Positions 1 to 64,000 of a DNA stretch of 64,000 nt are shown in pieces (position 1 is the stretch's first letter; the number at the start of each line of letters is the position of its first letter). The stretch covers positions 55,778,091-55,842,090 of the forward strand of contig NC_053044.1 of assembly GCF_003473485.1 (NCBI RefSeq), read 5' to 3'. Origin of the DNA: Medicago truncatula. Lineage: Eukaryota > Streptophyta > Magnoliopsida > Fabales > Fabaceae. The translations under genes and the position numbers were made by a program. A model generated the notes under the pieces. That model worked only from the letters and a program-made list of their open reading frames with translations. It made no database searches and had not been told where the DNA came from.

Positions 1-462
1 TGAACATTGTGGACCAACCTGTCCTATTAACCGTGCAAGTTCAAATCTCCACAGCCGTTACATATCGTCTGAAGATCATATTGTGCACCTTAAAACAAAG
101 ACCAATTTTCAAACAAACTTTTAATATAACAGTTTTATTGACTAATATTTGCATATATAAAAAATACTCTTTGGTTTCTTTAGTTAATTGCATTGATGAT
201 GAAACATGCTTAACCATATAAATATGAATATTTTCTATTGTTGGATTAGGAGATCCGTTTTTTAATGTCCACCTCAACTCAACTTGTAATGGGTGGGGGC
301 GAAGAAGGAACTTGTCATTGAGATTCCACGAGGACATTCCGCATTTTATATAAAGTGGTCTCCTTCTGTTGAATTCTTTAACCCAAATGCCACTAAAATT
401 AGGATATAAACATGCACGTGATGTGACACGGAATTCACAACTTATATACATGAAGCAATAAC
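1..462. other. Intergenic, nothing recognised
   Basis: AT-rich sequence without a convincing gene. The longest open frame, on the minus strand, has no domain signal or splice structure and reads as chance. Confidence 0.5.
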
Positions 463-465
463 TTT

Positions 466-610
466 TTTTTTTTGGCTTTCGCAGGCTTCCGACCCATCAA
501 AGGTAGACGATTAATCCAGCTCGTGCGTAGAGGCATGCGCACTGGTCAAGCGTTGTTCCTTCTGGGAATCGAACTCGGTATTCCCCGGGTACGTCCTTGG
601 AAGGAGCTCC
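466..610 (-). mobile_element. tRNA-derived SINE
   Basis: Read on the minus strand this is a compact, GC-richer block containing a box-B-like GTTCGATTCCC and ending in a run of about 11 A. It is flanked by a 15-bp target duplication (451-465 and 611-625, one mismatch). That combination is typical of a tRNA-derived SINE. The exact SINE family was not identified. Confidence 0.75.
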
Positions 611-625
611 TGAAACAATAACTTT

Positions 626-925
626 CTTGGTTAAGGGAAAGTCGACATTTAGTTTGCTTGCATTACTTAGACCATAATCAAGCCTTAAACCAATATAAAA
701 ATTGATGTAATCCCAAATTCACCCACTTTCTACCTTAGGAATGAGATGCTCTCTAGCACTGTCATCAAATATGTGTTCAATATTCGATATGTGTTGGTGT
801 TCAACAGGACACCAACACATGCGATATATTCTTATATAGTTTTCTGAAATTATTATTGATCAAGTCTGCATGTGAGTGACATATCATAGTCCATATGAGT
901 TATTCATGTATAGGCCAACTCCTAC
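626..925. other. Upstream region of RADIALIS-like gene
   Basis: No gene. Around 770-815 there is a small inverted arrangement (GTGTTGGTGTTC / ACACCAACACATG). Otherwise it is ordinary AT-rich upstream DNA. Confidence 0.4.
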
Positions 926-930
926 ATTAC

Positions 931-938
931 TATATAAA
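931..938 (+). promoter_or_regulatory. TATA box of RADIALIS-like gene
   Basis: TATATAAA lies 80 bp before the ATG at 1011, a normal distance for a plant TATA box with a short 5' leader. Confidence 0.6.
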
Positions 939-1010
939 GGGCAGCTAGCAATGACACTATCCTTCATTAAACATCATACATAGTATTGTTGTTAGTTGCT
1001 ACTACAATTA

Positions 1011-1740
1011 ATGGCTTCAAGTTCGAATTGGACAACAAAGCAGAACAAAAGATTTGAGAATGCGTTGGCAATGTTGGACAAGGACACTCCTGATCTTTGG
1101 CAGAAGGTGGCTAGAGCTGTGGGAGGGAAGACTGTTGAAGAAGTGAAAAGGCATTATGAGGACCTTGTTGAAGATGTTAGGCAGATCGAGGAAGGCCATG
1201 TTCCCCTGCCTAATTACACAAATAATGTTGGTTACAGTTACATAATGGATCAAGATAAAAGGTTCTTACTTCTTACATATATTAAACCAATTTCAATTTA
1301 TATATATCAAAAGTTTCATATGACTAAAAATTCATAGTCTTGATTTGATGTAGATTAATATGGCCTTTAAACCAATCAAACACAAAGAAACTACACAAAC
1401 ATAACAAAAACAACACCAAACCAAAAAATTTGTATAAAACCAGAATCAATTAAAACAGTAATGCAGTAATTAAAATAAATATAAGAGAAGAAGATGATTA
1501 CAAAATATTTATATGTTTATAAGTAGGAAACATCTCTCACCTTCAAGCTAGTAATGTAAAGTTGAGTGATTCCTATCTTAACTTTAAGAATATCTATCCA
1601 AAATGTTTGTTGCACATGAATAACCTGATTATTATTCATACATGCATACTCACCAATTATATTATTTATTTGATCTCTGGTCACAGTCTGATTGTATTTA
1701 TCATGCATGATGCAGGATGAAGGCTCTAAGTCTCCACTAA
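1011..1740 (+). CDS. RADIALIS-like single-MYB (SANT) protein
   Basis: Two exons, 1011-1261 and 1716-1740, give a 91-aa protein. A single SANT/MYB domain fills residues 5-58, with W7, W30 and Y49 at the hydrophobic-core positions and the family block [20 protein letters not shown]. The second exon supplies only the tail RMKALSLH; splicing at AG|GTTCTT and GCAG|GATG restores the short basic C-terminus seen in RADIALIS-like proteins. In the family these are small nuclear MYB-related proteins; snapdragon RADIALIS acts in petal asymmetry by competing for MYB partners. The ATG chosen starts the typical MASSS leader, and a methionine five codons upstream is not needed. Exon 1 has exactly the same length (251 bp) as that of the paralogue at 13672-15426. 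The role here is inferred from family only. Confidence 0.88.
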
Positions 1741-2940
1741 AGGGTGATTATGCAAGAATGATTAAATAAAATATATTATGTGCCTTTTTAATACTCTCAG
1801 TCTCTCTCTCTCTCTATAAAGTATCAGGGCAATGTATTTTCTATACAACTGTCAAAAAAATAAAAATACATTTCCTATACATGTAGAGATATTATTCCAA
1901 TAACATGTCAAATGATAAATGATAAACATATTGGCATATGTAGCCGTTTGTTCTGTCAACTAAAATTTTAATCTCAGGATAGAGAACCTTATACCAAAAC
2001 TGTGAAAGTAGTTTAATATATACATGAACGGTGCTCCATGTACGAAATCAGATTTAATTAAGGAGATAACTTTATGAAGGAATGACAAGATAGCTATCTT
2101 TAATGCAAACAGCTTTTGATATATATGAGCTTTTATGAAGCAAAAACAAATAAAATTAAATAATTGGTTTATTTTTTCTTCTCAATACTATTATTGCCAA
2201 AAATATGAGTTTGTATATTATTATACTGACTTCTAAATTGTTAAGTTTTCATTACTTTCTCACACATTAAGAATGAATTTCATATAAAGTGGTGAGACCT
2301 ACATGAGTTTTACTCAATAAAAAAGTGAATGTTAGAGAGATTGTTCATAAAGATCTAATGCTTGGTAACTTGTAAGTAAAGATTCTAAAATATAACAAAA
2401 CTCTGCAAAAAAAAGAAGAAGAAGATTATATTCTTAAACCTTATGATCTCTTTGATTCAATGGATGAGATTGATGAAATTTTATGTACATGTTTGATTTG
2501 ATAAGGGGAGGTAATAGATTTTAATAGATAAGTGTAGATATTTTTTTTAAAATATTTAATGCTATGTTAAACAAAATGATATTTAATTAAAATTTTGAAT
2601 AAACACTGTCTCCTTGTATGTTTCCCCAAATTTATGAAAGTTATATGATACCAATTTGTGCCAAATTTCCAAAAACAGAAAAGAGCTCTTGAAAATTCTC
2701 CTATACAAAATAAAAATGATAGAATTATATCTGAATTTCAATCAAACGTGAACTTTACAAAATTTCATGTTGTCAAACAGATGAAATTTAGTCATAAAAT
2801 GTTTTAACAACAATACTTATAAAATAGAACTCTGTGTGACACAGTTCAAATTATATTTGTTGAACGAGTAAATGATAATTTCAAAAATAAAATAGGGTGG
2901 AAAAAGTAATAGCCAACTTATCTTATGTTTGGGTCTGTCA
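1741..2940. other. Intergenic, AT-rich
   Basis: No gene seen. It holds a short (TC)n microsatellite at about 1795-1815 and scattered A/T runs. The last part leads into the glycosylase promoter. Confidence 0.5.
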
Positions 2941-3316
2941 TATTTGGGCCCAACAATACATTAGTCTACGTACGCAACACGAAGTCGCGTAATACGAACA
3001 AAAGAGAAGAAAATCAAGAAAGATCGACCAAAGACAAAGATCAAGAAGAAGGAAGATGAAGAAAATCCGTACACCCAGTTTTGTTTAAAGTACCACAGTG
3101 AGTGATTCTCATCTCATCTTGCTTTTAATCGTTTCATTCCTCTACAATCACATTATTCTTCCCACCCCATCACTAATTTTTTTATTAACACATTCTCTCT
3201 TGAATGTTCGATTGATACTGATATAAATTCAATTATTATTATTATTAAGATAATACTCTTTCTCCTCCTAACCCTATCGGTAACCGTGAAATTAATCTTG
3301 AATTCAATCCTCACAT
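2941..3316 (+). promoter_or_regulatory. Promoter/5' leader of DNA glycosylase gene
   Basis: GC content rises (GGGCCCAACA near 2947 resembles a plant site-II-type element), followed by a purine-rich stretch and a pyrimidine-rich leader before the ATG. No clear TATA box. The transcription start is not determined. Confidence 0.35.
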
Positions 3317-4345
3317 ATGGGCGAAGACACACAACAACAACCTCAGCCACAACCACAAGGGGTTTCTTCCGACAACACAATCTCCGCCACCACCGCTGTC
3401 GACTCCGTCCAAACTATTATCCCCGTCGAATCCGAACTGAGCAATGTTCCACCACACACCAAAGCCCCTGCCACAAAAATGCCCCTCCGTCCTCGTAAGA
3501 TCCGAAAGGTCTCGCCCGACCCAACAACCTCCGAATCTCAATCGGAAACCCTAAAACCACCCAATTCCACCGCCGCCGGAAAATCCAACGGACGGAACAA
3601 CAAAACGGTTCAACCACCACAACAACGAACCCTAGCTGTTCCGAAAATCGTACCTAGGTCACTTTCGTGCGAAGGTGAAGTTGAGATTGCAATTCGTTAC
3701 CTTCGTTCCGCAGACCCACTCTTATCACCTCTCATCGACATTCATCAACCACCCACGTTTGATAATTTTCAAACCCCATTCCTTGCCCTAACCCGTAGTA
3801 TCTTGTATCAACAACTCGCTTTTAAAGCCGGTACTTCCATCTATACGCGGTTTATTGCTCTTTGTGGTGGTGAAGCTGGTGTTGTTCCTGATAATGTTCT
3901 TGCCCTAACTGCTCAACAGCTTCGTCAAATTGGGGTTTCTGGTAGAAAAGCTAGTTATCTTCATGATTTGGCTAGGAAGTATCAGAATGGGATACTTTCT
4001 GATTCCGCTATTGTAAATATGGATGATAAATCGCTTTTCACTATGCTTACTATGGTTAATGGGATTGGTTCTTGGTCTGTTCATATGTTTATGATTTTCT
4101 CACTGCATAGACCGGATGTTCTTCCGATTAATGATCTTGGTGTTCGGAAAGGGGTTCAGATTCTTTATAATCTTGATGACTTGCCTCGGCCATCTCAGAT
4201 GGATCAATTATGTGAGAAGTGGAAGCCTTATCGGTCGGTTGCTTCATGGTATTTGTGGAGGTTTGTTGAAGCAAAGGGAAGTCCTTCGACTGCTGTGGCT
4301 GTTGCCACTGGCAACGGCTTGCAACAGCATGAGCTGGACCACCAT

Positions 4346-4377
<32 letters not shown>

Positions 4378-7001
4378 TTCACAACAACCAATTATGGATC
4401 CCATGAATAACATGTTTAATATGGGGTAAGATGTGTGTGTGTGTGTGCGTTTAATTGAAATAGATTGGTCTGAAAATTGTCGAAGTTGTTTGCTTAAGAT
4501 TGCATATGTTGGTGATAATGATGGCTATCTACAATAGCAATCAAGTATTTGTCATGTGCTTAAGAGCTTTCATGTCTTAGTCTTCCTTTTAGGCATAGGT
4601 GTTCATCATCCTTTTTAGGTAATTCAAGGCATTGCATAGAAATGTAAAAACAGAATTTGGAAAAAATGTATGAACTCGAAACAAGTGAATGTAGTTTTGG
4701 CCAATTTTCATTTACAACTTTTTAATTCTCTCTAGGTGTGCTTCTTTGAACTAAATGAAGATAAACTTCCTTTGTTATCTTTATTGCACTTCTTGTTCAG
4801 TCACTCTCCTCAAGATATGAACTTTCATCTTATGGGGCATGCTGTATTCTTTCTTTTCTTTCATTTGACAAAGTAAGCCTTCAGGAATCACACCTAATGG
4901 TTGCCTATCATGATTTTCATGTTCTATTATTATTGTTCAATTTCCGTTCACAGTTTGATATATCTTTTGATCTTGTGATTAATTGAATAGCAATATCGGT
5001 ATTAGAAATAATTTGTCATGGCTTTTGAAATGGGGGATTAACCAGGGGACATCTCTTGATTCATGAGTCTATATTGTATATATAGGCGAAAATTACATGC
5101 TCTGTCATTCTCTTGTATTGCTAGTGTGTAGATTTAATGAAGTGAGGAAGCCAAGATTCGTATAGAAAAGCATGATATTAACCTATAAGATAGGAAGTGA
5201 AAGAGCAAAGAATCATAACTTATGGCATACAATCAAGAGTTGATTCCTTGAATAAAATTTGATTGACTAAATATGGAGCCGTGAATACATGGCTTATGAC
5301 TTCGGGACTGAAAGAAGTGCTGTGAATTTGTAATTTTTTCAATAAAAAATAAGTGCTGTGAATTTGTAATTTTTTCAATAAAAAATAAGTGAGAGTGGTT
5401 CATTGTTACCATCTATGAAGCACGGACACAGACACGGACACCGGACACGACATGGATAATAATTTGAGAAAATTACATAATTCAATGTAATCATAGGTGT
5501 CGTGTCGGTGTCGGTATCGGACACCGACGCGTGTCCAACACCGGGACACACCTATTCCGAGGAGTGTCCGTGCTTCATAGGTTACCATATTCATCTTGTT
5601 AGGGATGAGTTGACACTCACCTTTACACACAATTATTACATGATTATGAATAGTATATTCTTGCCAGAAAGTTTCTAGGCTGAAATGTATATTATATTAT
5701 TATGTTTGCCTGAGGAATGAAGATGTGAGAATTTTTATTCATCATTTTAATCTCTTTGATTAGGCTTCAAGTTGAGTTTCAGTTGAGACTTGTTCTAATG
5801 AATGCCTAAATCAGACTAAATTTTTTTAATAGAGAAGGCAGTGAATGAAAAAAAATTGTGTTTGCAAGTTAAAAGGAATTGACGCACAACACGAGATGCA
5901 TGTTTAATAGAGAAGCTAAATTTTTTTTACATTGCAAGTCTAGTGGTTTAGTGTTGAACCTATTTGTTAATTGTGCAAGTTACGCTCTAGGATGGCCTGA
6001 GTTAACTTTTTGTCCCTTTAATTTTTTCAAGGCATCTCAGATGATCTGTAATTGGTCAATCAAATGTGGTCATTTTTAGATATAATATCGTCTTTGTTTT
6101 GCTTTATTTGGTCAATCAAATGTGTCCTTTTCAGTAGTCTATTTGTTTGTATGTTTCTCTTTGTTCATTAATGAATTTGATTTTTTAATTAATCTGATTT
6201 GATCATTGACATTCGAATTGGGTATACATCTTTTCACTAATTAGCTGCTGCGTGACCTTCGTTTTTTTGGGATTTCGCATAAATTATTTACCATATTTTG
6301 AAAATTTACTGTTCAGTCTCTTCATAAGTTATTGGTTGGTGGTCTAGTAATTGGACTCATCCTGCGTGTATTTCTATATGCACCGACACACACTTCAGAT
6401 TGAAGGCATGTCTAGTGTTGTTTCATAGGTGTGTTTCATAGATGTATTTAGTTGAGAGAAACAGTTTCTCTAATGTAGCCCAGTGTCTGAAGCTAAGCAT
6501 CAAAACCTGCATTAGAGATTATTTTGTCAGTAGCATAGCATATACCTTAAGAACTGTTGTCCTAACTTTATTAAGACAAAAAAGAGTTAAATGACGTGAA
6601 GTTCTTTCTTCTGCTGGTTGTACTTCTATAGCCTCCTATATATGTTGTACTTCTATAGCCCCTCTCCTGTTGTCTGTTTGCTTTGGATTATGGTTTATGC
6701 TATAGTATGTGCTTCAATGGTGTCAACTGCAAAAAAAAAAAAAAAAAAAAATTATTGTTCATTTGTCCGTGTTTTATAATTATATATGCAAAGTTCAGTT
6801 ACTTAGAAGGAGGAGGGGTTTGTGAATTCATTGGTATAAAAAAACTTGTTTTCACCTTTGTCCTTCGTTTCTGTTCTCGATCTTCTCGGAGGTTTGTAAT
6901 TAAGTATATAGTTCAACTTAATAATTTAATTGTCATGCATATCTCTCATTATTGTGTCTCATTCTGATGCTTGTAGGGCTGCCTGTGCTTGGGGACAGTG
7001 A
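3317..7001 (+). CDS. DNA-3-methyladenine glycosylase (AlkA/HhH-GPD type)
   Basis: Exon 1 (3317-4425) and exon 2 (6977-7001) give 377 aa. Residues 1-110 are a low-complexity Gln/Pro-rich, basic N-terminus, probably nuclear-directing. Residues about 120-330 are the HhH-GPD glycosylase fold, with the hairpin VNGIGSWSVHMF (247 onward) and LPINDLGVRKG, where D273 sits at the catalytic-aspartate position of AlkA. The enzyme class excises alkylated purines by hydrolysing the N-glycosidic bond. A polyglutamine tract coded by pure CAG (about 4347-4375) precedes the C-terminus. The first exon's donor GTAAG overlaps an in-frame TAA: unspliced RNA would stop at 4429 (370 aa), while splicing adds GAACAWGQ, an ending I remember from plant homologues. 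The 2.55-kb intron holds a MITE and a tandem repeat. High confidence for the family, moderate for the last exon. Confidence 0.9.
4347..4375 (+). repeat. CAG trinucleotide repeat (polyQ)
   Basis: About nine uninterrupted CAG codons inside the glycosylase exon. A pure-codon run is expected to be length-variable between accessions. Confidence 0.85.
5315..5390. repeat. Tandem duplication, 36-bp unit x2
   Basis: Two perfect adjacent copies (5315-5350, 5351-5386) of a unit beginning AAGTGCTGTGAATTTG, with the first bases repeated once more. It lies in the glycosylase intron. Identity suggests a young duplication. Confidence 0.85.
5413..5580. mobile_element. hAT-type MITE, 168 bp
   Basis: Perfect 17-bp terminal inverted repeats (CTATGAAGCACGGACAC and its complement) are flanked by an exact 8-bp duplication GTTACCAT (5405-5412, 5581-5588). 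The inner arms, rich in GGACACGACAC-like motifs, extend the foldback. Eight-bp duplications point to hAT-driven mobility. No coding capacity. Confidence 0.88.
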
Positions 7002-7830
7002 TAGCGGACAAATTTGAGAAAGTTGTCATCAAGCTTCGCTAGTAGACACTCATACTTGAAGTTGCAAAGCCATGCTGTCTGTTATGCATACTTACGGATA
7101 GATGTTAGCACTGAAACATGAACATTGCATTGATGGATTAGTGTATGATTACCTTGTGTTTAGTAAAACTTGTGCAAGATTAATAAAGGCTAGTCCTTAG
7201 TTTTGCTTTTTAATTTGCCAATTGTAATGGTCGGAGGCCAATTTCAAGTTGTCAAGTCATCTTTTACCGCTTGGTACTGTGGTTTGGAATTGGGACCTTG
7301 TATCTAATGTGAGTCCTTGTTTCACGTCGTGTTAGCGAATGTGACCCTTTGCATAGATAGAATTTGGATGTCAATATAAATGCTGGATGATTCGTATTTA
7401 ATTTATAGGTTTCAATTTGAATGAATTTGAGTAATTGTTTATTTATTTATTTGAAGGTTATGGTTTAGTATGAAGTATGTTTGATCCTTTGTTATTAATA
7501 GGTAATTCTTGTATGTTGAAGTGGAAACATTAAACACGCAGAGTTGAAGCAAGTTCAATTATTTGCTATGCTCTGACAGGACAACTTACCAAAGTGTTCT
7601 GCACAAAACAACATAAGACGGCAAATATTAAGGTGACAGATAAAGTATCTTCAATATAAAAATTTGATTTGTGGCGGGAAGAGATAGAACACTCAAAATA
7701 GAACAACAACAAAGCGACGCTTTAGTAATCAGGACTCAATGCCCAGTTGGATATTCTCATAGAATGTTCCTTTATGCCTTTTTCTAGTCTTTGTAATCTT
7801 CACTTAGTCTTTATCTACATCTAATTAATT
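7002..7830. other. 3' UTR and intergenic space
   Basis: The first part is probably the glycosylase 3' UTR, with AATAAAG near 7180. From about 7400 the sequence is intergenic and no gene was found. Confidence 0.45.
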
Positions 7831-7834
7831 AAAC

Positions 7835-7842
7835 TATAAGTA
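7835..7842 (+). promoter_or_regulatory. Possible TATA box of acyl-AMP-ligase-like gene
   Basis: TATAAGTA is 69 bp upstream of the ATG at 7904. Position is plausible, sequence only a partial match. Confidence 0.35.
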
Positions 7843-7903
7843 GCTAGTGTTAAGCCACAGCTTTTTGCAAGCAACAACAATAGAAAAAGAACGAAAGACA
7901 AAC

Positions 7904-9793
7904 ATGCAATACGAGTACGAGAATTATGACCCGTCTTTTCCCGACCAACCAGTGGTTGACCAATACCTCCCAGTTTGGGCCAGGTTACCAGCCTTCAAGT
8001 CCAAACCAGCCTTCATTTGGGCTGAAGACAACTTAAACACAATTTCCACCACCCACCTCACTTATGAACAACTCAATACCTCTGTAGATATAATCTCCAA
8101 TCAACTCCTCTTTCCACTTCAAAGAGGTGACACAGTCCTTATTCTTTGCTCTCCAGGACTTGATCTTGTTAAGGTCATTTTTGGTTGTCAAAGAGCTGGT
8201 CTTTTAACCGTCCCTATTGTCCCTCCTCACCCTTCTTTTACCAATGAAAAAAACTACTATCACCTTATAAGAGTTATTTCACAGACTAAACCAAAAGCTG
8301 CCATAGCACACCCCAATTACATTTCAACCATTCAACACTACATCTCATCCTCTCACAAAAACAACAATAAACTAGCTCACATGTTACAAACTCTCCAATG
8401 GATTTCCACAGATGATATAAAAAACAATAACATAAACTTAAATTCTTATACATTTTCATACAAAGGTCGAAAACCGGACGAGGTTTATTTGGTTCAATAC
8501 ACATCAGGTGCAACTGCTATACCAAAACCGGTTCTTGTAACAACAGGTTCAGCTGCACATAACGTTAGAACAGCAAGAAAAGCTTATGATCTTCAACCAA
8601 ACAGTACCATTGTTTCGTGGCTACCTCAATACCATGATTGTGGTCTCATGTTTCTGTTGCTCACAATTGTATCAGGTGCCACATGTGTTCTCACTTCTCC
8701 AACATCGTTCATCAAACGGCCAAGACTCTGGCTTGAGTTAATGTCGAAATTCAATGCTACTTGCACCCCCGTTCCTTCTTTTACACTACCACTTGTAGTA
8801 AAACGTGGAGGAATTCACAAAGGAACTTTACCCATTAATCTTTCAAATCTTAATAACCTTATACTCATCAATGAACCCATTTACAGAGGCTCGGTGGTTG
8901 AATTTGTTCACACTTTTTCACCATTCGGGTTAAAAAGTTCTTCTATCTCACCTTCTTATGGATTAGCAGAGAATTGTACCTTTGTTTCAACTGCATGGAG
9001 ATATGACGAAGAAACTTTTCCAACTCATAAAAAGCTTTTGCCAGTTGCAAGGCTTGAGGAACAAGAAGACATGGACATCATGGTTGTTAATGAAGAAACA
9101 CTTGAAGCTGTTGAAGATGGTGTTGAAGGAGAAATTTGGGTTTCATCTCCAAGTAATGCCTCTGGTTACCTTGGTCACCCTTCTTTAACAAGAGAAGTTT
9201 TTCATGCAAGAATCAGAAACACAGTTCGTAAGTGTTTTCTTCGAACGGGTGACAAAGGAATCGTAAAAGGAGAAAACAGGTATCTCTTTGTTACTGGTAG
9301 AATTCAAGATACTATACAGCTTCAAAATGGTGAAAAGATTCAACCACATTACATAGAGACTGTGGTTTTTAACAGTTTCCCAAAGTTACTACGAGGAGGT
9401 TGTGTTGCGGCTTTTAAAGTTTTAGCAACGGTTGTAATTGTTGCAGAGATGCAAAGGATGGAAAAAGATTTGGATGAAGGGATTCTGAGGAGTGTTGGCG
9501 AAGGAATTAAAGAAAGTGTTTTGAAGAAAGAGGGTGTAGAAGTTGGATGGGTTGTTTTGGTTAAGAGTGAATGTGTTCCGAAAACTACTTCTGGGAAATT
9601 GCAAAGATGGGCTGCTAAAGAGAAGCTTCTTGATGGAAAAATGAAAATTTTAATGGAGATGAGGTTTGGAAAAGATGTTATGAGGATAAAACATGAAGTA
9701 ATAAGAAAAGTGGAGTTGGAAAAGAATGGTAATCATATAAATGGTTCAGTTTTAGGTGCAGAAACTCGAAGCTCATTGATCTCACATCTATGA
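7904..9793 (+). CDS. Fatty acyl-AMP ligase (FAAL)-like AMP-binding protein
   Basis: One uninterrupted exon codes 629 aa; ATG 7904 is the first methionine, an upstream open stretch having no ATG. ANL-superfamily adenylation motifs are in order: YTSGATAIPKP (199-209, the P-loop usually read as YTSGxTGxPKG), SYGLAEN (351-357), RTGD (447-450), GRIQD (465-469), and PKTTSGK with the catalytic lysine K565. Such enzymes activate a carboxylate as an acyl-adenylate. The open N-terminal layout (LPVWARLPAF, then TYEQL) and the HxDCGLM block resemble the FAAL branch (FadD32/FadD26, DIP2) rather than plant 4CL or long-chain acyl-CoA synthetases. Two glycines of the P-loop are replaced (TAIPKP), so activity may be altered. 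No signal peptide and no PTS1 at the C-terminus (SHL is close to the consensus but the fit is weak). The substrate is unknown; assignment to FAAL is by pattern memory only. Confidence 0.8.
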   Translation: MQYEYENYDPSFPDQPVVDQYLPVWARLPAFKSKPAFIWAEDNLNTISTTHLTYEQLNTSVDIISNQLLFPLQRGDTVLILCSPGLDLVKVIFGCQRAGLLTVPIVPPHPSFTNEKNYYHLIRVISQTKPKAAIAHPNYISTIQHYISSSHKNNNKLAHMLQTLQWISTDDIKNNNINLNSYTFSYKGRKPDEVYLVQYTSGATAIPKPVLVTTGSAAHNVRTARKAYDLQPNSTIVSWLPQYHDCGLMFLLLTIVSGATCVLTSPTSFIKRPRLWLELMSKFNATCTPVPSFTLPLVVKRGGIHKGTLPINLSNLNNLILINEPIYRGSVVEFVHTFSPFGLKSSSISPSYGLAENCTFVSTAWRYDEETFPTHKKLLPVARLEEQEDMDIMVVNEETLEAVEDGVEGEIWVSSPSNASGYLGHPSLTREVFHARIRNTVRKCFLRTGDKGIVKGENRYLFVTGRIQDTIQLQNGEKIQPHYIETVVFNSFPKLLRGGCVAAFKVLATVVIVAEMQRMEKDLDEGILRSVGEGIKESVLKKEGVEVGWVVLVKSECVPKTTSGKLQRWAAKEKLLDGKMKILMEMRFGKDVMRIKHEVIRKVELEKNGNHINGSVLGAETRSSLISHL

Positions 9794-10532
9794 GAACAGT
9801 GTGATGCCTGATTCTATCAGTATATTTATGTTTTTCTTGTGTATTATAAATGTTAATAATATTGGACCTTCTAATCTGTTGTTTGCCATCCATGAAGCAA
9901 ACAATATATTTAAAGAGATTATTAAGTGATATACATAGTGTATGTCAGAAAATACAAGTCATATACATTGTTAATTGTTAATGTAAATTAATTTTAAACT
10001 TGAAGTCATTATTATGTAGTAAGTTAGCATCTCACAAATTAGCGGGGACGGATCTTGGAATGTGCAAGAAGCTCAATGGAGTTGGGCCTCCCTAAGATAT
10101 CTGTCTCAAAAATAATAATTTATAATAGTACTACTAAGTATTACCAAACTAATATTTTTTTTCCTTATTCGCCTTCTTTCTGATACCACGCGTTCCATCA
10201 CCATCACTTTATCAGACTTTCCTTTTCTTCTTCCCCAATTTGATTTCCTTTTCTGTTGTCTTGTTTTAGGCCTATTAGAATTGAGTCCTCTTGCTTTTGG
10301 TGTTAGGTGGGTGTTTTTTGGGAGGTGGTATGAGGTTCTTCATGTATACGGTAGTGATTTTCTCCTTTAGATGTATCGCATCTATACGACACATTGTATT
10401 TATTTAAAAAAAAATTTAAATAGAACATTGTTCTTTTAAAAAAAATACGTTTTTATTTTATTACGGATTTCTTTTCACTTACAAAGTTGAGCATCCAGAT
10501 TTATAAAACGGCCCTGCAAATTAGAATGGTAG
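9794..10532. other. Intergenic
   Basis: Likely 3' UTR followed by AT-rich DNA. A block near 10040-10090 (GGGGACGGATCTTGG...) resembles the end of a degraded repeat that recurs in altered form near 33290. No gene. Confidence 0.4.
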
Positions 10533-10691
10533 GTTCTAATTGAACTTGGGTATAAAGTAGATCTATGTTAACACAAGCAAGAAAATGGGTCGATTCCTAC
10601 ATTTAGTTCAAAGTTCTAATTGAACTTGGGTATAAAGTAGATCTACGTTAACACAAGCAAGAAAATGGATTGATTCCTACATTTAGTTCAA
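10533..10691. repeat. Tandem duplication, 80-bp unit x2
   Basis: Copies 10533-10612 and 10613-10691 start GTTCTAATTGAACTTGGG and differ at only a few positions. Confidence 0.85.
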
Positions 10692-10999
10692 ATTGAGTAG
10701 GAAAGAGAAATGGTTAAGATATCTTAGGAGATGAATATACAAAAAACACCTGGATGTGGGGAGTGGTAAAGCTAGAGTAAATGTCACGAGGAGGTCAAAT
10801 ATAAAGATTGTTTTAAATGTTTATATAATAAACTTTAGAGTTGAATATATTTTTAATCTCTATACAATTATATTTCTCTATAGTTATTAAAGAGATTGAA
10901 AGTGACAAAGTAAAACGAATAAATTTATTGTTTGAGCTAAAAATATATTATTGGGATAGCTTAAAATATAATGCACTCAAATCAGATAAATAATTTTTT

Positions 11000-11550
11000 G
11001 GCTTAATTACACTTTTGGTCCTCACATTTTAACCAATTCACGAAAATGGTCATACCTCTTTTAAATTGAACAAAATCGTCCCTAAACTATATGTTTTTTG
11101 CAGTTTTAGTTCTATCTCCCTATTTCTAACTCCAGAAACGCATAGAAATGACAGTTTTAGTCTAACCACATATGCTCAACCATGAAATAAACAAGGAATA
11201 AAGCATGTGGGTACAAGGAATCTACTTTATTCAGCACACTAACCTAATTTCTGAGACATGTTACATACCTGAAACATGTCTTAGAAATTAGGGTTTTTTT
11301 TTTTCGGGTTGTGTGCTGAACAAAGTAGATTCCTTGTACCCACATGCTTTATTCCTTATTTATTTCATGGTTGAGCATAAGTGGTTGGACTAAAACTGTC
11401 ATTTCTGTGCGTTTCTGGAGTTGGAAATAGGGGAATATGACTAAAACTGCAAAAAACATATAGTTTATGGACGATTTTGTTCAATTTAAAAGAGGTAGGA
11501 CCATTTTCGTGAGTTGGTCAAAATGCGAGGACCAAAAGTGTAATTAAGCC
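11000..11550. mobile_element. Mutator-like foldback MITE, 551 bp
   Basis: Arms of about 250 bp are near-perfect inverted repeats, ends GGCTTAATTACACTTTTGGT. An exact 9-bp duplication TAATTTTTT (10991-10999, 11551-11559) supports Mutator-type insertion. Transcripts would fold into a long hairpin. No protein. Confidence 0.9.
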
Positions 11551-11559
11551 TAATTTTTT

Positions 11560-12121
11560 TGGGTAGTCAAAGCTACCACATCCTCACAAGAGATTCTGCC
11601 CCTGAAGGTAGGGAAATGCTAGAATAATTGAGTGCAGAGAATAATATTCCACAAATTGGTGTCACCTCTGTCCATTGGAGGATTTTAGTTAGCTACAACG
11701 CCCCATCAACTTTTTTTAGATGAAGGATTTATTAGTTTGTATGTGGTCACAATCAGCCATATCAATGGCCTTTCGATTGAAATCTAGATCGTTCAATATT
11801 AACAATTAATATGACAATTAATATTGACAATATTGAAATCTAAGGTTGTCATATAATTAATATTGTATTCAAAGTTCCATAGCTTTGACCACTTGCTTTT
11901 TCTTTAATGATCCAATAGTAATAATAAACTTAGTGCAAGCAAGTGTATAACTTATTTTCCCATAGGCAGATGTTAGGATCAACAAATACGCACATTTTGT
12001 TACGGGGAAAATTGATCGGTATTACATACTCAACCCCGTTTAAAATTTCAACGGAAACTTAACTGTTTATGTTAATAATTAACATTGAATTAAGAATGTG
12101 ATGATGTTACAATTCTATACT
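11560..12121. other. Intergenic, 3' side of secreted-protein gene
   Basis: Short direct repeats of AATATTGACAATATTGAAATC type around 11795-11870. Nothing else recognised. Confidence 0.4.
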
Positions 12122-12993
12122 TCAATCATCATCTGTAGAGGTCCCTTTAGGTGCACCTGAAGGTGCAACCATTTGATCATCGTCATCATCATCATCTGTT
12201 AGATCCCCTTGAGGTGCTCCGGTTGGAGACACAATTGGAGCACTTTCAGGTGCTTTAGAACTACCGGCTACATTCGCGCCATTGCCTTTTGGTGCCTCTG
12301 CAGGCGCGTTGGTGGATGCTGCTGTGGGTGCATTTGTGGGTGCAGATTCAGGTGTTTTGCTTGGTTCGTTTGATGGTGCATTTGTTGGTGCTTGTTGTGG
12401 TGATTTATTGGATGAACCATCTGCTGTTGGTGTCGGTGCTCCTCCTTCTGGTGTGTCTGCAGGCAAATCTTCTGCAGCACCAATTGGTGAATCTGCTGAT
12501 TTTGGAGGTGAACTTCCTGTGCCATTGCTTGTAGCACTGTTTGTAACAAATAGTTGGTTAGTGTAAAAATTAAGGTATGAAAATCTTGTTTTGTTGCACA
12601 TTTCTTCCTATTCCACTTTTTTAAGTGTAGGTACTTCTAATGATGGGTTGAGATGTTTTATTCTTTGACTACTAGAGATTTGTCATTTAGAAACCAACTT
12701 AGAGTAGAAGAAAAATAATGATTATGATCTTACTTGTCTGTCTCTATCCAACCAGCCAACGATGCGTCAGCAGGATTGGCGGTTTGGCCTTCTTCACCAC
12801 CAGCATAATCATCAAGAGCGGCTTGGCCACCGGCCTCACCAGAAGCAGCACCAAGAGCCTTCTTAGCCTCATCAATAGTGCTAGCCAAATCTCCCCCTCC
12901 TAAAAGATCCTTCAAACCATCTTGTCCCAAAACTGTGCGGAATGGCATAGCAAGCACAATCGAAAATATCAAAACAAATATTATCTTCGCCAT
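12122..12993 (-). CDS. Secreted Pro/Ala/Thr-rich (arabinogalactan-like) protein
   Basis: Exon 1 (12734-12993) and exon 2 (12122-12536), joined at ACAA|GTAAG and ACAG|TGCT, give 224 aa. Residues 1-23 form a signal peptide (MAKIIFVLIFSIVLAMPF..., cleavage likely before Q24). A Gly/Ala/Asp-rich segment follows. From about residue 95 the chain is dominated by APT, SP, TP and AP dipeptides, the context in which prolines are hydroxylated and O-glycosylated in arabinogalactan proteins; NGT and NAT are possible N-glycosylation sites. The C-terminus is acidic, with a run of seven aspartates and a final TDDD, and lacks the hydrophobic tail needed for a GPI anchor, so the product is probably soluble in the wall. 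No enzymatic domain. The family name is descriptive, not a confirmed orthology. Confidence 0.78.
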
Positions 12994-13671
12994 TTTTTCC
13001 TAAATTAATTTCCCTCCAACACAAACACCTTCACAAATCACAATTTTATTTGTAAAAACAACAAAATGGGGCAATGTAGTGCAACTTTCGTTTGATTAGA
13101 ATTTTGTGTTTTTTATATGTAATGTAACAACCGTTTAGTTAATAATGTATAAGGTTGGACAAAAATGAGATCTTACCTTAATATTAGGTTCATACAGATG
13201 TGTTAATTAAATACCCGCCTCTCACGCTCTAATTTGTTATCTATCTTTGGAATATTGTCTCCGTTTTATTTTCTAATTACTTTCTAATAATAGTAAGATT
13301 TTAGTTTCACGACAAATAAGCTTCTACGCTAGTCCTATTGCTAAATTCTTAACCAGTTGTATATTTTAGTCATTAGTTGGGTTTTATTTTTTGGTAGAAT
13401 ATACGTTATTAGTTTTTTTTTTTTTAGAGAATATACGTTATTAGTTGGTGATGCTTTGTTCTCTGTTTTATTTATACCATCAATATTATTTTCAGTCTAA
13501 AATAATAAGCTACACAATATAGCACAACTAACAGTGTTACATTACATGATACAACATTTGTTACAAGTTACATTATGGTGAATATAACGGGAAATTACTC
13601 CAAAATAAAATAAATACAAATCACATTAACATAAATTAATTGAAAAACAAGTAGCTCCAGAGCTCTATGCT
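12994..13671. other. Upstream of secreted-protein gene; intergenic
   Basis: A minus-strand TATAAAA (13111-13117) sits 118 bp upstream of the ATG. The rest is AT-rich and holds the micro-insertion at 13396-13444. Confidence 0.4.
13396..13444 (-). repeat. Micro-insertion flanked by 17-bp direct repeats
   Basis: AGAATATACGTTATTAG occurs twice (13396-13412, 13428-13444) around a 15-bp insert of 13 T plus AG. Seen on the minus strand, this is a short A-tail inserted with a target duplication. Confidence 0.75.
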
Positions 13672-15426
13672 TCAATGGATATTAAGATTCCTCATTCGCC
13701 TGAAAATGGGATAAGACATACTAATAAGAATTAATATGGCGAATTCACCCTTTTAAGAAACCTGAAAGTTAATATATATAATTAAGTGGACATGTGCATG
13801 TGCAAAAAAACTAAATTAGACCTAAAATTGCAGCTGAGGTTGATTTAAAAATAGGACCCTGGGAGACAAAATACATATGTCTATGCATGATCCAATGATT
13901 ATCAACGTTTTCTGATCAACGAGTTGATGATAATTAATTATATATATGCATTACGGTGGTCATTATCCAAAGTAATAGATCATGTGCACCAGATAAGTTT
14001 GATGATGGATTGATTTTCACGTGGACCATATTTCTTTCTCTTTATAAATAAATTTAAAATAAAAAGAAGTAAAGTTAGAAATTTGAATTAAACGATTATA
14101 GATTTGATTCTGGTAAATATTGTTTACTGTATCAATCAATTTTAACCCTTAATAGTTAGATTGCAATTTAAAATGTTCCATTTTAATCAAGACTACATCT
14201 AAAATCGCACATATGATAGATTGCAATTTGTTGACCTCCTTATTTTAGGGAAATGTTAACTTGTGCGGCACATGTTAAGAATTCTATTAATAGCAATTAT
14301 TTATTGAAAATTATATTAATTTATTTGCTTAAAATGTTTAATATTTATTTTTTTCAATAAATTCTCACCATTAAAGAAATAAAATTAATGTTTAACATGT
14401 GCCCTAAAGGCACAAGTTAACTTCACCCAATATTTTATAGCTTCTACAAAAGTTATTAATATTTTCACAATTCATGATCATGTTGCAATTTACTTGTCGC
14501 AACTGCATTTCAACTAACTACTTTAACTCGAATCTTATAATTGAAATGTAAGTAATCCAATGTGCAGGCAAAAATGCAATGGGTTAACTCTGAGTCTCTT
14601 GAAAAATATCAAAAGACATTGGTAAGAGAGAAAAAAATCATCAACGATTTTTCACTTATGAAATAATCAATATCTTAGTCTTGTAAATACTTTTTCTTTC
14701 TTAATCCTTTGGTTACAAGGATAAAAGTATAACAATTCAGAGTCTGGTAAGAAAATAAGTAAAGTTATCCATAATTTGAGTTCAACTTAAATGAAATCCA
14801 TTAATCAGTTGAACTCAATCATTTAGTTAAAATCTTATAAATGGATGAAAGAAATGGAAAGGTCAAGAGTAGCATGATAAACTTGACAATGTACACGACT
14901 CTCCAAAAATAGAAGGTATTCTATTATTCTTTTGAAAGCACCTATAAGGGGCCTTTATACTTGCAATGAAAACCATCTTCTTATCTGATAAGTAATATTA
15001 AATTTTCTTGGTTTAATTTAAAATGTAATAAAACTGATAAGAAAAGAAGAACTAAATTCATATATGTTGTAGCAACTACAAAATATTAGCACTTGTCATG
15101 AAAACTTAACCAACATTATGTACTGCATGGATTTTTAAGATGATAGCTTTACAATGAAATTGATTGCATAATTACCTTTGCTCATTGCCAAATTGCCTTC
15201 CATTGGTGATATTGATACCAGCACCTCCCCTGTATGTTGGCAGTGGGATTTGATCATGCTCAATTCGTATGAGATCTTCCTTGAGGATCTCGTAATGCAT
15301 TTTCACCTCTTGTATGGATTTTCCACCAACAGCATTAGCTACATGTTGCCACCGATTTGGATCTTCTGGACCATATACTGCAAGTGCATCCTCAAAACGT
15401 CTGTTCTCTTCTCTTGTCCAACCCAT
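13672..15426 (-). CDS. RADIALIS-like single-MYB (SANT) protein, second copy
   Basis: Exon 1 (15176-15426) and exon 2 (13672-13699) code 92 aa. The SANT domain covers residues 1-54 with W3, W26 and Y45 and the block WQHVANAVGGKSIQEVKMHY. Exon 2 gives RRMRNLNIH, joined at AAAG|GTAATT and TTCAG|GCGA, the same phase and place as in the copy at 1011. The first methionine is at 15426; there is no ATG in the short open stretch before it. The intron (1.48 kb) contains a small MITE. The MYB domain differs from the first copy in many positions, so this is an old paralogue, not a recent tandem duplicate. Expected to be a small nuclear MYB-competitor. No direct evidence of its target. Confidence 0.87.
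14248..14428. mobile_element. Small MITE in RADIALIS-like intron
   Basis: Ends GGGAAATGTTAACTTGTGC and its near complement GCACAAGTTAACTTCACCC form inverted repeats, with TATTTTA close to both sides as a probable target duplication. About 180 bp, non-coding. Confidence 0.6.
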
Positions 15427-16866
15427 GCTGCTAATTTGTCTCAATATATAAACTCAAAAACAAAAGAAGAAGGGAAACAATTGTGTTTGAAGTAGAAAAC
15501 ACAAAACAGTAAGAGAGTTGTTGTTTGTTTATTATGAGAAAATATGGTGACTTGAACTAGCTCAATGTCTTAATGTAGAGACTTTGGGGGTTAAGGAGAA
15601 ATTGTGGTACTAGTTCCTTAAATAAGGGATTGTCAAGTGGGGGTGTTTGCAAGTTGGCTATTACTTTTTACACGATATTATTCCAATACTTCACCATACC
15701 TCTAAATCCAAGGGATATTGCTTATTAGAGTGGATCTAGTACCACACTAAATTTGCACTGTATATGTATGTATGACCCCTTAATTAATTTAATTATGTGA
15801 GGTATCATTTAATGTTGCGTAGTGTATAAAACATTAAATTAATAATAATCACTAATCAACAACATTCATAGATAGTTGAAATTCTTAAGAATTTTACAGC
15901 CTTGTGGCGGTGGGGATTAGATACCAATTCCCACTGTTATAGTCATTATATTCGGTAACAACATGAGGCAAAGAAAGATATTATGCGTCCTTTCATTCAA
16001 GCTAGATAGCGAGATAACTCTAGAATCATTATCTCGTCACTTATTTTTGCAACTTGAGGTAATAATAATATACTACTTACTCTTTTTTCTCGATCACATC
16101 ATTATATTCATTTAATTCGAATATCAAACCGAGAATATTGGCCCGTGCGCCCAGCTTAACTCATCTGTACGTGAAATGTGAATTGATATAAGAAATTAGT
16201 GTAGTACAATTCTTGATTGTATGTATGGTATCAGAAAATGTGGTTTTTTTAATGGAAAATGTTAACCGGTGTCTTCGGGATATTGGTTAAGTAAATGTAG
16301 AAGTTTTTGCATTGAAAATTGTGTAATTAAGGTTTCAAAAGTAAAAAAAAAAAGTGTCTTTTTTTATTTAAATTTCCCTTTTTTAGATACAAAGTCAAAA
16401 TAGGGGTTAAAATCGTAATGAGTGTAAGGTTAGGGGTCAAAAGTGTGTTTAAGCCTACAAAATACTATAGTATGAGTATATTACTATAATAATTTTTAAT
16501 TAATAAAAAAATATTACTATAATTTTTTTTTATGAGATCAATGCATTGGAAATTAGAGTTTTTGATTTTTTTTAAAAATAATTTCTTTATTAGGAATCGT
16601 TAAAGAGTGCCCTTAGGACACTCCATAACAAGACCTTTTTTATATTCCTTATTGCTATAATTTTTGTTGACAAGTTGTTGCTATAAATTTTAAGTATATA
16701 TTTTGTTTTCTCAAATAACTATATAAATATGTGTTATGAATTGCATTCAAGATTCATAGTGATGGTGAGAGATTGGGGTGTAGGTGGTTATTTGATGTAA
16801 AATGTATTAGAATGTATAACATTGCTTTTCCTTAAATAAGTGAGTTTTTATCAAGCGAAATGATAT
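15427..16866. other. Intergenic
   Basis: Upstream region of the second RADIALIS-like gene, then AT-rich DNA. At 16255-16450 are ends of degraded MITE-like repeats (AATGTTAACCGGTGTC, related to the element near 32930). No gene. Confidence 0.4.
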
Positions 16867-16920
16867 TTGTACAACCATTTTGGTATAACTTTTGTAGAAT
16901 TTTTTCTTTCATATTGTTTT

Positions 16921-17012
16921 AAAGGTTGTACTAAAATGGTTGTCAAAATATCACTACTCTTTTATCAATTACGGAATTTACATTTAGAAATATGCTCGTG
17001 TATGGTTGTAAT
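16921..17012 (+). repeat. Left copy of a 92-bp direct repeat flanking a Helitron remnant
   Basis: The same 92 bp recurs at 18817-18908 with three differences. The helicase-coding sequence begins directly after this copy. The copy contains GGTTGTACTAAAATGG, an end motif of a MITE family also seen at 53348. Confidence 0.85.
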
Positions 17013-18809
17013 ATTCAGATACAAATTCCAGACGACCTACTTATACATAGTTCAGGAGATCATATTGCTGCCATTGTTGATCACATTTATCCATCGTTGC
17101 TAGATAACATGTATGATCATTCGTTTTTCCAAGATAGAGCTATACTAACTCCGAAAAATGTCACGGTTGAAGAAATCAATGAGTATGTAATGTCTCTTAT
17201 ACATGGAGAAGAAAAAACCTATTTGAGTTGCGATAGTCCCCTTGGTAAAAATGCATCAGCTACCAGGCCGGATGACATACACACACCTGAGTTTTTGAAC
17301 ACAACTAATGCATCAGGTATCCCTAACCACAAGATAAAATTGAAGGTTGGTGTTCCTGTCATGCTTTTGCGCAATTTAGACGCTACGGCTGGTCTATGCA
17401 ACGGTACTCGATTAATAATAACGAAGATGGGCAGATATGTGCTTGAGGGCAAGGTAATAACAGGCAGCAACATTGGAGATATAGTTTATATACCGAGATT
17501 GTCGTTGAGTCCATCGGATACAAGAATTCCATTCAAGTTTCAGTGTCGACAGTTCCCTATATCGGCGTCATTTGCAATGACGATCAACAAAAGTCAATGG
17601 CAATCATTGAAACAAGTTGGAGTATACCTTCCTCAACCGGTTTTTTCCCACGGACAACTGTATGTTGCGGTGTCAAGAGTTACATCAAGAAACGGATTGA
17701 AGATATTATTGACGGTTGAAGATGGCAATTGTATGAGCACTACATCAAATGTGGTGTATAAGGAAGTCTTTCGCGTACGATAACTTTACACATGAACAGG
17801 TAGCTGCTGAACTAATAAGTAATAGAAATTAACATTCTTTTTTTTTCTCGAACTTGCAGCTGATATATTAAGTTGTTTGTGGTTTTGTCCAGGGCATTAT
17901 TTCTCTTCTTTGCTTCCCATTTTACTCCTTCTCTTATACACATATGTCAAGTTCATGTTGCGTTCAAGGTAAATACTGAAATTTTATAATAAAGCATCTA
18001 AATGATTATTTAGTTATGTTCATGTAGACACCATAACCACTAATCACATTTAAATCATTTGTCTGTATTGCAGGTGATAATTGATTTCATTTTTTTCATA
18101 GCTTTGGAAGGTACTTTTTGGTGATAACTTAATGCTGGTTTTTTCATTCCATTCCAATTGCAACACTTATCACCCTGTTTAACTTTTTGCTATCTTTTTC
18201 ATGTTTTTTAAATGACAATTTCGTCGGCCGTTGCGTGTTCACAATTGTCCACGACTTCGTGGATTTGGTGGCAAGTCTTAAGTTGCTTTTATGTATATTG
18301 ATGAACTTACTATATATGTTGCAATTTTATATGAATTGCACTATTAATGCATTATTTGATGATTCAGTTTTTGTAATTTCCTTGGTAAACAATTACTGAT
18401 TTAACTGATGTTTATTATATTCAATGCTAATTCACCTTGCTTTCATATCAATTCTATTTCCTCCAAATCATTTTATAATGGTATTCCAACTATATGGAAT
18501 TAAATTGTGATTCTGAGTTCTTATGTTATATTGTCACATACACATCTTTAGGATTATTAATTGCCACTGGAGGTTATTGAGGTTATTATATTTATTTATG
18601 GTTCTTCCACAATGAATTACGTTATAAATAGCGTGGCGTAGTCAACCAAATATTACTGATATTTACTAACATGTATTCATCAAATTAACCACACTAATTC
18701 AACTGCATTTTAGCAAAACTAAACAATCACCACATTGACAATTTTATATTGATTCAAGTTATATTTTTAACTTTATCTGACCCATGCGGCAGCACGGATA
18801 GACGTCTAG
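17013..18809 (+). mobile_element. Helitron remnant with PIF1-like helicase C-terminus
   Basis: The frame 17013-17783 codes the last ~250 residues of a Helitron Rep/helicase. It begins at IQIPDDLL, continues through [11 protein letters not shown] and [13 protein letters not shown], then [19 protein letters not shown] and [16 protein letters not shown], ending in a normal TAA. The glycine usual after KSQ is a tryptophan here. The replication-initiator half and the 5' end are missing. The 3' end is convincing: a short hairpin (CCATGC...GCACGG) followed by GACGTCTAGT, with CTAG at 18806-18809 before T, as Helitrons require. The 1-kb tail after the helicase is non-coding. A decayed fragment rather than an active element. 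Confidence 0.82.
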
Positions 18810-18816
18810 TTATCTC

Positions 18817-18908
18817 AAAGATTGTACCAAAATAGTTGTCAAAATATCACTACTCTTTTATCAATTACGGAATTTACATTTAGAAATATGCTCGTGTATG
18901 GTTGTAAT
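18817..18908 (+). repeat. Right copy of the 92-bp direct repeat
   Basis: 89 of 92 positions match the copy at 16921-17012. It starts seven bases after the Helitron 3' terminus. Confidence 0.85.
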
Positions 18909-19020
18909 TCTTAGTGATTTCGGTCTCGTTCTTAGTGAAATCAATATAAATTAGTATACAATGGCATATTCTATTTTCATATCATCAAATCTGTACATAT
19001 GGTTGAATCCTTTTGCAAGC

Positions 19021-20339
19021 CTAATAGTATTCTCCTCTGATGTAATCACCGAGTCGCTTCAATTCTCCACTTTGTTGCTCTGTCACTGCTCGCACCACAT
19101 CTACAATTGAAATCATACCAACTATTTCCCCATCTATAACTGGAACATGACGGATTCGATTCTCTGCAATACAAGTATAGGGTCACACATGTTTCTTCAA
19201 TATTTGGTCACATAAATTCTGTAGCAAAATATTTATGTGGAACAGACAATTACCTAACATTAGTCTCATTGCTCTTAGAATATTCGTGTCCGAGGTCACA
19301 GTTACCAGGTCATTCTGTTATAGGTAATCATATTAGTTAAAAGTCATAAAATGTAAATGCTAGATTGGATTAAACAGAATGAAAATGAGAGAGCATATAA
19401 AATAACCTCATTAGTCATTATTTGACCAACTTGTGTGTATAAAGGTGATCTTCCTTGTGCAACTATTTTCTTCAAGCAGTCTGTAGAATCGTGCATGGAG
19501 CCAACAGAGATTCAGTTTAGCTTGTTGAACTCAATTCGATACTAACTTATAATGTATATCTATTTTCGACATGAATCTCATTTTGAATTCTGATTCATTA
19601 TGATCTATTCTGACCAACAACTATCTAGACTTAAAGCAGTCGATCACTTTTTTTTGTTCAAATTTGTAGGACAATATAACCAACTACTTTTCTTTTGTCA
19701 TTTGTTTATCTCAGCAACTTATTGGTAATGTATCTTACGATTCACAATTTGAAAAATAAGTCTTTCCTGATGACTAATAGAATTTTGATTTGATAACCAT
19801 GGTCGTGTCCACATAATAAATTCTATCTTGAAAACTAGTACACTTAATTATTTTAAGGGACATGCATAATTTGAGATGGAGAAAGTATCGAAGGAACCGC
19901 CTACCTCTTTCTGTGACAATGCCTGCTATTTGCTGGCCTTCTGGCTTCAGTACCACCAATGATCCGATATCATTTTCAGCCATCTAAAACATTATATATT
20001 TGTTGAGTTTGTTTAGAAACATTTTCTAAGTTATTAGTAACAGTAAAAGCTTTAAAACAAATTGAAGAGCTATCTTACATTCTTCATTGCATTAAAAACA
20101 GCATCATCAACTCTACACCAAAGCCAGGAACCCACTTTTTCTTCCCCCTTTGTCATTAGTACCTCTGATACTGTGACATTCTCCAAACCCTTCTGCAGCA
20201 TGGGTGGATAGGATGTGCCACATCCGAAGCCTGAAGATAACTTGTTCAGGCTAAAAATTCCATTTCCGTGGAATTGTTGAAATATTGCGGCCCTTAAAGG
20301 GTTACGGCGAGGTTGCAGTATCCGGTAGATTCCTTGCAT
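19021..20339 (-). CDS. CBSX3: CBS-domain pair protein, CBSX3-like
   Basis: Five exons on the minus strand: 20079-20339, 19905-19983, 19407-19480, 19254-19314, 19021-19163. They give 205 aa, matching the ~206 aa of Arabidopsis CBSX3. Start at MQGIYRIL, as in the homologue; the upstream open stretch has no ATG. Residues 1-50 look like a mitochondrial presequence (Arg-rich, few acids). GSWLWCRVDDAVFNAMKNMAENDIGSLVV...GIVTERDCLKKI is the first CBS motif; IMTNENDLVTVTSDTNILRAMRLML and NRIRHVPVIDGEIVGMISIVDVVRAV the second. CBSX proteins bind adenosine nucleotides and regulate thioredoxins; CBSX3 acts on mitochondrial thioredoxin o. Each junction has GT-AG borders and keeps frame. Highly likely functional. 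Confidence 0.92.
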
Positions 20340-21121
20340 TTTTTTATTGTCCACTTATTCTATTTCTGTTCAATCAAAATTTAACTAAGTGATGGTTATG
20401 TATTTCTATTTTCCAAAGTTTCACCAGAAAAATAAAAGAAAGAATCAAGGGTATATGGAACTAGTACCTTGCAATTTGTATTTCATATTGTTAGATAAGG
20501 AATAGCTTGTATCCATTGTTTACTTGGACATATGTTGTGTCTGAATTCCTTTCTTCAAGGAGAATATAAAGAAAGGAACTCTCTTTATGGTTGCTTACAC
20601 ATGGAATTGCCAAACCTTTTGGATGATGAATGTTTTGGCATTCATTCATTTCCCCAAAGTTGCACTTATGTTGCTACTTATGATTATTTAAGGTTTGGTT
20701 CAATGAAACTAATTCCCAACACGTGGGATGAAATTAATAAATAAAATCACAAACTCTTTAAGGTAAGCTTCAAAAGAGGCCAAGCATATGCTGGGAATTT
20801 CTTCCGTGACAAGTAAAAGAAATTTCTTTCCTCTACAGCAAGATATATAAGAATGTCTAGCAATTCAGCAAATGTATGATTATAACATAAATATAAGGAA
20901 AACACAAAAAGGAAGATGAATTGATGAGTTAACCCAAAAACCAATGGATAAGTCCTACTATGCATGCAAGGTATATATTCCTAGTTCTGATTCTGAATAT
21001 AAAAGACAACATTTGCAAATGCAATCAGTTGAGCCAGAATAACTAGTATTTCCCGTTAAAAAACAGACAATCCATCCTATTTTGTTGTGACAGAAGATAA
21101 ATTATTAACCAAGCATTATCC
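20340..21121. other. Intergenic between divergent genes
   Basis: Shared upstream region of the CBSX3-like gene (-) and the 21122 gene (+). An open frame at 20532-20744 has no ATG context, domain or splice support. Confidence 0.4.
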
Positions 21122-21937
21122 ATGTCAGAGAAAACAAAGAAGCAATTTCATTTTAGAATCCCATGGATAGCAGGTTCTTCCATTGGATTTCAGTCTCGTC
21201 GAAAACCAAGATCAAAATTTCCTTCACAATTGGCCTATTCCCCACCACAGCCTCCTCCTACCTCAATTTCTGAACCTCAAACAACTCTAGAGAGAAACAT
21301 GATGTTTGCCATTGCCACATCAAACCCTAGTGAAAAAAACATCCAATTAGTTGCAGATCCAATTACCATGCAAAATAGTACTATGAAGGATGATGTAACA
21401 AATCTTACTAATAAAGTAGCCAAGGTGAGCACATCAACAGCAACACAGCTTCCGACAGATGACAAAACAGTCAGTGTGGTAACTCTGGCGGGCGACAACA
21501 GAGGAGCAACAATGCATGTGGCAGGTTCCCATTCCCAATCAACAAGGAAGAAGGGGTCAATCCACAACATACACCGAACCAAAGAGGAAGAAGAGAAAGA
21601 TGAAGCGGGAAAGGCATATGTGAACAGCAACATACAGAGTATGAATAATTCATTGATGGTGCAAGGTTCAATAAATGGAAGAGACCCCGGCGTTCATGTC
21701 ATTCTTCCCGAAAAGCCTGAGCCTCAAGTTAAACAAGGTTTGGAAAACCGCGAAGCTGAAGTTAAAACAGTTAGCCGGGTAGAGAGGTTAACTTACCAAC
21801 CAATGGTTCGAAGACGATGCCTGAGAGGACTTCTGTTGGAACCAAGTGATTCTGATCCTGACAATCCTGATAAACCTCGTCGTCATGGCTGCAAAGTCAG
21901 CTGCGGAGATGTTAGAAAGGATAACGGGATTCTGTAA
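21122..21937 (+). CDS. Unrecognised 271-aa hydrophilic protein
   Basis: A single open exon with ATG at 21122 and TAA at 21937. I do not recognise the family. What can be seen: a basic N-terminus (MSEKTKKQFHFRIPW, RRKPRSK), a Pro-rich stretch (PPQPPPTS) near residue 40, a long Ser/Thr/Lys/Glu-rich and probably disordered middle with an EEEEKDE patch, and a conserved-looking C-terminus. That C-terminus carries RRRCLRGLLLEPSDSDPDNPDKPRRHGCKVSCGD, with three cysteines and an acidic SDSDPDNPD cluster. No signal peptide or membrane segment. The basic patches suggest nuclear location, but that is inference. The length of the open frame and lack of breaks in AT-rich DNA argue that it is a gene; further exons cannot be excluded. 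Confidence 0.6.
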   Translation: MSEKTKKQFHFRIPWIAGSSIGFQSRRKPRSKFPSQLAYSPPQPPPTSISEPQTTLERNMMFAIATSNPSEKNIQLVADPITMQNSTMKDDVTNLTNKVAKVSTSTATQLPTDDKTVSVVTLAGDNRGATMHVAGSHSQSTRKKGSIHNIHRTKEEEEKDEAGKAYVNSNIQSMNNSLMVQGSINGRDPGVHVILPEKPEPQVKQGLENREAEVKTVSRVERLTYQPMVRRRCLRGLLLEPSDSDPDNPDKPRRHGCKVSCGDVRKDNGIL

Positions 21938-22224
21938 CAAAATTATAAACATGAAATACTGTATATTCTTATAATTCACTTGAGACATCATACCAGGATT
22001 TTGATTTTTCATGTTGACAACATCCATACTCTGTATTGTTGATTTTATTTACCATTTATTCATTTACAGTAAGTTAACAACATTCATACTTTTATAATCA
22101 TATGAAAGGAACTTCGCTACCAATCTGAAAGATCACAAGTTATTGGACGCATATGCAATGGTTGCTATAAGAATTTCTTATCTTCTAACATTTAATATAC
22201 TTATATCCAAAATCATCTTTAATT

Positions 22225-22266
22225 AGGTCCCTTACAAATTGTCAAAAAAAAAAAAGGTCCCTTACA
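22225..22266 (+). repeat. Micro-insertion flanked by 12-bp direct repeats
   Basis: AGGTCCCTTACA (22225-22236 and 22255-22266) brackets AATTGTC plus 11 A. Confidence 0.75.
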
Positions 22267-23382
22267 TGGTTTACCTACAGTTCTATTGTTCAATAATTAA
22301 AAGCCGGATGAATTAGTAGTTAAATTCCTCTCTTCTAAGATTTTGAAAGTTTTGTTTGCAACTTGTACAGAATCATAAGAAAATTGAAACAAGATTATTT
22401 ACTGATCAGATTCTTTACTTTAGCATCAGTAACACCACCATAATTGATATTTTCCTACTCACAACAAAAGTATATTGAATAACAACATAAAAATATTCAC
22501 TGAATACAAACAAAATTCCAAGAAATGACCTTTTGTATTATTCTTTATTTTGTTTTGAAAGGGGACTTTGAATAAGTTAGTCATTTAAAAATCAAACATT
22601 TTACATTTCACCCTTAGAGAAAAGAGTTTACATATCTAATAAGATCAAATAGTCTATTAACGAACCTAATATTTTTATAAATTCTTGTCTTCATGCGAAA
22701 TTTAGTGTTTGGCTGAGTTATTATTATATGACTTGTAAGCTAAGTTGCACTTCTGAGAATGATATTCTATTTTATTATCAAACAATTATGATGAGAAAAA
22801 GTTTTTCCTTTCTCAACTGTGCATTTCTAGACTAATCTAGAGAAAAACAAAGAAAACCCGATACAGATATGTAAAGATTTGTTTGATTGAATGTGCATAA
22901 GTAATCTTTACAAAGAGGATAATGCTTAATCCAACAAAAGTAAGCATCACGAACAACAATTTCACATACGTTTTTTAAAGTTTGACAAATTTCAGCCTCT
23001 TACCTACCATGATTTTCGGCCAGTTCAGAGATGTTAATGGTCCCCTAAATTTTCTTGAATCTCTCGACACACGTCTCTCGCTACAAATAACAGTGCCCTT
23101 TATAAAATTTTAATAACTAGATAAAATAACGAATGTTTAAAATAATCAGGTTGTATATAAAATAAGAATAAATGGGAATGACTAAAATAATAAAATAACC
23201 AGGTTGAACTACTATTTTTTAATTAATAAAGGCAATCTAAGATTTACCCATTAAATATTTGTATTTTCTTATTATAGCCAACTCCAATATATAAATAAAT
23301 GGTTTAGCGTATTTATTTGGCAAATTAATAATTAATTTTCAGATGCAAAAAGAAGAAATTGTTGGCAGTTATTAAGAGAGTT

Positions 23383-23391
23383 TAATTTAGT
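23383..23391. repeat. Target duplication of Mutator-like element, left
   Basis: TAATTTAGT, identical to 27112-27120. Confidence 0.9.
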
Positions 23392-23455
23392 GAGAATTGC
23401 TGTTTGCACATTACATAAGGTTGTGCCACATGAGTATTTTACGAAAATGCCCTTC

Positions 23456-23545
23456 GGCAGTTAACTGTCGAAGTTTTAGTAAACCGGTGGCAGTTAACTA
23501 CCGAAAGTTAACTGCCGACGAAAACTTCGGTAGTTAACTGCCGAG
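23456..23545. repeat. Left subterminal palindrome cluster
   Basis: CGGCAGTTAACTGTCG, GGCAGTTAACTACCG, AAGTTAACTGCCG and CGGTAGTTAACTGCCG follow each other within 90 bp; the matching cluster in the right TIR is at about 26974-27048. Each is a nearly perfect palindrome centred on GTTAAC. Confidence 0.85.
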
Positions 23546-23956
23546 GAAATCTGATTGCAGGCAGTAGTGAGCTCTGCATCATTCTAAAACATTTCCAAGC
23601 CTTTTTTCGGCCAGTTTTTACCTGTAATTAAACCAGAGCATTTCGAAAGGCAAACCAATTCATACAACATTGAAACTCGGACATAAACAATATAAATACA
23701 ATATCTTTTACAATTGACCATAATTAAATCAAACCGACATTTTGTTCAAATTACACAAACGTTTGAAATTTATCATAACGGTTCAAATAACAAAAAAATA
23801 TTAGCGCAAATGCAAAACTTAATTAAACCAATATTTTTATACATTAAACAAAGTAAAAAATCTCATGAAATTAAAAATAATGTCATCAAAGTACAAATAT
23901 ACAAATCAATGTCATGAAAAACTAAAAAACAAGTCCTAACAAAAAAAAAATTCCTA

Positions 23957-26190
23957 CTACTGGTCCTGGTCCTGGTCCTGGTCCTGCTGATGGTGCCTCC
24001 TCCTCGGCCTCTGGCCTCGCCTCCTGGTCAAGATTGGCGCGATCTGCTCCCTCATATGGGTCATGGCCTGAAACCACTGCTAAGGGGTCATGTTCATGAC
24101 CTCCTGGCCCAACTGTGCATCACCGCCGCTAACCATGTCGTAGGTGTCAGGCGAGCTTCTCGCCTCGTACCGCTCCCACTTGTCTGCAATGATCTGCTCT
24201 TCATTTGCAGGCCTCGGAAGATCTCCATTGAGAGGTGGCAAAATCTGAGGGTGAGACACCCTAGTCTACCATAGCATATAGCCATCAGCCATCCGCCATG
24301 TCTACTCTCCTGCCTGCTCACCCCAATCGTCCGCCTTAAGCGTGTGAGTGCGGAAGTCGACGAACGCCTGCACAATGTAAGGGAGTGGGAGCTCTACTCT
24401 GCACGTATCTATACTACCTCAAAACCCTCTCGGACAAGTGACGGTACACCCTACGGACACCGCACATTATCCAGCCAGAATACCAGAAAACCTCCTCGAA
24501 GTCCTGGATCTCTCTGTGCTCCTCGTACGGCCTCCAGCATACGTCATCTAAATACGATCAAGCAGTGACCGATACGTGATCCCCTCCCCGTGACCCTTCT
24601 GGAGCTTCCACCTTGCTCTAACCGGATAGTTTTTCATGTAGTCAGTGTTGGGATCAACACTGTAAAACCCAGAAAAATGCGCCAAAAACCATGTTTGCAC
24701 AAACCAAACAAATAACATTTATAAATTATTACGCACGGAAAATATAAAAAAATAAAAGTTAACTAAAAAATAAAGTTAACAAAAAAATAAAATATAAGTT
24801 TTCTTACAGTGAGCAGTGTCACGCTCCCCCCAAGAGCTCTGTCTCCAGGCCTACACGCATCAGCTAACTCGTCGTATAAGTAAGCGAGTGTCATCCCTCC
24901 CCATGGTCGTCAGATATACCAACTCGATGCGCTTGTTGCTTCTATCGCCAAACAACAAGCATCCGACCAAGTAGAGAAGGTAACACCGGACGCAGTAAGT
25001 CCTAACCCTCGCCAGCTCCTCAAGCTCCTCTGGATCCTCCGTACCAGCCAATAAGTTGGCCCTACCAAGGTACGTGGTATAAAAGTCCCTCAGCCTCGGG
25101 TAGCTAATGTACCCACCGTACTCCTGCCCGCAAATCTTTTCCGCCTCCTGCTGCGACACACCCAGATGCCTCATAAGTAGTGCCGCTCCCTCATGTTTCG
25201 GCATCTTCTTCCCATGACTCAACATCCGCCCCTCAATCGGTAGATGCGTGAGACATGCGACATCATCCAATGTCACAGCCATCTCCCCCATGGGCATGTG
25301 AAAGGTGCTGGTCTCAGGATGCCACCTCTCGCATAAAGTCATCAGCAGGGCATGAGGCACGGTGGAGTACCCCAAGTAATGTAACCCGCTCTGCCTAAGC
25401 GGATCCCAAAACCAATTCTCATTCTTGTTTGGGCGTCCGAGAGTGAGGATCTTAGCCCCATGATTAATTGGTTTAACCACACGGAGTTTACGAACCTGAA
25501 ATAATAAAAAAAATATATAGTTTAAACAAACACACATATGAAGAAAACAATTAAACATAAAAAATAGAATTAAAAAAAACACATAAAAGTGAATATAATA
25601 AATAAACAAACACACATTTAAAGAAAATAATTAAACATAAAGAAAAAGAATTTAAAAAAAACATATAAAAGTGGATATAAAAATTAAACAAACACACATT
25701 TAAAGAAAATAATTAAACATAAAGAAAAAGAATTTAAAAAAATTACAATTACATTATCTGAATTATACCAGAGTGGCAACGCCACATGACTGGCATAAGA
25801 GTGGAGTAAAGATAAGTCTACCGGTCCACCAGGAAAGGGAGGGTCCACAGGTAACACCTTCGGTGCAGCAGCTGCTGCAATGTCATCATCGTCTCCTACA
25901 TGCTGCTGATGTGGTATATGATCCTGGTCATACCCACCATCAGTCACATCGTGGTGTACCTGATCCTGATAATTCAGGTACTCCACCCCAGACTGGTCAA
26001 CAAGCTGTGACGGGTCAACTACCTGTGACTCCTCAGGCTGTGTAGCCTGAGAGCTCCTTGAACCATCTCCCCTCCGACCTCTACCCCTCTTTGGGATGTG
26101 GCCGCTCTGCTTCTCCCTCCGGTGGCTCTGAGTCATCGCACACCTACCACCAATCATCTTAGATGGATCAATGGGGTCCTGATCGGCCAT
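23957..26190 (-). pseudogene. Plant mobile domain (PMD, MAIN-like) gene inside the Mutator-like element, decayed
   Basis: Exon 1 (25753-26190) begins MADQDPIDPSKMIGG and is charged and disordered, with an acidic DDDDIAAAAA patch. Exon 2 starts at 25495 and holds the PMD core: RPNKNENWFWDPLRQSGLHYLGY, then WHPETSTFHMPMGEMAVTLDDVACLTHLPIEG. It continues in another frame near 24910 (MTLAYLYDELADACRPGDRAL...). A last part (24700 to 23957) has the FSGFYSVDPNTDYM and EVFWYSGWIM type motifs and ends in a repeated DQDQDQ. PMD proteins (MAIN/MAIL relatives) are known both as host silencing and genome-stability factors and as passengers of transposons. At least two frame changes and one in-frame stop in the C-terminal half make a full product unlikely. 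The exon 1-exon 2 half could still be translated to about 360 residues. Confidence 0.82.
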
Positions 26191-26973
26191 ATCTACACAT
26201 CATTCAACTTATACATTCAACCACTTTATCAAAAACACTAAACTTAAACATAACCTAAACTTTCACATTCAACCTAAACATAACCTAAACATAACCACTT
26301 TCACATTCAACCACATGACCAAAATAAACACATTGATTGAACCTAAACATTATCATACACACTATCATTCACATTCAAACGTAAATAATCAAATGCATTA
26401 TCATACACATTCAACCTAAACATAACCTAAACTAAACATAATTCAATATACACATTCAACCTAATTCAATATACACGTTTTCAATATGCATTCAACCTAA
26501 TTCAATATACACTTTTTCGAATTACAATCAAGATCATATCCATAACCTAAACTAACTAAATAATCAAGAAAATTGTCATTGACACATTTTATCAAACACT
26601 TTGTGTGCAAAGTATCAAACATACTCAAAATGTGTTCTTTTGCCACCATTCAAAACCACATTATACTCTAACATCATTCAATCATCAATTAAAGCAACTA
26701 CATTCAATTATAAACTACATGCACTCATAAAAAATTCAATTCCTACATCAACCCTAACCACATCAAAACTACCATTTTTTTTAAAAAAAAACCTACCCAA
26801 GCTAACATTATGATTACAAATGAGTCAAGATACTTACTTGTGATTAAATGGAAATGATGCACTTGATTTTGCTGAAAATTTGAAATTGAAGAAGAAGTTG
26901 GTTTGGAAAATATTTGAAGAATGAAGCAATACTCAGAAAACTGAGTTTCTGCTTCTGTTATGTTCAATTTGCA
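26191..26973. other. 5' region of the PMD gene inside the element
   Basis: A/C-rich, with many degenerate repeats of CATTCAACCTAAACATAACC between 26200 and 26530. Probably the promoter/leader of the minus-strand PMD gene. Confidence 0.55.
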
Positions 26974-27111
26974 TCGGCAGTTAACTGCCGAGGAAATCCT
27001 CGGTAGTTACTGCCGCCGGTTTACTAAAACTTCGGCAGTTAACTGTCGAAAGGTATTTTGGTAAAGTACTTGTATGGCACAGCCTTATCAAATGTATAAA
27101 CAACAATTCTC

Positions 27112-27120
27112 TAATTTAGT
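27112..27120. repeat. Target duplication of Mutator-like element, right
   Basis: TAATTTAGT, identical to 23383-23391. Confidence 0.9.
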
Positions 27121-27545
27121 TGGCACGGATAATTCATAGTATATGCTAGTTTGAACCTCTGAATAAAAAAAAACCGGTACCAGGTTTTAGAAACCGCAGG
27201 GAATTCGTTCCATTGTTTTCAAAGTCTGTGGACTGCCTGAACCCTTAAAATATTAATTAATTTGTCTTTTTATTCATTCATATCCAAAGTCCAAACATTA
27301 AGCAGGATCTTAGCCGTTATCGTATAATCAACCTTATCAACATATATACCTCGGCAGCCGAAACATACCTGAATATGACACTTTGTAATAAAAAATAGAC
27401 AAGAGATAAGAGCAAAGTACGTCACTGCACAAGCACGTATATATATTGATCTTATTACATGGTTATCTTCATACAAAGACATTGGAATTAAGAGTGTGAT
27501 TTGGTTATTGAGTTTGTTATCATAAAAAAAAGCAATTAAGCAAAA

Positions 27546-28313
27546 ATGGGCTCTCTTATGGCAGGATGGGACTCTCACACACCTGATCCTAAATCAGGTA
27601 CTTAATTAATATACTAATTAATTATTAATACAAGCTAAGTGTCTCATGCTTTGTGTTTTGTTTCACCGTTTAGTTTTTCATTGTTTCAGAATCACTTGAA
27701 AGGAATCGGTCACTCACCAAAGAAGAAATTGATGCTTTCTGGAGATCAAAGAAGGAGACCGAGGATGAACACCTTACAGCTATTTCCAATTTATCAAGGA
27801 CTATTCAGGTTTCACTTTGTGATTCACATATCTACCAACTGTTTTGTTTATGTGCTAATGATTTTTTTAAATTGATAATTCAATTCGATATTTAATTGGA
27901 CAGCCCGGCAAATACGAGGATACCGTGCCCTTGGCCCGCCGCATGAAGAAATCATTTGGCATGGATGTTGACAAAAATATGGAGCAGCTTAAAAATATGA
28001 AGAAAAATGGCTGGTAAACTATCTTAGTTGTTTGATTCGAATTTCGGTCCATCTTTTAAAAAATCAATGTTCCAATTCAACTACTTGCACACTTAGGCCG
28101 ATTGTCATGAACACTTTTAATTTGGAATATATAAACTTTATATTGAATTTGGATATGGTTGCATTGGGTGAGTGCAGGTGGACCAAGAGCAACTGGGCGT
28201 TTCTTAATGAACCTCCAGTGATGGAAGCTCCTACCAGCAAGTATGCATCGCAGTATCACGTAGCCAACTTGGGATCATCAAAATTAAACACAGGACATGG
28301 AATTAGTGCTTGA
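27546..28313 (+). CDS. Unrecognised 138-aa four-exon protein
   Basis: Exons 27546-27597, 27690-27808, 27904-28013 and 28178-28313 keep frame through GT-AG borders and give 138 aa. I do not recognise the family, although the exon structure and codon pattern look like a real conserved gene. Seen in it: a short N-terminus (MGSLMAGWDSHTPDP), a Glu/Lys-rich helix region (LTKEEIDAFWRSKKETEDEHL), a basic segment (LARRMKKSFGMDVD, then MKKNGWWTKSNWAFLNEPPV) and a Ser/Thr-rich tail. There is no signal peptide or membrane segment, so it is probably cytosolic or nuclear. Two in-frame starts exist (27546, 27558); the first is taken. It begins only 430 bp after the Mutator-like element, which may have altered its promoter. 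Confidence 0.68.
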
Positions 28314-30010
28314 TCTGAATGATCTATCTAAATCTAATTCCACCCTTTACATAAATGTAACATATCCATGAATGTAATTTCTTTTTTGTTTTGTTTTCAG
28401 GTGACCCGAATGTAATTGTTGGTTGGTATATGGGCGCTAATTTTATTTTGCCACTTATAATTCTGCATTGAATAATGTTAATTTATCCATAAGGTTTTGG
28501 TATTTATTTTTCTATATTTACTCAACACATATAAGGGAAATGTCTGTACCAAAAAAATAATAATAAGGAGAACGGATTCTAAGATGTATTGTAAATATAG
28601 GAAATTCAGTATTAAATTTAATTAACATAACAAAAATTGTTTTTTCCTTTTCCTAAACAAAGGATCGTGTTTTCTGGATTTTTCTAGTCATGTGCTACGG
28701 TTTGGGCTTTTGTCTGCTGCTTTGTTGTGAGTTGTTTTTGTTCATAGCTTCGACCACTTTGCTTTGTTGTGAGTTATTATTGTTCATAGCTTTCACCACT
28801 TCGCAGTTGAGGATAACCAGATCTTTTGCTCAAGCTTTAGCCAATTCGGGCAACATTTCTACGTCGCAGCTGCCTAAAACCTTGTTTTAAAGGTGAGCAA
28901 ATCTCCTTCAAAAAATTTGAAGATGAATATTTGGCAGATGTCCTAGACTGTCAAAATATCCTTCACGGAAGGTTCACTCTCCCAAAGGGTTCCACCTATA
29001 CTATACTTAAAAGAAATAATCTTAAGTTTTGGAAAACTAATGGCCCACAATTTCGTAGAAGTTATTTTGAATTTTTTTTCAACCTTGTATGATCTCATCT
29101 AAGTGCAGTTTAATTTATTAATTTTTGGAATCTCTCACGAGCTTCCTTCGAAATCTTTGTTAGGCATGTTGACTTCAATCCTCACATGTAGTATACCTTT
29201 TTGATGATTTTGACTGTATTTAATTATTTTTATTAAATTATTGTTGAAATATAATGATGAAGGATTATTGTTGGGACTCATTTATAACTTTTTGTTAGAT
29301 GTGCTGGATTAGAGTGATTGAATGTTTATTAGATATTGTTATTAAAAAATTATAAATAAATGATGTATGCACGTGATACTCATTTAAATACTAAAAATTT
29401 GTATATTGTGGATGCTATGAGGACATTAGTTAAATAATTTATTAATAGAAAATTTGTCTTAAAAATTGTGAGTTTTTACATTTGTCTTAACAATAATAAT
29501 ACACCACTTTTTAATGAAAAATTATCAATTTTTATAATTTAATCAATGCTCCAAGGATACTCATTAACATTCTCCTTTAAAGAAAACAATTAATCGTCTT
29601 ATCACTTTGAAAAAATTAAATAAATTTAACTAATCATTTTGTTCAAAATTATAAAATATTTTACAACAGAGAATCCAAGTTATAAGTTTACCCTCTATAA
29701 CTTTTTTTTTTCATTTATATTAATTTATATTTTTCATATCATTAATAAAAAATATAAATTAATCATATTTTATAGTACTTTCCTTAAAAGATAAACAAAA
29801 TTTTTTTATATGTGAACATAGTTTTTCTTATAAGACTTTCTAACTATTAAAAGAAAATAGTTTGCCAAAAAATATCCTAGGAGAGAGAAATTTCTAAACT
29901 GTCCAGGTACGTTTTTTATTGGGCATAAAACTGTCTAGGTACGTTGAACTAACAAATAAAGTTCCTTATAAATCTTCTTAAAATAGATCAAACAATTTAA
30001 GTTTAATTCG
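28314..30010. other. Intergenic, gene-poor
   Basis: 3' UTR of the preceding gene, then AT-rich DNA. A near-direct repeat of GTTGTGAGTT-GTTCATAGCTT occurs at 28724-28795. At 29897-29945 a GTCYAGGTACGTT motif is duplicated around a 14-bp insert. Confidence 0.4.
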
Positions 30011-30830
30011 GAGTAAATAGGCAATTACCTCTATAAAATTGTAAGTTTCGTCGATTATTTTCTGAAATTAACGAAACTTCAATTACCTCTTGAAATTGTA
30101 TAACGTTAATCAATTTGTCAAATTTTTCTGTTAGTGAACATGACGTTTTGCAAATACCCCTATGAAGTTTTGCACTTATGTGCAAAATGCCCCCCGAACT
30201 TAAAAATTTATATTTTTTTATGTGTAATGAGAATTATTGATGTTCTTTTTTATTTATTTATTTGGGGGAAAATGGGATAGAAAGGTAACATAGTGATTTC
30301 CTTGACTATTGATCTATTAAATTTAATCTCGAGAAGTGAATGAATGATACCATCTAAATAATAGGAACTAATTTGAGGTTTAGTCTTTTCTTTTTCACAT
30401 TGCATGTCATATTACAGGAAAATGTATAGACCTTAAATCCTAGACTATGTGAACTATTTGAGAAATGGAAATCTTTTATATTATTGTATGATGTGTGAGT
30501 TATCCATCAAGCCTTTATATTATTCTTGTATATATATATGCATGCAGCTTTTCCAAACTTCAAAATTAATAGATAGCTTTAATATTTAGCTGTTAATTGT
30601 TTGCCTTTAAGAAAAAAATAATATATATTTTATGTTCGGGGACATTTTGCACATAAGTGCAAAACTTCAGGGGGGTATTTGCAAAACGTCATGTTCACTA
30701 ACAGAAAAATTTGACGGAGGAGGTAAATTGATTAACATTGTGAAATTTCAGGGGAGTAATTGAAGTTTTGTTAATTTCAAGGAATAATTGACGAAACTTA
30801 CAATTTCAGGAGGTTATTGCCTATTTACTC
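30011..30830. mobile_element. Mutator-like TIR element, 820 bp
   Basis: Inverted arms of about 190 bp with ends GAGTAAATAGGCAAT. Flanks GTTTAATTCG (30001-30010) and GTTTAATTTG (30831-30840) form a 10-bp target duplication with one difference. Non-coding centre. Confidence 0.85.
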
Positions 30831-31122
30831 GTTTAATTTGTTGAAAAAAGAATGTCGATGATAAGGGAATTGGTGGAACCAACTTGTTAATAATTAAAAA
30901 TCGTTTTTTCAAAAATGTGATTATTTTCAACGAAGCAATTGAGCTTAATAGTCAATGAGTTTCACAAATACAAATCATTTGGGTCATCGAGTTCGATTTC
31001 TAAGTCGATCAATTTTTGGTTAAATTATCCTGATTTCATGATCAAACTCTTTGATTACTAGATCTCCTTTTATCTAAGAATAAGAGCATTAATATATAAA
31101 AAAAATGTAATTATTTCTTTTT

Positions 31123-32080
31123 GGGTTAACAGAGTTTTACCCACTGTAATATAGTGTACTTTTGATTTTTCTACTGTATTTTTTTTTTTTTAGATTTCAT
31201 CCTTGTAAAATAAAGATTCTTCATAATTGCTCCCTGTGATTTAACAAAATCTATGATGTGGCACTGACGTGACATTTTTTGTTTATTTTTCAATTTGTTT
31301 TTAATGCCATGTATAAAAAATAATTTACATGTCATTTATTATTAAAAAAATAAAAAATATTTTTTTTTAAAAAAACGAAAAATCTTTTTTAATTAATTTT
31401 TAAAAAGCTAAAATTATTTTAAAACTCAGAAAAAAATAAATTCTAATTTTTTTTCAAAAATTTTAAAAATCGAAAAAAAATCATATTTATTTTGAAAATG
31501 AAGTTCCAGATTTTTTAAAAAAATCTTCCTAATTTCAGAAAAACAAATGAATTTTTTAATTTTTTTGATTTCAAAAAAATCCAACTTAAATTAAAATTAT
31601 AACATTCGAAAAAAAAAATTTGAGTTTTTTTTTCTAATTATTTAATTTCGAAAAAGAATTTATAAAAATTCTGGAATAAATATTTTGAAATATAAAATAA
31701 AATAATTTTTTTTTATTATTAAAATAAATTTAAAAAATCTGAATTTTTTTCTGATTTAAAAAAAAATTCTGGAACTTAATTTTTTTTTTAAAATCTGAAT
31801 TTTTTTTCTGATTTTTTAAAAATAATATGAATTTTTTTCTTCCTGATTTTTAAATTTTATTTGTTTATTATAAATAATGACGTGGAAAATGTATTACGTG
31901 GAATCCAAAAAGAATTGAAAAAAAATGTCACGTTAGTGATACATCAAAGATTTTGCTGAGTCACAGGGCATAAGGGGCAATCTTGAAGAATCTTTATTTT
32001 ATAAGGATGACATCTAAAAAAAAATTTATAGGGGAAAACCAGAAGTGCTCTATATTACAGGGGGTAAAGCCCTATTAACC
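31123..32080. mobile_element. Mutator-like TIR element with very AT-rich core, 958 bp
   Basis: Arms of about 150 bp (GGGTTAACAGAGTTTTACCC; right end CTATTAACC) and an exact 10-bp duplication ATTTCTTTTT (31113-31122, 32081-32090). The centre (31310-31870) consists almost only of A and T runs with recurring TTTTTCTGATTTTTAAAAA-like units. Confidence 0.85.
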
Positions 32081-32090
32081 ATTTCTTTTT

Positions 32091-33902
32091 TAACAAAAAA
32101 ATTCATAAAAAGGTGGAAACAATCTCTTTATTTATTTATGTAATTATCAAAGTTGCTAATTTTAAAATAGTTAAAGAAGGTCCAAATAGGATAGAAAAAT
32201 CCATAAATAAATAAAGAGATTAGACAGAATGTCCAGATACATTGAACGTGCCAATCATTTTACTTATAACGTTCTAGAATGTTTCTAATACATAAATAAT
32301 GTTCAACCTATGAGAATCGAATCTAGTAAATATAAATATTAGTATACATTTAGAATAGAGGATGAAGATGACAAAATTCTCTAATAGTGTGTTTGTATTT
32401 TGTAAATATATAAAAAAAAAATTAAAAAAAAACTCAGATGCAATTTTTCTGACATAATATCAAAAAACACTTAAGAAAACACACCTATATCTAGTTCTAA
32501 AAATAAATAAAGAAAATGTTAAACATAAATTTTGACTAGAGGCTGAAGCTATCTAGAGCCTTGTATTGTATCGGAGAAAATATTATGAAAATTCCTTTTT
32601 AAATATTATCCAAAATGTTTTAAGGCCAAAACAAGCTGTAGGTAAGGGTCGAACCATCAAAGAAAGCACTTCACACCAACCCCACGTTCACGTTAGTCAG
32701 TCACGATGGAGACAAGAGGAGTGCTAAAGTTAAGCCACCAACTCCTTTGCTTTGAAATCAAGATTCCATATGATTATTAGGTATTAATAACCATTGTAAT
32801 TAGGACGCATCATCATTATGTATGTACCACTTTATCACTTATCTATGTCCAGTCTAACCCAAACAGATAAATGACTATGACCTGGTTCTCTAGGGTCAAA
32901 ATTTCTTGAATTCGCATATTATGATAGGAAAATGTTAACCGGTGTTCTTAGGATATTGGTTAAGGAATTAAATGTAGAAAGTATTACATTAGAATTTGTG
33001 TTGTCAACTTCTAAAAAGTATAAAAGTTGATATTTTCATTTTAAAGTTTTCTTTTTAGTTCCTTAACCAATGAAACATTGGTTAACATGACCTTTAAGAT
33101 TGGACGATCATTGTTATTCCAAATACATGAATGTCAAATCAATTAATACATGAAATCTCGATTAATCATGTGTAATCTCCTTTAATATAAGGATAATGGT
33201 ACATCAAGCGAACCAAATTATCATGATGGCATTGCTAATGAATGCCATTGGCTGTACAGAAGTGCAAGTAGGTTTTATTCCATACAGGGCCGGACTCTAG
33301 AGAGTGCAAGCAGCTCTACAGAACCGGATCTCCAAAATTTGGGGGCCCAATTTTTTTTTATTATAATGCAGGTTGAAGTAATTTGTGTTGATCCTCCCAT
33401 GAAGATATACTATAGCGGTAGCAATTTGTGTTGATCCTCCTATAGCTCTTGGGTTCAACTCCCACCCACCCAAGATTAATGTTTTTTTCTTTTAATTCTT
33501 TTTGTTTTTTTGTTTTAATTATTTTATTAACAAACACATTAGAACCTTTTGTTTTTTGTTCTTTTCATTTATTCATGTTAATTTTTTTTGCCCAAATTTA
33601 TAGTATAAAATAACAAAGCTCTAACAACAAAATTATAATTATTTTCGTAAAAATAAAACAAAACAAACGGTATAAACATCAGACCATAAATTTCATCGGA
33701 ACGGTCCTAATTCCTTAAAACATGAGATTAATAATGTTAGCAAATTTGTTAAACACACTTCGTGAACAATTCGCTACATGTAGCTTTAATTACTTGATAT
33801 AGCACTACTCTTAATATAATTCATGTGACTTCTTCAAAAAGAATATGTTATATCCATCCGTAACAAAATATAAAGAAAAATGGGTATACACTACTTTCTT
33901 TG
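32091..33902. other. Intergenic with repeat fragments
   Basis: No gene. About 32927-33092 is a MITE-like unit (AATGTTAACCGGTGTTC / GGTTAACATGACC ends). About 33285-33350 (GGGCCGGACTCTAG..., GGGGGCCC) and 33440-33475 (GGGTTCAACTCCCACC) are fragments of other repeats, the latter SINE-like. Confidence 0.45.
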
Positions 33903-34656
33903 GGTGCCATTTAGAATGGAAAAGGGAAAGAGTTTCCCACCATGGAAAAGTAAATTTTAACCATTAGATTAAATAGAGAACACATCTTTAACATAGTCTT
34001 TTAACACCATATCTAACCACCCATCCTTTACAATCCATCTTCCTCCTTGCACCCACGTGTTATTGGCCCTTCTCTCTCCTTCCCAATCAACAGATCTAAC
34101 ATACATTGGAAACAAAAATTCACCATTCTAAGATTGGAGCATGGTTTCAACATCGAAAAAACCAAACTTAACCACAGATGCTAGCTGATAAAATGGAAGG
34201 CAGGGAGATAAAATGTATATAATTTATTGTAAAAGCAATCAATCCATTTTGGTTTATTTGAAAATATTTTTCCAGATTCAATTCATGTGTTATTTTAATC
34301 CATTTTGATTTATTTTGTTAATCTGGAAATTTGATTCACGAACAATGATGTCAATTTGTTACTCCACGCTATTGAACATAATTCAATTTTGAGGTAGTTG
34401 TTATTTTTGTTTGCATAGAATATTGAGTGGTGTTTGTTCCAACAAAATGTGTATTTTGAGTTACTGTCTGCGGTGGTGGAGGTAACATCAGAGTTGGATA
34501 TGGTGGATGCAAGAAGAAATATGTGTTATAGATAGTGGGTAGTTGGATATAGTGTTGGGAGACTATCATAAAAATGTATTCTCTATTTAATCTAATGGTC
34601 AAAATTTACTTTCCCATGATGGGAAACTCTTTCCCTTTTCCATGCTAAATGCCACC
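33903..34656. mobile_element. Mutator-like TIR element, 754 bp
   Basis: Arms of about 80 bp (GGTGCCATTTAGAATGG / CCATGCTAAATGCCACC) and an exact 9-bp duplication CTTTCTTTG (33894-33902, 34657-34665). No coding frame. Confidence 0.88.
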
Positions 34657-35121
34657 CTTTCTTTGACTTCCTAAGAAATATTATTTTTTTTAACCTATTT
34701 TTACTTACAATTCAATGAGGAGATAGTATGTTTTAAAAAATATCTCTCACACACACAAATATATATATATATATATATATATCAATTGAGTATATACTTT
34801 TTTTTATGTAAAAAGTATATGATACTATGATAGTTATTTCTAAAAAGCAATTGTAAAGTGACAATGTGTGGTTTTCTGAAAATTTCTCACCGAATGAACT
34901 GCAAAACTAATTTACATCGATAGTGCACCATCATTAAGCTCAAGAAAACACACTCGAAACAATGAAAGCAATGTCTTTGTCATTGTTAAATATGTTGAAT
35001 GCATTTAAAAAAAATTATAGAAAATGGTAGGATAAATTATATATTTCTCAGTCTTATCACAGCTGTTTAGCAATGACTAATCAATTGGGGTACATAAGAC
35101 GAGTTCTCTCCTTTCAACCGA

Positions 35122-35210
35122 TTTTTTTTCATATACACAAATAGAAATCAAACTCTGACCACATACTTAAGGGTCCAAGTCCCTTACCACCTGGACCAAT
35201 TCATCGTTGG
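35122..35210 (-). mobile_element. AU-like SINE, fragment
   Basis: On the minus strand: tRNA-related body (GAATTGGTCCAGGTGGTAAG, later GTGGTCAGAGTTTGATT) then TTCTATTTGTGTATATG and an A8 tail, the layout of plant AU SINEs. No clear target duplication. Confidence 0.55.
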
Positions 35211-35236
35211 TTTCTCTCGTATATTTATTAATATTT

Positions 35237-35284
35237 AAAGTGAAAATAAAAATGCCTCTTCAAAAAAAAAAGTGAAAATAAAAA
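35237..35284 (+). repeat. Micro-insertion flanked by 16-bp direct repeats
   Basis: AAAGTGAAAATAAAAA at 35237-35252 and 35269-35284 around TGCCTCTTC plus an A-run. Confidence 0.7.
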
Positions 35285-35585
35285 AAAAGTTTGTAATGCA
35301 TTTTTATCTAAATAAGTACTCTAATGTAACAATGAGTAAATATTTGTTAAAGAAGAATGAAGTTTTTTTAAACAAAGAAAAATGATGTATTTAGTCATAA
35401 AACAGGAGTAAGTACATCGGCTCTTTTCAAGGGACATAAGTTAAATAAGGGTATATTTGTAATTCAAATCGGGTAATTTTGCCTATAATTAGAGATCTGG
35501 TAAGACAAGGGAAAACAAAAAAAAACTCGAAAGCAGTTTGGAAAGGATCGAAAGTAATTAAGGAGCAGGTAACACATCCATATCC

Positions 35586-38500
35586 ATGGCTGAGAAAAGC
35601 AAGATTTTGTTCATTGGAGGAACAGGTTACATCGGAAAACATATAGTAGAAGCAAGTGCAAAAGCTGGACATCCCACTTTTGCATTGGTTCGAGAATCCA
35701 CCCTCGCTGATCCTGCCAAGGCTAATCTCCTCAATAATTTCAAAACTTTAGGCGTCAATTTGGTCCCTGTACGTAATATATTCCTCCTTCCACTTTTTTA
35801 TTATTCTATTCTATGTTATTTCCATAAGTGTGTATATATATTAATGAATTTGATTTCATATCATGTAACATGTTTATACTATATGATCTGAATATGTAAC
35901 AGAGAGTGATCCTTTGGCTAGAAATATTAACTCGTATCGTGTTCGTATATCATTGATTAATAATATTAAGTTTGCAGGGGGATCTGTATAATCATGAGAA
36001 CTTGGTGAAAGCAATCAAGCAGGTAGATGTGGTCATATCTACGGTAGGCCACGCTCAGATTGAGGATCAAGTGAAGATTATCGCTGCAATTAAGGAGGCT
36101 GGTAATGTTAAGGTTGTCATTTTCATTCTTTATAATTCAGGACACAATCTTTGAAAGTTTCAGTGCCTTTTACCCTTTTTTTCTTCTTTCTTTCTTTCTG
36201 GTTTTGCTTCTTCTATTCTAACGGATAAATGAGTGGAGTAGAAATATGCGAGAGGAACACATCCAGCGGCGAAACTAGTAAAAAATTTATGTAGGGGTTA
36301 ATTATAAAAAAATAAAATTAAAACCAACATATTAAATTTAAAAATAAAATATATTTTTAGTCCTATAAATTATTATATTTTAGGTTTGGTCCTTACAAAC
36401 AAATTTATTCAATTTTTATCTTTATTTTTTAAAATTTTACAAAAAAAAATGTTTTTAGTCTTGGATTTCATCTTTATAACAAAAAATTAAGGACTAAAAT
36501 TAAACAAAATCTTAGGAACTTAATTTAAAAATCGCAAGTGTTGTAGAGACTAAAATCAAAATAATCTGGAAATTAACCAATACATTAAAATTAAGGCTAA
36601 AATATGTTTTTGGTCCCTGCAAATATGGCGAGTTTGGGTTTTGGTCCCTGGTAAATTTTTTTTTTGAATTTCATCCCTGCAAATTTTTTTGTTTTTTAAA
36701 ATAGTCCATGGACCCACTTTCTTGATGATTTATCTTATTTTTGTCTAGAGCAATGCTAAGGACAAACTCTCTGTCACACTCTATTGAACACACTCCCATT
36801 CATTGGTCCACATCATCAAAAAAAAATTCACCCATCACCTTTTTACCGGTTATACATGTTCACTGCAATTTGTATTTTTATTTCTTTTTATTCCAAATCA
36901 TCATCGTCACCTTCCCTGCACGTTCTTTCGACCGCTCCTTTTCTTGTTCCTTCATTGTGTAATGAACTTTGGCCATTCTAAAGACATCCTCTTCTGCAAA
37001 CTCCATTCAATCATGATTACCCCACAATCCACATCTTCTTTCTCTTGATAACTTAAACTTTTAAAATGGTTTATTTCTTTGACCAACTTGGTAGCGGTTT
37101 TGAATTCATAATTGTTTAGCGGTGGTAAATAATTCATAACAGATCCAATCTCTTTTACACTTTCATATACTCCATTTAATTTTGGCCCCACAATCTACAG
37201 TGCTTCCTCTTGAGATACTAGTTTTAACAACCATTTTTATCCTAGGTGAATGTCGACGGGTCAAAAAAAATATAGTATTGCGTGTCATATTCAAAGAAAG
37301 GGAAATTTCATCTATACTTTGGATTAATGATAGGCGTGAACCGTAAATTCATCTCTTCCAAAACAAACATAAATTCACAATACATGTCGATCCAACCCAT
37401 GGAAGAAGAGGAAAAAAAATTATAAATTGTATCTTTTTCCATCTTTTTCATAAACACATCCAAGAAGGATCCTAGAATTTATAAAGATAACATTAAGTTT
37501 TTCAAAGGTTTTGTGTTGTTGAGAGGTAGGAATTGGAGAGAGAAGCTGAGGAGAACCTTTTGGCTTTTCCAGGTCGTGCCTTATTATGCTTTTGTGAGAC
37601 AGGCAGAACCTGTAACTGGTAAAGCATTTTAAAATGTTAGTGATGTGGACCAATGAATGGGAGTGTGTTCAATAGAGTGTGACAGAGAGATTGTCCTTAG
37701 CATTGCTGTCTATATGGCAGGTGCTGATTGTGTAATTATATACATGTGGCATTTAACATATTTTAATTATTTAAAAATCATTTTAATAAGTTTAAAAAAA
37801 TATTTTTGAAAAAAAAAATTAAACCAAACATATTGAGATTATGCAGTTTCTGGCTTTCTGCACTCACGGTGAATTTCTTTCTCAAATTGAAACTGAAAAA
37901 AACATTAGTCCCTTTAATTCCTCTTCATTAATCTTCATCTTTATCCCAGAAATGCACATTCTTCACATATAAAAATTCATCATACTTATATTTTCCTTAA
38001 TTCCTCTATTATTTTCATTCCTAAACAATCTATCATCAAACATATGCCCACAAATTTCTGGATCTATGAACACAACAACACACAGATCTCGACGAACATA
38101 ACAGAACCCACCGGAAAGAACCAAATCGGAAAAAACAGGAGGAACAGATCTGCAGCAAACTAAAAAGCTAGAAACACATGAAATTGATGGAGCAAAGAGA
38201 GAGAAAACGAGGATCTGAAACGGATCCACAACAAGAACAAAGAAAAACGATCAAAAAAGCCTCATCGGAGCATCACCGGAGAGATGGAAGGTCACCGGAA
38301 AAGCGCGGATGAGGTGAGAGAAGCGAGAACTCCGGTGTCATATTTTCTTAACTGATTATGTTTTAATAATCGCAATTTAAATGGTTTGCTAGATCTGCTA
38401 CTAAAAGAGGATTTGTGAAGAAGAAGAAGAGGATGTGAGGAAGAAGAAGTGGAACACGTTTTCCAAATTCTGTCCTTGAAGACAATGATTTTTTTAATTT

Positions 38501-41376
38501 CAAAAATATATTTTCTGGTTTTTTTAAATGTCTTTTAATTATTTAAAATAAAATAATTACCACATGGATGACACATGTACAAGTTTGCATAGTCAGCTAA
38601 TGCCACATATGCACAAATGTGACAAATCATCAAGAAAGTGGGTCCAAGGACTATTTTAAAAAACAAAAAAAAATTGCAGGGATGAAATTCAAAAAAAAAA
38701 TTACCAGGGACCAAAACCCAAACTCGCCATATTTGCAGGGACCAAAAGCATATTTTAGCCTAAAATTAACTGAGAGCAACAACAAATAATAAAAATTGAC
38801 GATAGCTATTTAAAAAAGTTGGATAAAATGTGTTTCAAGAACCCAATTTTATCCATAAATGACTATTTACAAAATAGATTAATAATATATTTTCCAATGT
38901 ACACAAATAGATTATGTTTAATTATGACTATTGTCTTGATAGTTTTTATTGTTGAAAAAGTTCTCTTATAATTGTTATTGAGAGTGGAAGAACCAAACCA
39001 ATACAAATAAATCTATCAATGATGTAATAATTTTTTACTTTCTTATTTTTTTTTGACAACTGAACTTATTTAGGGTATCTCAATGTTTATTATTTAGGGT
39101 AGCTGGATATAGATACATACCAACTAATACAAGAATAATATTATTTTTTTTGGGTAGCTAAGGCTACCCCTTCCTAATGAAAGGATACACCCCTTAGCAG
39201 ATCTCATTTAGTCACAACATAGTTTTAAAACCCGGCTCGGACTGGCCGGTCCGACCGGTTGAACCGTGAACCGGTGGTGTATCCGGTTCAAGCTGTTTAT
39301 CAGATCGGTCATGCAATTGAACCGGTTAAAATCGGCTTGGCTCGGTTAAAACCGGTGGAAACCGATGACTCGGCTGGTTTTCTGAGTCAATCCGGTTTAG
39401 TAATTTTTTTTCAATTTTTGTCATAATTAGTCATTAAGCACACGAATTAATACTAATTAATGTTCGGTTTAATACATTTAATATCGATAAATGCTTCAAC
39501 AACTCGTGGACATTAAAATGAGTAGTTGTAAGCTTAACCACTAGAGCAACTTCTAATCTTGGTTGTAAATTGAAATATATTATATATGTAAATATATTAC
39601 ATTTTAATTTTATAAGAGGAAAGAACACATCATTTTTTTTTCTTTTAAAAAGAGCAAATTAATGTTAAATATAATATTTACACAATAATAATAATATACA
39701 CATCATATTGTTTTTAGAAAATCTATGTATTATATTAATATTAATATATATGCAAAACAAAATATATTTCATGTCATTAAAATATAGTTGTAAAAATATT
39801 AATATACATATTACATGTGAGTTTTTTTAGTTTTTAAATGAACGAGTCACCGATTTAATACGATTAAATAGCTATATAAATTTAATCTCAAGACCGAGTT
39901 ATCTAACCGAGTCATCCGAGTTGATCCGGTTTAATCATGCGGTTCGACCAATGACTCAGTGGTTTGACCATTGACCCAGTACCCATACCGAGTCGATGAT
40001 CGAGGCGAGTTTTAAAACTATGGTCACAATCCAAATGAAAAATATTTATGCGCATACAAATAAAAAATTAAAACATAAACAATGTAATCACATAATTTTA
40101 TTATTTTATCTTTTAATTTTTTTAATTTATATGTATTTAAATATTTTTTATTTGAGGTTACGATGAATAAAAGATTTGCTCACGTAGCACAACTGCCACA
40201 ACACAAAAGTGAATAGTGACAATCATGTGGGTGGGGGTGGGGTGGGTAATACTTCGGTATCTTTGGTGTCTTTGTCTCTATCTCTCTCCTAATCAATAAT
40301 TATTTTTCATCAAAATAATTTATTTTAATTATTCAATTATTACTCTCTTTTTTTCAACTAAAATACATTAAAATTACCAAAGTCATCCAACACAAAGTCA
40401 CTGGAGTTCAGCAATTTGGACTTTGATTTATTTGCAATAAAGGTAAATAAATGTTTTTTCAGGGAAAAAGTAAATAATTGTTAAATTCCTCTTAAAAAAA
40501 AAACCTAATTGTTAAATTAATATTTTTTTATATACTCAATCTTCTTTTAACTTTGAGCTCAAACTAATTGAGTTGTCGAAAAAACTCTCAAATTAAAGTG
40601 TTGTTGGTAGGAATTTTAACATTTTGGAATAATATATGTTGTCCGCAGAGATTTTTTCCTTCGGAATTCGGGAATGACGTTGATCGTGTCCATGCGGTAG
40701 ATCCAGCAAAATCTGCATTTGAAGGGAAAGCCAGAATTCGACGTGCTATTGAAGCGGAAGGCATACCCTACACATATGTGTCTAGCAACTACTTTGCTGG
40801 ATATTTTCTCCCCACATTAGCTCAGCCAGGACAATTCGCCCCACCTCCACCAAAAGACAAAGTCGTCATATATGGCGATGGAAATCCCAAAGGTATCAAT
40901 GTTCAAAGCAATTCAAAGTAAATCGACTGGTAGAAGCAATGTTACTATAATTCATTCATTGTATTTATGTTTAATTTAATTTGCATATTTGTTGAATATG
41001 TACAGCGGTTTTCAACAAGGAAGATGACATTGGAACATTCACCATTAGAGCTGTGGATGATCCAAGGACATTGAATAAGATTCTCTACATAAAGCCCCCA
41101 AAGAACATTATTTCATTCAACGAGCTTGTAGCATTGTGGGAGAAGAAGATTGGGAAGACCCTCGAAAAAACTTTTCTTCTAGAGGATAAACTTCTCAAGG
41201 ATATTGCAGAGGCTCCTTTTCCAATCAATGTGGTATTATCGATCAACCACTCGGTGTTTGTGAAAGGTGACCACACAAACTTTGTGATTGAGCCTTCTTT
41301 TGGGGTTGAGGCTTATGAGTTGTACCCAGATGTCAAGTACACAACTGTGGAGGAATACCTTGATCAGTTCGTTTGA
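35586..41376 (+). CDS. Phenylcoumaran benzylic ether reductase / isoflavone reductase-like, copy 1
   Basis: Exons 35586-35768, 35978-36112, 40649-40892 and 41006-41376 give 310 aa, against 308 for typical PCBER. This is an atypical short-chain dehydrogenase: NADPH-binding GGTGYIG at residues 11-17, FPSEFGNDVDRVH at 109-121 and catalytic-position lysine K133 (FEGKARIRR), then VKGDHTNF and the terminal YPDVKYTTVEEYLDQFV. PCBERs reduce benzylic ethers of phenylcoumaran lignans; isoflavone reductases are close relatives, and the VEASAKAGHPTFALVREST start fits PCBER better. Cytosolic. Intron 2 is 4.5 kb and contains a Mutator-like element with a nested TIR element and a hAT MITE. Relative to copy 2 the last intron is absent, cleanly, at GATATTGCAGAGGC. 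The frame is intact, so the gene may still work if the long intron is spliced. Confidence 0.9.
36595..38760. mobile_element. Mutator-like element, 2166 bp, in PCBER intron 2
   Basis: Arms of about 140 bp (GGCTAAAATATGTTTTTGGT) and an exact 9-bp duplication TAAAATTAA (36586-36594, 38761-38769). The right half (about 37990-38440) has GC-richer, gene-like sequence (ACCGGAGAGATGGAAGGTCA) that may be captured host DNA. No transposase. Confidence 0.88.
36749..37707. mobile_element. TIR element nested in the Mutator-like element, 959 bp
   Basis: Inverted arms of about 65 bp (AGCAATGCTAAGGACAAACT...). GTCTA lies next to both ends (36743-36747, 37708-37712), a short or eroded target duplication. Superfamily unassigned. 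Confidence 0.8.
39218..40022. mobile_element. hAT-type TIR element, 805 bp, in PCBER intron 2
   Basis: Ends CATAGTTTTAAAAC and GTTTTAAAACTATG, flanked by GTCACAA (39211-39217, 40023-40029). Subterminal stretches are rich in CCGGTT/AACCGG motifs (ACCGGTTGAACCGTGAACCG). Non-coding. Confidence 0.85.
40475..40518 (+). repeat. Micro-insertion flanked by 13-bp direct repeats
   Basis: TAATTGTTAAATT twice (40475-40487, 40506-40518) around CCTCTT, ten A and CC. Lies in PCBER intron 2, 130 bp before exon 3. Confidence 0.75.
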
Positions 41377-41769
41377 AGAATTAACAAAATCTATCTATCA
41401 GTAATAATATGAGTTGTTTGTTACATTGGAGTTTGACGCGGAACTGTTCTGCCTTTCCTACTTGTTGCTTCTTATTTCATTTGCTATGTAAACTTGTTAA
41501 TGTTTTTAGTACCCAAATAATATTCAAAAATGGTTGTGTATCTTGTCAAATGTTGCCTTCTTCGTGTCATGTGAGTTTGTCACGTTATAATATGTTACTT
41601 TTGGCTGAAAAATTTAATTAGCTGGGACAATAACATAGTACTATAATATTTATATAAAAAAAATTAAAAATTATATACATAGGAGTAAATGTACAATTGT
41701 CAAAAAATGACATGGAAAACAACCCCGTGAAAATGTTTGAGCCTCATTTTTAGCTAGTTTGCACTTATT

Positions 41770-41821
41770 TATCGATACATACATCTTTTTTTTTTTTTTG
41801 GTAATATCGATACATACATCT
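41770..41821 (-). repeat. Micro-insertion flanked by 17-bp direct repeats
   Basis: TATCGATACATACATCT at 41770-41786 and 41805-41821 around 13 T plus GGTAA. Confidence 0.8.
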
Positions 41822-41851
41822 GATTGTATCCAACATTTTATTGCTAATGAT

Positions 41852-41884
41852 ATGAGATAATTTCCTTAAAAAAAACATGAGATA
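41852..41884 (+). repeat. Micro-insertion flanked by 8-bp direct repeats
   Basis: ATGAGATA twice (41852-41859, 41877-41884) around ATTTCCTT plus eight A and C. Confidence 0.6.
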
Positions 41885-41965
41885 GTTCTTTCTTCTAAAA
41901 GCCCATGAAAATGGTTGTTTATTTATTATAATAAAATGGTATTATAGTAATTTCCAGTGTACAAA

Positions 41966-42000
41966 TTCTAATAATTCCCTAAAAAAAACTTTCTAATAAT
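41966..42000 (+). repeat. Micro-insertion flanked by 10-bp direct repeats
   Basis: TTCTAATAAT at 41966-41975 and 41991-42000 around TCCCT plus eight A and CT. Confidence 0.6.
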
Positions 42001-42514
42001 GGAAAGATAGAGAAAAAATAAAATTTGCATCTACAATGGAAACACTGAAATAGGTTAATGACCAAGGACACCCATTATCACTTACACATGAGTAATGATA
42101 TTTGTACAACTATCAATTTTAATGACAAATTTTTTTTCTCTCTTCTTGTTGGTCAAAAACAATAGAGAGAGAAAAATAAAAAGAGAAAGTAAGATCATAA
42201 TATAAGTATGAAATAAAAAGTTGTTGAAAGATTTACATGAAATATTGTACAAATTATACATCTATCTACATAATATTTTTGTTTCTTCTTGTTGGACAAA
42301 AAAGACATGTGTATGGATATGAAATTAACTATCAATACTCCAATAAAAAAACAACAATGATACTTAAACACTTCAATTTTTCACATGTTATTTTATTTCT
42401 CTCTCTTTTTCCTTTTATAGCACCTACATATTACATTTACCACATCACTCTATTTTTTCTAACATTTTTCATAAATAAAATACTTGAGTGAGAAGTGTGC
42501 AGTGGTCTAGTGAG

Positions 42515-44042
42515 ATGGCGGTGAAGAGCAGGATACTGATAATTGGAGGGACTGGCTACATTGGTAAACATATAGTGGAAGCAAGCGTAAAGGTTGGACA
42601 TGACACTTTTGCTTTGGTTAGGGAATCAACCATGGCTGACCCCACCAAGGCTAAGCTCCTCCACAATTTCAAGACTATAGGTGTTAATTTGGTCCATGTA
42701 AGATTTCAAACACCATCTCTTAATTTACCTTACATTATATCATGAACATCCAGGCATATTACTATATTAGAGTTTGAAATGAGAATGGCATTGGCAGGGG
42801 GATCTCTACGATAATGAGAGCTTGGTGAAAGCAATGAAGCAGGTAGACGTGGTCATATCTGCACTCAGTCACACACATGCTGCTGATCAATTGAAAATCA
42901 TCCATGCCATTAAAGAGGCTGGTAATGTTAAGGTTATCCTTATCCTCTTGCTCTTTTGTCTTCTCCTAATTTTGCATATTTTTGTTTTTGTTTTTTACTC
43001 TATATTCTTAATTTACATACTTTAAATATTTCCTCTCAAACAAAAAAAATCTTTGAATATCTATTTTGGCTTGTTCTAGGGTGTGCATTTCCAAAGACAT
43101 TGTTTAAATTGTTTAAAGAATCTAAAAAACTTTGAATATCTCCTCTCTCTCTAGAGATTTTTCCCTTCAGAATTTGGGAACGACGTGGATCGTGTCCATG
43201 CTGTTGAGCCAGCAAAATCTGTATTCTCCGTGAAAGCACAAATTCGACGTATGATTGAAGCTGAAGGCATACCCTATACATATGTATCTACCAACTCCTT
43301 TGCTGGCTATTTTGTACCAACATTTGTCCAACCTGGAGCTACAGGTCCACCAACAGACAAAGTCATTATCTTGGGTGATGGCAATAAAAAAGGTAACATT
43401 AACCACTACTTCTACTCTTGGTGGTTTAGTTCATGCATTTTGGTCTAGTAGCTACATAATCCAATATGTGCATGCCTCACTGTATTTTAATTTGCATTTT
43501 TGTGTTGAATTTGTGCAGCTGTCTTCAACAAGGAAGAAGACATTGGAACCTACACTATTAAAGCTGTGGATGACCCAAGGACATTGAACAAAATTCTTTA
43601 CCTCAGACCCCCCAAGAACATTTACTCATTCAACGATGTTATCGCCTTGTGGGAGAAGAAAATTGGAAAGACCCTTGAAAAAATTTATGTATCAGAGGAT
43701 AAACTTCTCAGGGATATTGAAGGTTGGTATATATAATCACCTTACACAAATGTTGAATCTTATTACAATTTGAAGAGAATTTTATAAAAAGCGAGAATAA
43801 AATTTATGATAAGGGTCTAATGTCTATATTTAAATATGGAAGTGTTAATAAGCGATTTATTACTTGTTATTGCAGAGAAACCTTTTCCAGACAATGTAGG
43901 ATTAGCAATCTGTCACTCAGTGTTTGTGAAAGGTGACCACACAAACTTTGAGATTGAGCCTTCTTTTGGGGTTGAGGCTTCCGCTTTATACCCGGATGTC
44001 AACTACACCACTCTGGAGGAATGTCTTGATCACTTCATTTGA
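42515..44042 (+). CDS. Phenylcoumaran benzylic ether reductase / isoflavone reductase-like, copy 2
   Basis: Five exons: 42515-42697, 42798-42932, 43155-43392, 43519-43722, 43876-44042. They code 308 aa, the usual PCBER length. NADPH loop GGTGYIG at 11-17; K133 in FSVKAQIRR occupies the catalytic-lysine position; VKGDHTNFEIEPSFGVEAS and YPDVNYTTLEECLDHFI close the protein. The ATG chosen is the first methionine and matches copy 1; the open stretch before it has no ATG. Copy 2 keeps the intron within GATATTGAAG|AG that copy 1 has lost, and its introns are all short. Exons 1 and 2 have the same lengths (183 and 135 bp) in both copies, which stand head-to-tail, so they arose by tandem duplication. 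Expected cytosolic NADPH-dependent reductase of lignan/isoflavonoid metabolism; the exact substrate cannot be told from sequence. Confidence 0.92.
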
Positions 44043-44639
44043 GAATTACAGTTATAAAATTGAAGCGATCAGATAGATGTGCGCTATGCTCTTGTACTTA
44101 TTAATGATCGAATAATTTAATAATCTGATTGATTTTGTAGCTTAAGAGTTTGACGCCGCAACTGCTCCACCTCTGTTGCTTATTGCTTCTTATTTGCTAT
44201 GTTAATCTATTAATGTCTTAGCGCACCAAGTTTCTTTTTGTTGAAGACTGTCTTACTGTAATATTGTGTAAAGACTGTCTTATGAAAATGATATGATGCT
44301 TGAGTTTTGGTAGTTTCCAATTCCTGCTATGGCTTTTGTTCTGTTTTACCTTCTTGCCCAAGGAAAATTAAAGAAGTGGAAAAGAAAGACTATCATCATG
44401 CTATTATGTATACTGTTATTTATTCATAGTTATATACATACACAAAATTTCAAAAACTACTAATTGGCAATGGGATTACATTGCTAAGTAACTATATTCC
44501 CTCCCTGATTTTCTCTTTTTTAAATTTACTTTAAAAGATACTATATGTTTGCTGAACAATTGACGCCAATCGGTCCATATCAATTCAGACTCATTGTATG
44601 GACAAATTTGACATATTTACTAGTATTTGTGAACTGATA
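44043..44639. other. 3' UTR and intergenic, convergent genes
   Basis: The 3' end of PCBER copy 2 faces the 3' end of the small secreted-protein gene. No other feature seen. Confidence 0.4.
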
Positions 44640-45187
44640 CTACATATTCTTACCGTTTGATTTTGGTGTTGTTTCACTAAGCTCAAGTAATTGTGAATTT
44701 GACATTTGTTTGACTTGTACTTGTACTTTGGAAGCATCATAATCAGTGCTATTGCGATTGCTGAGTATAAGATCAGTTTGATTATGATGCGAGTGTGATG
44801 AAGTTGGCAATGGTAATAATGATACGGTTGCAGCTGGTGCTGGGGCAAGTTCGTCTTCAACCACTGACTTGGCTGGCAGTGGTGCTGTTCTTATGATGTT
44901 ACTCTGTGTGTGCCCGATCATTCTTCTTACCTTCATTGTCTCTGTAATATTTCCTGCAAAGTTGGAAATAAAGATTAATTGTACACAAGCCTAATTAAGG
45001 TGCAAATTAAATATATCAATTTTGGTTAATAAGAAGTGTTAGAACTAAGTTAGAAGATTGGTTTGTTACCATTTAATTCAAGGTCGGCTTTCGAATTCTC
45101 TGACAAGAGAATAAGTGTTGGTGTGATTAATGTAAGGAAAGCCCAGAAGACAAATGTTGGAATTAGAGTTCTTTCTCTCATCATCAT
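44640..45187 (-). CDS. Small secreted protein, unknown
   Basis: Exon 1 (45070-45187) and exon 2 (44640-44953), joined at AAATG|GTAAC and GCAG|GAAAT, give 143 aa. The N-terminus (MMMRERTLIPTFVFWAFLTLITPTLILLSENSKA) is a clear signal peptide or signal anchor. The mature part begins near residue 30-35 and has a basic KVRRMIGHTQSNIIRT segment, an APAPAATVS/LPLP Pro-Ala stretch, a His-rich SSHSHHN run, several N-glycosylation motifs (NIT, NQT, NST) and a Gln/Ser-rich end. No cysteines in the mature chain, so not an EPF-type peptide despite the RRMIG resemblance. I do not recognise a family. A signal peptide encoded by its own exon and a hydrophilic remainder fit a secreted peptide precursor or a wall protein. 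Confidence 0.62.
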
Positions 45188-45759
45188 ATCACAGGAGATT
45201 AAACTATAACAATTAATATCATGCACCTCCTAAGTACATAACTTTTTGGGGGCGAGGGATAGGCAGACGCAGAGAAGAGGAAAGGCGTGGAATATGATGT
45301 TTTTTGTGCTCAAATTCAAGAGATTAGTTGGCCATGTTTAAACACAACTACTATCAAGAATCAAGATATATAGAATAATAGCAACTGCTACTACTTGAGT
45401 GTTTTTTATTATAATATAAACTAGAGTCAAGTTTTGACAACCAAACATTTGATTTGGTTTATCGATCGGTTGTTGGATGGTTGTTATATATAGCCATTCG
45501 TGTTTGTTTGATCTGGCTAGCTTGCTGTGTATATATACATTATTTACTAAGAAGTCAGATTATGTGGTGGCAATATAGGCTGACATGAAACACTACACAT
45601 AAACATTGATAATTTGAGTAAGAAAAGATAAGTATCGATAATAATTTAAGACAAATAGAAGTGATCAAATGCAACTAAATATGTCAAACATTAAACAAGT
45701 TTTTAGTTTAAAGTGTGAGAACTCCATAGATATCATTTCAGACTTGTTCTATTTATTCT

Positions 45760-45889
45760 TTTGGTCAAGTAGTCTAGTGGCTAGAGCTCACACAATTTAA
45801 TTGTGGAGAAGTGGAGTGTCTGGGGTTCGAATCCCGGCTCCTGCATATAATATGCAATATCCCTACCAACTGAGCTAAGCTCACGGGGA
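45760..45889 (+). mobile_element. tRNA-derived SINE with 15-bp target duplication
   Basis: Box A-like AGTCTAGTGGCTAGAGC and box B GGGTTCGAATCCC are spaced as in a pol III promoter. An exact target duplication TGTTCTATTTATTCT flanks it (45745-45759, 45890-45904). The acceptor stem does not close, so it is not a functional tRNA. There is no clear A-tail; it ends CTCACGGGGA. Confidence 0.85.
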
Positions 45890-46232
45890 TGTTCTATTTA
45901 TTCTACTAATGATTATCTGTGACAATACTCACACCCTTTCTTATTGATGTTTATTTTCCAACACCTAAACCATGCTGCAGTATTTTAATAATCACCAAAT
46001 TTCTCTTTCTTTAAAAAACAAAAAAAAAAACTCTTAGTTCTCATTACCGTTCATTAGAAGGTTCCTATAAGTCATAAACAAAGCATTTAATTAGGTCAAA
46101 AGGGCTAAAATAAATATTAGCAACTGAGTTATCAAAAACAAAAATCAGCAATTGTACGAATAATAATATTGATATGGTTAAGAAATCACATTCAACCGAG
46201 CTATTGAATAACCTTATGCATAGCGCTTATAG

Positions 46233-46282
46233 AAAAAGGAAAAGAGATGTACCAAAAGAAGAAGAAAAAAAGGAAAAGAGAT
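46233..46282 (+). repeat. Micro-insertion flanked by 16-bp direct repeats
   Basis: AAAAAGGAAAAGAGAT twice (46233-46248, 46267-46282) around GTACC and an A-rich, GA-interrupted tail. Low complexity weakens the case. Confidence 0.45.
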
Positions 46283-46616
46283 ATATCAAAAGAATCTTAA
46301 AATATGAAGATGCATGTTTCACACTACTGCTGAGCATTATTATTCCTTGATTTATTTTTTATTTTTTTTAAAAAAAAAAAGAAGAAGAAGAAAACACTGT
46401 ATGAAAGAAATTTTTTTTTTGGTTAAGATATGAATGTGAATTTTCTAATGTATCTTAATATTTGGAGTGTAAAATTGATTTTGATATGATTGATCACTCT
46501 CAAACATAATAATTTTGACTCCACGATTGACTATGATTGAAGCAAAAAATTAGAGCTTTTGATTTTAGAATTTATTTTACATGCCGATTTATTTTATATT
46601 AATGTATTCAAACATA

Positions 46617-46734
46617 AATAATTTTACCTTCATATCACTTTTAACAAGAATAACTTTACCTTCACATCACTTTTAACAAGAACTAATTAAGTCATAATCA
46701 ATTTTTATCAATTAAGTCAAAATCAATTTTTATC
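46617..46734. repeat. Two successive tandem duplications
   Basis: A 32-bp unit (46617-46648, 46649-46680) is followed by a 25-bp unit (46685-46709, 46710-46734), each in two copies with one or two differences. They end exactly where retroelement-like coding sequence starts. Confidence 0.8.
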
Positions 46735-47690
46735 GGTAGTAGAGGAGGCTTCTAGGGCGCAATCTTGGATGCTACATGATCATATTTTGAGAGACAATCT
46801 AATATGTGGTATGGACTCGGATTTTGATAATGCTTTGAATGGTCTTCGTGGTACGATTTCAAATTTTGACATTATCAGTTTTACTTGCAAGGACACCGTC
46901 CTTCCTAAAGCACATGTTTTAGCGAGTGCTCTTTTTAGTAAAAGTGTTAAAGATATGGAAGTTAAGTTTGGCATGAACATTAGACAAAAGACAATTTTAG
47001 GGTGTTTGCATGCAGCGCATGCTCATGATTTTCTTCTAGCTATCCCGATTGATGAGTTAAGTCAGCATATGTCACGAGTGGAGTATCGTGCTATCCTTAG
47101 ATATCGCCTTGTGATTCCATTGTTTCCTATTGATAAGGTGTGTCCTGTTTGTCGTAAGGCGTGCCTGAATACTTTTGGGGAGCATGTCGTTCATTGTAAG
47201 GAGCTTCTCAGCTTTAAGTATTGACATGACTTTATTAGGGATGTCCTTTTTAATATATTCAAGCGGACAAGAGTATCAGTGAAGAAGGAGACGTTTGTGA
47301 ACTTTTTAACTGACCCACTAGATAGAAGATTGACGCTTAGGCCTGCAGATGTTATGATGTCCGAATGGACAGGAGGAAAACTTACATATGTGGACTCGAC
47401 TGAGGTTTTACCACTTGTGGGATTAGGGACATGGTTTTTATGGTAGGATAATCAACCCTATAAGATGCATAAAACAAAATGAGAGAGCGTGTTCTGACAA
47501 TCAACATGCTTTTATTCCATTTGCTTTTGACACTTTCAGCTTTCTAACACTAGATGTCGTTGACCTTCTACATAGAGTTCAAAGGGTCATGCATAACAAT
47601 GTCATGTCTCCTAGACCCATAAATATTGTGTTTACAATGATTGATTTTGCCATCCAAAAAGGCTTAACGACACAACTATTGCCCGCTTGC
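46735..47690 (+). pseudogene. Retroelement-derived reverse-transcriptase-associated frame, broken
   Basis: The longest open part (46769-47224) has a His/Cys cluster (CPVCRKACLNTFGEHVVHC) and the preceding HAAHAHDFLLAIPIDELSQ block. I associate this pattern with the C-terminal part of a reverse-transcriptase polyprotein family common in plant genomes. Related coding sequence continues to about 47690. Neither the reverse transcriptase core nor terminal repeats are present. It is a fossil with several breaks. The class of retroelement is uncertain. Confidence 0.6.
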
Positions 47691-48044
47691 ATTTTTTTTT
47701 TTTTTGTTGTCCGGGATTCAAACTCTGCTTGCCTTCTATTCATGTACAAGTAATTCTTGATATATATATATATATAAAAGACACACCCTTCAATGTTTTG
47801 TCACCTTAAAAAGGTGCTGTTAGCAGGCCAACCCGGTTAATTGGACCGGCCCAATTCGAAAGTTGTTTTGAGAATGAATGAACTAACTGGGCATACATTT
47901 TTTTTTCTGGAATCCCGAAATTACCCTCTGAATGAAAGGGGCAATTCATTTCCACGTCTACCTCGACCTCTCAGTCTTTGATGCTCAAGACTGAAAAAAA
48001 ACTCAAAAAGTGTTGGCATTAGGAATTGATTGATTGAAGAAGAA
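47691..48044. other. Intergenic, upstream of gamma carbonic anhydrase
   Basis: T-run plus GTCCGGGATTCAAACTC near 47712 is probably a SINE fragment; (TA)n at 47759-47776. The promoter and leader of the next gene follow. Confidence 0.4.
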
Positions 48045-51000
48045 ATGGGAACCCTCGGAAGAGCGATATACAGCGTTGGACAGTTGATTCGAAAAACTGG
48101 ACAAGCCGTTGATCGCCTCGGTTCTCATCTCCAAGGTGGCTACATCGAAGAACAGCTGTCTAGGCATCGAACCGTGTTGAACATATTTGACAAGGCTCCT
48201 GTTATTGATAAGGATGTTTTTGTTGCACCAAGTGCCGCTGTCATTGGAGATGTCCAGATTGGAAAAGGGTCATCAATTTGGTATGGATCTGTATTGAGAG
48301 GTAAGGGGACTCATTTCATCAATTAGATATAAATTTCAAAATATTTGGTTTCAATGATCTAATGCTTTTGCAATCAAATTATTGGTAGTCGTAGTAATGC
48401 TTTATGGGTATGTTTGGATTTGTTTATTTGAGTTTATCTACCGACATAAAAAAATTTAAGTGCTTATAGAAACAACCTATGACATGTTTATAAGCTGTTT
48501 TCAGCTTATTTCCATATGCTCTCTAGGACAACTTATGAAAATAGCTTATACTTACTTTGTCCCTAATTATAAGACTCCTTTCAAATTATCATGTGTTCAT
48601 TACCTTTTTTTTTAAAATTTGGTAATAGTGACTCACAAAACATATACATTAATTATACTACATACTTTTTTAATGTGCGTAAAATGTGTCACAGGGTCTT
48701 GTAAATAAGAACGGAATTATATGAAAATATGTGTTATAGAATCTTGTAATTAGGGACGGAGGAAGTAATTTGTATGAAAATAGTTTCATTTTATTCTATC
48801 TTTTGTTATAAAAATAGCTTATACATAAGCACTTCTAGTTATAAATGCTAAATTAAGGTGTTTAACTAAACAAAATCAATTTTCATATGAGATACGCTTA
48901 TTGTAAAACAAAGACAACTATTTTGTGCAACTTCAATAAAGTGTCTTTCTTATATATTTTGAAACAATGTTTTCATGGGAAGTTGCATTTTTCTGAACTT
49001 GAAAAGTAGATTAAATGTGAAATCTCTGTGAGTCTCTCTCTATACTACTTAATAATTACATGCGGCGAACCGGCAATCATATTTGAACTTAACATTATGG
49101 ATAGGTGATGTTAACATCATTAGAATTGGAAGTGGAACTAACCTACAGGATAACTCCCTGGTGCATGTTGCAAAGTCAAATTTAAGTGGGAAGGTGTTGC
49201 CTACTATTATCGGGGATAATGTTACTGTAGGTGAGTAATATTTTTGCCATGATCAACAAATTGCTACATTGTACGCTTAAATTGAAATTTCAAATTTCAA
49301 ATGTATAAAATTTCACGGAGCAGGTCATAGTGCTGTTTTACATGGTTGCACTGTTGAGGATGAGGCTTTTGTTGGTATGGGTGCAATTCTACTTGATGGC
49401 GTCGTCGTTGAGAAAAATGCCATGGTTGCTGCTGGAGCCCTTGTGAGGCAGAATACAAAGATTCCATCTGGCGAGGTATGTCTAAGGTGGCTGTATATTG
49501 TCTGGTACCACTTATTGAGATTTAGGATTGTGTACGGTATAGTAGAGCCAGAGTTAGCCTTAGGTCACTGGTTTGAATCCGGCAGGTCGGCCCAAATTGG
49601 TAGAGCCAAAGTTATCAAAGAATAGAAGTAAAAGAAAGAAAGCAGATAGAGATAGAGAATGATGATGGGAATAGAATTCTGTTATTTTTTTTACAGAGAG
49701 AATTTTCTTTTCACAACTGTCAACAGTTTTACAAATGAATATCAATGAATAAATCTCTTATTCCTCTAGGAACCTCCCTCCTAAGAATAAGCTTGCAAAA
49801 TAGGAGGGCAGTTGGGTTCCTAACACTGTACATGTTAGTCTAGCTGTTTTTTTGTAAATAATATTCATTACTGAGTGAACATACTACACTGTCAGTCTAG
49901 GACTAGGGGATTCAATTATATTCTGTTTTGTATAGTTTATGGATTTTTTCATAGAATTTTTTTAGTGATATACTTTAGTTACTTAGATAATTTTAGAATA
50001 AATATTGTAGCATTGAAGTCGTTTAGTTACTTAGATAATTTTAGGATAAATATTATGCATTCTTTGAGTTACTTTTCATCATTATTTTTTTGTGTTATTA
50101 TTTTAAATTTTACCCGACAATCTTGTTATATTTTTGTATCCAAGAGTTTTCTGCAACATAAAGCATTAAAGCTATTGTTTTTTTTCCTTAAAATTTGAAA
50201 TTCACCTATTCTGTCTTATAGCTGCTATTTTGTTATTTTTGTGTCAACACTAGCACTATGGCTTCCATCACCATGACAGTATGACACCTACAGCCACAAC
50301 AAATTTTGTTTACTGTGAGAGTATGACTTTGGCTCTAAAGTAAACCCCTAGAAAATAAAGATATGACAGAAGACACATGATATGACACCAACTTAGAGAT
50401 ATAATAAATTTTAGACTTAATTGCACTCTTGGGCCCCCAAGTTTCACAATTGTGCGATTTGGCCCCAATTTTAAAATGAGAGATTTTGACCCCTCAACTT
50501 TATCTATCCTCTTTTGCATTTACTAGTCCTCCATGCACATTTTGACCAAACAACGCTGACGTGTCTAATTTTATTGATGTGTCATCTCCACGTGTTTGCC
50601 AACATGGAAACTAACATTTAAAATAAAATTAAAATAAAGAAAACATTCTTTTTCACTCTCACTCTCCCATTTTTACTCTCACACTCCCTTCATACCCTTT
50701 TAATTTCACCCAATAGAATGAGCGAGTGAACTTGACTATGTTGGCAAACGCTTCTTTGACTAAGTTGCAAACAGACTCCCACATTCTAGTTTTATTTTTC
50801 TATGAACATACTCATTGGCGATTGGCGACAGTTTGAAAATTCTTCATTGACTTTTTTTTTTTGAAATTAGAAGGGTAAGAAGGGAGTGTGAGAGTGAAAA
50901 AGAATGGAGGTTTGATGTGGAGGTGGAAAGAGGAAGGAAAAGGAGGATTTTTATTTATTTTTTAAAATGTTAATTTTCACGTTGGCGAAGACATGGAGAT

Positions 51001-52718
51001 GCACATCATTAAATTAGTCACGCTAGTGTTTTTTGGTCAGAATGTGCATTGGGATTAGTAAATGCAAAAGGGGTAATGTTGAGGTGTCAAAACCGCTCAT
51101 TTTAAACTTGGTGGCCGAAATCGCTTAATTCTGAAACTTGGGGGGTCAAAAGTGCAATTAAGCCTAAATTTATTATTATAGGACATGCCATGGCTTTAAT
51201 ATAATATATTAAATTTAGCATAAAATAACATTAAAAGAATCTTAAATTAGAAAAGGTACTGAATGTTTTAAAAGTGAGCAAGTCATTGTAGACATGAGTG
51301 AAGTGCTATTATTTTATAATGGTTGTTGGGGTATTCTCATCTATATATGTATAAAAATTCAAATGTAAAAGTAAAATATGGTGAAATGCAGCCAGGAGCA
51401 TCCAAAGTGTATGACATGGATACATGTTAAGTTTTCCCATGTGAGTAAATCTACCGGTTTGAAATTTCTTTGCTTCCTTGCTAAATCTTCATCTTTCTTA
51501 AATAGATCCAAATCCAGGTTCCTAAATCTTCACTCTTGAGTTGCATGGTTTTTTTTATACCTGCTTATGCATCTTTTCACAAGATTTTTATGTTTTTCCT
51601 GTTGGAAAAGATCTAATAAATATGGCCAATTCTTGAGCTGCATGGATGATGATCTTTGTCAAGGATTCTCTTGTTGTTCCTGTTGTTTGTTCTGTACTCT
51701 TTTTCCCTTGAAAGATTTTATCCCTTTGGTTTTTTTCTGACAAGGTTTTTAATGAGGCAGATGCCAAGTTTCCTTGGTTATTTTGGCTTGGGTTTTGGTC
51801 TAGTCCCCCCAAGTGCCTATGTATCTTTCTTTTTATTTCAATGATATCTCTTGAGTGTTGGAGTTTATAGGTGACAACTAAGGGGTGCCAACATAGTTGG
51901 GATGTCTTGGTTTCTTGCCTCTGCACTCTTTTATGTCTAAAGCAAAAAGTCAGATACGTCTTGCACCATGCACATACTTGTTTCCACCATTGGATCAATA
52001 AGTCGTACCCTTGGATCAATTGTGATTTGATGTGACTTGTTGATTCAACGGTAGAAAACAAACTTGTGCATGGTGCTAGACTTATTTATTTGTGCACATT
52101 AGACAAAGCCAAGAAATATATATAGTTTAACCTTCTATTGAATTTAAAACATCATCTGAAAATTATGATGTTATTGTCAATTATGAGGAGCGCCTTTGAA
52201 TGCTGTCAAGGAATTTAGCACATGGTTGGCCCAATTGCTAGACCAAAGCTATATTATGTACACATGGCTCATGAATATCTATCATCTGATGAAAAGCATT
52301 CCTTAATTTTGGATTTTTTTTTTTTGGTCTGGGTATCCAGCTAGATAGTGAAGTTCTAATGGTTGTTTGGCTGCTCTTCTTGAGTACTTGCTACGTGTAT
52401 CATTCATGATATGTAAACTTGCATATTTTGCAGGTTTGGGCTGGCAATCCAGCGAAGTTTCTAAGAAAGCTCACCGATGAAGAGATAGCTTTTATCTCCC
52501 AGTCAGCCACCAATTATACTAACCTTGCACAGGTCCATGCAGCTGAAAATTCAAAGTCCTATGAAGAAATTGAGTTTGAGAAGGTGCTGCGTAAGAAGTA
52601 TGCAACTAAAGATGAGGAGTATGACTCTATGTTGGGTGTTGTTCGTGAGATTCCACCAGAGCTTATTCTTCCTGATAATGTCTTACCTGATAAAGCAAAA
52701 AAAGCTCTTAAAATATGA
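48045..52718 (+). CDS. Gamma carbonic anhydrase, mitochondrial complex I subunit
   Basis: Exons 48045-48300, 49105-49230, 49324-49475 and 52434-52718 give 272 aa, close to the 270-278 of Arabidopsis gamma-CA1/2. MGTLGRAIYSVGQLIRKTGQAVDRLG is the family's N-terminus. Residues 55-190 are left-handed beta-helix hexapeptides (VIGDVQIGKGSSIWYGSVLRG, NIIRIGSGTNLQDNSLVH). The His of LVHVAKS and both His of GHSAVLHG stand at the zinc-ligand positions. The tail ATNYTNLAQVHAAENSKSYEEIEFEKVLRKKYATKDEEYDSML is also conserved. In plants these proteins build the matrix-side domain of respiratory complex I. Intron 3 is nearly 3 kb and contains two TIR elements. The frame is intact, and the gene is probably functional. 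Confidence 0.94.
48406..48893. mobile_element. hAT-like MITE interrupted by a Stowaway MITE
   Basis: GTATGTTTGGATTTGTTTAT at the left and AAGTGCTTATGTATAAGC-type inner motifs identify the GTTTGGAT...AAGCTTAT MITE family that also occurs at 56455. Borders are approximate. It lies in intron 1 of the gamma carbonic anhydrase. Confidence 0.6.
48551..48765. mobile_element. Stowaway (Tc1/mariner) MITE, 215 bp
   Basis: Ends CTTACTTTGTCCCTAATTAT and its near complement (ATTAGGGACGGAGGAAG), TA on both sides (48549-48550, 48766-48767). The CTCCGTCCCTAATTATAAGA core is characteristic. Nested in the MITE at 48406-48893. Confidence 0.8.
49974..50054. repeat. Direct repeat, 33 bp, two copies
   Basis: 49974-50006 and 50022-50054, one difference, 15 bp apart, in intron 3 of the gamma carbonic anhydrase. 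Confidence 0.75.
50414..51164. mobile_element. Mutator-like TIR element, 751 bp
   Basis: Arms of about 150 bp with ends GACTTAATTGCACTC / GTGCAATTAAGCC. Flanks TAAATTTTA and TAAATTTAT (50405-50413, 51165-51173) match at eight of nine. Inside carbonic anhydrase intron 3. Ends resemble the MITE at 11000. Confidence 0.85.
51640..51900 (+). mobile_element. LTR-type repeat fragment (possible Copia LTR fossil)
   Basis: TGTACTCTTTTTCCC, a pyrimidine-rich stretch, then AAGGTTTTTAATGAGGCA resemble the 3' part of a plant Copia long terminal repeat. Only a fragment, without coding parts; broken and old. Identification is by resemblance only. Confidence 0.4.
51958..52081. mobile_element. Small TIR MITE, 124 bp
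   Basis: Arms of about 48 bp: GTCTTGCACCATGCACA at left, TGTGCATGGTGCTAGAC at right. It folds on itself almost fully. No clear target duplication. Confidence 0.75.
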
Positions 52719-53347
52719 GTTCTTAAGAGGCAGTGTCTTCAATTCCAGTCTTGAAAACATCAAGGGTATTTTTTTTCTTCTTTTAAATTCATGGAAGAGG
52801 AGTTGTTTTGGTTTTCAATAACACCAAACGTTTTCTAGGCTAGAGTTATGGCTCCTTTCAAGTTCCAGGAAGCGATTGCTCATAATATTTCAAACTGTGT
52901 TCTCCACTTTGGATTAGGAGAAAGTAGGTGATAGGATCCTGTATGTTGTGTTTGATATATTATTATATGCAAGTGATTTCACTTTTTTCTTCATTGATCC
53001 TTTCCTTCGAGACATTATTGACGTTCATAAGTTCTTGATGAGATTATTATTAAAACAGGGACATTTGACTCGTGTTTTTGTTGAGTGTGGATCTGTACCT
53101 ATTCCATTTTGAATCTTTTCTGGTCAATTTGAAAGTTACCATTTGGAGAATGAATGATTCTTTCAAAAAGGATGAAAGGGTTGAATGACGCAATTCACAT
53201 TAAGATAAGAAGTGGCAAAGAAAATAATTGAATGAAACAGATCGATAAAAAAAATAATTTGGTAGTCGGTCAAATTTATAAGTAAAAAATAATTTTTAAG
53301 TTCATCGAATAACTAATGTATTTAGTTTATATATAAGTTAGGAGAAA
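52719..53347. other. 3' UTR of gamma carbonic anhydrase and intergenic
   Basis: No further gene seen. Confidence 0.4.
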
Positions 53348-53968
53348 GATATTTGTACAACTATTATTTAATAACTTTTGTGACGATTTTCTTTTTTATA
53401 TTCACATTGTATTTTTACTTTCTCTCTCTGTTGTTTTGTTTTGGTTTAATTGCAGTTTTGCCCTCCTAAGTATCACAACCTTGTGATTTTGGTCTCCAAT
53501 AAAAAACAATAACAAATCAGCCCCGTAAGTTTTCCCCCTTTTGCACTTTTGGCCTCCCAAACCAATTTTGACTAAGTTAGTGCATATGTGGCACTCACAT
53601 CACTTAAAGTGAGGTGCCACGTGTGACTTCCTATTTTCTTTTGGGGTGAAAATTGCAAAATTGTGATAGTTAGGGGGTCAAAACTGAAATTAAGCCTAAT
53701 AAGGATCAAAACTGGAATTAAGCCGAATAAATAAAGTGATATGGGTGTCATGTAAGCATTGATCCAGTCAAAATTTGTATGGGGCTAAAAGTGCAGAATG
53801 GGTAAACTTAGGGGGCTGATTTGTTATTGTTTTTTTTATAGGGTGCCAAAATTGTGAGAATTAGGAGGCCAAAACTGCAACTAAGCCTTTTTTTGTGTTA
53901 ATTCTTCATTTTCTTTGTAAATCAATGGTTGTCATATAACTTGTCATTGAAATGGTTGTTCAAATAAC
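53348..53968. mobile_element. MITE (GATATTTGTACAAC family) hosting another element
   Basis: Left end GATATTTGTACAACTATT and right end complement GTTATTTGAACAACCATT form diverged inverted repeats. The interior is mainly the younger element at 53443-53887. Confidence 0.6.
53443..53887. mobile_element. Mutator-like MITE nested in another MITE, 445 bp
   Basis: Ends GGTTTAATTGCAGTTTTGCC and the complement of GGCCAAAACTGCAACTAAGCC, both T-rich flanks. A second internal end (AAACTGAAATTAAGCC, near 53685) hints at a rearranged or doubly inserted copy. Confidence 0.7.
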
Positions 53969-54117
53969 ACAGCTCATAAGTTAGATACAATAGTTATCTA
54001 ATAAATCTAAAAGTTGTTTTTTTCTTATTAATGTGACCGAAGGGAGTATGAAATAGTTGGTTGTGAGATATATTTAAAAACAGATGAAGTAATAGTAAGT
54101 CTCATGTCTATATGATA

Positions 54118-55110
54118 CTAGACCATTGACCCGTGCGTTAGCACGAGTCATTTTAAGAGTAAAAATAAAACAATGTAGTTCGCTTGAATGTAAAAATTGT
54201 CGTAAATCAAAGCATAATGTCAATTAACATAAACTTTGTTATTGTTCCATAATTCTAGTACGTAGTTCCTGTTACTTTAACATAACATATAATTTTAAAA
54301 GGGAAGCTGAAGTTCGTTGACATGCAAATAGTTTCAATAAGTAAGAAAATGAATAGTACACAAAAAAGTCCTATACATTACAGAAAACTTCTCTGTAGAC
54401 CACATTTGATGCAACATCGGTACCATCGCCGTCCTCGTCATTAATCAATATCTTTAAATCACCCCTCGAAGTAACCCGTGATATTGTGACGTACAACTGT
54501 CAATGTGAAAAATAGGAAACGGTAGGTAGACACCAACATATTCTAGCGACTGACCCTGACCCTTGTTAATAGTCATTGCAAATGAGACAGATATCGGAAA
54601 CTGCCTTCGTTTAAATTTGAAAGGAATTCTATTATCAGATGGTGTTAGCGATAACCTTGGAATAAACACCTTCTCATCGATATTACAACCAGATATTACC
54701 CGTCCTTCGAGCACAAATTTTCTCATGTTTGTAATGATCAATCTTGTACCGTTACATAAGCCCAAACTTTGATCTATGTTCCTCAGTAACATGACAGGTG
54801 CTCATACTTTCAGTCGCAACCGATGATTTGGCAATCCGGACGCCACAATGGTGTTGAGGAATTCAGGAGTGTGGATGTCATCTATTGCGTCACCATCTAT
54901 GTTTTTATGATAAGGTGTATCGTAACTCAAATAGATTTTTTCTTCACCAGGAATCAAGTCTAACACATAATCATTAACGTGTTCAACAATGGTATTCTTT
55001 GGTGTCAATATTGCTCTACTTTGAAAATATTATGCTTCCAATGTTTCCTAACAAATTTGGGTAAGTGCTGTCAATGATAGATGCAATAAGATTACCTGAA
55101 CTTGGAAAAT
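54118..55110 (-). mobile_element. Helitron remnant with PIF1-like helicase fragment
   Basis: On the minus strand, helicase coding matches the element at 17013: [73 protein letters not shown], then [23 protein letters not shown]. The catalytic-side GQGQS is kept here, unlike the + strand copy. The frame is broken between 54793 and 54801 and after about 54490. The 3' end is excellent: hairpin GACTCGTGCTAACGCACGGGTC (as arms CGTGC/GCACG) then CTAG (54121-54118) before T. The 5' end is missing. Confidence 0.82.
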
Positions 55111-55927
55111 TAGGAAATCATGGTTAGGATTTGGAGAAGGGGAATTAGAAAATATGGTTAGGTTTTGAAGGAGGGAAAAGTGGCTACGATTTTTAGGTTA
55201 AATATTAGGTATAATTAAGGCAACAGTGCTTTGTTTATGAATAAGAGATGAGAAAGAGACCTTAATAATCTTAAATTTGATAGAGATTTAAGTAAAGTTT
55301 TGTTTAACTCTAAAAATAAATGTTGGTTGTTTAGAATAATTCGTTTTAGAGAGCTTATTAATCACTTGATTATTCTTTCTTTTTTGTATCCAATTACTTG
55401 GTTTTTAGCTTAGAATATTTTATATTATTATTATTTTGTTGAGAAATAATATTTATAGAATTATTTTATGAAAATTTTCTTTTTATACTCATACTATGTT
55501 TGTGACTATGAAAGAATTCCTCTCTTTATCTTTATATTATATTGGTTTTTGTGTCAAACGCCTATTTTATTTTCTTTATAAATTTACGGTCGTTAAAATA
55601 ATACATGTATTTTGTGTAAAGTGATTTTCATAATTCTATCTGTGTCATCACATCAAATTAATTTATTTATGTTTTTGTGTGTAGGGACATAGTAAAAGAA
55701 GACAGGAAAAAGGTGATTCGCGAATCTCTTCCGTTTTGGATGGAGGGTAAAGGAGAAAAAGCAAGGGTTTAAGAGTGGCGCCTTTTAGAATAAAGAATGT
55801 GAAAATGTTGCGGCGCGTTCACCTTATCAATATCATAATCATGCAGTAGATTGAGTATAGATCAATCAATCCAGAGAGAAAAGATCCATCTTCTTCTGCT
55901 TCGGTTCAAACCTAATCTCAGTTAACA
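55111..55927. other. Intergenic and promoter of the pfkB kinase
   Basis: AT-rich; GC rises after 55700 (AGTGGCGCC, GTTGCGGCGCG), the probable promoter and leader. No gene. Confidence 0.4.
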
Positions 55928-58900
55928 ATGGTTGCCGAAGGCTTTTGTCTGAACCAAAACGGTGAAGAATTGGAAGCTCCTCCTTTCATTTTGGGTCTTC
56001 AACCATCTGCACTCGTTGACAACGTGGCTCACGTTGATTGGTCCTTGCTTGATCGAATCCCCGGCGAACCCGGTGGCTCCATTCCCGTCTGTATTCATTC
56101 TACTATTCTTTCAATTATTCAAATATTATTATAATAATTTTATTTATTATGTTCTTAGGTTGCAATTGAAGAGCTTGAAAATATACTGAAGGAAGTTAAA
56201 TCCAAATCTAATTCGGCTGATTCTTCTGTCATGAAAACTCTGGCTGGTGGCAGTGTTGCTAATACAATTCGTGGTCTTAGTAGTGGTTTTGGAATTTCCA
56301 GTGGAATTATTGGGGCTTGTGGTGATGATGAACAAGGTCAATTATTTGTTAATAACATGTCCTCTAATGGTGTTGATCTTTCCAGACTCCGTAAGAAGAA
56401 AGGACACACTGCACAGGTAGGTTGCTTCACTCACTCCCTTACTTTTTATGTTATGGCCCTGTTTGGATAAACAACAGAGAATTAAGTCAAATTGTTTTCA
56501 TAAGCTATCCCAGAGCTCGTGGAAATAAGCTGAAAATAGCAAATAAGTTGTTTTCATAAGCTCATACAAACAATCTTCCAAGCACTTACGTCCGTAGATA
56601 AGCTCAAATGTGTCAATTCAAACAAACTATAGGCTGATTGTATTAACTTATTTTTGAGCTTATGCAAATAAATAAATTTTCTTTAATTCATAAGTTCTCA
56701 GTTCTCGCTAACAAAAATTGTATCTTCATTAACTATTTTTTCATAAACTACCTTGACAAGCTTATGAATAATACATAAAAGCTTATTTATTTGCGTAAGC
56801 TTAAAATAAGCCAATACAAACGGGTCTTATATATCATTGTGACTAATAACTTCTACAAATACCAAATACTTTTTTATTTTCATATTAACTTGGCTTTCTA
56901 CCAGTGTGTTTGCTTGGTAGACGAGTTGGGTAACAGAACAATGCGGCCCTGTCTCTCGAATGCTGTCAAAGTTCAGGTATTGTTTCATCTCAAGTTCCCT
57001 TTATGGTTAGGTTAAGGTTCAATTTTTATCAAGTTTTTTTTTTTTTTTTTCATTTAGAATCTCTTTTCTTTGTTTGATAGGCTCAAGAATTGATGACAGA
57101 GGATTTCAAAGGCTCCAAGGTTCACTTCTTCATCAATTAAAATACTGTAGAACTTGTTAATTATCCTGTCTTGTATATTTCAATCATTTTTTTTTATTTT
57201 TATTTTTTTGAAGAAAAACTCCATTATATATTTCAATGATGTTGCTTTCATATCAGGGATTTAAATGACTGGAGTCAAGCATCCTTTATTATTATTACTA
57301 TTTTGAACATTTATTCCACCATAATGTACTGTAAAATGAAATTGATGGTGCATTGGCTAGGGATGGGCAAAGTTCAGTTTAGACCAAAACTGTGTCAAAA
57401 CTGAACTGAACCATAATGCAATAGTTTGAACCAAACTGAACTGGTTTTCAAAATAGTTAACTGTTTTGATTAAAAAAAAACTGAACTGAATTACTATTTT
57501 AGTTTCATCTTTTTTCTTTTCTTTTCTGGTGATAGAGAAAGCAAGACAGGAACAAAAACCGACAGCAAGGCAACAGCTATGGGTCTGAAATCTAATAAAA
57601 CTAACCAAAATTCAAGCCCCTAGCTATGCCTAAACCAACCCGCAACAGCCCCATCACAGCTCCCAAACCAGAAAACAGCTACTGCAGCCAAAACACCAAC
57701 ACACAGATGCACAGCTGACAGAAAACAGCCCCAGTAGCTGCTGTTCTGTCATGACAGCAGCGCTAAAAACAGCCAGCAAGCCACCCCACAGCTGAAACAC
57801 ACATAAAAACCAGACGAAAGCAACAGCGTTACCTCAAAAGGCATATGAAATTGAGATAAATTTTGATGAATATGAATGAAATGGGTACCTCGGAGCTGCA
57901 ACAGTGGAGTTGAATCACTACGGAGGGATCCCGACGGTGACCGGAGATGGAGGGATCATGACAGTGACCGGAGATGAATCGTTACGGAGGGATCACGGCG
58001 GAGGAATGAATCATGCTTTGTAGGTTTTGTTGGATGGATCGCAAGAGAGCAATGAATTTGGTCCAATTTGGGTTCAATTCATTCTATTTTATTTTTCAAA
58101 ACAGTTCAGTTACAGTTAGTAACTGATACTTACAATACAGTTCAGTTTTGAACTTTTACACACGGTTCAGTTTAATATTGGTTCAGTTCGGTTCAGTTCA
58201 ATAGTTTGGTTTAGTTTTTGGTTTTTATGCCCACCCTAGCATTGGCCTTGTATCTTGTCTCTGCAAACATACTAAAAAGTTTCTCTTCGGTATGTCCATC
58301 CATATAGGTCTACCGCTACTAATAATATATCATCTAAGGGTTCTCTGTGAACTTAGTTGTTGATATATTTATTACATTTCAGTGGTTGGTGTTGAGATAT
58401 GCAATACTCAATTTGGAAGTTATTCAAGCAGCCATTGCTTTAGCCAAGCAGGAAGGCCTCCTTGTTTCCTTGGACTTGGCCAGTTTTGAGGTATTTTATT
58501 TACGCTGCTACTCTGAATCCCTCCTCCCCAAAAGTTCTTTTTAAAAGATTGGGTACACAGGTTTGATTAATAAAAAACTGGGTTAAATATGTTTAGTCCC
58601 TACAAAATCACGAGTTTTCAAGTTTAGTCCCTATAAAGTTTCAATGGTAATTTTAGTCCTCATAATATTGTGGTCCCTATTTTGAAAACTTTTTATTAAA
58701 AATGGATACTTTTTAGTCCTCCAATATAGCCCCTATAAAATGCAAATAGGGGCTAAAAGTAAATAAATTTTTTATAGGGATTAAACATGAAAACTTATAA
58801 TTTTGTAGGGACTAAAAACATATTTAACCCTAGAAAATTCAACTCCTTTCTAGTAGTTTTTTCTCCCACTTGAGCTTGGGAAGTTTATAAAGTAAGTTTT

Positions 58901-60344
58901 GATTTATAAGTTTTAACTCAAAAAGGAAAAGGGTTCTGATACAGAACTACAACTGCTAAATCAGTATAATCACTAGTCATGTAGTCCACACAAACAATAT
59001 TACTGAACATGCTTGATTAATTGTTGCCATTTTCCCAACGAGATCATATTGTTCTCTAGAAAATCTCACATGAATATATGATAGTGCACTAGGGGCCTAA
59101 CAGTATAAATATTTAATACAAATATGCAATTTTAATTTTTAACAAGTCCTTTGCATAATTTATTAAACATTTCATTTCTCACTCATGACGATCTCTTTAT
59201 TTTGGCAAGATGGTCAGGAACTTTAAACAACCACTTCTAAATTTGCTGGAATCTGGAAACGTAGACCTCTGCTTTGCCAATGAGGATGAGGCAACTGAAC
59301 TTTTAAGGTGACTGTCGTCAATAGTAGTCACTATCAATCCTGATTTTTATCAAGATATCATTTGAGGAAGATAGAATTTATTTTCAGTTTCCAAGTTATT
59401 GCCTGCCTTGATTTCATTGTGTATTTTTTATTTTATTTTAAATAATTAATATAAAGATACTTTATGATGAATTTTAGGGGCGAACAGAATGCTGATCCTA
59501 TAGCTGCTGTAGAGTTTCTTGCCAAATACTGTCAATGGGCTGTGGTAACATTGGGCTCTAATGGATGCATTGCTAGACATGGGAAGGAGGTTTGTTATTT
59601 TTTTGATGTCCTGTTTTATATGCTATACCCGGTTTCTTCTATCATTATTTTCCCCTCTTTGGGAATGCGTGCAGTTAGTTTATTGACTGCAAGACACAAT
59701 ATTTAACTCAACACTAGACATGGTTTAGCTAATTTCACCCATTAGGAAATTAGGAGTTTGGTTTGAAGTCATATGCCTCCCTTTATAAAATAAGATTTCT
59801 GAATGCTGAAGCTTTCCTGCTAGCTTAATGTTCCGTCCATAATGTTAGTATAACAAACACAAAATTTGCATTCTCCCCATCGGTCCAACTCAAATATACC
59901 AAAGTTCTAGGAAGGAGGTAGAAGGGTGTACTCGGCAGCATTCTGCAGAATCTGCATTATGTCTGATCTTTCATTCATCATTATCATCAGTAAAGATTGG
60001 CCAACATTAGCATCATGGGACTCTTTTGTAAAGAAATTGTTTGCTGTTGACATGATGAATAACAATTGCAAACGAATCGTTTTACTTGTCAGATGATACG
60101 TGTCTCGGCTATAGGGGAATCAAAGGCAACTGATGCTACAGGAGCTGGAGATCTTTTTGCAAGTGGATTTTTGTACGGAGTGGTTAAGGGTTTGTCACTA
60201 GAAGAATGCTGCAAAGTAGGCACATGCAGTGGTGGGTCTGTCATCCGCTGTCTTGGGGGTGAGGTGACGTCTGAGAATTGGCAATGGATGTACAAGCAGA
60301 TGCAAGTAAAGGATCTTCCCACACCTGATGGCATATGCAAATGA
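55928..60344 (+). CDS. pfkB-family carbohydrate/nucleoside kinase
   Basis: Eight exons: 55928-56086, 56159-56416, 56905-56976, 57081-57119, 58383-58490, 59210-59307, 59478-59589, 60093-60344. They code 365 aa. The ribokinase fold is visible: substrate-side GGSVANTIRGLSSGFG (about 103-118), GACGDDEQG, and the signature DATGAGDLFASGFLYG with catalytic base D302 in exon 8. Preceding it is WAVVTLGSNGCIARHG. It resembles the plant pfkB group of Arabidopsis At1g19600 and cyanobacterial sugar-kinase relatives rather than fructokinase or adenosine kinase; the substrate is not defined. No transit peptide is evident (MVAEGFCLNQNGEELEAPPF), so probably cytosolic. All junctions keep frame with GT-AG ends, the first donor being the weak CCC|GTCTGT. 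Introns 2, 4 and 5 contain MITEs. Confidence 0.9.
56455..56826. mobile_element. hAT-like MITE, ~372 bp, in kinase intron 2
   Basis: GGCCCTGTTTGGATAAACAA at the left and CCAATACAAACGGGTC at the right, with the inner ATAAGCTGAAAATAGC motifs typical of a widespread legume MITE. The target duplication is not clear. Confidence 0.75.
57358..58238. mobile_element. hAT element, 881 bp, in kinase intron 4
   Basis: Ends TAGGGATGGGCA / TGCCCACCCTA and an exact 8-bp duplication GCATTGGC (57350-57357, 58239-58246). Subterminal arms are full of GTTCAGTT/AACTGAAC motifs. The middle (57540-58020) is GC-richer, with repeated CGGTGACCGGAGATGGAG-like units, possibly captured sequence. No transposase. Confidence 0.9.
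58580..58830. mobile_element. Mutator-like MITE, 251 bp, in kinase intron 5
   Basis: Ends GGGTTAAATATGTTTAGTCC and the complement of GGGACTAAAAACATATTTAACCC. Flanks TAAAAAACT and TAGAAAATT share seven of nine bases, so an older insertion. Confidence 0.8.
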
Positions 60345-61707
60345 TTATTGCCAACATTGTTTCCTATTTCTTCCTATTTGTGCTGTTGTTTGTTTTTTCC
60401 TTTCTAATTATAGTTTTATTATTCATATCTTACTATCAATTGGAACGACCACCATAATAACAATACAATTTGTGGCTGGTTTGACTAATGTACTTCAGCT
60501 TAAGGCGATTATGCACCGTCATCCCTCGTTTAATGTTAACCACAGAATGAGCGTTACTTCAATTTTTTCTCTGCATTTAACTTTTGATGAGCTTGTCATA
60601 AGTATCACGGATGAAGCTGCCTGCTCAAATGTTTTTCCCTCATTATTGATGTACACTTTCATGAGGTTTAGTTGGTCAAGGGTGAACTGCAACTGAGAAC
60701 ACTGGCAAAATAAACACCCAAGTACGTAGCTTATAAGGGTGGATCATAGATTTCAACATTTTTTTAAGGAACTCTTCCTACTTGGTGAAACAAAAAATTA
60801 TACCACCATCAATTTTTATTTTTTTTCAAAATCGCTGTATTTTTCTCGCATTTATTGAAGTGGATCTCAACCCTAATATTTAGTTATTTGAGTCAAGAGT
60901 AAAAGTGAACATAATCAACTCTCCTATTTTCCTTAAAAAAAAAAAACCTATCTACTTTTTTTTTTTATCAATTCTATCTTTATCTTTTTTTTTTGAAGGA
61001 ATTCTATCTTTATCTTATCAATTAATTTTAAAAAAAATTATATCTTATCAATTATTTTGCGTTTACTTAATGAAGATAAAGAGTAAATAAAACATAAAAT
61101 ATGCAAGGCCCGGGTTCAAACTCCGGCCACCATAAAAAAAAAAAAAAAAAAGCGAATAGACCAATGAAAAGTAAAGGTATATATTTAAAAATTTAATTAT
61201 TAATTGAAAAGAATTTTTTTTTGTTCAAAACAAACTTTTTTTTCCACTTGAATAAAAGTATCCATTGCAGATCATTCATAATCAGTGGCTCAAGAAACAT
61301 AGGAATAACATATGATTGTAGTATAGGGTAAGGATAAAATAAAGGATGCCATTGTTAAAGAATGAACTTAATTCTAAAATAAGGACAATTATGGAGAGTC
61401 ACCCTTACATTGCTAAAAAAATACTGCTCACCTCAGATCCATTATTGGACAAATTAGACAACTTGTCAACCAAAACTTTACGGTCAGCCTATATAATGAG
61501 ATGGTTGCTCAGTATGCACCTCAAAGTTACAATCCAGTCTAATTTTACACATAACAACAGCCGGTTGAAAATTAAGATCTGATTGAAAGCAAAATTGAGG
61601 TGCCTATTAAACAACTTTCATGTAGCGACCTGGGTCAATTCCATCTCCTAGGCTAGTTCAAGTGTACAAAATAAATTTGGGAGTCGCGATGGTTTAATGG
61701 TTGGGAG
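60345..61707. other. 3' region of the kinase gene and intergenic
   Basis: Likely 3' UTR to about 60700. Then AT-rich DNA, a micro-insertion (60970) and a SINE 3' fragment at about 61105-61150 (GGCCCGGGTTCAAACTCC followed by a 19-A tail). Confidence 0.45.
60970..61016 (-). repeat. Micro-insertion flanked by 17-bp direct repeats
   Basis: AATTCTATCTTTATCTT at 60970-60986 and 61000-61016 around eight T plus GAAGG. Confidence 0.8.
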
Positions 61708-62335
61708 TAGGGATGAGAATAGGCTAAGCCGAGCTAGGCTTTGCAAGGCCTAAGTCTGGTCTGACAAATTTTTGTAAAGCCTGCGGCCTGTCATAGGCTT
61801 ACTTTTTAGGTCTGAGTCTGGCCTTATGAAAGTCTGATTAGGCCTACTAGCCTGTTTAAAAGCCTATTTCATATGAATATCTTTAAATAAGTAGTGTAAT
61901 CCAATGTTAAATAGACTAGCTAGCTGATAGATCAATGATATTAAACTCTCTAATATTATTTAACGGAACTTTTAGAGAACTTTACAATATATTATATCAT
62001 ATTTCAATTCTAATTTATAATAATACATTTAAATATGCGAAAAAATAATATAAACTAATAAGCTTAAATTACTTTAAATGTTGACAAATTTATAATTTAA
62101 TTCAAAGTAGAGTATATAATATAATATCAATAATATTATTCATATTTACATAAGTAGGCCAACCTAATAGGCCTAAAAGGCTTTTCTAATAGCTTGTGGC
62201 CTGACCTTTTGAGCTAAATAAGTTTCTAAAAAAACATAGGTCTTCCCTATTTAAGAAAAAAGTCTGACCTCGTCTGACCTGTCGTAGGCTAGGCTCTAGG
62301 CCCCTGTAGACCGATCTAACCTATTCCCATCTCTA
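61708..62335. mobile_element. hAT element, 628 bp
   Basis: Ends TAGGGATGAGAATAGGC and the complement of CTATTCCCATCTCTA. Flanks GTTGGGAG and ATTGGGAG (61700-61707, 62336-62343). Arms contain many AGGCCTA-type repeats. Same superfamily style as 57358. Confidence 0.85.
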
Positions 62336-62343
62336 ATTGGGAG

Positions 62344-63378
62344 TCAAAGACTTAAATATGGCAACATTCAATAACTTAATTTTGAAATATTTAACAGATC
62401 TAGCAATTTACTAACATTTGCCTTCCAAAAAATTAAACAAATCACCCATATTTCATCGTGTCCAAACTTTCAATAACTTAATTTTGGGCAACATTCTTTT
62501 GGGTTGACAACTTAAATTTTGACATTTAAATATAAATGTTTTACAAAATACTTCATCCGTCCTTTTTATAAGAAACAATCAAAAAAAATATCAAAACCAA
62601 TACAATCATTAATTGATAGTGGTAATTGGCTTGGGAGCCATTAATTGATGTAGTTTTTTTTGAATATGTTTATAATTATATCCTCATAAAAAGTTGTAAA
62701 ATATTAAATACACCCGTTAACATTAAAAATAAAAAAAATAAAAAAAAATCAATGAGGAGTAAATAAAGTCTTTTAAGCAAATACCATCTTAAAAACTGCG
62801 ACATTTTCTTATAAATATGACCTTTTTAAAAATAAAATAAAAACTTATTCAGTTACAAATAAGGACCGGAGGGAGTATAATTTATCTAAACATTTTTTCC
62901 GCAGTTACAAATATCTAATTTCATATATCTTCACATTCTAAATAATTTAAAAATAATCACATCGATATCTTACTCAGTTACTCAAAAATCAATATGCAAA
63001 ACAATTTTAGTTTTTAAGAACAATATGCAAAACATTAATAGACTATATGTATAAGACTCAAAAATGCCTTTCACTGATCCATTTCTCTATTTTGGAAAAT
63101 TGGTACTTCTCTTGAAATTTCAAGTCATATGCCCCAAATCAAAAAATGACAGTGTGGTTGATAGCTTAAAATTGGAAAACTGGGTTTTATACTAGCATTT
63201 TCAAAAGATTCAGCTGCCCTTCAGTGGCTAGTGATAATACAAAATCAACTCAAATTTCAACTTTATATGCTCCCGAAGCCTAAAACCAACTATTACAAGT
63301 GAACACTAACCTAATGTCGGAAACAATTTATTGCAAGTGTACACAGACATTTCACAGACCAATATATCATCTAACCGG
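62344..63378. other. Intergenic, 3' side of ornithine carbamoyltransferase
   Basis: A Stowaway MITE at 62551-62875, otherwise AT-rich. The part from about 63200 is probably 3' UTR of the minus-strand gene. Confidence 0.45.
62551..62875. mobile_element. Stowaway (Tc1/mariner) MITE, 325 bp
   Basis: CTTCATCCGTCCTTTTTATA at left, AAGGACCGGAGGGAG at right, TA on both sides (62549-62550, 62876-62877). Confidence 0.75.

Positions 63379-64000
<622 letters not shown>

Follow-up and report, generated by a model that had tools for sequence, protein, structure and literature searches.

The maize transposon MuDR carries two genes in convergent layout. The gene names mudrA and mudrB appear in PMC4486113. 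According to Ikeda et al. (2017; PMC5418596), a plant mobile domain of the PMD-C type is fused to the transposases of Mutator-like elements (MULEs) in several grasses and in Amborella, and a rice MULE is cited there as the first description of PMD in such elements. The same paper had already proposed an anti-silencing role for the PMD of MULEs, an idea that also appears for transposon PMD in a review (PMC8616336), and VANC offers a worked example of anti-silencing (PMC10398659, PMC6419827). Table 1 of Dupeyron et al. (2019; PMC6446971) assigns PMD, often in antisense position, to several groups of plant MULEs. That MULEs contain PMD, which often runs opposite to the transposase gene, is thus known already, and so is the guess that it counters silencing. 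Why transposons carry PMD is treated as open in the PMD and MULE literature consulted, as is the question of whether the host proteins MAIN and MAIL1 act with or against transposon PMDs.

The element described here lies in a 64-kb window (the whole stretch of DNA analysed, C3:55778091-55842090) of a genome searched as 429.9 Mb in 42 contigs.

A complete, non-autonomous element with a dead PMD gene

The element occupies positions 23392..27111 of the window. Both its ends and its target-site duplication are complete, and the boundaries given by the first-pass annotation proved exact, as did the long inverted ends and 9-bp duplication described there. The terminal inverted repeats consist of two 103-nt arms that are 84% complementary to each other, the left arm (23392..23494, plus strand) on the 3' side of the PMD gene and the right arm (27009..27111, minus strand) on its 5' side. 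They are flanked by two copies of TAATTTAGT, at 23383..23391 and 27112..27120 (no strand assigned), which are identical at 9/9 positions. The left terminal ~400 bp (23392..23787, plus strand) share their end type with the MURA element described below, at its 3' end. Three repeat units of ~82 nt (25481..25724, no strand assigned) lie mostly within the first intron of the PMD gene, and the number of these units differs from copy to copy.

No transposase is visible within these boundaries. The MULE-domain matches listed (the best 150 of 923 candidates) all fall outside the element, and so do the 75 MURA matches listed for the genome. Among the matches listed, the element has no transposase of its own, the mark of an autonomous MULE, and the earlier description of it as non-autonomous holds to that extent. 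With other MULEs it shares long terminal inverted repeats, a 9-bp duplication and, in the same-ended element L077, a transposase (PF10551). It is a complete, non-autonomous MULE.

The PMD gene is on the minus strand and has three exons when aligned with its relatives. Exon 1 (25753..26190, minus strand) is open over 146 codons. Exon 2 (24808..25495, minus strand) lacks 11 residues found in the family and changes frame near 24902; the minus-strand frame at 24863-25498, which represents this exon, matches Pfam PF10536 with E = 4.9e-20 (72.4 bits, cut-off 34.9). Exon 3 is a remnant (23957..24694, minus strand, its outer extent inferred from the family frame). Its aligned part, 23972-24691, contains six stops in the aligned reading (five at aligned codons in another alignment), and the fragment scores 11.7 bits against PF10536, under the 34.9-bit cut-off. 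For comparison, exons 2 and 3 of the copy L063 score 99.3 and 43.9 bits. When PMD exon 2 was compared with solved protein structures, no match up to E = 10 was obtained.

Because of the frame change in exon 2 and the stops in exon 3, the window copy is unable to make the full PMD protein. The gene is a remnant, dead in this copy. The domain of the internal PMD gene named in the first-pass annotation is confirmed. The further proposal that PMD might serve the element that carries it fails for this copy, since without the full protein no such service in cis is given. With its PMD gene lost, the window copy could persist only as a mobile substrate.

Relatives of the element and a MURA-bearing partner

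Many other copies with PMD exist. A genome search with PMD exon 2 gave at least 151 matches (150 scored of 818 candidates), and 57 of the 150 listed contain one or more stops within the matched stretch. Because only the best candidates were scored in each search (for the PMD profile, the best 117 of 1213), all genome counts are lower bounds. An open, near-full-length PMD gene is present in three of the 32 copies examined (L053, L063 and L065).

The ends of the element were used as separate probes, with 40 candidates scored for each: 40 of 764 for the left 151 bp, 40 of 1146 for the right 301 bp and 40 of 1059 for the left 399 bp. Short second pieces were left out, so that 40 of 48, 40 of 45 and 40 of 53 rows, respectively, were used, and the window's own ends are counted within each set. 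Every end was traced inward for 8 kb or up to a facing end, and 'nothing' below refers to the matches listed. From the left 399-bp ends, 16 of 40 lead to PMD, six to MURA, four to a facing end with neither gene between (three of 1.1–1.7 kb and one of 3.8 kb) and 14 to nothing. The left 151-bp set comprises six ends leading to PMD, ten to a facing end with neither gene (nine of 1.3–1.7 kb and one of 3.8 kb, some elements being counted from both ends) and 24 to nothing. The right 301-bp end adjoins PMD, and here 32 of 40 lead to PMD, two to a facing end with neither gene and six to nothing. Elements with the same ends occur as a 4.7-kb MURA element, PMD elements of ~3.7 kb, fused elements of 8.8 and 10 kb, and deleted forms. 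An exact 9-bp duplication flanks seven of the ten family elements tested, including that of the window; in the other three it is conserved at 8/9 letters (L021), ambiguous (L002) or not present (L005).

Two of the deleted forms can be described precisely. Counted in the direction of PMD, L015 (1095 bp, with the duplication ATTTAAGTT) retains positions 2-410 and 3063-3720 of the element, and L021 (1691 bp, duplication 8/9) retains positions 1-915 and 2954-3720. Both are internal deletions of PMD elements. Since duplications flank deleted forms that contain neither PMD nor MURA, an element can move without PMD in cis. Relatives without PMD, of which L010 and L002 are further examples, had been named beforehand as a possible sign that PMD was a chance single capture. 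Their existence speaks weakly in that direction, but L015 and L021 are derived from elements that once had the gene.

The transposase-bearing relative L077 (2267-6955, corresponding to C3:4024566-4029254) is a 4689-bp element with an exact duplication, ATAGAAAAG. It contains a 995-aa open frame, measured from stop to stop, and no PMD. The protein carries a MULE transposase domain (PF10551, E = 6.8e-27), with further Pfam matches above cut-off to ZSWIM1-3 RNaseH-like (1.5e-15) and AFT (4e-7), and matches below cut-off to FAR1-like (5.8e-5) and OTU-like (0.034) families; a SWIM finger gave no Pfam match at E up to 1. The element is 99% identical to another copy. MURA occurs at no fewer than 72 places in the genome (72 of 1312 candidates scored; 72 of 75 rows used, the other three being second pieces of copies counted once), many of them 98–99% identical to the query. 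In comparisons of five MURA copies (10 pairs), dN is lower than dS in nine pairs and equal to it in the tenth, which is the closest pair.

The last 383 bp of the L077 element (6573-6955) are 79.8% identical to the left end of the window element over about 400 bp, and across 150 bp the 3' ends of the PMD element L065 and of the MURA element share 94% identity. The first-pass annotation had asked whether an autonomous partner shares the ends; on anatomy, L077 is such a partner. From these likenesses we infer that MURA may move the PMD elements in trans.

Both ends of the window element also contain subterminal palindromes. Four, of the type CGGYAGTTAACTRYCG, are found on the left (23454-23471, 23487-23504, 23501-23518 and 23527-23544) and two on the right (26974-26991 and 27032-27049, no strand assigned), with up to two mismatches each. 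The 64-kb window contains 12 strand matches to the palindrome (six sites), all of them in the ends of the element, compared to a mean of 0 in 100 shuffles. As an exact 16-mer, the CGGCAGTTAACTGCCG-type palindrome has 1195 sites in 430 Mb, counted in any context; the backwards control has 0, and base composition (33% GC assumed) predicts ~0.01 sites genome-wide. The palindromes are present in PMD-less elements too. As candidate binding sites, they could be recognised by a dimeric family protein, either MURA or PMD.

Such sites bear on the possibility that PMD assists transposition in a role comparable to that of mudrB, perhaps by attaching to the palindromes together with MURA, and plays no part in silencing. 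The six palindromes in the terminal regions of the window element are in keeping with this, as is the tail-to-tail layout of the fused elements (next section), which resembles that of MuDR. The function of mudrB, moreover, is called not well defined in PMC4486113. However, elements without PMD have the palindromes as well, and MAIN and MAIL1, which are PMD proteins of the host, function in silencing and gene expression (PMC7156037, PMC5418596). We consider a purely accessory role rather unlikely.

Fused elements and selection on PMD

Among the matches listed, eight MURA-PMD pairs lie less than 9 kb apart, and seven of these have a tail-to-tail arrangement in which PMD lies downstream of MURA. 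If placement were uniform, 0.45 pairs and 0.11 tail-to-tail pairs would be expected, figures that serve as a rough guide only because transposons cluster. In the eighth pair (on C2), the PMD element begins 25 bp past the end of the MURA element and has an exact duplication of its own, TCATTTTTG. Outer ends were sought in six of the seven tail-to-tail pairs, leaving out that at C1:25.68 Mb. Two have both outer ends and exact duplications: C7:49520965-49529788 (AAAATTTTA) and C5:30222347-30232302 (TATAGAGAA), the interior of each being read in part. In the copy at C1:13.8 Mb the MURA-side end alone was found within the sequence read. The copies at C7:21.6, C8:21.2 and C4:1.3 Mb have the PMD-side end; their MURA side is interrupted or cut, and its end was not found in the sequence read. 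Apparently, MURA and PMD can travel together as one unit with a MuDR-like layout: MURA and a convergent second gene within one pair of ends are found in the two fused elements with both outer ends, and not in the window copy.

These two fused elements raise the possibility that the PMD-only elements are internal deletions of a two-gene autonomous element of the MuDR type, with MURA and a convergent PMD, and that selection acted only in that master. The antisense position of PMD relative to the transposase in most of the MUDR group and in others (PMC6446971) agrees with such an origin, and so does the decay of most PMD copies examined. On the other hand, a convergent listed MURA lies within 9 kb of only seven of the 150 listed PMD matches, and the MURA element L077, nearly identical to another copy, is without PMD. 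The junctions also argue against a master. In the fused copies at C7:21.6 and C4:1.3 Mb, the middle holds the MURA 3' stretch minus its last 62 and 97 bp, respectively, and more of the stretch is lost in the C8 copy. A MURA 3' stretch that stops short of its outermost bases looks as if two elements had been fused. In the window element, PMD leads directly into a MURA-type 3' end in the same direction, an arrangement that simple deletion from the fused form would not give.

A tree of 32 copies (FastTree, midpoint-rooted, PMD exons 1 and 2) points the same way. The five fused copies (L043, L057, L060, L070 and L071) fall within a single clade, which they share with copies that lack a listed MURA in their neighbourhood, and the clade of the window copy and the other lineages contain no fused copy. 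For some PMD-only copies, the gene and the adjoining 3' end were both read; L061 and L065, which belong to the clade of the fused copies, have PMD-side 3' ends of their own. Among the matches listed, a fusion of two elements is favoured over deletion from a two-gene ancestor. The tree, the direction in which the shared 3' end lies and the absence of the inner terminus make derivation of the window element by deletion from ancestral fused elements less likely, and we regard the two-gene master as an unlikely source of the PMD-only elements.

Selection on PMD was examined first in 32 copies, 30 from the protein search (including the window copy) and two from fused elements. Pairwise dN/dS is 0.52 at dS <0.05 and declines to 0.29 at dS 0.3–0.5; two pairs beyond dS 0.5 give 0.37. 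Exon 2 gives 0.23–0.26 (~15 disjoint pairs, restricted to pairs with dS 0.15–0.6). The five fused copies have a ratio of 0.43 at low dS. High ratios in these and in the closest pairs are expected if many copies decay after insertion. In the clade of the window copy, eight copies with no listed MURA less than 9 kb away give 0.36–0.40; this comparison leaves out L067, which the tree places in the clade.

Because the choice of 30 of the 32 copies by protein similarity favours low dN, the analysis was repeated on loci found by non-coding 5'-end DNA (30 loci, including the window), using exon 1 only. At least 90 codons of exon 1 are present in 26 of the 30 loci, and 18 of the 26 are without a stop. 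Random sets of ~11 disjoint pairs with pS >0.08 (212 of the 325 pairs) give dN/dS of 0.25–0.35, with a mean of 0.28. Reading this DNA in the two wrong frames yields 1.35 and 1.23, from a single set of pairs per frame. While the family spread, purifying selection acted on the PMD coding sequence, an outcome that the first-pass annotation had named as support for its proposal.

This result also bears on chance capture, in which PMD would be a fragment of a host gene picked up as by a Pack-MULE and without function for the element. Host PMD genes have been proposed as captured by MULEs (Ikeda et al., PMC5418596), and the PMD gene of the window copy is broken. However, the number of copies is high, and the exon 1 ratio is far from those of the wrong-frame controls. 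Such a capture is very improbable, and the class of Pack-MULEs, whose cargo is without coding constraint, was rejected for this element on the same ratio.

A probable two-part family and its place among known systems

Judging from sequence comparison, the window element, decayed and non-autonomous, probably belongs to a two-part MULE family in which MURA acts in trans and PMD helps the family. MURA from one member would recognise the common ends, consisting of the terminal inverted repeat and the CGGCAGTTAACTGCCG-type palindromes, and would then mobilise PMD elements in trans. The PMD elements may have persisted as PMD helps same-ended elements to spread, probably also in trans. Two versions of this help can be envisaged, protection from silencing or an accessory function in transposition, and the benefit to the family in either form is what the selection on PMD may reflect. 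Against the two-part model stand the broken state of most copies, the dead gene of the window copy and the gene-less deleted forms, which are also flanked by duplications.

A stricter division of labour is put forward tentatively, as somewhat doubtful. Here MURA elements would do the cutting, a long-lived PMD-only lineage, maintained by selection, would protect or license all same-ended, palindrome-bearing elements in trans, and occasional fusions would move together. Elements with the same ends that contain MURA only, PMD only, both genes or neither are natural controls, since what PMD does to movement and methylation can be compared from one element to the next. This makes the family well suited to asking why transposons retain a silencing-related PMD gene.

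Among described MULEs, the MUDR, MUDRAVI2 and MDR groups (as given in PMC6446971) are similar in having long inverted ends, a 9-bp duplication, a MURA-type transposase and a PMD that is often antisense, and the fused elements have the layout given there for MuDR-type MULEs with PMD as an antisense second gene. Unlike in those groups, PMD and MURA here are mostly in separate same-ended elements, among the matches listed. The groups mostly have SWIM fingers in Table 1 of that paper, whereas the MURA described here is without one in Pfam. The MULE-encoded PMD-C (PMC5418596) is likewise a PMD carried by a MULE for which anti-silencing has been proposed. However, PMD-C of grasses and Amborella is fused to the transposase, while PMD here is a separate three-exon gene in a legume, mostly with no listed transposase nearby.

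VANDAL21 (PMC10398659, PMC5735166, PMC6419827) is also a MULE with an accessory gene and non-coding tandem repeats. Its accessory protein is VANC, for which these papers report anti-silencing; the accessory here is PMD, for which anti-silencing is a guess. In Medicago truncatula itself, MuTAnT and AutoMuTAnT (PMC4486113) resemble this family in comprising non-autonomous MULEs, a transposase-bearing partner and 9-nt duplications. MuTAnT, however, has ends of type GGGGTTTGC and inserts into TA repeats according to that paper, whereas the ends here are of type GAGAATTG and the target sites are others, and identity with MuTAnT was rejected on these two differences.

A transposase-less PMD lineage with a separate MURA partner did not appear in the titles and abstract openings searched, a body of text to which subscription papers and Repbase do not belong. 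Compared to the systems above, what seems unusual in this family is the existence of transposase-less carriers that kept PMD under selection.

PMD genes elsewhere in the genome

The genome-wide profile search for the plant mobile domain (PMD) places 17 of the 129 listed matches within ~0.24 Mb of the contig that holds the window, outside the window itself (C3:23.03-23.27 Mb). Of these, 13 span nearly the entire profile; their open frames measure 615-803 aa, and a single one of them contains a stop. The remaining 4 are partial. This region is a cluster of predicted PMD genes.

The same search reveals a second PMD group in this genome, with open frames of ~239-242 aa that match profile positions 1-195. 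Among the matches listed, its many copies are scattered over many contigs (for example C8:8562159, C4:27181493 and C7:30500393), and it is perhaps another transposon family.

Features of the window element and its partner

Intron 1 of the PMD gene in the window element contains repeat units of ~82-84 nt (window 25481-25724). The units occur at the same place in relatives of the element, and their number varies from copy to copy.

The partner element at locus L077 carries a 115-aa open frame (6180-6524) between the MURA transposase and the 3' end, for which no Pfam match was found at E up to 1. Separately, residues 768-819 of the transposase frame (L077 2871-5852) show a weak OTU-protease-like match, below the cut-off (E = 0.034).

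The subterminal palindrome

Across the genome the palindrome CGGCAGTTAACTGCCG occurs 1195 times without mismatch, and it may serve to mark the ends of the MULE family to which the window element belongs.
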